A stretch of 32,330 nt of DNA from a virus. The notes below the pieces were generated by a model. The model saw nothing but the letters and a program-made list of their open reading frames with translations, ran no database searches and was not told the origin of the DNA. A program made the position numbers and the translations under genes. Of the stretch, positions 1 to 32,330 are shown in pieces. Where the stretch lies: the IMG/VR virus record IMGVR_UViG_3300032893_000214, positions 1-32,330 of that record. One strand, written 5' to 3'. Within the stretch, counting starts at the first letter, position 1; each line of letters starts with the position of its first letter.

Positions 1-15
1 TTCACGAGGACCCCC

Positions 16-594
16 ATGCTGAACTATTACAGACCCGAAGGCTGGTATTGGTCGAGCTACGGCGGCGACCCGATCGGTCCAGTGTCGCCAACCCACTGGC
101 GTCCTCTCCCCTCCCCGCCGCCATCAGGAAAGGATGAGAGAATGGCCGACATTTTGAAACAATTTATGTCTGTCGCAAACGCGCGCACAGATGCCAAGCT
201 CGCCGACGCCGCGGCAAGAGCGATGGCCGAACACTGCGATGAACGAATCGCAAAGGCCGACGCCACCATCGCCACTCTCCGCACCGAATTGGCTGCAACC
301 CGCGCCCTCCTACAGCGGGCGGGGGAGGGGCTGGAGCCGTTCGCAGAGGCCCACAAAGCTTATGATGCATATTCACTTTGTGTGCGAGTTGACGAGTTTG
401 ACCGCGCTGTCATGAAGAAGCTGCAATCACCTACGGACAACGGCACCACGATTGTATTAGGTAGCTATCCAACATCTGAAACAGCAGTAACCGTGGTTCA
501 TGTGTACGTTGCTGATTTCCGCCGCGCCCGCGCCCTGCGCGACGAGATCGCGGCGACGCTGAAAGAGGGAGGAAAAGCGGATGCGGATCACTAG
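16..594 (+). CDS. DUF551-like/coiled-coil small phage protein
   Basis: A 192-aa protein of unknown function. The first ~38 residues end in a W-Y-W...P-I-G-P-V...T-H-W-R-P-L-P-x-P-P pattern, which resembles the C-terminal end of DUF551 proteins common in phage accessory regions. The rest is Ala/Arg-rich with a probable coiled coil (residues ~55-110). GAGG precedes the ATG at 16 with good spacing. A second ATG at 142 has its own AAGGA, so a shorter 150-aa product could also be made. It overlaps the start of the next gene. The family match is from memory of the pattern, and no function can be assigned. Confidence 0.6.
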   Translation: MLNYYRPEGWYWSSYGGDPIGPVSPTHWRPLPSPPPSGKDERMADILKQFMSVANARTDAKLADAAARAMAEHCDERIAKADATIATLRTELAATRALLQRAGEGLEPFAEAHKAYDAYSLCVRVDEFDRAVMKKLQSPTDNGTTIVLGSYPTSETAVTVVHVYVADFRRARALRDEIAATLKEGGKADADH

Positions 595-787
595 GCTTCG
601 TTTCCGGATTGCAGAGATGCTGATCGCTCCGCCTATAGTCTTGCTTTGTGACGGGCTTATGCACCTGACCGAAGGTAAACCGTTCATGAGCGAGTATTTG
701 TGGGGTGGTGTCTTTGCAATATTTCTTGTTCGCGGTCTTGATGTATTACGAGCCGCCCGGAAACAGTGGCCCGAAAACGGAGACTAA
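581..787 (+). CDS. small membrane protein
   Basis: A 68-aa protein with two hydrophobic stretches (about residues 10-28 and 38-53) and Arg-rich ends, so probably an inner-membrane protein with two spans. Its start overlaps the 3' end of the preceding gene by 14 bases, and the next small reading frame follows after 4 bases, which fits one forward operon of accessory genes. No family is recognised. Confidence 0.55.
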   Translation: MRITRLRFRIAEMLIAPPIVLLCDGLMHLTEGKPFMSEYLWGGVFAIFLVRGLDVLRAARKQWPENGD

Positions 788-791
788 CCTC

Positions 792-872
792 ATGACCCGC
801 CTCCCCCTCACCCTCGCCGCCATCCTCGTCGCCGGACAGGCGATGGGGAAGACGATCACCACTAACATCTAG
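792..872 (+). CDS. 26-aa hydrophobic peptide
   Basis: A very short reading frame, MTRLPLTLAAILVAGQAMGK followed by TITTNI. It looks like a bare signal peptide or a single membrane segment. GGAG lies about 9 bases before its ATG, and its stop is embedded in the ribosome site (TAGGAG) of the next gene, so the spacing fits translational coupling. It may only be a coupling leader. The function is unknown. Confidence 0.35.
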   Translation: MTRLPLTLAAILVAGQAMGKTITTNI

Positions 873-881
873 GAGACAGTT

Positions 882-1265
882 ATGAAGCAGTACAGAGACG
901 ACTATCGCGAAATTGAGCGCGATTATTTCTGGACACTCCCACGTTTTCTATTCGCTGCTGCTCTAGGCTTGGCCAGCTTGTGCGTCATCGGTTTCGGCCT
1001 AAACTACTTTGGATATACGCAATTCGCGTTCTTCTTGCCAAAGTATGAACAGGTTCGTCGCAACACATTCGAACAATCGCAAGCCTACGTCGAGGGTCAG
1101 CGCCGCGACATCCAGAACCTTCGCATGGATTGGCTCGACGCGACCGGCGATCGCAAGGCTGCGATACGTTCAATTGCGTTGCAGCGTATCGCCGGCCTTC
1201 CAGAGAGCGCCATGTCACCTGAGGTCATCGCGTTCCGCAACGAATTGATGGGAGAGACGAAATGA
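882..1265 (+). CDS. single-span membrane protein
   Basis: A 127-aa protein with a charged N-terminus, one strong hydrophobic segment (about residues 18-40) and a hydrophilic, helical C-terminal part rich in Arg and Gln. A good AGGAGA site precedes the ATG. The stop overlaps the start of the next gene (ATGA), so the two are probably translated together. The next gene encodes an exported protein, so the pair may act at the cell envelope. That is inference from context and signals only. Confidence 0.6.
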   Translation: MKQYRDDYREIERDYFWTLPRFLFAAALGLASLCVIGFGLNYFGYTQFAFFLPKYEQVRRNTFEQSQAYVEGQRRDIQNLRMDWLDATGDRKAAIRSIALQRIAGLPESAMSPEVIAFRNELMGETK

Positions 1266-1786
1266 AGACGATTTACGCTCTCGGGCTCGTCATCGCCGGC
1301 GTTCTGGTTAGCGCCGACTCATGCGATCAGCCCATCCCCACATCAGACCAGAAGATGAACCAACAGCAGGAAGTGCTCGCAAATGAAGCCGTGCAGGAAG
1401 TTGGTATGCCGGCTATCACAAACTTCCAAGAAAAGCGGATGATGAAGTCCGTCATTGAGGCTCGCGACCGCACGATTGCTACGACGACTTATGTAATGGC
1501 ACAGAACACCGGGCAGATGTTCAAGCTTTGCGACTCGGTCGGCTATGGGCTTCCTTACTCAACGCAGTTCACAAATCCGGATAAAATTGTGACGCACGGG
1601 GCCGAAGGAATTTCGGTGATTCCGCAAGCTGATCCCAACGGGCTGTTCTCGCCGTCGTCAGCCGAAGGAACTTGGGTATTCTGTCTCGACCCGACGACCA
1701 AGAAAGACAAGCCTGTCTATGTCGAGCCACGGGTTATTGTCGCTCCGTTCCCGCTGGCGCTCACACCGGTTGAGTTCAACAAATGA
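1262..1786 (+). CDS. exported phage protein (putative envelope protein)
   Basis: A 174-aa protein with an N-terminal hydrophobic signal segment (residues 1-19) followed by a Cys (residue 21). The site A-D-S-C is not a good lipobox, so lipidation is uncertain. The mature part has a recognisable conserved pattern (SDQK, Q-V/E-VGMPAITNFQEK, KLCDSVGYGLPY.TQFTNP, QADPNGLFSP, PVYVEPR) found in a family of small exported phage and prophage proteins of unknown function. It is coupled to the upstream membrane-protein gene through an ATGA overlap. A role at the host envelope, such as exclusion or surface modification, is possible but not shown. Confidence 0.65.
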   Translation: MKTIYALGLVIAGVLVSADSCDQPIPTSDQKMNQQQEVLANEAVQEVGMPAITNFQEKRMMKSVIEARDRTIATTTYVMAQNTGQMFKLCDSVGYGLPYSTQFTNPDKIVTHGAEGISVIPQADPNGLFSPSSAEGTWVFCLDPTTKKDKPVYVEPRVIVAPFPLALTPVEFNK

Positions 1787-1833
1787 CTGTCTGCACCCGC
1801 GACCTCCGCGCGCCAGACTGAGAAGGAGCCCAC

Positions 1834-2091
1834 ATGACCTGTTCTTTGCCTGAATGCCAAACGTCTGCCGGCTGCGCGCATCGCGGCCCGCAGGGACAGA
1901 TGTGCTGGTTTCCGCCAGTCCCGCTAGGCGGCCAGCACAGCTATCCGCAGCCTCCGATTTTGTCTCCGGTCATGGGTTGCATCTGCCCCGGTGACGCTAC
2001 GCCATACTGCAAAAACCCATTGTGCCCGCGCAAGAACCCGTTGGCCGGCCGCCCCTCCTCTCCTATCGCTAGCGGGAGGGAAGGGTCATGA
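1834..2091 (+). CDS. Cys-rich small protein
   Basis: An 85-aa protein with nine Cys residues, including C-x2-C-A-H, G-C-I-C-P and C-K-N-P-x-C-P-R. Pro is abundant. The spacing suggests metal binding, though no classical zinc-finger family is recognised. AAGGAG lies 8 bases before the ATG. Its stop overlaps the ATG of the DUF4326 gene downstream (ATGA), so the two are likely to be co-translated. Confidence 0.55.
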   Translation: MTCSLPECQTSAGCAHRGPQGQMCWFPPVPLGGQHSYPQPPILSPVMGCICPGDATPYCKNPLCPRKNPLAGRPSSPIASGREGS

Positions 2092-2477
2092 GCGACGTTC
2101 GCCCCGTCCGCCTGCAGCTTTCCCGCCGCAAAGGCTTCGATCTTCAGGCTTGGTCGCGCGAGGTCAACGGGCTGGAGGCGGTCAACTGCGCGCGACCGGG
2201 GAAATGGGGGAACCCCTATCGCGTCGGAACTGTCTTTATCGCCGATGCGCAAGACGCAGTCGACGCCTTCGCAGCGAATCTTCCGCTGGGCCGGAGATGG
2301 AACGGCGGCCGTAATCTCGATGATCTTCGCGGCCGAAACCTCGCCTGCTGGTGCGGCCTTTGCGCCAAGCACGCTGCGACCGGCAAGCCGCTCGACGAGG
2401 ATTGCCCCGATTGCGAGCCTTGCCACGTTGATCCTCTTGGGCGTGTTGCCAACGAAATGATCTGCGAGGCTGTCTAA
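2088..2477 (+). CDS. DUF4326 family protein
   Basis: A 129-aa protein matching the DUF4326 pattern: R-P-x-R-x-Q-L-S-R-x-K-G-F near the start, then A-V-N-C-A-R-P-G-K-W-G-N-P-Y (about residues 33-46), L-R-G-R-N-L-A-C-W-C (about residues 79-88) and a C-terminal C-H-V-D-x-L-G-x-V-A-N. Such proteins are frequent in phages and plasmids, and their biochemical role is unknown. A strong purine-rich site (GGGAGGGAAGGG) precedes the ATG. It is the last forward gene before the convergent late operon. Confidence 0.85.
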   Translation: MSDVRPVRLQLSRRKGFDLQAWSREVNGLEAVNCARPGKWGNPYRVGTVFIADAQDAVDAFAANLPLGRRWNGGRNLDDLRGRNLACWCGLCAKHAATGKPLDEDCPDCEPCHVDPLGRVANEMICEAV

Positions 2478-2558
2478 TCCCATGCGCTCTCCCGCCACCG
2501 TCTCTCAGCCCGACACCGCCGATCGCAGCGCGCCGATGCGGTTGGCCTATAGGGTTGA

Positions 2559-2939
2559 CTACGGATGGCCGCCGGGCCTTGCCCGCTCGGCGTCGAGCCG
2601 CTGGATGTCGCTCTGGGCGGCCTTGACCGCCGCTTCTGTAGCCGCCTCGCGGACCAGCGCGTCACTCAGCTTTCCTTCATCCTCGCGCTGGATCTTGAGG
2701 ATGGTGTCGATCGCGGCGTGGGAGTCTTTCTGTGCGTTCTCGATCTCGATAAGCTCCGCGCCGGCGCTGGCGACGCCCCTTTCCAGTCCGGAGATGCTGT
2801 CGTGAACGCTCTTTATTTCCGTGAGCAGCGCCGATCCGAGGACGCCGCCGATGGTGATCGCGGCCGTGGCGAGTAGGCCGCCTAGAACGCGCCAGACCTT
2901 GCCTTCAACCAGCTTCGCCATCGCGTCCGGCATTGTCAT
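2559..2939 (-). CDS. membrane-anchored coiled-coil protein (possible i-spanin)
   Basis: About 126 aa: a short N-terminus, one membrane span (about residues 17-42) and a long Ala/Glu-rich coiled coil to the end. This topology, at the end of the lysis block, is that of an inner-membrane spanin (Rz-like), but there is no sequence signature. No embedded or adjacent Rz1-type lipoprotein is seen, so it could equally be an unrelated membrane protein. A TTG six bases upstream or an ATG six bases downstream could also serve as the start; no clear ribosome site decides. It is the last gene of the leftward operon. Confidence 0.5.
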   Translation of the reverse strand: MTMPDAMAKLVEGKVWRVLGGLLATAAITIGGVLGSALLTEIKSVHDSISGLERGVASAGAELIEIENAQKDSHAAIDTILKIQREDEGKLSDALVREAATEAAVKAAQSDIQRLDAERARPGGHP

Positions 2940-2987
2940 TTTCAAGCCCAGCCTGTCGTCTATCGCGCCTTGCTCTGGCGCAGAGGT

Positions 2988-3203
2988 TTAGAAACTCCCC
3001 GGGCAGCCCATGCCGATCCACCAGAAATGAACCGCCAGACCACCCGCAAGAAGCCCGGCGACGAATGGCAGAAGAGGCCACGCGCGAGTGATCTTCCAGA
3101 CCGTCGCGCTCAGTGTGACGCGCCCAGTCTTGATCGCATACCCCTCGGCGACGGCGAAGCTGACGGCGATGAAGAGAACCCAAAAGACCCAAAACCAGAT
3201 CAT
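2988..3203 (-). CDS. small two-span membrane protein
   Basis: A 71-aa protein with hydrophobic segments at residues 1-20 and 44-66 flanking a short polar part. AGGAG precedes the ATG with good spacing. It is adjacent to the exported protein upstream and the coiled-coil membrane protein downstream. Proteins of this size and topology are common next to phage lysis genes; it could be an accessory holin or antiholin, but no family is recognised. Confidence 0.55.
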   Translation of the reverse strand: MIWFWVFWVLFIAVSFAVAEGYAIKTGRVTLSATVWKITRAWPLLPFVAGLLAGGLAVHFWWIGMGCPGSF

Positions 3204-3216
3204 GATCTATCTCCTG

Positions 3217-3771
3217 TCATGGCGTCGTGGCGGAAGGAGTCGGGGTCGGCGTTGACGTAGGCGTGGCCGAGGCGGTCGGCTTGGGCGTCGGCGCGGCGAC
3301 CGGAGTCGGCGCTGGGTAGACCATGTCGACGATCGGGACGAGGTGGCAGATCGACGAGAAGTTGAAGGGCAGCTTCGCCGCGTTCTGCATGTCCTGGAAA
3401 ACCTGGGCGCACGCGGGGTTGTGACAAGCGGCGTTGAAGCGCGCGATCACCTGGCGGGCATAGGCCAGGTCGGTCAGCGGGTGCAGGGTGAAGGGCAGCG
3501 GGTGATCGTGCAGGATATTCGTCACCGGCTTGAAGTCGGGCAGGCACGCGGCGAGCGTCTGGTCGGGGAGATCGGCGTAGGCGCCAGTCACCGCCAGCGC
3601 GTTCGGGTAGTCCTCGGCCACCCATTTCTGAAGTGGCGTGAGCGCCTGCAAAAAATTGACTTGCTGCGCCTGCGCTGGCCCGGGTACACAGAGCGCCAGC
3701 GCGGCGAACGTTCCGAGTCCGATCAGTAGGCCGCCGGTGGTCTTTGCTGCGGCCAGAGAGAGGATTCTCAT
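3217..3771 (-). CDS. exported protein with Pro/Thr-rich tail
   Basis: A 184-aa protein with a long N-terminal signal peptide (about residues 1-36, ending A-Q-A-Q), a globular region with four Cys that could form disulphides in the periplasm, and a low-complexity C-terminus of alternating Pro, Thr, Ala and Ser (last ~30 residues). AAGGA lies 9 bases before the ATG. It lies between the holin and small membrane-protein genes, so a role in lysis or envelope passage is likely. No family is recognised. Confidence 0.6.
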   Translation of the reverse strand: MRILSLAAAKTTGGLLIGLGTFAALALCVPGPAQAQQVNFLQALTPLQKWVAEDYPNALAVTGAYADLPDQTLAACLPDFKPVTNILHDHPLPFTLHPLTDLAYARQVIARFNAACHNPACAQVFQDMQNAAKLPFNFSSICHLVPIVDMVYPAPTPVAAPTPKPTASATPTSTPTPTPSATTP

Positions 3772-3782
3772 CGCTGATGTCC

Positions 3783-4070
3783 TTATTTCAGGGGGGCGTT
3801 CACGATCGCCGCCGGGACGCTTGCCGCGACGACCTTCACGCCGTTATCGGCAGCGTTCACCGCCGCGATCTGCGCCGCCGGTGTGTGCTGCTGCTTCTTG
3901 TACCAAAGCAGGGCAAGCGAGCCCAAAGCGAAGACGCAGAACACGATGTCATTGGCGATCGAGGCCACGTCTCCGCTCGGAATAAGCCCATGCGAGGCGA
4001 GCCAAGTCGCCGCCGAGGTCGCAAGCATCAAAACGATGCTCGACACGATGCTTTTGGTCTGCGCGTCCAT
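3783..4070 (-). CDS. putative holin (Pam3-gp28-like)
   Basis: A 95-aa protein with two predicted membrane spans (about residues 8-30 and 38-57), a charged K-K-Q-Q patch after the second, and an Ala/Val-rich soluble tail. Size, topology and position next to two muralytic enzymes fit a class II-type holin that forms the inner-membrane lesion and releases the endolysin. The pattern resembles the Pam3-gp28 holin family. A very strong AAGGAG site overlaps the stop region of the muramidase gene. Confidence 0.7.
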   Translation of the reverse strand: MDAQTKSIVSSIVLMLATSAATWLASHGLIPSGDVASIANDIVFCVFALGSLALLWYKKQQHTPAAQIAAVNAADNGVKVVAASVPAAIVNAPLK

Positions 4071-4082
4071 ATGCGTTTCTCC

Positions 4083-4634
4083 TTATGCGGATTGGCCGAG
4101 CTTGGCTCGCGCCGCCGCGTTCATCTCCAAGGCTTTGGCATGAATGCCGTCTAGCCGCCGCGTCCAGCCGGTTCCGAAATATCGCCACGTCGAAAGCGAC
4201 TGGAAAAAGGACTTCCTCGCCGCGCACAGCATGTTGATGAGGCTTGCCGAATTTTCGAGGCCCTTGACTGCGGCCAAGGTCTGCAAGCCGAACTGACCGT
4301 CGACCGCTACGCCGAGCTGGCGCTGAAGGGCTTTGATCGCCGTGACCGGCCCTGACCCCCATCCGTAATCGACCATGACAAGGTCGAGCCCGTCGTAGAG
4401 ATCGTCGCCCCTGACCGCGTCCCAATACTGCACGCGATAGATGGCCTGGATTTCCTCGTCCGAGGCGCTTCTGACCGGGGCGTCTGATCTGCCCTGATGG
4501 ACGAGCCAAGCCGAATAGACGCCTTGCGTCACGCCCTTGAGCGTCGCCCCGCCGGGGTCATGCGGGTTATCGACGTAGCCGCCCTCGAAACTCTCGGTTT
4601 CGTTGAAGCAGGCGAGGAAATTTGAGGCGGTCAT
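4083..4634 (-). CDS. GH108 N-acetylmuramidase endolysin
   Basis: 183 aa from the ATG at 4634, which has AGGA ten bases upstream; a longer reading frame begins at 4679 but overlaps a small peptide gene and is less likely. The start of the enzyme has the GH108 signature E-G-G-Y-V-D-N-P-x-D-P-G-G-A-T-x-x-G-V-T, with the probable catalytic Glu at residue 17. The C-terminal half (about residues 90-170) matches the peptidoglycan-binding partner domain of this family (D-Y-G-W-G-S-G-P...D-G-x-F-G). It has no signal peptide, so it should need the holin encoded next to it. It cleaves the glycan strand of the host wall. Confidence 0.85.
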   Translation of the reverse strand: MTASNFLACFNETESFEGGYVDNPHDPGGATLKGVTQGVYSAWLVHQGRSDAPVRSASDEEIQAIYRVQYWDAVRGDDLYDGLDLVMVDYGWGSGPVTAIKALQRQLGVAVDGQFGLQTLAAVKGLENSASLINMLCAARKSFFQSLSTWRYFGTGWTRRLDGIHAKALEMNAAARAKLGQSA

Positions 4635-4638
4635 TGGC

Positions 4639-4710
4639 TCACATCCTGACTGCGAGGCTGTAGCAAAGCAATACAACAACCGCGAGTAGAAGCCAATCCA
4701 TCAGGGTCAT
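4639..4710 (-). CDS. 23-aa transmembrane peptide
   Basis: A tiny reading frame, MTLMDWLLLAVVVLLCYSLA followed by VRM, that fills the gap between the CHAP hydrolase (stop 4715-4717) and the muramidase (start 4634). It is almost entirely one membrane segment. No strong ribosome site is seen, but the start is only four bases from the upstream stop, so re-initiation is possible. Its place inside the lysis block suggests an antiholin-like or pinholin-like regulator, but it could be chance. Confidence 0.4.
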   Translation of the reverse strand: MTLMDWLLLAVVVLLCYSLAVRM

Positions 4711-4714
4711 GGAC

Positions 4715-5224
4715 TTACGTCCGGATGAACGCCGTCACTTGCCTCCGCGAGATCACGCCGCGCGCTACCCGGTGCGACCAATTGCCGCTGATGATGGTAA
4801 TTGACCCGTCCGCGTTGATCGATTCGACAATCCCGACGTGACCCGCGTAGCCGCGGCGCGTCGCCATGACGACGAGCTCGCCAGGAGCGCCCCAGCCGCG
4901 CGGGCCGTAGGAGAGGGCCGAGGCCGCCATGCGATTGGCGAGCGGCGGGCGACCGGTCGCGCGCAGCCATGCCGATACGGCGTCCGCGCACCATGCGCCG
5001 GGGTGTCCAGTGAACTTGCCCGAGCCGAGATACCGCTCTGCTTCGTTGACGAGATCGGAGCCCGACGCCCAGGCGTAGCGCGCCCCTACCGCCACCGCGC
5101 CATGATTCCAGGCCGGCGCATACAGGTCTACGGCTGGCGGCCCGGCTCGCCCGCTAGCCTCAGAAGGGAAGGATAGGCAAAGACAGCCCAGGACTGCGAA
5201 GGCTGCGAGAATGGCGCGCAACAT
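4715..5224 (-). CDS. exported CHAP/NlpC-P60-type peptidoglycan hydrolase
   Basis: 169 aa. The ATG at 5224 overlaps the upstream stop (TGATG), with GAGG seven bases before it. Residues 1-24 form a signal peptide. The catalytic core shows G-A-W-C-A-D-A-V-S-A-W-L (Cys79), G-H-V-G-I-V-E-S (His129) and G-N-W-S (Asn148), the Cys-His-Asn arrangement of CHAP/NlpC-P60 amidases and endopeptidases. Export through Sec suggests a holin-independent muralytic enzyme or a virion-associated hydrolase. It is co-translated with the Gly-rich protein upstream. Confidence 0.8.
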   Translation of the reverse strand: MLRAILAAFAVLGCLCLSFPSEASGRAGPPAVDLYAPAWNHGAVAVGARYAWASGSDLVNEAERYLGSGKFTGHPGAWCADAVSAWLRATGRPPLANRMAASALSYGPRGWGAPGELVVMATRRGYAGHVGIVESINADGSITIISGNWSHRVARGVISRRQVTAFIRT

Positions 5225-6093
5225 CACGCCGCCTCACTGAATGAAAAGGCGTTATCATTGGCCGGGGGCAAATCGAGGACGGCGGAGAACTGATAGCCGA
5301 CTTCGCCATCGCCGCCCTTGCCGGAACAGGCGTCGGTGTTCTGCGCCGCACCGCCGCCGCCGCCAGGTTGAGTTCCGGCTACGGCGCATGTCGTCGAGTT
5401 GCCGCCGCCACCGCCCGCGCCGCCGCCATTCGTGCCGCCCGCGCCGCCGCCACCGCCACTTCCGGGCGCCGTTCCGCCGTCTCCAGAATCGCCGCCGCCG
5501 CCGCCGCCACCAGACTGATAAGCTGCGCCGCCGCCCGTCGTATAGCGCGCCCCTGCGCCGCCATTATGCAGAGTTCCGCCGATGCTGTTTGCAGTCGATC
5601 CCGCGACGCCGGCCGTTGTGGTACCGCCGTGCCGACCATAATCGGCCAGGGCTCCGGTTGAACTGCTGACTGGCGCTGTATTTGATCCGACATTGACCCA
5701 ACTCGCGCCGAGACCGTCGTTGCCCGCCGTCGTGGTGTTTGTGACCGAGGCGCCCCCGCCGTAGTTGTTCCAATAAATGACCGTGCTTGACGGCGTAACG
5801 ACAAGCGCGCTGGTGGAAGCGTATGCGCCACCGCCACCGCCGCCAGGTCCATTACCACCTGTATTGGTTGCACCGGAGGCGCCTGGACCGCGCGCAAACA
5901 CAAGGACATGGCCGCAGCCGGCCGGCGTCGTTGCGTTGCCGGTTCCGGTCGCAGTAATAATGTGAATTGTCGTATCGACACAGCCGACGACGGCGATCGG
6001 CGGCCAGCCTGGGATTTGTCCGACCTGGGCGAGCAAAGGCGCTGAAAGAATCAGCGATCCGATGAAAGCGGCTAGGTTGAGAAATCGCTTCAT
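5224..6093 (-). CDS. poly-glycine-rich fibre/adhesin-like protein with signal peptide
   Basis: A 289-aa protein with an N-terminal hydrophobic signal (residues 1-22, ending L-L-A-Q) and a central region (about residues 80-260) made of many runs of 3-9 Gly separated by short Ser/Thr/Ala/Asn loops. Such Gly runs build polyglycine-II sheets or sandwiches in phage receptor-binding proteins such as the gp38 adhesin of T-even-like phages. The C-terminus (~25 residues) is not Gly-rich. Start and stop overlap both neighbours (ATGA, TGATG). The role as tail-tip adhesin is inferred; the signal peptide is odd for a virion protein. Confidence 0.65.
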   Translation of the reverse strand: MKRFLNLAAFIGSLILSAPLLAQVGQIPGWPPIAVVGCVDTTIHIITATGTGNATTPAGCGHVLVFARGPGASGATNTGGNGPGGGGGGAYASTSALVVTPSSTVIYWNNYGGGASVTNTTTAGNDGLGASWVNVGSNTAPVSSSTGALADYGRHGGTTTAGVAGSTANSIGGTLHNGGAGARYTTGGGAAYQSGGGGGGGDSGDGGTAPGSGGGGGAGGTNGGGAGGGGGNSTTCAVAGTQPGGGGGAAQNTDACSGKGGDGEVGYQFSAVLDLPPANDNAFSFSEAA

Positions 6094-6938
6094 GCGCCAT
6101 CGCCCGTCAGAACAGCGATGGCCGACGAGCCGCCAGAATTGGTCTCAATGTTGATCCCGATAATCGACCACTGCGCGTAAGTGCCGGTATAGGAATGCGC
6201 ACTGTGCAGCGTAGCTGGGGTGACGGCCGAGCCGTTGACCGACACCTTGCCGGCCCCGGCCTGAAGGATGGCGATGTTGCAGCCGGCGGGAAGCGTGGCG
6301 GGGATCGTCGCCGTGACGGCCGAGCCGTTGGAAAAGACGACTTCAGTTCCGCAGTCGGTCGCAGCAAATGTGTAAGTCGTTCCCGACTGAGGCGTGACGG
6401 TTCCGATGACTTCGGAAAAGGTCTGCGTTGCTGTCCAGTTCTGCGCCGTCCCAGGAGCCGCATAATCCGTCCCGACCGTTGCGGCTTGAGCGATGCCTGC
6501 GCCACCCGTTCCCTTATAAAGGGCCGAGGTTGAGGGCAACGCAGTCGCAAGTGCGGTCGTTTGGCCGCTCGGGGTGACATAATCTGTTCCCGGCGTCGCC
6601 GCTTGCGCTACGCCAGCGTTGCCGGTTCCCTTGTAAAGATTTGAAGTTACAGGCAGAGCGATTTGCAATGGGACGAGCGAGTCGGCAAGAAAGCCGTCGT
6701 TGTCCCACAGCAGGCCACCGTTGGTGGTCGGCGAAATCTGTTGCGTGCCGGGGACAAGCAACCCATAGGCGAAAAACGTCGAAAACGGGATGGCCTCGCT
6801 TGGTCCGGCGCTGCCCGGCAGGCGGCCGATGACGGTGCTGGCCGGCAAGGTCTGCGGGTAATAGGGAACGTACTGAGCGAAGGCGCTGGTGGTCGCCAGC
6901 AAGCCCATCACGAAGGAAGCGGCTAGAACTTTCTTCAT
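6090..6938 (-). CDS. fibre-like protein with signal peptide and internal repeat
   Basis: A 282-aa protein with a clear Sec signal (residues 1-21, ending A-F-A-Q). Residues 94-123 and 133-162 are a duplicated unit (A-L-P-x-T-S-x-L-Y-K-G-T-G-x-A-G-x-A-Q-A-A-T-x-G-T-D-Y), a repeat type seen in phage tail fibres. The C-terminal part (about residues 178-270) is a beta-rich domain with N-G-S-A-V-T-A-T-I-P and A-Y/T-Y-T-G-T-Y-A-Q-W features common at fibre ends. It overlaps the 1358-aa gene upstream and the Gly-rich gene downstream through ATGA junctions. Probably a tail or fibre protein; no confirmed function. Confidence 0.6.
   Translation of the reverse strand: MKKVLAASFVMGLLATTSAFAQYVPYYPQTLPASTVIGRLPGSAGPSEAIPFSTFFAYGLLVPGTQQISPTTNGGLLWDNDGFLADSLVPLQIALPVTSNLYKGTGNAGVAQAATPGTDYVTPSGQTTALATALPSTSALYKGTGGAGIAQAATVGTDYAAPGTAQNWTATQTFSEVIGTVTPQSGTTYTFAATDCGTEVVFSNGSAVTATIPATLPAGCNIAILQAGAGKVSVNGSAVTPATLHSAHSYTGTYAQWSIIGINIETNSGGSSAIAVLTGDGA
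6453..6659 (-). repeat. two 30-aa coding repeats, period 39 aa
   Basis: Within the fibre-like gene the 30-residue unit occurs twice at a 117-base period (residues 94-123 and 133-162), about 80% identical at protein level. It probably reflects internal duplication of a fibre segment. Confidence 0.7.
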
Positions 6939-9900
6939 TTGACCGGCTTAGCCCCCGTCAGTTGATCGACTTTATCCTGAATCGCTTGTTGAAACAACTC
7001 AGGGTGCCGAGCCAACATCGCATCCTCCGCGCCAGCGATACGCGCGCGCCCTTGGCCGGAGCCATAGCGTGCAGTTCTGATCGTTCCTTCAATCCATTCC
7101 TTGCGAATAAAATCGGGCATTTTGTACCAATCTTCATTGCTCATAAGGCTTTGAAGCGCCATGTTCGTGCGCACGCCAGCAAGCGTTTGATATTCATAGT
7201 ACAATTGCGAATTTAGCTTCTGTCCCTTAATGTTCTGTGCAAGGTCGGCCGGTCCAATGTTAAGCCGTTGCAGCTCGATATCAATCGGGTCGGTAGTGAC
7301 CGGAGCGGACCCGATGATGCCCGCGCCGCCGGATTTGTAATACATCGGGTTGGCGATTGCCCGCCCGCGGTAGTCGATCCTGATCGGCAGGCTTTCCCGT
7401 CCCCAGCCCCACGCATTGCCGGGAATGTGTGATCTGAACCCGTCAATAATGTTGCGCGTTTCCCGCGCGTAGCGATCAAGCGACGCCGCCGTTTGCCGAA
7501 ACGCAGAAGAAAATGGGGCAGCGGTTCCGAATATTGACGGAATCTTCCAAGCGTTTTCTTTGTAGTTCTTGCCGATTTCTATTACGTCGGCTAGCGTCGT
7601 CATTCCAACGCTATCTTCAACCCAACTCGAAAGCGATTGAACGGCTTTGGCAATTCCGTTTGCGTACTCGCCTTCTGAAAAATGCCGGCCCGCAGCGACC
7701 ATATCCGCCATCGCGGCAATCGCATCGCCGATCGGGCCAAGCCGATTAAGGCTGTACCAATAATCCCCAAGGCGGATTGATTTTGGAATCGGGTGCGTAT
7801 GAGCCCAAACCTTTCTATCTTCCGGGTCAGGAGGCCCGCTATCGGCGATCGTATCGCTCAGCACGCCCTGAGCCGTCCACGCGCCAAGCCCGGAGGCGAC
7901 GACCAGACGCGCCAATTGTTTGTGCTGCTCGATCGGCCCCATCTCGCCACGCAATCGCGCGCCGATTTCCGAGCCTTTGAAAAAGACGCCGGCCGCCGAG
8001 GTCGGCAACAACGAATTCGCGGCCTTGAACAGATTGGTCGGAATGAGGCGAAACGGGAATATCCATCGTCCGCCCGGCGTTTGAAGGATCGTCTTCGACA
8101 CCCGTTCGCCGACTTCGCCGAGCGGGCTGGTGAAATTGAAATAGTCGGCGCTCGAAACCGCCTTGTCCATTTCCTTTTCGGTCGGACTGGCGAGCGCAGC
8201 GGCCTCGCGCTGCCAAAAATCCTGCGTCCAAGGCTTCGCGCCTTCGGTCATGGCGCGCCGATAAGCCTGCTCCTCGCGGGCCATGTAGAAGGCCATGTGG
8301 CGGGTCAGGGTATGGATGAACGAGGCGCTGCGGGCCGGCACGCCGATCACTTCACCAATCGCGTGGCCGATCTTCGACGAATAGGGGTTGCCACGACCGC
8401 CCGTGTAGACGTTTACCGCGCCTCCCTCGGTGTTTGTTTTTTTTGCCTTGATCGCGGCCTCAACCGCACGTCCAACCGAGGCGGCGTATTTGCCGCTCGG
8501 GTCTTCTTTTTCCGCTGCTCGGCGCCACGCCTGCACGGCTTCTTCGCCCGGCAATGGCGTCGGCATGTTATCGCGGAACGCCTTGGCGGCGGAAATCATC
8601 GCATTGCCAAAGCCCTTATAAAGTCCGACCGTCGTCGCCATCGCCTCACTTACATATAGACGCTCGATATCCCTATCGGTCAAAGATGCAACTTTGCCAA
8701 TCGCCGATGCAATCGGGTTGATGACAAGTTTTTCATACGCCATGAACGTATCGTTGACGCCGACATACTTCGTGTGGGTAATCAGACCGGAAATAAGACC
8801 ATTGACCCACGGATAATACAATTTGTCCGCCGTCGTATATTTGCGCGCTTCTCTGAGAATACGGGCCGGCGCGGCGGGATCGTTGGAGTTGGCGACCTTA
8901 TTGGCGAGGTCGCGCAAATCGTCGGCAGTCGGGGCGTCCTCGCCCTTCTTCGTCGTCATGAACTCGTTGAGCTGCTTCTCGTTCTTGACGCTCTCCATGA
9001 ACTCTTGGATCACATTGCCCGTGCGGCCCCACTCGGCTCGCAGGCCGACGACGCGCTCAAGGATCGAATCAAAGGCGATTGAGTGCTGCATCTTGGCGAT
9101 TTCGAGCGCCTTCAATTCATCGAAATCGTTGGTCCCGCCTTTGTCGCGCACAGCCTGCGCGGCGTCGCGGACCTTGTTGCCGAGGTCCATCATCAACTGA
9201 TAGGCGCGGCGAACCTTCTGCTCATTTTCAAGTTTCTCGCTGAGCGCGCCGAGGCCCTTCACGACTTCCTCGGGCGACAGGCCGAAGGCGTCCGCCAGCG
9301 GCTCGACGTGCATCAGTGGGATTGTCCCCGCCCTTGCCTTCGCGTACTCGTCAGGCGGTACGGCGTCGTTGATGATCGCTTTCACGTCATCGGAAGTTGT
9401 CAGCTTGGAAATGCTGCGCTCGTATCGCCTGCGCCACGCCGTCTTCTCCGGGCTCGCCGGCTCGGAAATGCTCTCGCCCTTCTGGGCTTGCGCCGCGACA
9501 GTGCGCGGTTGCTCTACAGGATCGCCGTTTTTATGTGTGATTTCTACATCGTTGGGGTCGAGATCGTTGATATTCTCCAAGTTTTCCGGCCGCACGCCGT
9601 GGACGCGGACGCCATAAGTGTCACCCTCGACCCGCTCGCCGGGTTTCAACACGCGGCCCACAGCGTCGGTAATCACGTCATAGGAATAGGGCGAGCCATG
9701 CTCGGCGGTCATCGGCTGAATCGCCGCGCGCGCTGCATCCTCGGGTTTGCCCAAATCAATCGACGGCTTGTCCGGGCCGATCAGTCCCAGGTCTTTCGCA
9801 ATTGCGAGATTGATCCGATCGGCGATGCCCCCGGTGACGCGAGGCGCGCTGTCATCGCCACCAAGAATCTTCCTGGCCTGTTCGATTTCCTCTGGCGTCG

Positions 9901-11011
9901 GGCGCGTGTCGATCGCATCCGGGCCTTTGGCGAAGTGGTCATTGTCGTGAGGGTAGGGTTTTTCGTACAGGTTCTCAGGCGGATTGTCGTCGGGCGCGTT
10001 TTGGATGCGGTCGAGGATCGGCTCGTAAATCTTCTCCGCCGCGTCCTGGTCGATGTCGTTGGCTCTGTACCACGCGCCCTCGGCCTTCTCGGCGAATTCG
10101 TAATGGGCGACGCGATAGGCTGACTTCTCGTCCATGCCGCCCTTGATCAGGGCTTCCATCGTGTGCTGCTCGACGTTCTCATGGATGACGAACGGCTCAG
10201 CCGGATCGAACGTGACGGTCTGCGACGGGTCTGAGATACGCGGCGCTTCGATCTCTCTAGGAAATCTGTGATCTATGTAGACCGTGGGATCGGCGAGCGG
10301 CGTCGAGCCGCCGGCTGTGTAAGGAACCGTGTGCGAGCGATCGACGAGAGGATGATCGATGGCGTTGGTTGTGACCGAACTGCGCAGGATCGAATCGACC
10401 AAGGGCTCGCCCGTCGCCGCCATCGCCGAGCGGGGAATGGCCGGAGGCTGATCGCCGATCGGCTTGATCTCGCTGGGGATTGCGCTCTCTCGGGGCGGGG
10501 CGGGGTGAAACTCAAACGGCGAGCCCATGAAGGCGTCGGGGATCGAAACAAAATCCCGATGGACCCCCATCGCCATCAAGGTTTGCTGCGCTGCGGTATA
10601 AAGCGCCGCAGGGGCGCGCAGATGGAAATCGAGCCCGGCCGCAGCGGGGAACACCACGGCCTCATAGAACGCCTTGTCGATCTCTGTGAGAGGCCCTTCG
10701 GGTTTGCCTTCGTAGGTCTGGCGAACGCGGGCCTTGACGCTTTCGGGGAGCCCGAGCGGGCCGCTGCCAAATTCCGCCTCGTTAAACGCCTGCGCCCCAA
10801 CGCCGAACGCGTCCAGGACATGCCCTAGAACCTGATTGGCGACGGCGCTGGTCAGATCGCTGACGCCGCCCAGGGCGCCCAGCGTCGTTTTGGGCTTGGC
10901 GGTCGGATCGCCTAACCATGTTCCGCTCGTATCCTGCGGCGGGGTTGGGTCACTCGACCACACCCCTGCGGTCTTCGGCGGCGTCGGATCAGCCGACCAT
11001 TGATCGGTCAC
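6935..11011 (-). CDS. large internal virion/ejection-type protein (1358 aa)
   Basis: The largest gene of the window. It starts with GTG at 11011 (GGGAG nine bases upstream), overlapping the preceding stop (GTGA). The N-terminus has three Trp-containing units (WSADPTPP, WSSDPTPP, WLGDPTAKP; residues 5-38). The middle is helical and highly charged. A segment around Y-Y-P-W-V-N-G-L-I-S-G-L-I-T-H-T-K-Y resembles a conserved stretch in large phage polyvalent/ejection proteins. Size and position after the gp14-like and 545-aa genes match the third ejection protein (gp16-like) of podoviruses, which enters the host with the DNA. No lytic transglycosylase motif was found. Confidence 0.65.
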   Translation of the reverse strand: MTDQWSADPTPPKTAGVWSSDPTPPQDTSGTWLGDPTAKPKTTLGALGGVSDLTSAVANQVLGHVLDAFGVGAQAFNEAEFGSGPLGLPESVKARVRQTYEGKPEGPLTEIDKAFYEAVVFPAAAGLDFHLRAPAALYTAAQQTLMAMGVHRDFVSIPDAFMGSPFEFHPAPPRESAIPSEIKPIGDQPPAIPRSAMAATGEPLVDSILRSSVTTNAIDHPLVDRSHTVPYTAGGSTPLADPTVYIDHRFPREIEAPRISDPSQTVTFDPAEPFVIHENVEQHTMEALIKGGMDEKSAYRVAHYEFAEKAEGAWYRANDIDQDAAEKIYEPILDRIQNAPDDNPPENLYEKPYPHDNDHFAKGPDAIDTRPTPEEIEQARKILGGDDSAPRVTGGIADRINLAIAKDLGLIGPDKPSIDLGKPEDAARAAIQPMTAEHGSPYSYDVITDAVGRVLKPGERVEGDTYGVRVHGVRPENLENINDLDPNDVEITHKNGDPVEQPRTVAAQAQKGESISEPASPEKTAWRRRYERSISKLTTSDDVKAIINDAVPPDEYAKARAGTIPLMHVEPLADAFGLSPEEVVKGLGALSEKLENEQKVRRAYQLMMDLGNKVRDAAQAVRDKGGTNDFDELKALEIAKMQHSIAFDSILERVVGLRAEWGRTGNVIQEFMESVKNEKQLNEFMTTKKGEDAPTADDLRDLANKVANSNDPAAPARILREARKYTTADKLYYPWVNGLISGLITHTKYVGVNDTFMAYEKLVINPIASAIGKVASLTDRDIERLYVSEAMATTVGLYKGFGNAMISAAKAFRDNMPTPLPGEEAVQAWRRAAEKEDPSGKYAASVGRAVEAAIKAKKTNTEGGAVNVYTGGRGNPYSSKIGHAIGEVIGVPARSASFIHTLTRHMAFYMAREEQAYRRAMTEGAKPWTQDFWQREAAALASPTEKEMDKAVSSADYFNFTSPLGEVGERVSKTILQTPGGRWIFPFRLIPTNLFKAANSLLPTSAAGVFFKGSEIGARLRGEMGPIEQHKQLARLVVASGLGAWTAQGVLSDTIADSGPPDPEDRKVWAHTHPIPKSIRLGDYWYSLNRLGPIGDAIAAMADMVAAGRHFSEGEYANGIAKAVQSLSSWVEDSVGMTTLADVIEIGKNYKENAWKIPSIFGTAAPFSSAFRQTAASLDRYARETRNIIDGFRSHIPGNAWGWGRESLPIRIDYRGRAIANPMYYKSGGAGIIGSAPVTTDPIDIELQRLNIGPADLAQNIKGQKLNSQLYYEYQTLAGVRTNMALQSLMSNEDWYKMPDFIRKEWIEGTIRTARYGSGQGRARIAGAEDAMLARHPELFQQAIQDKVDQLTGAKPVK

Positions 11012-12645
11012 TTCTGAAACTCCCGGCCCGCCGCGTCATAATATTTGCCCGTCACGGTATCGCGAAACAAAGTCCCGTTGGATTGGAGATTCTTGTTATC
11101 CATCAGAGGCGCGGGGACCTTAAGCCCGTTGACGAAGCGATCGGCTTGAGCTGGCTTGACCTCGGAAACCGGCGTTCCGCCCGGCGAGCCGTAGAGCGTC
11201 AGCAGGTGTTTCATCAGATCGGCTGGGCTGCGCTTGTAAGGCGCCATCGCTTGATTCGCCAGAGAGTTGGGGTTGGAGAAATCCATCTCCTTCACTCGCT
11301 CCTGGGGCGAGAGTTTCAGGAGCTGCGGCATGATGCGTTGGATGTAATCGCTGAGTCGCGCCGTGGCGTCGGGGTCTTTCATCAGTGCCCCGCCGAACGG
11401 CAGAGTCGGGGAAATCAACTGCTCGGCGCCCTGCATGAAAGTTCGGAACTGCGGGGTTTCCGAGGGGTCCTTCCGCATGTCCTGCATCATGCCGTAGATA
11501 TTCTTGAACGTGCCGTCGCCGATCTTGTCCTCTTTGCGGGCCTGCATCAGGCTTTCCAAGGTCAATTCGTTGTCGAGTAGTCCGCTCATCAGCGCCTTGG
11601 CGGTGAAGGGATCGTCCACCACCTTGCCTTGTTCCTGCTGCATGTGCTCGCCGAGTTCTAGCCCCGAGCGCAGCAGGCCGGGAGGGGCGCCGGGCATCAT
11701 CGAAATCGCCTTGATGTCCTTGAAAAACTGTGCGTTGAAATTAGCGTTGCCTTGATCGTCAAAGGTGATGTTGTTGCCGACGGCCTTATTGAAGGCGTCG
11801 TCCGCCTTTTCGGTCTGCTCGCGACGCAGATCGGCTTGGGCCTGGCGATCATAAGCGGCGGCGATTCGTTGCTGGCCCTGCTGGTACTGCGCGATTTGCT
11901 TGGGATCGGTTCCCTTGAGATAAGGCGCAATCGCAGGGTCGCTGGCGAATTTAGAGTAATCGACGTTGGGGTTTTTCGAGATCAGCCCGAACAAAGCCGA
12001 TTGAGCGATCTGTTCCTTGGCTTTCTGCGCCGCCTCGCGCACCGCCGCGACGCCTTCGGTATTCATGTTGGAGGTTGCGATCGTCGCGTCGATCGAGGCG
12101 TCAAAGGATTTGATGGCGTCAATCGCCGAGGACGGATCGTTGTAGGAAGTGGCGGACCAGGTGTTCGCCATCTTCTCCATGTTCGTCCTGACCGCGACGC
12201 CAGCCAGCGTCGACATGTCGGCCGCGGTCTTGGTGAAGAAATGCGTCCTCAGTTCGTCGACCCGGCTCTCCGCCCAGCGATTGCCGTAGTCGGTGACGAA
12301 ACCGTTCTGAAACTTGTCCAGCGCCGGCTCGACCACGTCGCGCTGGAACTTCGCCGCGATCGTCGGGTCGTTGGGATCAACGTTGGGATCGGTGACCGTC
12401 TGGTTCCACTTCTGTGTGAGATCAGCCTGGATGCCCGCGAGTCCCAAAGCCCCATGCGTGATCTCGGCGTGAGCGGCGAAGCGTTCGACGGTATCGCCCG
12501 CAGCCTTGACCGCCCCCGAAATCTCCTCGCCTGTCTGGTGATAGAACGCGCCGATCCGACGCCCGGCCATTGCGAAGGCTTCCGCCCCGGCGTTGCTCGG
12601 GCGGACATCTTCGATCGGCGCGTCGTATTGGCGGATTTGGGCCAC
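11008..12645 (-). CDS. putative internal virion protein (545 aa)
   Basis: A 545-aa, mostly helical, Ala/Gln/Lys-rich protein without signal peptide or membrane span. It starts at a GTG with AGGGG eight bases upstream and ends overlapping the 1358-aa gene. It sits between a gp14-like core protein and the giant protein, which is the position of internal virion protein B (T7 gp15-like) in short-tailed phages. No sequence signature confirms this, so the call rests on gene order, length and composition. Confidence 0.55.
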   Translation of the reverse strand: MAQIRQYDAPIEDVRPSNAGAEAFAMAGRRIGAFYHQTGEEISGAVKAAGDTVERFAAHAEITHGALGLAGIQADLTQKWNQTVTDPNVDPNDPTIAAKFQRDVVEPALDKFQNGFVTDYGNRWAESRVDELRTHFFTKTAADMSTLAGVAVRTNMEKMANTWSATSYNDPSSAIDAIKSFDASIDATIATSNMNTEGVAAVREAAQKAKEQIAQSALFGLISKNPNVDYSKFASDPAIAPYLKGTDPKQIAQYQQGQQRIAAAYDRQAQADLRREQTEKADDAFNKAVGNNITFDDQGNANFNAQFFKDIKAISMMPGAPPGLLRSGLELGEHMQQEQGKVVDDPFTAKALMSGLLDNELTLESLMQARKEDKIGDGTFKNIYGMMQDMRKDPSETPQFRTFMQGAEQLISPTLPFGGALMKDPDATARLSDYIQRIMPQLLKLSPQERVKEMDFSNPNSLANQAMAPYKRSPADLMKHLLTLYGSPGGTPVSEVKPAQADRFVNGLKVPAPLMDNKNLQSNGTLFRDTVTGKYYDAAGREFQK

Positions 12646-12655
12646 AACCTATCCC

Positions 12656-13156
12656 CTAGAGCAAACTGGCGAAGTTGGCGATGGCGGCGACGCCCTGGAC
12701 GATCGAACCGAAAATCCCGCCTGAAGCCGCCATCTTCGCCGCGGCCGCCATATCCTCGTAAGCCTTGCCCTGCTCGGTGTAGGCATAGGCTTCCTGCTGG
12801 CCTTTGAACTCGCTGACCTGTTTGGCCAAAGCGCCCTGCTGGGCGCTCGATTGCAACACGTTCAGGGCCGTGCCGCTCATCGCCATACCCGAGCCGGCGT
12901 AGCCTGCGACCTCGCTTCCCAACGCCTGCGTGATCTGGCGGGTTTCCTGGACCTGCTGAACGCCAGTCATCAGTTCGGTGTATTTGGCTTCCTCGAAGGA
13001 AAGTTTGGCCGCTTCTTCATAGCTCTTGGCTTCCTCGGTATCGCCCATCGAGGAAAAGAGATCAGAGACTGCGGCTCCGATATCGCTGATGCCGCCGAAG
13101 ATCGAGCCGCCCTTGAAGAGGCCGCTAGAAGAACTGCTGGCCGGGATCATCGACAT
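12656..13156 (-). CDS. internal virion protein, gp14-like
   Basis: 166 aa from the ATG at 13156 (a TTG three bases upstream and an ATG six bases downstream are alternatives). It has a Gly/Ser-rich N-terminus, a helical central region rich in Glu/Gln/Ala, and the segment G-S-E-V-A-G-Y-A-G-S-G-M-A-M-S-G-T-A-L-N-V-L (residues ~78-100), which matches the R/G-xx-G-xSG-xx-xSGS-xx-VL pattern of T7 gp14-like core proteins. The C-terminus is hydrophobic. These proteins form part of the ejection machine and insert in the host envelope. Confidence 0.65.
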   Translation of the reverse strand: MSMIPASSSSSGLFKGGSIFGGISDIGAAVSDLFSSMGDTEEAKSYEEAAKLSFEEAKYTELMTGVQQVQETRQITQALGSEVAGYAGSGMAMSGTALNVLQSSAQQGALAKQVSEFKGQQEAYAYTEQGKAYEDMAAAAKMAASGGIFGSIVQGVAAIANFASLL

Positions 13157-13162
13157 CAAAAA

Positions 13163-16100
13163 TCACTCATCGCTTGTGTGGAGGAACTCGCCAAACCCGG
13201 TCAGCGTCATCGGATAGGGCCGGTTGACCCGCCAGCAGGTCATCATCTCGCGGGAGTGAGCATCGTCAAGGATGGCGTAGTACATGCCGGTGAACAATGT
13301 ATTTTGGTCTACGGGAACCGTGCCGTTGCCGCGATTCGACATGAACTTCGCCTGATGCAGCCGCGTGAAGTCGCCGCCAAAAAATATGCCGCCGTTCTGG
13401 CCGCCGACGCCGGTATTCGCCAGTTTCACCGCAATCTTTTGCCCGCGCTGAATCTTGCCGAACGCCACGCCGACCTGCGAACCGCTCTCCCGAGGATCGA
13501 CCGGCGGCAATTGCTGGCCGTCGGAGACATAATTATACCCGACGATGATCTGAATGCCAGAATTGTAAAGGGCTTGCGTGAACTCGCCGTAAGCCGTTCC
13601 TGAGCCTACGCCATCGCCGAAGGGCAGCGTCAGCGAGCCGTTCGACACCGCATAATCCCCACAGTCCAGGCCGCCAGCCCATACCGTGGCCGTCGCGCCG
13701 TTCAGTGGCCACAGGCCATTCAGGGTCAAGGTTCCGTAAGGATATTGCGTCGTCGGCGCGTTGACGACCGTCGAACTCGGAATGATTGCCCCGTCCAGAT
13801 GCCAGGCGGTTTGTAGCGTCACCGATTCATCGGCCATGCCAGTCATCAGTTCGACGTGGTAGAGCCCCGAAGAATCCTCCGTCGTCATCATCAAGGCTTC
13901 GAGATTGCCGGTCTGGTCAGGCCCAACCGTGATGCTCTGGACCGATCTGCCGGTCCCGAAAGTATGGCGATGCCAGCCGCAGAACTCCGGCCCCTGGCTT
14001 GAGAACAGGGTTTTCCGCTTATAGGCCGCGCCGATCAGATTGCCGTTGCCGAGCCGAGCCCAGATCGTCGGCATGAGTTCCTGTTGATAGGCCAGCTCAA
14101 CAATGCCGCTGATCGTCAGATGCTTGGAGAAATCGTTGAGGTTCGGCGCGGTGAACTTACCCGAGAACACATCGGCAAAATACTCGATGACCTTCCGTTG
14201 GAGCTTCTGAACGAACACCGTCGTCAGTTCGGTCCGCCGCGGCTGGACATTGGCGCAGCCGACACGCGTCACGCGATGGGCCTGCATGTTGGTCGAAGTC
14301 AGGGGCGCGTTCAAGGTCGTGGCCTGGACCAGCCACTCGCCGCCCTGAGTGCCGACAATGATGCCCTGAAGGTCAGGCTGGAACCAGAAGATCGTGCTAA
14401 CATCAGGCGCGTTCAGCACATAGCGGACGCCGTTGGAATCGGACACCGTCCCGTCCGCCGAGGTCGGGGCGAAGCTGATCCCTTGCGTCATATCGGTTGC
14501 GCCGTCCGACACCGAACCGTTGATTACATTGCCCTGCGGATCGTTCAGCCAGATTCTTCCTTCGTGATAGGAGCCGCAGGTCGGCCAGCCGACGCCGCTT
14601 GAGAAGGCCCCGAGCTGCCAGACTTCAACTGGCGTCGTGCCCGGCAGTGGAGCGCCCAACACCGCCATCGTCGCCGTCAGGCCGCCGCCCACAGCCGGCC
14701 CAAACGCCTGAAATTGCGCAATGCCGAGACTAATGTAATTGTTGGCGCCAGCCTCGTTGATCGCCGTGACGACGATCCTCATCCACACATAATTCCAGGA
14801 TGACGAACTGTTCGACGATACGGCGATAGCCCCGTAGGGATTTGTGGTCGTCGTCGAGCCAAGGATCGTCCCGTTCGTCCCGCCAGAGTTTGGCGCGGAG
14901 TTGCTGGCCTGTAAGTAGGCCGTAATGCTGACGAAGGTCTCATATTGAGACTTGCGATAGAACGCCGCAAATCCCTGATCGGAAGTCGGCCACACCACTG
15001 CCGATTGGATTGTTTGCGCGCTGGCGCCGCTGTAGTTCTGACCAATCCAGGCCGAGTACGTTCCGATCTTTCCCTTGCTCAGCATAATGACTGTCGGGCT
15101 GGCGGCGGAATTTGCAAAGGTTTGAACGGTCGAACCGTTGAACGCCGTTGCAACGCCGCCAGATGAGCTGGGGATATTGCCAGCGGCGGTCGTACCGGTC
15201 ATGTTGCCGATGTGAACAACGCCCGAGATCGTCGGGCTTATCAGAGTGGCGAAGCCGGTCAGCTTGCCCCACGACCAACCTGCGGACTGAGGCGACGGCC
15301 CCCAATGCGTCGCATCCGAACCTGGCGTATTGCCGGTGTTGGAATTGACCAGCGACACCCAATAGGCGCTGTTGTATGTGACGGTGTTGCCTGTCGCGTA
15401 AGTCGTGCTGTTGTTCCAATCGGCCGGTTTTGAGAATAAGCGAATCATTCGGCCAATGTCGGCCGCGGTAAATCCGCCATCAGCAAAGGCGTTTGGCTGC
15501 ACAACCTCCCACGCGCCAGGGCTTGAAGCTGGCGTGTTGCCGATATTGGCTGAAATCAGCGATTGATAGGTGATGCTCGATGACAGAACATAATCGCCGT
15601 AGTCATAGGCGACTGAGGCGCTGTAGGTCTGAGGAGTGATCGTGAGCGTGATATTGCCCGACGTTCCTCCAGGCGTGACCACGATTCCGCCCTTGACCGG
15701 ATCGAGATAGGGGCCGTCCTGGAAATTGACCGCGTTCAGCTCGAATTGGGCGAAAGACGAGGCAGTCGGCTCGGCGGAGACGGACAACACCTGCGGCTGC
15801 GTGCCGTTCAAAAGCACCGCCTGTTCTTCGGCCTGAACCGAGTGAAGAATGTTCGGCGCCCAGGAACCGTTGAAATAAGGCGTTGCGACCTCATGGACAT
15901 GCGACATGACGCCGCTGACGAAAGTTCCTAGCGTCGAGCCGTCGATGTTGGCCCCGGTAATTTCGTCGGCAAGCGCGGCATGCGTCGAATCGTTCATGGT
16001 CAGCAGAAATCGCCGGCCTTGGAGAAGGGGATTATTCACCCCGAGACTTTTGAAAAACCCGGTATCGCCCGTCGCCCAGGTCACAGCGGAAGCCAGAGTG

Positions 16101-16444
16101 ACTACAGCCGGGTTGGCGGTCGAGATCGCCGTGACCGCCGTGTCGTCATTGGTAGTGACGAGGTTTGGCCCATCCCAGAAACGGATATAGCCGTCCGTGA
16201 ACTCCATGTTATAGGGCTGGTTTTCGGAGAGATCGAAGGCGATGATCCGCGACGGCGCACCCTGGCGGGAATAGCCGCACTCCTGCGTTCCCGGCCGTCT
16301 TGTCCACGCGCCCGTTTCGATCGGCAAGCCGTTCAGACAGACATTCAGCGCGCTCTTATAGCGCGCATCGTCGAACCGAGCTTGGGCATACGGCGAGATT
16401 TCACCGCTGAAAAAAGCCGTCTGGACTGATGTTCCCGCGCCCAT
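13163..16444 (-). CDS. tail nozzle / stabilization protein (tail tubular protein B-like)
   Basis: A 1093-aa protein. Its N-terminus (F-F-S-G-E-I-S-P-Y-A-Q-A-R-F-D...Y...L-N-V-C-L-N-G-L-P-I-E-T-G-A-W-T-R-R-P-G-T) matches the conserved opening of podovirus tail stabilization/nozzle proteins, which cap the tail tube. Two small modules near residues 273-310 and 340-382 have the W/Y-x5-Y-xx-G-xx-V...Y-x-S-L...G-N-T-P...W layout of carbohydrate-binding CBM5/12-like units. It begins two bases after the HNH endonuclease stop. It is longer than the usual 600-900 aa, partly because of the inserted modules. Confidence 0.75.
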   Translation of the reverse strand: MGAGTSVQTAFFSGEISPYAQARFDDARYKSALNVCLNGLPIETGAWTRRPGTQECGYSRQGAPSRIIAFDLSENQPYNMEFTDGYIRFWDGPNLVTTNDDTAVTAISTANPAVVTLASAVTWATGDTGFFKSLGVNNPLLQGRRFLLTMNDSTHAALADEITGANIDGSTLGTFVSGVMSHVHEVATPYFNGSWAPNILHSVQAEEQAVLLNGTQPQVLSVSAEPTASSFAQFELNAVNFQDGPYLDPVKGGIVVTPGGTSGNITLTITPQTYSASVAYDYGDYVLSSSITYQSLISANIGNTPASSPGAWEVVQPNAFADGGFTAADIGRMIRLFSKPADWNNSTTYATGNTVTYNSAYWVSLVNSNTGNTPGSDATHWGPSPQSAGWSWGKLTGFATLISPTISGVVHIGNMTGTTAAGNIPSSSGGVATAFNGSTVQTFANSAASPTVIMLSKGKIGTYSAWIGQNYSGASAQTIQSAVVWPTSDQGFAAFYRKSQYETFVSITAYLQASNSAPNSGGTNGTILGSTTTTNPYGAIAVSSNSSSSWNYVWMRIVVTAINEAGANNYISLGIAQFQAFGPAVGGGLTATMAVLGAPLPGTTPVEVWQLGAFSSGVGWPTCGSYHEGRIWLNDPQGNVINGSVSDGATDMTQGISFAPTSADGTVSDSNGVRYVLNAPDVSTIFWFQPDLQGIIVGTQGGEWLVQATTLNAPLTSTNMQAHRVTRVGCANVQPRRTELTTVFVQKLQRKVIEYFADVFSGKFTAPNLNDFSKHLTISGIVELAYQQELMPTIWARLGNGNLIGAAYKRKTLFSSQGPEFCGWHRHTFGTGRSVQSITVGPDQTGNLEALMMTTEDSSGLYHVELMTGMADESVTLQTAWHLDGAIIPSSTVVNAPTTQYPYGTLTLNGLWPLNGATATVWAGGLDCGDYAVSNGSLTLPFGDGVGSGTAYGEFTQALYNSGIQIIVGYNYVSDGQQLPPVDPRESGSQVGVAFGKIQRGQKIAVKLANTGVGGQNGGIFFGGDFTRLHQAKFMSNRGNGTVPVDQNTLFTGMYYAILDDAHSREMMTCWRVNRPYPMTLTGFGEFLHTSDE

Positions 16445-16445
16445 A

Positions 16446-16928
16446 TCAGGCCACTTTCAGCTTTGCGTGGCCGTGTTTACGAAGATAGGCCGCGGCCTGC
16501 TCTAGCTGTTCAGGGCTATCATTGCACAATGCAATAGCCACATTGCACTTGTGGCAAAGCAGTCCGCGAACTTCGCCAGTGTCATGGTTGTGATCCACAT
16601 GAAATTTTTTTCCCGTTCTGCGTCCATCAACCCCGCAAATTGCGCAGCGATGATTCTGCGCAACCATCATTTCCTCAAATTGTTCTAAATTGATCCCGTA
16701 ATCACGCAGTAGATTTCTGTTTCGCAGCGTTGTTGGATAGATTTTAACAGCGGCGATACGCTTTCGCTCACGAAATGCAGGGTCATTCAACCACATATTA
16801 TGAGATGTGATTTTCATACACTCGACACAGCCGCCGCCATTGACATAACGAAGGCCAGAATGGCCATTCTTACATGGCGGACCTTGATATTTTCCACCGC
16901 GCCCCGTTCCTTTCTTTCCCTGCGCCAT
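16446..16928 (-). CDS. HNH endonuclease, recombination endonuclease VII family
   Basis: A 160-aa protein. The N-terminal zinc-ribbon part has C19, C34 and C37 (C-V-E-C). The nuclease core is D-Y-G-I-N-L-E-Q-F...C-A-I-C-G (Cys95, Cys98), H-V-D-H-N-H-D-T-G-E-V-R-G-L-L-C-H-K-C-N (His110, Asp112, His113, Cys125, Cys128), the signature of endonuclease VII-type HNH enzymes, followed by a helical tail. GAGG precedes the ATG. It is lodged between the tail adaptor and nozzle genes, and its base composition is visibly more AT-rich than theirs, so it is probably a free-standing mobile (homing-type) endonuclease rather than a Holliday-junction resolvase. Confidence 0.88.
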   Translation of the reverse strand: MAQGKKGTGRGGKYQGPPCKNGHSGLRYVNGGGCVECMKITSHNMWLNDPAFRERKRIAAVKIYPTTLRNRNLLRDYGINLEQFEEMMVAQNHRCAICGVDGRRTGKKFHVDHNHDTGEVRGLLCHKCNVAIALCNDSPEQLEQAAAYLRKHGHAKLKVA

Positions 16929-16936
16929 ATTCTACC

Positions 16937-18463
16937 TCACAATCTAGTGGTAATGAAATCATCTTCCGCTGGCTCTGTTGCTCCTACCTCAATACCGTTG
17001 ATCGCCCTCGCTTGTATCATTATGCGATCGTATTCACGCATCGCAATCTGTACTTTGGCGTCGCTCTGCGTAATCCGCTCGCAGGTCGCCATGCCGATCG
17101 CCGCCCCAAGTCCTTCGCAGAACATGTCGTCGAAGGTCGGGACCAGGGCTACGTCGGCGACGAAGCGGTAGACGATCGGATAAGCCGTCCGGCTGATGAT
17201 GTAGTTCCCCTGGTATTCCCAATCGTTATACATCAGCCCGGTAGGCGCGCCGAGATAGGAGGTCGAGCCAGCCTTCGGGTCTTGTGGGGCTTCCCTCAGA
17301 AAGCCCGCCGGAAGCTGGAAAACGTTTCTCGTCGCGCTCTGCTCGACCGGGCCAGAACCCAAGGGATAGACCAGGAATGGGCTCTGCAAGGCGACATTGG
17401 GAACCTGGAGCCAGCCCGGCCCGTTCTGCGCGCTCTGGGTCAAGGTCGTCGTCCACGCGCTCGCAGACGAAACGGGAGGTTGATTGGTGTTCAAATCGAC
17501 CAGGGACTGATAGACCGTGCCGTTGCTGATCGCCGCCCAATAGGCCGCCGCCGTCGCGGGATTCTGATTGAGGTTTGCCGCCGAGCCGATCGCAACGTAT
17601 TGGATTTGTTTGTAATCGGCCAACATCCCGGCCGAGTAAGTCGTCGTCGGGCTCCATTCGGCAATCCCCGAGGTCGTCTGCTGAGAGTTGAATACCAACG
17701 GAGCCCCGCCACCGGTCGGCGCATTGGCGTACTGATTGGAATACTGAGAACTGCCGAGCGGGTACTGAGCCGGAGCGGGATAGGCCGCCCAATAGCTCGA
17801 TCCCAAGGCTGGCGCGTGGCCGACGTTGCCGTTCACGTAGGAGGTCCAGAGATTGCCGTTTGAATCCTGAACCGTGTTGCCCGCAGCGTAGGTCGTTCCC
17901 GAAGCCCAGGTGGGGAAAACGATGACCACCTGATCCTTGAAATAGGTATTGGTCGCAAGCCATACCGCAGGCGTCGTTGGGCTCACGCCGTTCGATTGCA
18001 TCTGGGAAATGTAGACGGCGTAAGTCCCATCGCCTGCTGCGACGTAGACGACATCGCCCGCATAATATTCGGTGTTGGGGTCGTAGGCATCACAGACCAT
18101 CGGGCCGAAATAGCAGTCCCAGGCGTTGGACGAGCCTGGCGCCAGATTGAGATTATCCGGGATCAGCGAAATCCAGGTCATCCCAGCCGAATCCGTGACC
18201 AGCGAACCGATGAAATAGGTCGTCACGCTCGACCACAACGGGGCGTTGATCTGCATCGTCGTGGTGGTGAAGGGGCGGAGAACCGCTAGGCGGGTGGCGA
18301 ATCGCCAGACATTGCGCCTCAGCTCGGCCCGTTTGACCTTGCCGTAGACGAAACTGCATTCCTTGGCCGGAACGCTGTCTTCTGAAAAGCCAAGCGAGCC
18401 GATCTGGGGAGCGCCGATATGCTGCATCCCGCGATTGCAGATGTCGACCGGGTTCTGAAACAT
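16937..18463 (-). CDS. head-tail adaptor / tail tubular protein A-like with inserted modules
   Basis: A 508-aa protein. The N-terminus (P-V-D-I-C-N-R-G-M-Q-H-I-G-A...S-L-G-F-S-E-D-S-V-P-A-K-E-C...Y-x-x-V-K-R-A-E-L-R-R-N-V-W-R-F-A) and the C-terminus (L-A-Y/G-A-A-I-G-M-A-T-C-E-R-I-T-Q-S-D...A-R-A-I-N-G-I-E) match podovirus adaptor (gp4/gp11-like) proteins, usually about 200-250 aa. The centre (about residues 78-340) holds four to five repeats of a W/Y-x5-Y-xx-G-xx-V...W/Y...P...W unit like CBM5/12 carbohydrate-binding modules. It joins the portal to the tail tube. GGGGAG lies eight bases before the ATG. Confidence 0.75.
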   Translation of the reverse strand: MFQNPVDICNRGMQHIGAPQIGSLGFSEDSVPAKECSFVYGKVKRAELRRNVWRFATRLAVLRPFTTTTMQINAPLWSSVTTYFIGSLVTDSAGMTWISLIPDNLNLAPGSSNAWDCYFGPMVCDAYDPNTEYYAGDVVYVAAGDGTYAVYISQMQSNGVSPTTPAVWLATNTYFKDQVVIVFPTWASGTTYAAGNTVQDSNGNLWTSYVNGNVGHAPALGSSYWAAYPAPAQYPLGSSQYSNQYANAPTGGGAPLVFNSQQTTSGIAEWSPTTTYSAGMLADYKQIQYVAIGSAANLNQNPATAAAYWAAISNGTVYQSLVDLNTNQPPVSSASAWTTTLTQSAQNGPGWLQVPNVALQSPFLVYPLGSGPVEQSATRNVFQLPAGFLREAPQDPKAGSTSYLGAPTGLMYNDWEYQGNYIISRTAYPIVYRFVADVALVPTFDDMFCEGLGAAIGMATCERITQSDAKVQIAMREYDRIMIQARAINGIEVGATEPAEDDFITTRL

Positions 18464-18509
18464 CTTCGGGACTCCCCATGAACCACAATATCCTGCGCGG
18501 CTTTGGGGG

Positions 18510-19529
18510 TCAACGCGCCGTCATGCGCCCCGGCGTCGCCAAGAACGGCAGATGATGCGGGATAAGGCCGCCGGTCGCGGCGTTGTAAACCAGCGTCACG
18601 CTCTCGCCCGTCAAAGCGTAAACGCCCTCGAGTGCGAACATGGTCCTTGCGGCGTTCAGGGCCTGAACCTGTCCCGTCAGCGCGTAGGCGCCCTGCGCCG
18701 CCAGCAGCGAGCGCGCCGCGTTCAAGGCCTGCGCTTCGCCGGTCAAAGCGTAAGAACCCTGCGCGGCGGCCAGAGAATAGGCCGCGCTTGTCGATCCGAC
18801 CAGCAGCGCCTCAAGAAAGTCCTGCGGATACCAGAAGGGCCAGGGGTCAGCGACGATCGCGAGCAATTGGGAAGGGCTGAAGAACGCGTTTGAGCACATG
18901 ACGGGGCCGGCCAGACCGTTCAAATAGTCCGCCGCCCAGTCCGTTCCGACGTAGTACGTGCCGTTTGGCGCTACAGCCGTCGAGCTGACGCCGGATACCG
19001 TTTTCGTCAGCACCGCCCCGGTGTTGAGATTGACGACGACGAAATTGACGCTGCCGCCAAGCTGCGCGCTGACGATGAAGAAATACGGGATATTCGCCGA
19101 CAAGGTCGGCCCGCTATACGTGTTTTTGTTTTGGACTGTAAAGGCTAGCGCCGCAGAGCCGCTATTAAACTGAACGCAATAGCCCGTGTGCGTAGTCGAA
19201 TTTTGAAAAATCGTCTGATAGCCGGAACCGGGCGAATTGGAGACAAAGAATCCCGCAATGGTGAATGAAGAAAAATTGGTGGTCGGCTGGCCGGAAAACG
19301 AGACTTTCTGCGAACTAGCCGTGAAGGATACCGCCGGGCCGATGAAGCCATTGATCGAGGCAACCGGCGCGCCGGCGATCGTGCCCGCCTTGCCGTTCGT
19401 CAAGCTGACGAAATCGTTCCCGGCCGGTATGGCGGAGAACAGCGCGCCGGCGGCGAGTGGATGCGTCGGATCGAACCCCGGCGCGCGCCCCGCCGGGAAG
19501 ACGAGAGGATCGCGGATTGCGAGCTGCAT
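18510..19529 (-). CDS. LamG/concanavalin-like virion protein with C-terminal repeats
   Basis: A 339-aa protein. Residues ~30-225 alternate beta-type hydrophobic and Ser/Thr/Gly-rich stretches typical of a LamG-like lectin fold (S-F-T-I-A-G-F-F...Y-x-V-Q-F...Y-Y-V-G-T-D-W...F-N/L-G-L-A-G-P-V, then F-F-S-P-S-Q-L). Residues 252-313 carry three 22-residue repeats (Q-G-x-Y-A-L-T-G-x-x-Q-A-L-N-A-A-R). AAAGGGG precedes the ATG. Probably a surface-exposed head or tail protein that contacts carbohydrate. The fold call is by pattern only. Confidence 0.55.
   Translation of the reverse strand: MQLAIRDPLVFPAGRAPGFDPTHPLAAGALFSAIPAGNDFVSLTNGKAGTIAGAPVASINGFIGPAVSFTASSQKVSFSGQPTTNFSSFTIAGFFVSNSPGSGYQTIFQNSTTHTGYCVQFNSGSAALAFTVQNKNTYSGPTLSANIPYFFIVSAQLGGSVNFVVVNLNTGAVLTKTVSGVSSTAVAPNGTYYVGTDWAADYLNGLAGPVMCSNAFFSPSQLLAIVADPWPFWYPQDFLEALLVGSTSAAYSLAAAQGSYALTGEAQALNAARSLLAAQGAYALTGQVQALNAARTMFALEGVYALTGESVTLVYNAATGGLIPHHLPFLATPGRMTAR
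18591..18776 (-). repeat. three tandem 22-aa coding repeats
   Basis: The 3' part of the LamG-like gene encodes three tandem units with period 22 aa (66 bases), each with G-x-Y-A-L-T-G at residues 258, 280 and 302. The first two units are the most alike. This points to recent internal duplication. Confidence 0.75.
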
Positions 19530-19541
19530 CGCCGCGCCCCT

Positions 19542-20048
19542 TTACTGCGCGATAACGCCGACAGGAGCCAGTTTGATGTATGGAGCGGTCGTGCCACCGG
19601 CGCCCAGCGTCGCCCCGGCGTTGTTCTGGACCAGCACGTAGAACTTGAGCGCCGGCAGACGGATGAGGCCGGAGGCTGGGTAGACCGTATTGTTCGCTCC
19701 GCCGATCGCTGTCGAGGCCGGCAACTGAATGATGAAGTTAGGATTCCGGGCCGGTACGGCGGAACTGGACTCGAAGGCCGTACCGTCCGGCGTGGTCAGA
19801 AACCATCCGGAGAGGTTAGGGGACCCCGAACCCGTGGTCAGGCCGGCGTTGCCCGGGTAGTAGAAAATCTCTCCCCAGATCGCCTGTCCGGTGTTGGAAT
19901 TAGTGAATAGGCCGCTCGATCCGTTGACTGAACTGACGATGACGCTCGTCGAGGTCAGACTCTCGATTTCCGTCGTCATCAGCGACAGGACCGAAGCGAT
20001 CAGGCCATTGTTGCTTGTACCGGGGGCCCAAAGGAAATTAGTGGCCAT
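19542..20048 (-). CDS. putative virion structural protein (168 aa)
   Basis: A 168-aa, Ser/Thr/Gly-rich protein without signal or membrane span. It is composed largely of beta-prone segments, including I-W-G-E-I-F-Y-Y-P-G and L-K-F-Y-V-L-V-Q-N-N-A-G-A. GAGGG precedes the ATG. It lies among small virion genes between the capsid and the tail adaptor, so a head decoration, head-tail or tail-surface role is likely. No family is recognised. Confidence 0.55.
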   Translation of the reverse strand: MATNFLWAPGTSNNGLIASVLSLMTTEIESLTSTSVIVSSVNGSSGLFTNSNTGQAIWGEIFYYPGNAGLTTGSGSPNLSGWFLTTPDGTAFESSSAVPARNPNFIIQLPASTAIGGANNTVYPASGLIRLPALKFYVLVQNNAGATLGAGGTTAPYIKLAPVGVIAQ

Positions 20049-20055
20049 CTCGCCC

Positions 20056-20484
20056 TCATGTCATCTGGAAAAGACCGTTCGCCCCGTCGAACGAAACGGT
20101 GAACGTGTCGCCGGAATTGAGCGAGATCGACGAACCGTAATCGAACCAGCACACCAATTCCTTGTTGCTGTCGCTCGACAGATAGATCACCGCGTAGCGG
20201 AAGGGCCCCATGCCGCCGCCCGAGCCGGTCCAGGTAACATTGGTCGCCAGCACCTTTTCAATCCCGGAAGCAGACGAGTCCGACATCGCAGACGAAGCGC
20301 CGCCGGTCGTGTAACCTCCACCGTTGGCGACCTCGTTGCCAGAAATATCGCCGTATAAGTGATTCGTCGCGACTGGCGCCGTATTGGTGAGCATCACCTT
20401 ATACGTTGCGCCGCCGGACTTGAAATTGTGGACGCCCTGGCAGACATCCTGCGTGAACAGATTGAACTTGTTAAAACTTGCCAC
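20056..20484 (-). CDS. conserved phage structural-type protein (142 aa)
   Basis: A 142-aa protein starting at a GTG whose first base is shared with the preceding TAG stop, so translation is probably coupled. It has the pattern G-V-H-N-F-x-S-G-G-A-T-Y-K-V-M-L-T-N-T-A-P-V-A-T-N...G-N-E-V-A-N-G-G-G-Y-T-T-G-G near the N-terminus, which recurs in small phage virion proteins of unknown function. It is beta-rich and has no signal peptide. Confidence 0.65.
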   Translation of the reverse strand: MASFNKFNLFTQDVCQGVHNFKSGGATYKVMLTNTAPVATNHLYGDISGNEVANGGGYTTGGASSAMSDSSASGIEKVLATNVTWTGSGGGMGPFRYAVIYLSSDSNKELVCWFDYGSSISLNSGDTFTVSFDGANGLFQMT

Positions 20485-21026
20485 TAGAAGCTGGCCCCGA
20501 GTTTGCCGGTTTCAGCCTGCAAGGTAAAGGATTTGGCGCCGAATTTCTGCGCCAGCGGACCGAGGTCGGCGAGAATCGCCGCGGTCGCCTTCTCACGTTC
20601 GGCGATCTTGCGCTCGCGTTCGTTCAGCGCCGCCTCACGCTCGGCAATCGCCTTTTCGCGCCCGTCGAGCGCCTCGGTGCGCCGAGCGTGGGCCTGATGG
20701 GCCTCCTCCAACGCCGAGGCCGCAGCCACCGCCTCGCGCCGCTGTGTTTCCATCCTGGCGACGAAATCGCGCTGGTCGGCGGCCAGAACCGCAATCTTGG
20801 CCTGATAGTCGGCAAGATCGCGCTCGAGCGCCGCGCGCCCGGCGGCGATTTCGGCCTTTGCCTCATCGGCCGCGCGCTGCGCCGCCTGCGCGCCGGTCAG
20901 GGCTTCGTTGGCCGCGTCGGCCTGCGCCTTGAGATCGGTCAGCAGGGCGCGGTGCTTGACCGGATCGGCCAGCACCTGCAGCAGCGCGAAGGTTTCGTTG
21001 GTCGCGGCGGGCGGAAGAAAGGCCAT
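20484..21026 (-). CDS. coiled-coil protein
   Basis: A 180-aa protein dominated by an Ala/Glu/Arg-rich coiled coil (about residues 30-150) with heptad-like spacing and E-R-E-A-A-L-N-E-R-E-R-K-I-A-E-R-E-K. AGGA precedes the ATG. It is located between small virion genes. It could be a structural rod, a minor tail component or an assembly chaperone; nothing in the sequence decides. Confidence 0.6.
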   Translation of the reverse strand: MAFLPPAATNETFALLQVLADPVKHRALLTDLKAQADAANEALTGAQAAQRAADEAKAEIAAGRAALERDLADYQAKIAVLAADQRDFVARMETQRREAVAAASALEEAHQAHARRTEALDGREKAIAEREAALNERERKIAEREKATAAILADLGPLAQKFGAKSFTLQAETGKLGASF

Positions 21027-21037
21027 GATGGCGTCCT

Positions 21038-21349
21038 TTAGGTGTTCGTGATCGCCGCCACTTTATACGATTGGCCCTTGGGAATGCCAAAATATTCAGT
21101 CTGGTTGGCCGCCAGGCGCTTGTTGCCGGTCGTGGCGGTCGGAGCCGCGCCAAAGGCGATCGAGCAAATCGCGTCGGTATGGATGCGGACGAACCGCGTC
21201 GCCGAGTTGAACGGATTGGTGCAGGCGGCCGATGAACCGGAGATGGAAATCGTCTGCTCGGCGATCGGCGGCTCCATCACCATCTGCCCGCGCTGGTTGG
21301 CCGGGGCCACCACGATCTCGGCGTATTCGGCGATGTAGAGGACCGACAT
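21038..21349 (-). CDS. conserved small virion-type protein (103 aa)
   Basis: 103 aa from the ATG at 21349; the open frame extends upstream to 21493, but that part overlaps the previous gene and has no family-like sequence. The protein carries L-Y-I-A-E-Y, P-P-I-A-E-Q-T, T-R-F-V-R-I-H-T-D-A-I-C-S-I-A-F-G and A-A-N-Q-T-E-Y-F-G-I-P, a pattern familiar from small phage proteins encoded near capsid genes. The function is unknown, probably structural. Confidence 0.65.
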   Translation of the reverse strand: MSVLYIAEYAEIVVAPANQRGQMVMEPPIAEQTISISGSSAACTNPFNSATRFVRIHTDAICSIAFGAAPTATTGNKRLAANQTEYFGIPKGQSYKVAAITNT

Positions 21350-21356
21350 CAGGAGC

Positions 21357-21593
21357 CTACGGAGTTTGCAGAACGAGCACAGGCGAGGCCAAAGTCCCAT
21401 CCGTGCGGATATAGTTTTCGATCGCCTGGAGCATAGCGATGGCGTCTTGCCGGGAGAGGCCGGGTGTGGCGGTCGTGCTGATCTTGACCGCAATCGTCGT
21501 CGTTGGATCGGAACCAGCCTCCGCCACCTGGGATATCGAAGCCGGCCCGTAAGGCGGAACGCCGTTGGTCATGCTGATCCAATAGAGCGCCAT
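21357..21593 (-). CDS. small protein of unknown function (78 aa)
   Basis: A 78-aa soluble protein with a C-terminal amphipathic helix (S-R-Q-D-A-I-A-M-L-Q-A-I-E-N-Y-I-R-T). GGAG lies seven bases before the ATG, and the next gene starts seven bases after its stop. It is a close neighbour of the virion genes; no family is recognised. Confidence 0.55.
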   Translation of the reverse strand: MALYWISMTNGVPPYGPASISQVAEAGSDPTTTIAVKISTTATPGLSRQDAIAMLQAIENYIRTDGTLASPVLVLQTP

Positions 21594-21652
21594 CGCCTAT
21601 CTCCAAGAGAGAACCGCCGGACCTCGGTCCGGCGGGTTTGCCCTTTTCAGCC

Positions 21653-22324
21653 TCAGTTCGGGAACGGCCATTCGGCCCAGGAAATCCCGAGGTCCATAAC
21701 CGAGGAGGTCCACGCGCCGGTCGACATCGCCGCCGAGATGAGATCGCCGGGGAACAGAACGCGCTTGCCCTTGAACTCGTAGTGGACCGGAATGCCGTTG
21801 GCGACCGACGTGGTGTTCCACGAGTTGATGATCTCGATGCGCACCGGGGTCGTGCCGGAGAGATGGGTCAGGGCGGAATAGAAGATGCCCGAGGGGCCGC
21901 CCTTGCCCGGCGCGCCGCCGAACACGTTGGTGCCGAACACGCCCGGCGTGGTGAAAGTCGCCTGACCGGAAACCGGGGCGCCCTGCCAGTAAAGGCCGAG
22001 CACGTCGATGACGGTGGTCGCCGACAGCAGGCCGACATCCATGTCGATGAGTTCAAGCACCTTGCCCGAGTTCGGCGGGTTGTAGAGCGAGAACACCGAG
22101 ACGAGGCCCGACGCGATGACCGGGGTGGTCACTGCGGTGCGGTTGGCGGTAAACAGATTGCCGCGCAGCGCGGCGGCGTATTGCGGGCCATGAATCTCGG
22201 CGACAAGCTGCTCGTTCTGCTTGCCGAGGTTCATCTGGCCGTCCTGGCCGTCCGGCGAGTTGAGAAGCGCCGGGTTCTGGATCAGGCCGTAGTTGTTGGT
22301 CGAGGACGAGGAAGCGTCGGACAT
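21653..22324 (-). CDS. putative virion protein (223 aa)
   Basis: A 223-aa protein with a polar N-terminus (Ser/Asn/Gln-rich, ~30 residues) followed by a beta-rich region containing H-G-P-Q-Y-A-A-A-L-R-G-N-L-F-T-A, V-F-S-L-Y-N-P-P-N-S-G-K-V-L-E-L-I and N-G-I-P-V-H-Y-E-F-K-G-K-R. The strong AGGAG site fits a highly made protein. Encoded shortly after the capsid gene, it may be a capsid decoration or spike component. No family is recognised. Confidence 0.6.
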   Translation of the reverse strand: MSDASSSSTNNYGLIQNPALLNSPDGQDGQMNLGKQNEQLVAEIHGPQYAAALRGNLFTANRTAVTTPVIASGLVSVFSLYNPPNSGKVLELIDMDVGLLSATTVIDVLGLYWQGAPVSGQATFTTPGVFGTNVFGGAPGKGGPSGIFYSALTHLSGTTPVRIEIINSWNTTSVANGIPVHYEFKGKRVLFPGDLISAAMSTGAWTSSVMDLGISWAEWPFPN

Positions 22325-22337
22325 CGGTATTGCTCCT

Positions 22338-22583
22338 TTACAGCGGCGGCAGGTCAGTTCCAGCGATGCCTACCGCCCCGCCAGAGTTGATGTAGGCCCG
22401 AAGTTTCTCGATCAGCAGGTTGACATCCTTGCGGGTGATCCCGGTCGCCGCACTGCCGTTGTTGATCTGGATGCGCAATTCGACATCGACCGCAGTGCCG
22501 GCGGTCGATGCCCCCGCGGTGACGCCGAACGGATTGATGTTCGATCCGCGCTTTGCGCCCAGGTAGTAGTTGACCGCGGCCAT
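22338..22583 (-). CDS. small protein of unknown function (81 aa)
   Basis: An 81-aa protein with N-Y-Y-L-G-A-K-R-G near the start and a predicted helix (R-K-D-V-N-L-L-I-E-K-L-R-A-Y-I) near the end. GAGGG precedes the ATG. Size and place, between two beta-rich virion proteins near the capsid gene, suggest a minor structural or head-completion protein. Confidence 0.55.
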   Translation of the reverse strand: MAAVNYYLGAKRGSNINPFGVTAGASTAGTAVDVELRIQINNGSAATGITRKDVNLLIEKLRAYINSGGAVGIAGTDLPPL

Positions 22584-22593
22584 GTCGGCGCCC

Positions 22594-23247
22594 TCAGATC
22601 ACATAGACCACGCTGGCCGCGATATAGGCCGCCGCCGGGGTCGTCGCCTGGGTCGAGAGATAGAGCAAGAGATCGAAGAAGCCGCCGGGATCGGCCGGGT
22701 AGCCCTGCGTATTGGTGAAGCCGAAGAATTCCCACAGCGGGAGATTACGGCCCGACGGCCACCAGCCGGCGAGAGAGCCGTTGAACAACACTTCATTGTT
22801 CAATTTCGCCGCGTTGTTGCCGACTGTCAGCGTGCCGAACAGTTTGTTCGGGCTGGAATAGGACGTGATGGAAGTCACGGCGCCGGTCTTTGCCGTAGTC
22901 GGGATGCAAGTCGAGGTCGTCGCGGTCAGGCCGTTGTTGGCGGTGTAAGCCTGTCCCGTACCGTCGAACAGCGAGTCGGAGAAGGCGACGTTGATGTCGA
23001 ACACCGCTCCGGCGCCGCCCGTATCGAGCACGCCAAGGTCGATCTTGACCGACTTGATCTTGGCGGCGGTCGGAAAGCGGCAGAGTCGGTAGGTCGAGCC
23101 GGTCTGGGTCATGCCCGAAGCGGTGGCGGCGATATAATCGTCGACCTGGAACAGCCGCCCGGGGCCGCCCTCGCCAGACGACAGCGTCTGGATCGGCTGG
23201 GTGTCGAGCGTCGTGTTGAAGCCGGAGGTCAGGTTCTCAATGGTCAT
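22594..23247 (-). CDS. putative capsid cement/decoration protein (217 aa)
   Basis: A 217-aa, beta-rich protein encoded immediately after the major capsid gene (12 bases), with a strong AAGGAG site. It has F-Q-V-D-D-Y-I-A-A-T-A-S-G, a V-K-I-D-L-G-V-L-D stretch and a hydrophobic C-terminus. In BPP-1-like phages a cement protein is encoded next to the capsid gene, so that role is the best guess. No sequence signature supports it directly. Confidence 0.5.
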   Translation of the reverse strand: MTIENLTSGFNTTLDTQPIQTLSSGEGGPGRLFQVDDYIAATASGMTQTGSTYRLCRFPTAAKIKSVKIDLGVLDTGGAGAVFDINVAFSDSLFDGTGQAYTANNGLTATTSTCIPTTAKTGAVTSITSYSSPNKLFGTLTVGNNAAKLNNEVLFNGSLAGWWPSGRNLPLWEFFGFTNTQGYPADPGGFFDLLLYLSTQATTPAAAYIAASVVYVI

Positions 23248-23259
23248 TGGCGACGCTCC

Positions 23260-24192
23260 TTACGGCGTAATGTCCGAGCCCGAGGTGTCGGCGCAGAGAA
23301 TCTGCAACACCTTGCCGGGCTGCAAGCGGGTCGCGCCGAACATCGCGGTCGTGTAAATCTGCCAGGGCCGGCCGGTCAGGTCGACGCGCGGATCGATGTT
23401 GTTGGTCAGGTCTTTCCACATGCCGAGGTAGAGGCCAGACTTGACGAAGCACAGCACGCCGCGGGTGGTGTTGATCGTGGTCTGCGGCAGGCGCTCCATC
23501 ACCACGATGTCGAAGCCGAGGAAGCGTTTGACCCGGCCGTCGACCAGCTTCGGCGCGTCGGCGAATTCGGTCGAAACCACTTCGACCTGGTTCAGAAGGT
23601 CCGATTCCTGCTGGGAGCCGATGACCATCGTCGGCTGATCGGACTCCAGTTCATTGTGATAGTGGCGCAGGATGCGCTTGGCTTCGATGAACTTCGCCAC
23701 TGTCAGGCCGGAGGCGGCCGACGAGCCGAAGGTCGCCGAAATCTGGAAGTTCGTGGTCGAGAAGCTTTCCGAGGTCAGCCCCGAGGCGTCCTGGCCGAGC
23801 TGGGCCGTTCCCGTGGCGTTGGCGATGATGCAGTCGTCCCAGGCGCGGCCGGTCGCAAGGGCTGCGGCCTCGGTCAACGGCGACTTGGGATCGACGATGG
23901 TCTGGAGTTCGTCGAAGGTGTCGACGAGTTGGGTGATGTCGCCTTCCTGTGGGAAAACCCACCGGCGGACATATTCGGCGTCCTGACGCTCCAGGGGCGC
24001 GAATCGCCCGCGCGGCTGGCGCATCGTGACGGAGCCGACCTGGTTGATGGGCGAAGCCATCTTGCCGACGTGGAAGCCTTCGCGCAGCCGGCCGCGAAGC
24101 ATCGAACCGCGCTGCTGGAGCAGCAATTCGAGGTTCGTGCTGAATTGGGTCGTATAAAGCGGGATCAGGCCATTATCGAAAGAACCAGCCAT
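23260..24192 (-). CDS. major capsid protein
   Basis: 310 aa from the ATG at 24192, which has GGAGG six bases upstream; a TTG four codons earlier would overlap that site. Sequence features of HK97-fold podovirus capsid proteins include an N-terminal arm rich in Gln/Arg, a central D-E-L-Q-T-I-V-D-P-K-S-P-L-T-E-A-A-A-L-A helix, a variable beta region, D-Q-P-T-M-V-I-G-S-Q-Q and F-L-G-F-D-I-V-V-M-E-R-L-P, and a C-terminal W-K-D-L...R-P-W-Q-I-Y-T-T-A-M-F-G-A-T-R strand. It follows the scaffold gene and a 59-aa gene. The untranslated region before it carries repeated hairpins. Confidence 0.88.
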   Translation of the reverse strand: MAGSFDNGLIPLYTTQFSTNLELLLQQRGSMLRGRLREGFHVGKMASPINQVGSVTMRQPRGRFAPLERQDAEYVRRWVFPQEGDITQLVDTFDELQTIVDPKSPLTEAAALATGRAWDDCIIANATGTAQLGQDASGLTSESFSTTNFQISATFGSSAASGLTVAKFIEAKRILRHYHNELESDQPTMVIGSQQESDLLNQVEVVSTEFADAPKLVDGRVKRFLGFDIVVMERLPQTTINTTRGVLCFVKSGLYLGMWKDLTNNIDPRVDLTGRPWQIYTTAMFGATRLQPGKVLQILCADTSGSDITP

Positions 24193-24417
24193 AGCGGCCT
24201 CCAAGAACCAAATCTCTCTTGGCCTTGTCGCGCTAAGCGGGGCCGGATCGTCGTCAGAGAGGCTTGTCCTTGCGGGGCCTGGATATCTTAAAGGCTTGTC
24301 CTTAACGGGGCCTGAAATGGGGCGGGCCGAAGCCCGTCCGAAGTCTTGAGCGTCTCGGCGCGTAGCTTGTCCTTACGGGGCTACGACGGGATGAAACTAC
24401 ATCAGAAAACGGAAAAG
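24193..24417 (-). ncRNA. structured leader with four related hairpins before the capsid gene
   Basis: A 225-base gap on the transcribed strand upstream of the capsid gene. Four hairpins share the loop CCCG(n)AAGGACAA: at 24361-24385 (stem CGTAGC/GCTACG), 24292-24313 (AGGC/GCCT), 24260-24280 (AGGC/GCCT) and 24221-24244 (GGCC/GGCC, diverged longer loop). The stems differ but still pair, which is what is expected of an RNA element. The exposed AAGGA in the loops resembles a ribosome-binding site. None is followed by a U-run, so they are not intrinsic terminators. The role is unknown; possibilities are message processing or stability, antitermination, or binding of a phage protein. Confidence 0.65.
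24321..24339 (-). other. UUCG-capped hairpin in the capsid leader
   Basis: On the transcribed strand, CGGGC-TTCG-GCCCG (24323-24336) forms a five-pair stem with the very stable UUCG tetraloop, extended by two G-C pairs after one mismatch. No U-tract follows. It lies between the first and second repeated hairpins. Confidence 0.65.
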
Positions 24418-24597
24418 TCAACTCTTGCTGGCGTGCTTGGCGAGTTTGCCGATCTTATGGCCCTTATCTGCTTTCAGATAATCATTGGCGACGTTCGCCG
24501 GCGCGGGCTTTTTGCCATGCGCGCGAAGCTGAGCCCGGCCCTTGGCGGACCGGGACATCGCCATGAAGGCGTGCTGCGCCTGCGAAGTCGAGGGCAT
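24418..24597 (-). CDS. 59-aa basic protein, DUF3008-like
   Basis: A 59-aa, Lys/Ala-rich protein beginning MPSTSQAQHAFMAMSRSAKG and ending in a Lys-rich tail. The opening M-P-x-x-S-x-x-Q-x-x-x-M/F pattern, with a later Y-L-K-A-D-K-G, recalls small DUF3008-type and related phage proteins (MPxKSxxQxxxM). The ATG lies one base after the scaffold stop (TGAC-ATG), so translation is coupled. The basic charge suggests nucleic-acid or capsid contact. It is easily overlooked because of its length. Confidence 0.6.
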   Translation of the reverse strand: MPSTSQAQHAFMAMSRSAKGRAQLRAHGKKPAPANVANDYLKADKGHKIGKLAKHASKS

Positions 24598-24598
24598 G

Positions 24599-25486
24599 TC
24601 AGGCCGCGATCAGTTGGTGCAAGGCGTCCATCTGGCGGCGGGCCTCGCGGTCGCCGTCGAGATACTTCGCCACGAAAGCCTTGTCCTGTTTCAGTTCGGC
24701 GAGTTGGGCCTGGGCTTGTTCTTTACTCAAGGCCCCACCGGGCAGAACGCCCGTCCCGCCGCCGGAAATGAACTTATCCTCGCCCATCCGCTGGCCGAGG
24801 TTGAGGAACATATTCATCACCTTGTCGTAACCCACGACGCCTTCGAGCGCGCTGACGGCGGAGGGATCGATCCCAAGCCGCTGGGCGGCGTTCTGGGCGA
24901 TCAGGCGATTGGCCGCAGCATTGGCGCCCCAACTCTTATCCAACGCCTTCTTCGATTCGGCCAAGGCCGCAGCCTTTTCGGCGTTCTCGGCCGCCTCGAC
25001 CTTTTCGAGATGGGTGACGATGCCTTTGGTCAGTTCGGCCGCGTCGTTGGCCGGCAGATGCAATTTGGCGGCGAGAGAGCGCGAAAATTCGACGAAGCCC
25101 TGATCAAGTTCGGTTCCGTCAGTGAATTTGACGCCTTTGATCCCCTGGTCATATTGCGTCGGATCGGTCGGAACCCCGAGACGGGTTCTCAGCGCCTGCC
25201 AGCCCTGTTCGTCGGCCGCGTCCTTCGGCATTCTCAGAAGCTGGTTTTCAGGAACGCCAATGAACTTCTGCGCTTCCAGATAGCTCTTTGTCACCGCGAC
25301 GGCGGCCTCGGCGGCCGACTTCTTGTCGAGGCCCATCGTCTGCCAGCGGCCGACGAATTCAGGCGGCACGTCGGCGATGCCCTGATACCAAGGCTGGGCG
25401 GCCGTCGTGGCAGTTGTGGTCGTGGCGGCGGCCGTGGTTGCGGTTGTCGCAGTCGCTGCGGCCGCAGCGGTCGTGGCGTCAGTCAT
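24599..25486 (-). CDS. capsid scaffolding protein
   Basis: A 295-aa protein. The N-terminal ~30 residues are a low-complexity Ala/Thr run. It continues with P-E-F-V-G-R-W-Q-T-M-G-L and R-T-R-L-G-V-P-T-D-P-T-Q-Y, then a long charged helical region and an acidic/basic C-terminal helix (L-A-E-L-K-Q-D-K-A-F-V-A-K-Y-L-D-G-D), the usual layout of podovirus scaffold/capsid assembly proteins. It lies between the Bbp19-like gene (8-base overlap) and the capsid gene. GGAGG precedes the ATG. The scaffold shapes the procapsid and leaves before DNA packaging. Confidence 0.8.
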   Translation of the reverse strand: MTDATTAAAAATATTATTAAATTTTATTAAQPWYQGIADVPPEFVGRWQTMGLDKKSAAEAAVAVTKSYLEAQKFIGVPENQLLRMPKDAADEQGWQALRTRLGVPTDPTQYDQGIKGVKFTDGTELDQGFVEFSRSLAAKLHLPANDAAELTKGIVTHLEKVEAAENAEKAAALAESKKALDKSWGANAAANRLIAQNAAQRLGIDPSAVSALEGVVGYDKVMNMFLNLGQRMGEDKFISGGGTGVLPGGALSKEQAQAQLAELKQDKAFVAKYLDGDREARRQMDALHQLIAA

Positions 25487-25781
25487 TATCTTCCTCCGAA
25501 GGCTTCACAACCAGGACCGCCTTGTAGCGGCCGAGCAGATCGTCGAGTTCGATGCCAAAATGTTCGGTGATCCTGAGCCAGACCTCGCGCCGGCCGATCA
25601 GAATATCGCTTCGGCGAGGATCATCGTCGAAGGTCGATTCATTGGCCCGGCAGAATTTCATCAGATCGGCCAGAACTTCCTTCCCCGCAGGCGAGCCGAA
25701 GCAGAGTTTATATGCCCGCTGTCGCTGTTCGAGAAAGTTCCGCGCCTCGATCGCCGGGGAAGCCTTGGTTTCGATCGCCAC
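25479..25781 (-). CDS. Bbp19-like phage structural protein
   Basis: A 100-aa protein starting at GTG (GGGGATG upstream, three bases after the portal stop). It has Y-K-L-C-F-G-S-P-A-G-K-E-V-L-A-D-L-M-K-F-C-R-A-N-E-S-T-F-D-D-D-P-R and I-G-R-R-E-V-W-L-R-I, the conserved core of the Bbp19 structural domain first named in Bordetella phage BPP-1. It is located between portal and scaffold as in that phage group. The exact role in the head is not established. Confidence 0.8.
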   Translation of the reverse strand: MAIETKASPAIEARNFLEQRQRAYKLCFGSPAGKEVLADLMKFCRANESTFDDDPRRSDILIGRREVWLRITEHFGIELDDLLGRYKAVLVVKPSEEDND

Positions 25782-25784
25782 GAA

Positions 25785-27527
25785 TCACATCCCCATTTGC
25801 TGAGGCTGACCCTGCTGCGGCATCGCGCCGGGTTGCTGGACTTGCATCCCCGCCTTCTGAGCAACCGCAGTCGCCTTGAGCATGGCGGCCTGGTTAGGCA
25901 GCGCGGCGAGCTGTTCTTTCCTCTGCATCGCCTGCTGGCGGTTCTTGCGCTTGCCAGCGATTTCCTCGTCGGAACTCATCCAGCTCGGCGGCACGGCCTG
26001 AATCTCGGCAATGGCGGGAACGGCGACATCGAAGTTGAACGGGTCGAGGAGGCTTGGGTCTTGCGTGATTTGAACGAGTTCCTTGACCGTCTCGACGGTT
26101 CGCATGAAGCCCGCGGCTTCCTGGGCTTTCTGAGCCCTAGCCAGAGGATTGGTGAAGCTCACTCTATACTCGCCCTTAGCCTCGCGCAGCACTGGCGGCA
26201 TGGGCGGCAGAAGCCGCTGGGCGCCTAGCACGTCCAGCTCCCGATCGACCAGCGGAGCGCAATATTCGTCCTGCTGACGGGTCATCGACGGGGCGATGAG
26301 GATGCCTTTTTCCGCCGTCCGCTCAATGACCTCGGTCGCGGTCATCGTCGGGGTTTCGGTCAGGATTTGGAACAGGGTGACGAGGAAAGCGTCATTGATG
26401 AGGGTTCTTTCTTCCTGCATCATCTCCTTGGAAACCTGAATGTTTCCGGTCGGCAGGACATTGACCAGGAGCTTCCCGTCCGCGTTGACGCCGCCCTTAT
26501 TGAGAGCCCCAGGGCGCATGTCGAAGCTCATGATCCCGTCGTCGGCGGCGAGCAATACCGGGTCGGCCGCCCTGTGGCCCTGCTTCAAGAACATGCGCTT
26601 TTCGGCGTTCAAGGTTTTCAGCGCCGGCAGGACCATGCCGGCCGGGCCGCGACCGTAGGTTTCCTGCGGCGCCTGATCATAACGCGAGATGGCGATCGGC
26701 AGGGTTCTGTAGCCGCCCTCGCTCATCAGGCTTCGGCTGGCCAGGCAGATGTAATATGAGGCGAAGGGCATGCCCTTGTAGTCGAACCTCTCCGGGTCGT
26801 AATCGGTCCGGGGGCAGACCCGGTGGAGGAAATCGTAGAGGATTTCGCTGTTGGATTCATAGGCCGAGCACAACTGCGGGGGCAAATTTTCCTCACCCCA
26901 GCGCTGCGCGCATTGACGGGCGTTCAGTTTGAACCAGCGACAGAAACTGTCCGCCAGCCCCTGGTGGTTCTGGCCAATGAACAGTTCGCCCAGATTGACG
27001 GCCCTGTATCTTATTCCTGGGCCATAAGCAGGGTCCAACTGATCGATGAACATCCCACAGGTGCCATAGGCCCCTAAGTTACGGAAATTGCTGTGATTCT
27101 GGCCGGAGAAATTGGCCGACGCCTTGTAGCGACGGGAGAACAGGACGCGGTTCGTCTGCTCGAAATAAAGCCTCACCCCGCGCTGCTTCATCACATAATC
27201 GTTGTCGGCCTCCAGCCCATGCCAGATCATATTTCTAGGCGTTATCAACGAATTGCAGATCGCGGCGAAGCGGTAAAGCGCCATCATGCCGGTCGCGTCA
27301 ACCTGGCGATCGGTCTTCTTCTGGCCGGGCCAGTTGTAATTGCCGTAGAAGAACGTGTTTCTGGAAATTGGGTCAATCAGTTCGGAGATTTCTTCCCACT
27401 GCGAGCCAAAAGTGGCGCGATCAAGTTGCTTCGCCTGAAAGTCGCGCAGGCTCTCGGCGACGATCTCCTCCTCGCGCGCCGTCTGCAATCGCACGCTGGC
27501 CGTCTTGTCTGATGCTACGGCGTCCAA
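25785..27527 (-). CDS. portal (head-to-tail connecting) protein
   Basis: A 580-aa protein of the podovirus head-tail connector family: R-A-T-F-G-S-Q-W-E-E-I-S-E-L-I-D-P near the N-terminus, D-A-T-G-M-M-A-L-Y-R-F-A-A-I, the long wing/stem region, T-P-T-M-T-A-T-E-V-I-E-R (about residues 390-401) and a Gln/Met/Pro-rich C-terminus. The only in-frame start after the upstream stop is a TTG at 27527, four bases after the previous gene ends, so coupled translation from TTG is likely. It forms the dodecameric ring through which DNA enters and leaves. Confidence 0.87.
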   Translation of the reverse strand: MDAVASDKTASVRLQTAREEEIVAESLRDFQAKQLDRATFGSQWEEISELIDPISRNTFFYGNYNWPGQKKTDRQVDATGMMALYRFAAICNSLITPRNMIWHGLEADNDYVMKQRGVRLYFEQTNRVLFSRRYKASANFSGQNHSNFRNLGAYGTCGMFIDQLDPAYGPGIRYRAVNLGELFIGQNHQGLADSFCRWFKLNARQCAQRWGEENLPPQLCSAYESNSEILYDFLHRVCPRTDYDPERFDYKGMPFASYYICLASRSLMSEGGYRTLPIAISRYDQAPQETYGRGPAGMVLPALKTLNAEKRMFLKQGHRAADPVLLAADDGIMSFDMRPGALNKGGVNADGKLLVNVLPTGNIQVSKEMMQEERTLINDAFLVTLFQILTETPTMTATEVIERTAEKGILIAPSMTRQQDEYCAPLVDRELDVLGAQRLLPPMPPVLREAKGEYRVSFTNPLARAQKAQEAAGFMRTVETVKELVQITQDPSLLDPFNFDVAVPAIAEIQAVPPSWMSSDEEIAGKRKNRQQAMQRKEQLAALPNQAAMLKATAVAQKAGMQVQQPGAMPQQGQPQQMGM

Positions 27528-27531
27528 GATG

Positions 27532-28161
27532 TCAGCTCATGTGGACTTTGGGAAGGGAGGCGAGAATCTCGGCGGCGCTGCGGATGACCGGGACGGGCTC
27601 GGCTTCCGGCGCAGGCTCTTGTTGCAGTGCAGCAACGACGGGCTCGGGCGCCGAGGGTTTGCCCCTGGTCAGCTCCAAGTCGCGGGCGATCTCGCGCAGG
27701 CGGTCGGTCTTGGTCGGCGGGAAGGTCTTGCCGACTCCCCCGTGCTTTTCGATGTAGTCGATCAGTTCCTGCCGATCCATCTCAGGGATGGTTTTCGGTG
27801 GGGGAGGCGGCGGGACAGGCTTGGTCTTGTCGGGGGCGGGCTCGACCTCGCGCTCCCTCAGCGCGTCAGGAGCGACGCACCATTCCCAATTGTTCCAAGG
27901 GTCCGAGGCGTGCCCGCCGACGAAATGATGCCAGCCCTTGTGCGGCCTGATCCTGGCCATCGAGGCGAGATCGATCGCCACTTCGCGGATATGCTCGTCG
28001 CCCTGGTAGGTCCGGCCGCCCTTCTTGGGAAAGCCTTTTGAGACAAGGAACGCCGCAAGCTCGGTGGTGGTGACGGCGTTCGTCCTTCGATCGGTCGCAC
28101 CGAGTTCAAACAGGGCTTCCTTGAAAGCGCCTTCGATGGGCAGGGTTTTGTAGAGGTTCAT
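27532..28161 (-). CDS. head-module protein of unknown function (209 aa)
   Basis: A 209-aa protein. The N-terminal half looks globular (W-H-H-F-V-G-G, W-N-N-W-E-W-C-V); then comes a Pro-rich linker (six to seven Pro around residues 117-124), a small helical unit (E-M-D-R-Q-E-L-I-D-Y-I-E-K-H-G-G...D-R-L-R-E-I-A-R-D-L) and an acidic Pro-rich tail. The helical unit resembles a SAP/HeH-type fold, which could contact DNA; this is a pattern guess. It lies between TerL and portal, and its start overlaps the previous stop (TAATG). Confidence 0.55.
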   Translation of the reverse strand: MNLYKTLPIEGAFKEALFELGATDRRTNAVTTTELAAFLVSKGFPKKGGRTYQGDEHIREVAIDLASMARIRPHKGWHHFVGGHASDPWNNWEWCVAPDALREREVEPAPDKTKPVPPPPPPKTIPEMDRQELIDYIEKHGGVGKTFPPTKTDRLREIARDLELTRGKPSAPEPVVAALQQEPAPEAEPVPVIRSAAEILASLPKVHMS

Positions 28162-28373
28162 TATTTCTGCGTCCCTCCGAATCCGCCGAACAATTGCATC
28201 GCGGCGAGGCTCATCGAGGCATCGCCGAACTGTCCCGGCCTCTGCGATTGATTGGCCTGCTGGAGGAGCTTCTTCTTGCGCTCCTCCTCAGCCTCATCGA
28301 CCTGATCCATGAGGGCCTGCCCCAGGCCGAGATCGCCGGCTGCGCTGAGCCCGATGTTTTTCAGCGAGTTCAT
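28161..28373 (-). CDS. small head-module protein (70 aa)
   Basis: A 70-aa, Gln/Leu/Lys-rich protein with a helical centre (L-M-D-Q-V-D-E-A-E-E-E-R-K-K-K-L-L) and a Gly-rich end. A GGGGAT site precedes the ATG. Small proteins of this composition are often encoded between terminase and portal in BPP-1-like phages. The function is unknown. Confidence 0.6.
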   Translation of the reverse strand: MNSLKNIGLSAAGDLGLGQALMDQVDEAEEERKKKLLQQANQSQRPGQFGDASMSLAAMQLFGGFGGTQK

Positions 28374-28404
28374 GTCATCCCCGCCCGTCTAAGGGACATA
28401 AGTA

Positions 28405-29886
28405 TCATGCGAATACATCGAAATCCAGCCCTATGGCCAAGCCATTGTTGGGCGCGCTGAGATTGCGCTTATTGCCCAGAAGCCCCGGCTTGGCGAATCG
28501 CTTCGCCATTATTGCGGTTCGCACGGCCGATAAAATGTCATCATTGACCTTGACGATCTGACCGCCCTTTCTGTGATAGGCCCTGAATTCCTCCCAAAAC
28601 TCACTAAGTTCGGACGAGACCTTGAACCGTCCGGTGGTCATCCGCTCCCACATTTCCATCACGCCGGCCTCGGTCGAGACAGAGCCGTCCTCGAAAGTGG
28701 CGTGGGTCGGCAACATCCGAAGCTCCGTGGTCTTCTTATAGATGCTGGCCAGAGGCTCGCCCGAACCTTTGTCTCGAGCCGTGCCGTCTTTCGGCCACGC
28801 CACCATGACGTTAGCCCCGATCGCTTTCATGGGAGTGGCCTGTTGCAGGGGCAGGGCGTCCCTCATCTTCCCGCACTTGTGCAGATGGATCACGTCGGCG
28901 TCGCGGTCCCACAGGATCAGCGCCCAGGCGAAGGGGTGGCCGATACCGAAGTCGATGCCGAACAGCTTCGCCCAATGCTCGGGAACGCTGGCGATCGGCG
29001 GTTCGGAAATCACTTCCTGGCCGATCGAGAACACCCGACCTTCGCCGCGCATGATCCCGCCCTCGATGCGGGCGACGCGCTCATGAACCGGGTACTGGCC
29101 GATGATGGTGTCGTACTGCTCCGGGGAGATGTGCAGGGCGTCTCTCAACCCCATGACGGTCATCGCCCGTTCGGGATGGTCCTCCTTGGTGAAACGATCC
29201 GTGACCTGGGTGTCGCCCAGCAAGGAGGTAAAGGTGACGACGATCATCCCGGCAGTCGCGGTGATGCGGGCGAGCTGTTCGGTGTAGACCTCGATCGGCG
29301 GCTCCTCGTCGTCCCACACCCAATCGATCGTCTCGCCCTGGAATTTCGACCGGCCCTGCTCATAGGATTTGAACTTGACGATCGAAATTCCGCCCGAGAC
29401 GTGTTTGACCTGCACGGTGTCGAAGGCGTCCGTCACGCCCCTCGCCAGCGAAGTATCCAGGATCAAATGCTTGGGGATCAGCCCGGCCCCGAACTCGGCC
29501 GTCACGCCCGGTTCGCCCATCAGCTTGCGTTGGATAGTGTCACGGGTCGCCAGCGACGTTTCGCCGCAGGCCCAGCCGCGGGTCGGCCTTGTCCAAATCC
29601 GCCCCTGCCAGTCCTTTGGGTAAAGCCCAGTCAAATGATAGGCCGCCTCGGCGGCTCCACATTCTGTTTTTCCGTACTGATTTCCCGAGGTCAGCAGCCT
29701 CTCCCTTTTGGTTTTCCCAAGCGCAAAGTGAATCGCCTGCTTTGGGTAAGGCTTGAAATACTCCAGCCGGTTGTATTTCTTGTGCTCCTGCAATTTCCGC
29801 AGGATATCGAGCTTGACCCGCAACTCGTCGTCGCTCAGCCCTGACAGAAGATTGGCGAGTTCAGCCTCCGTGTAGTCGTCGGTCAA
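28405..29886 (-). CDS. terL: terminase large subunit
   Basis: 493 aa. It starts at a TTG whose last two bases are shared with the TerS stop (TTGA); a GAGGAG site at 29895-29900, eight bases upstream, supports this start. ATPase motifs: S-G-N-Q-Y-G-K-T-E (Walker A, residues 67-75), I-D-W-V-W-D-D-E-E (Walker B, 187-195) and T-F-T-S-L-L-G (motif III, 218-224). The nuclease domain begins at F-G-I-D-F-G-I-G-H-P (Asp312). It packages DNA into the procapsid and cuts the concatemer together with TerS. The type of DNA ends cannot be told from the window. Confidence 0.92.
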   Translation of the reverse strand: MTDDYTEAELANLLSGLSDDELRVKLDILRKLQEHKKYNRLEYFKPYPKQAIHFALGKTKRERLLTSGNQYGKTECGAAEAAYHLTGLYPKDWQGRIWTRPTRGWACGETSLATRDTIQRKLMGEPGVTAEFGAGLIPKHLILDTSLARGVTDAFDTVQVKHVSGGISIVKFKSYEQGRSKFQGETIDWVWDDEEPPIEVYTEQLARITATAGMIVVTFTSLLGDTQVTDRFTKEDHPERAMTVMGLRDALHISPEQYDTIIGQYPVHERVARIEGGIMRGEGRVFSIGQEVISEPPIASVPEHWAKLFGIDFGIGHPFAWALILWDRDADVIHLHKCGKMRDALPLQQATPMKAIGANVMVAWPKDGTARDKGSGEPLASIYKKTTELRMLPTHATFEDGSVSTEAGVMEMWERMTTGRFKVSSELSEFWEEFRAYHRKGGQIVKVNDDILSAVRTAIMAKRFAKPGLLGNKRNLSAPNNGLAIGLDFDVFA

Positions 29887-30419
29887 TCCGACTTCTCCTC
29901 CGTCGCCGTCCCCTCGATCACCTTCCCCTGCCCGGCAAGCGAGGCGATCGACACTTCCGCCTCTCTGGCCAGCCCGAACAACTCCTTCAGCAGCTCCTCC
30001 CGGCTCTGCCGCTTGTCGTCCACCACCACCCGGTGCTCGCTCACCGCCTGCATCCCCGTGCGGTCCATGACCATCTTGATCGCCTTGAGCCGGTCGGCGG
30101 TCTTCTCCTCGGGGTCAGAAGCAATCGTCACTAGATCGTCGGCGAGGTCCGCCCCCCGAGCGGCCATCCGCTTCAAAGCCTCGACGCGCAGAGCCGCCAG
30201 AACCTTGGCGTTCCTGATCAGCCGATAGCCCAGCGTCTTGGCGTTCTCGTCCGTGTAGCCCGCCAGCCTCGCCGCAGCGGCGTAATCCAGCCCGCCAGTC
30301 TCCAAAATTGCCAGGACGAACTTGCGCTGCATCCCCGTCAGCAGCCGCATCTCCGGCGACAGGTCGTCTTCGTCCAGGACCGGGAAAACAAACCGAGGCT
30401 GATAAACCCGTTCGACCAT
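29883..30419 (-). CDS. terS: terminase small subunit
   Basis: 178 aa. An N-terminal helix-turn-helix region (M-Q-R-K-F-V-L-A-I-L...Y-A-A-A-A-R-L-A-G-Y-T-D-E-N-A-K-T-L-G-Y-R-L-I, residues 30-68), typical of terminase small subunits that bind the packaging site, is followed by an oligomerisation helix (L-K-A-I-K-M-V-M-D-R-T-G-M) and a charged tail. The ATG at 30419 is the first possible start after an in-frame TAA and has no ribosome site; a -10-like hexamer lies only six bases upstream, so the message may be leaderless. It is the first gene of the late operon. Confidence 0.82.
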   Translation of the reverse strand: MVERVYQPRFVFPVLDEDDLSPEMRLLTGMQRKFVLAILETGGLDYAAAARLAGYTDENAKTLGYRLIRNAKVLAALRVEALKRMAARGADLADDLVTIASDPEEKTADRLKAIKMVMDRTGMQAVSEHRVVVDDKRQSREELLKELFGLAREAEVSIASLAGQGKVIEGTATEEKSD

Positions 30420-30425
30420 GCCATC

Positions 30426-30454
30426 GGTTTACTTAAGTGAACCAAAATCGTCAA
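30426..30454 (-). promoter_or_regulatory. terminase/late operon promoter with overlapping near-palindrome
   Basis: On the leftward strand, TTGACG (30449-30454), a 17-base spacer and TAAACC (30426-30431) resemble -35 and -10 elements of a housekeeping promoter, the -10 being weak. The predicted transcription start falls at or next to the terS ATG. The 18-bp near-palindrome GGTTTACTTAAGTGAACC (30426-30443, one mismatched pair) covers the -10 and spacer, a good place for a repressor or activator operator. Confidence 0.5.
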
Positions 30455-30462
30455 GATCGCCC

Positions 30463-30478
30463 TGTTTCACGTGAAACA
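30463..30478. promoter_or_regulatory. parS: parS-like ParB binding site
   Basis: The perfect 16-bp palindrome TGTTTCACGTGAAACA is identical to the consensus of bacterial chromosomal parS (TGTTnCACGTGAAACA), the site recognised by chromosomal ParB/Spo0J. It lies eight bases upstream of the predicted -35 of the terminase promoter. No parA or parB gene is present in this window, so the host ParB is the obvious candidate partner. Only one copy was found. Confidence 0.8.
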
Positions 30479-30568
30479 TATTCCACATTGGCAAGCTGTC
30501 ATAGGGTTTCCCTAGAGAAGCCGCGAAAAAGTCAGTTCAGGTAACCCGGCTGCGGGCGGAGCGATCGG

Positions 30569-30599
30569 CGGGGTCGCCCGGCCCCACCCCGGTCTTTTT
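30569..30599 (+). terminator. rightward intrinsic terminator-like hairpin
   Basis: CGGGGT (30569-30574), an 11-base loop and ACCCCG (30586-30591) form a stem followed by GTCTTTTT on the forward strand. In this orientation it has the layout of a factor-independent terminator, but no forward gene lies between it and the start of terS. It could end a short forward RNA or antisense transcription. Confidence 0.5.
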
Positions 30600-31254
30600 C
30601 GCCTCGCTGATCTGGCCAGATTGGAAATCTCTAAACACCTAGGCAATGCATTGTTATCGCTACACAATAACTTTCATTAGCGATCGCTCATGTTCCATAA
30701 TGGCGATTATGCGAATGACCTGTTCGCACCATTAGTCTAGCAACGCTGTAGAATTACGCGTGTGTTGCAGAGCATGCGCCTAACGCTGCTATCTGTCTGC
30801 TCAGGCTCGCGTATGGATGAGACACACATAATCAGCTCGCGCGTGTGTGGCGTTGTCACATATTGCCCGGGACGCATATCTCAGCGGATATCCGCGGACA
30901 CGTCTTGGACTCGCGAGGCTTGTCTGTGGATGCTGGGCTTGGCGAGGGGCTGCTGGGCTCTGCTCGCTGGCGCGCTTTGTGGTCGCGGCCTGCTCGCTCA
31001 CGAATTGCCGAGCTTCGTCTAGCCGCGCGCGCGAGACTTGATTGGAACTGATTCGTTTACGCCTGTCAATAGCTGCACATTTGGCGTTGATATCATTGAT
31101 GAATTGGCAAGATATTATGGAACCTGACTGCACTTGCCACATTGGTTGTGCAATCTGCGATAGAAATAGTGACAGATTTGGGATTTTGTCATGGGAAAGT
31201 TCTGAATTATCAAAGACGGATTGTGACGCGTTGGCGATCTGTAACAATTTGTGA
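30600..31254. other. palindrome-rich intergenic control region without a clear gene
   Basis: No convincing coding sequence is seen. Perfect palindromes: ATCTGGCCAGAT (30610-30621), CAATGCATTG (30644-30653), AGCGATCGCT (30679-30688) and GCGGATATCCGC (30884-30895). Gapped inverted repeats: ATTGT-9-ACAAT (30650-30668), ATAAT-4-ATTAT (30697-30710) and GCGAA-7-TTCGC (30711-30727). The part from 31040 to 31254 is clearly more AT-rich than the rest of the window. A 70-codon forward frame at 31042-31254 with several Cys is possible but lacks a ribosome site. Likely an operator/promoter region. Confidence 0.5.
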
Positions 31255-31638
31255 TCAGGCTTCCGCTTCGATCTTGCCCTCTCGCCACGCCCTGCGCGTC
31301 GCAGTATCAACATAAATCCCGTCGTATCTCAGCGTCTTGATCTCGACCGGGACGCCAAGCGCCTTGAGCTTGGCCCGCAGGTGGCAGAGATGGACGGCGA
31401 ACTGCTTCTTGTTGAACTTGTCGGGGTCGAGAGTGACCGAGGCGGCTTCAAGAGCGTCCAGGCTCACGCGCTCGCGGCTCATGACGAGCTGGAAGATGCG
31501 GGCTTCGACCGCCGTCAGCTTCCATCGCGTCGGGACCGGGCGCTTGCCGAACAGGATCGACTCCAGCGCCTTCACTCTGGCCTGCAACAGATCGCAGCGA
31601 TTGTGCAGCTTGGAGATTTCGGCGTTGACCTCGAACAT
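31255..31638 (-). CDS. winged-helix DNA-binding protein (OmpR/PhoB-type)
   Basis: 127 aa from the ATG at 31638. Residues 1-30 are a short coiled coil (E-I-S-K-L-H-N-R-C-D-L-L-Q-A-R-V-K-A-L-E-S). Residues 36-112 match the OmpR/PhoB C-terminal winged helix (W-K-L-T-A-V-E-A-R-I-F-Q-L-V...V-S-L-D-A-L...F-A-V-H-L-C-H-L-R-A-K-L-K-A-L-G-V-P-V-E-I-K-T-L-R-Y-D-G-I-Y-V). There is no receiver domain, so it is not a classical response regulator. It lacks a ribosome site and its ATG lies within a 7-bp inverted repeat, suggesting autoregulation. It may control the late operon or the divergent small genes. Confidence 0.75.
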   Translation of the reverse strand: MFEVNAEISKLHNRCDLLQARVKALESILFGKRPVPTRWKLTAVEARIFQLVMSRERVSLDALEAASVTLDPDKFNKKQFAVHLCHLRAKLKALGVPVEIKTLRYDGIYVDTATRRAWREGKIEAEA

Positions 31639-31655
31639 GCTTCGTATTAAGCATG
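31636..31655. promoter_or_regulatory. inverted repeat at the divergent start (probable operator)
   Basis: CATGCTT (31636-31642) and AAGCATG (31649-31655) are a perfect 7-bp inverted repeat with a 6-base spacer. It includes the start codon of the winged-helix gene and lies upstream of the divergent forward gene, so one bound protein could control both. In the leftward RNA the same repeat would fold the start codon into a hairpin. Confidence 0.6.
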
Positions 31656-31683
31656 GATTGTGATTTGAAGCAAGGGGGATGTG

Positions 31684-31911
31684 ATGAGCTTGCTCGACGA
31701 CGTGCGCTGGGAAACGACGCGAAAGGCTTGCGGTTGGGAATTGCCGAAGTCGGCGCCGTGGCCGCTGCGCCTGCCAGTGATCCGCAATATCCGGGCGCTG
31801 TTTGCCTCGATCGCGGTTGAGCGACACTACGTCGACATCGAGCCGTTTGGCGGCCTGCGCACCGGCTACGACGAATGGGTGCTCTACGCGATCGCAAGGG
31901 GATGGTGCTGA
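31684..31911 (+). CDS. small protein of unknown function (75 aa)
   Basis: 75 aa from the ATG at 31684, preceded by AAGGGGG with five-base spacing. It contains W-E-T-T-R-K-A-C-G-W, a Leu/Ile/Arg-rich helix and D-E-W-V-L-Y-A-I-A-R-G-W. It is soluble with no signal peptide. It is the first gene of a forward run divergent from the winged-helix regulator. No family is recognised. Confidence 0.6.
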   Translation: MSLLDDVRWETTRKACGWELPKSAPWPLRLPVIRNIRALFASIAVERHYVDIEPFGGLRTGYDEWVLYAIARGWC

Positions 31912-31912
31912 A

Positions 31913-32326
31913 ATGACCGACCCGCGCGACCGTGCAATCCTCGCCTCGATGATCCAGTGGAAACGCGATATCCTGGTCGCCACGCATCCGGCGGTGACGG
32001 GAAACCGCGAGGACACCCCTCTCCACATGATCGTCTGCGCCATGCTTGGGGCTTCCAGAACCGAGTGGCCGATGCTGTCGATCACCGGGGCCAAGGTTGA
32101 TGTCCACGGCTGGCTTTATGCGCCTGTACAGCTTGAAAAAGGCGGCGAGTGGCGAATCGGGCGAATTGGCCAGGTCGAAGCGGCGCGGGACGCTCTGAGG
32201 CGGGTGGCGGACTTCTGCAAGCTCGGCGATGTCGATCGGGCGCTGATGATGGAAAGTTTCCGCCGGTGGATCAAGCACGACGCACGGGCCAACGATCCGC
32301 ACGGGGAACGGGTCAGGATGAATTGA
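31913..32326 (+). CDS. protein of unknown function (137 aa)
   Basis: 137 aa from the ATG one base after the previous stop (TGA-A-ATGA); a longer frame upstream overlaps the previous gene and is unlikely. Hydrophilic ends flank a central W-P-M-L-S-I-T-G-A-K-V-D-V-H-G-W-L-Y-A-P-V beta-like stretch, followed by helical R-D-A-L-R-R-V-A-D-F-C-K-L. It is probably co-translated with the 75-aa gene. No family is recognised. Confidence 0.6.
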   Translation: MTDPRDRAILASMIQWKRDILVATHPAVTGNREDTPLHMIVCAMLGASRTEWPMLSITGAKVDVHGWLYAPVQLEKGGEWRIGRIGQVEAARDALRRVADFCKLGDVDRALMMESFRRWIKHDARANDPHGERVRMN

Positions 32327-32330
32327 CGCC

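Follow-up and report, generated by a model that had tools for sequence, protein, structure and literature searches.

We analyzed a viral contig of 32,330 nucleotides (hereafter, the window), which is possibly a fragment. Its DNA-packaging genes lie in a leftward late operon on the minus strand, in which the first gene encodes the terminase small subunit (terS, 29883–30419; phrog_51, E = 2.8e-13, and PF03592 over the cutoff), followed by the genes for the terminase large subunit (TerL, 28405–29886; PF03237 and PF17289 over the cutoff) and the portal, or head–tail connector (25785–27527; PF12236, E = 3e-93). The TerL protein was 39–47% identical to those of P22-type and Rhizobium phages. On the upstream side of terS, 43 bp from its ATG, we found the 16-bp perfect palindrome TGTTTCACGTGAAACA (30463–30478), an orphan site of the chromosomal parS type. 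Between it and the terS start are the hexamer TTGACG (30449–30454, minus strand) and an imperfect 18-bp palindrome, GGTTTACTTAAGTGAACC (30426–30443, repeat I3), which has an operator-like form and could be an operator. Farther upstream is a stretch of ~0.8 kb without a convincing gene (30500–31250), which is unusually long and is also present in two relatives, L125 and L126. This noncoding stretch contains an imperfect dyad, TTCCATAAT(N5-6)TTATGCGAA, at 30693–30715 in the window, at about 8836–8862 in L126 and at about 8856–8882 in L125; it is possibly an origin, a pac site or the site of a regulator.

The initial annotation had described the 16-bp palindrome as the exact consensus of the bacterial chromosomal ParB site and as a match not expected by chance, and both statements hold. 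All 16 of its 16 positions agree with the dyad TGTTNCACGTGNAACA of chromosomal-type parS, and at 60.5% GC the exact sequence is expected between 2.2e-6 (zero-order model) and 3.0e-6 (first-order model) times in the window. It was also the sole match in the 32,330 bases when up to three mismatches were allowed. The site is thus real and did not arise by chance and, judged from the sequence, it is very probably bound by the ParB protein of the host. The source phage is a virus of soil bacteria that carries its parS copy adjoining the DNA-packaging genes, and its host appears to be an alphaproteobacterium.

Searches of the record found neither a ParB_N domain (PF02195) nor a ParA-type ATPase (AAA_31, PF13614), in agreement with the earlier statement that parAB is absent from the window; because the record is possibly a fragment, a distant parAB locus would be compatible with this result. 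Neither the ParB gene nor the ParA gene that characterizes phage-encoded ParABS systems of the P1/N15 type was therefore present in the record, and the arrangement found, a host-type parS on a possibly fragmentary phage record without parAB, is that of the phi29 type. No integrase was found in the window or in the nearest long relative, whereas 5 of the 20 clade records examined had one. The window phage could be virulent, which counts against a role in partition, since a purely lytic phage would need none.

One explanation for a parS at this position is that host ParB represses or times the terS–TerL promoter, and that rising phage copy number titrates ParB until the late operon opens. The distance of only 43 bp to terS suits an operator, and there is a precedent in Pseudomonas aeruginosa, in which ParB represses genes beside the intergenic sites parS3 and parS4. 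The initial annotation had also placed the −35 element of a terminase promoter 8 bp from the site. The hexamer that it read in the sequence, TTGACG, does follow parS at a distance of 8 bp when the minus strand is read, but the promoter itself is weak: no acceptable −10 comes after it, the hexamer at a spacing of 17 nt being TAAACC (3/6), and a consensus promoter scanner did not report TTGACG. The scanner's own minus-strand match, ATGACA-16-TATGTT (9/12), has a −10 that overlaps parS, and matches of this kind occurred near the chance rate (2 found compared with 0.7 expected).

Relatives bear on this explanation as well. Single-protein scans recovered one relative with terS, two with TerL and none from bacterial genomes; an alignment scan with TerL was then used and yielded 80 viral loci and 80 genome loci; of the latter, many came from alphaproteobacteria, mostly Rhizobiales. 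The nearest relatives (L125, L126, L127 and L128, with TerL about 60% identical) had no parS when whole records, including those of 33 kb and 46.5 kb, were searched at up to two mismatches, which indicates that the site is not essential in the group; a four-mismatch match upstream of terS in L126 was within chance. Across the wider TerL clade, for which up to 10 kb around TerL was covered in most records, parS with at most one mismatch was present at 5 of 81 loci compared with 0.004 expected. Four of these sites lie a short way upstream of TerL; the fifth, in L122, is an exact copy immediately ahead of the portal gene. The sites in L137, L174 and L199/L200 fall inside the 3' end of terS, within its last ~60 bp. 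A protein-level cause for this placement was rejected because the terS tail VSRET occurred only together with parS (4 of 74 terS) and was missing from the other 70. Two-mismatch matches in L173, L177 and L180 were discarded as coding coincidence, given by TerL codons for HVKH.

The clade sites thus occur in three contexts, all within the packaging region, and repeated gain of a DNA site is the best reading of contexts that differ in this way. Conservation at the same place in related phages, proposed earlier as a check, is missing in the closest relatives, and its absence had been named as grounds for rejecting the idea; this is outweighed by the wider data, in which parS recurs at packaging genes, both across the wider clade and among marine phages of an unrelated group. 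Of 26 genomes that harbor related prophages, and are thus those of hosts of relatives, 12 also had the identical site, in one to three copies each that cluster like chromosomal parS.

The marine group emerged among the first 120 IMG/VR stretches with an exact site, at least 11 of which carried parS directly upstream of TerL from another family, kin to that of Pelagibacter phages HTVC027P and HTVC023P. An exact parS was present in 18 of 80 relatives from this group, a fraction that is biased because part of the set was found through parS; most of these sites were 54–164 bp upstream of the TerL match and others were elsewhere. Among marine variants with two mismatches, four of six were perfect palindromes compared with 2% a priori, and such paired changes, which keep the dyad, point to selection on the ParB dyad; this evidence comes from the marine group, the window's own clade having too few sites. 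Whole genomes of the cultured Pelagibacter relatives contained zero parS.

The usual placement of the marine sites ahead of TerL is what repression by ParB would lead one to expect. Against it, relatives have parS inside terS, before the portal or kilobases away, the neighboring genes in other phages are diverse, and control of a promoter covers only those sites that stand beside TerL or terS. With no convincing promoter at the window site, and with sites in other phages that are internal to terS, ahead of the portal, at further positions or multicopy, the proposed repression or timing of the terminase promoter is not borne out, and we regard it as an unlikely role, if still a contender.

We also asked how common such sites are among phages at large. 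An exact-site scan of IMG/VR returned at least 120 stretches, compared with 5, 1 and 33 for control palindromes; the control with 33 stretches was the core-swapped TGTTTCAGCTGAAACA, so a CAGCTG center is not equally favored. ParB_N was absent from 95 of the 99 parS-bearing IMG/VR records tested, many of which are short fragments. In an annotated collection of cultured phages, the 30-mer around the site matched 382 records compared with 2 and 21 for two control 30-mers, and the symmetric variant TGTTCCACGTGGAACA, which is parS2/parS3 of P. aeruginosa, was found in 166 phage records, led by Pseudomonas. These tallies count records, not independent lineages, and are inflated by near-identical phages. 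Orphan parS has been gained repeatedly at the packaging genes, in this clade and in the marine group, and phages generally carry it in large excess over controls.

These numbers also bear on whether the window site could be a chance match, a recent capture of host DNA or the target of another regulator that reads palindromes. Its patchy distribution and its absence from the nearest relatives are what such origins would produce, but the expectation of 3e-6 in the window, the big excess over control palindromes, the lower count for the core-swapped center and the phage genes that flank parS all argue against them, and we consider this the least probable of the explanations weighed here.

The parS variant carried by phages tends to match that of their hosts. 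Records with the TTT/AAA form were led by phages of Listeria (87), Microbacterium (62) and Arthrobacter (49), and also included phages of Gordonia (25) and Pseudomonas (10); those with TGTTCCACGTGGAACA included phages of Pseudomonas (35), Mycobacterium (27), Stenotrophomonas (13) and Klebsiella (10). For both variants, coliphages and Salmonella phages were outside the ten commonest names, which fits Enterobacterales as an order not known to possess a chromosomal ParABS. The Klebsiella jumbo phage RaK2 (NC_019526.1), with TGTTCCACGTGGAACA at 62490, and related jumbo phages with the same site are an exception to host matching, since the Klebsiella chromosome is not known to carry ParABS.

Several genomes carry more than one copy. 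The 5.8-kb inovirus bajarodino virus 72 (PQ006098.1) has five exact parS at 712, 1182, 2767, 4108 and 5764, several of them directly after gene ends, and gave no ParA match; it is a strong candidate for putative use of the host centromere by a chronic phage. Two IMG/VR contigs, L017 (2657–3444) and L044 (10535–11462), each have five exact parS in about 1 kb without a ParB match, and are either viral contigs with an array of parS or host fragments that were misclassified.

Taken together, single and multiple sites, shifting positions, coding as well as noncoding contexts and missing parAB are all explained by a cis-acting anchor or centromere, and sites inside terS, before the portal, at other positions or in several copies favor such an element over an operator. 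Anchoring or partition is the function that we favor for the window parS: on balance, this orphan parS is probably functional, as a site on which host chromosomal ParB would load and by which the phage genome would be anchored or partitioned. The use of host ParB suggested by the initial annotation is likewise the best explanation for a chromosomal-type parS in a record from which parAB is absent, although as a prediction from sequence comparison. ParB is a CTP clamp that loads at parS and slides over kilobases, a single parS is enough for segregation, and the Bacillus subtilis parS used in vitro was TGTTCCACGTGAAACA (PMC8299390). By the anchoring model, ParB–CTP clamps of the host would load at parS and slide onto phage DNA, after which ParA, SMC or both would couple the genome of the phage to the machinery that segregates the host chromosome. 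A genome that is extrachromosomal, stalled or newly entered could then be placed and passed on in the manner of the host's origin region. A parS near terS would in addition label a terminus of the virion DNA, terS being close to pac in P22-type phages.

ParB might instead be recruited to protect, compact or position the genome at entry or during replication, through ParB–SMC loading, shielding of DNA ends or association with the host origin region, inheritance not being the goal. The sites near terS and pac are compatible with this, as are those close to the ends of several cultured linear records, such as RpAliso (147105 of 149362) and PE09 (position 4), and the site in Stenotrophomonas phage Salva, which is inside a PhageTerm repeat. 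REC (409 of 98432) and Gordonia phage Woes (71439 of 73752) likewise have near-end sites, and parS in cultured linear phages is often separated from the record end by only a few per cent of its length, as if it were a terminus marker. The end position is read from a handful of entries, however, and many sites are internal; we judge this protective role to be distinctly unlikely. It is very unlikely that the phage copies serve as a decoy or weapon that titrates host ParB and disturbs segregation and division. The many copies of the genome in an infected cell would be expected to sequester ParB, but with a single site in each of them the sink is modest at early stages of infection, and the five-site inovirus is of a chronic type that should spare host division.

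Returning to anchoring by host ParB, the presence of host parS in many unrelated phages without partition genes suggests that the host segregation protein may commonly be borrowed. A broader proposal, which we put forward tentatively as plausible but short of probable, is that phages from many families, whether tailed, gokushovirus-like or filamentous, have converged on a common strategy of borrowing the host centromere. Each would have between one and five orphan parS that match its host, often beside packaging genes or close to a genome terminus, and ParB, with ParA and/or SMC, would capture the genome for anchoring, for timing, or so that it is inherited while the phage is dormant or in a carrier state. 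If so, use of the host centromere would be a general phage trait, given the hundreds of records with host-matched orphan parS; an orphan parS would predict phages that persist in carrier or plasmid-like states; and the parS variant would hint, from sequence, at the group of hosts that a metagenomic virus infects.

Finally, we compared the window site to known systems. Bacterial chromosomal parS has the identical 16-bp palindrome but is found near oriC or parAB, whereas the window parS is on a virus record beside terminase genes. Phages P1 and N15 and the cluster A mycobacteriophages also have a centromere on phage DNA, but they bring ParA, ParB and a parS of their own; no such ParA or ParB was found in the window record. 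Alphaproteobacterial phages under host CtrA resemble the prediction for the window phage in that a host cell-cycle DNA-binding protein acts via intergenic sites; the protein and the site are different, and CtrA sites are transcription operators (PMC9437464). The closest parallel in kind is phi29: as PMC9437464 describes, citing Meijer et al. (2005), host Spo0J (ParB) helps to entrap the DNA of this phage in spores. Like the window record, phi29 is without parAB, and its DNA is handled by host ParB, as is predicted here. The phi29 host sporulates and the switch is gated by Spo0A, whereas the window phage has one site, adjoining terS, and an apparent alphaproteobacterial host. A search of the journal literature for phage-borne parS gave phi29–Spo0J as the sole case, explained by sporulation in that source. 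Within the literature searched, the kind of site is thus known from phi29, and its placement at terS, its occurrence in a non-sporulating host group and its breadth in phages are new. The phi29 relative PZA has three TGTTYCACGTGRAACA sites, one of them inside the portal gene, and the phi29-like Glutamicibacter phage Voltaire (OV696617.1), which has an actinobacterial host, carries two exact parS at 8742 and 8761, separated by 3 bp, in the gap that precedes its major tail protein gene.
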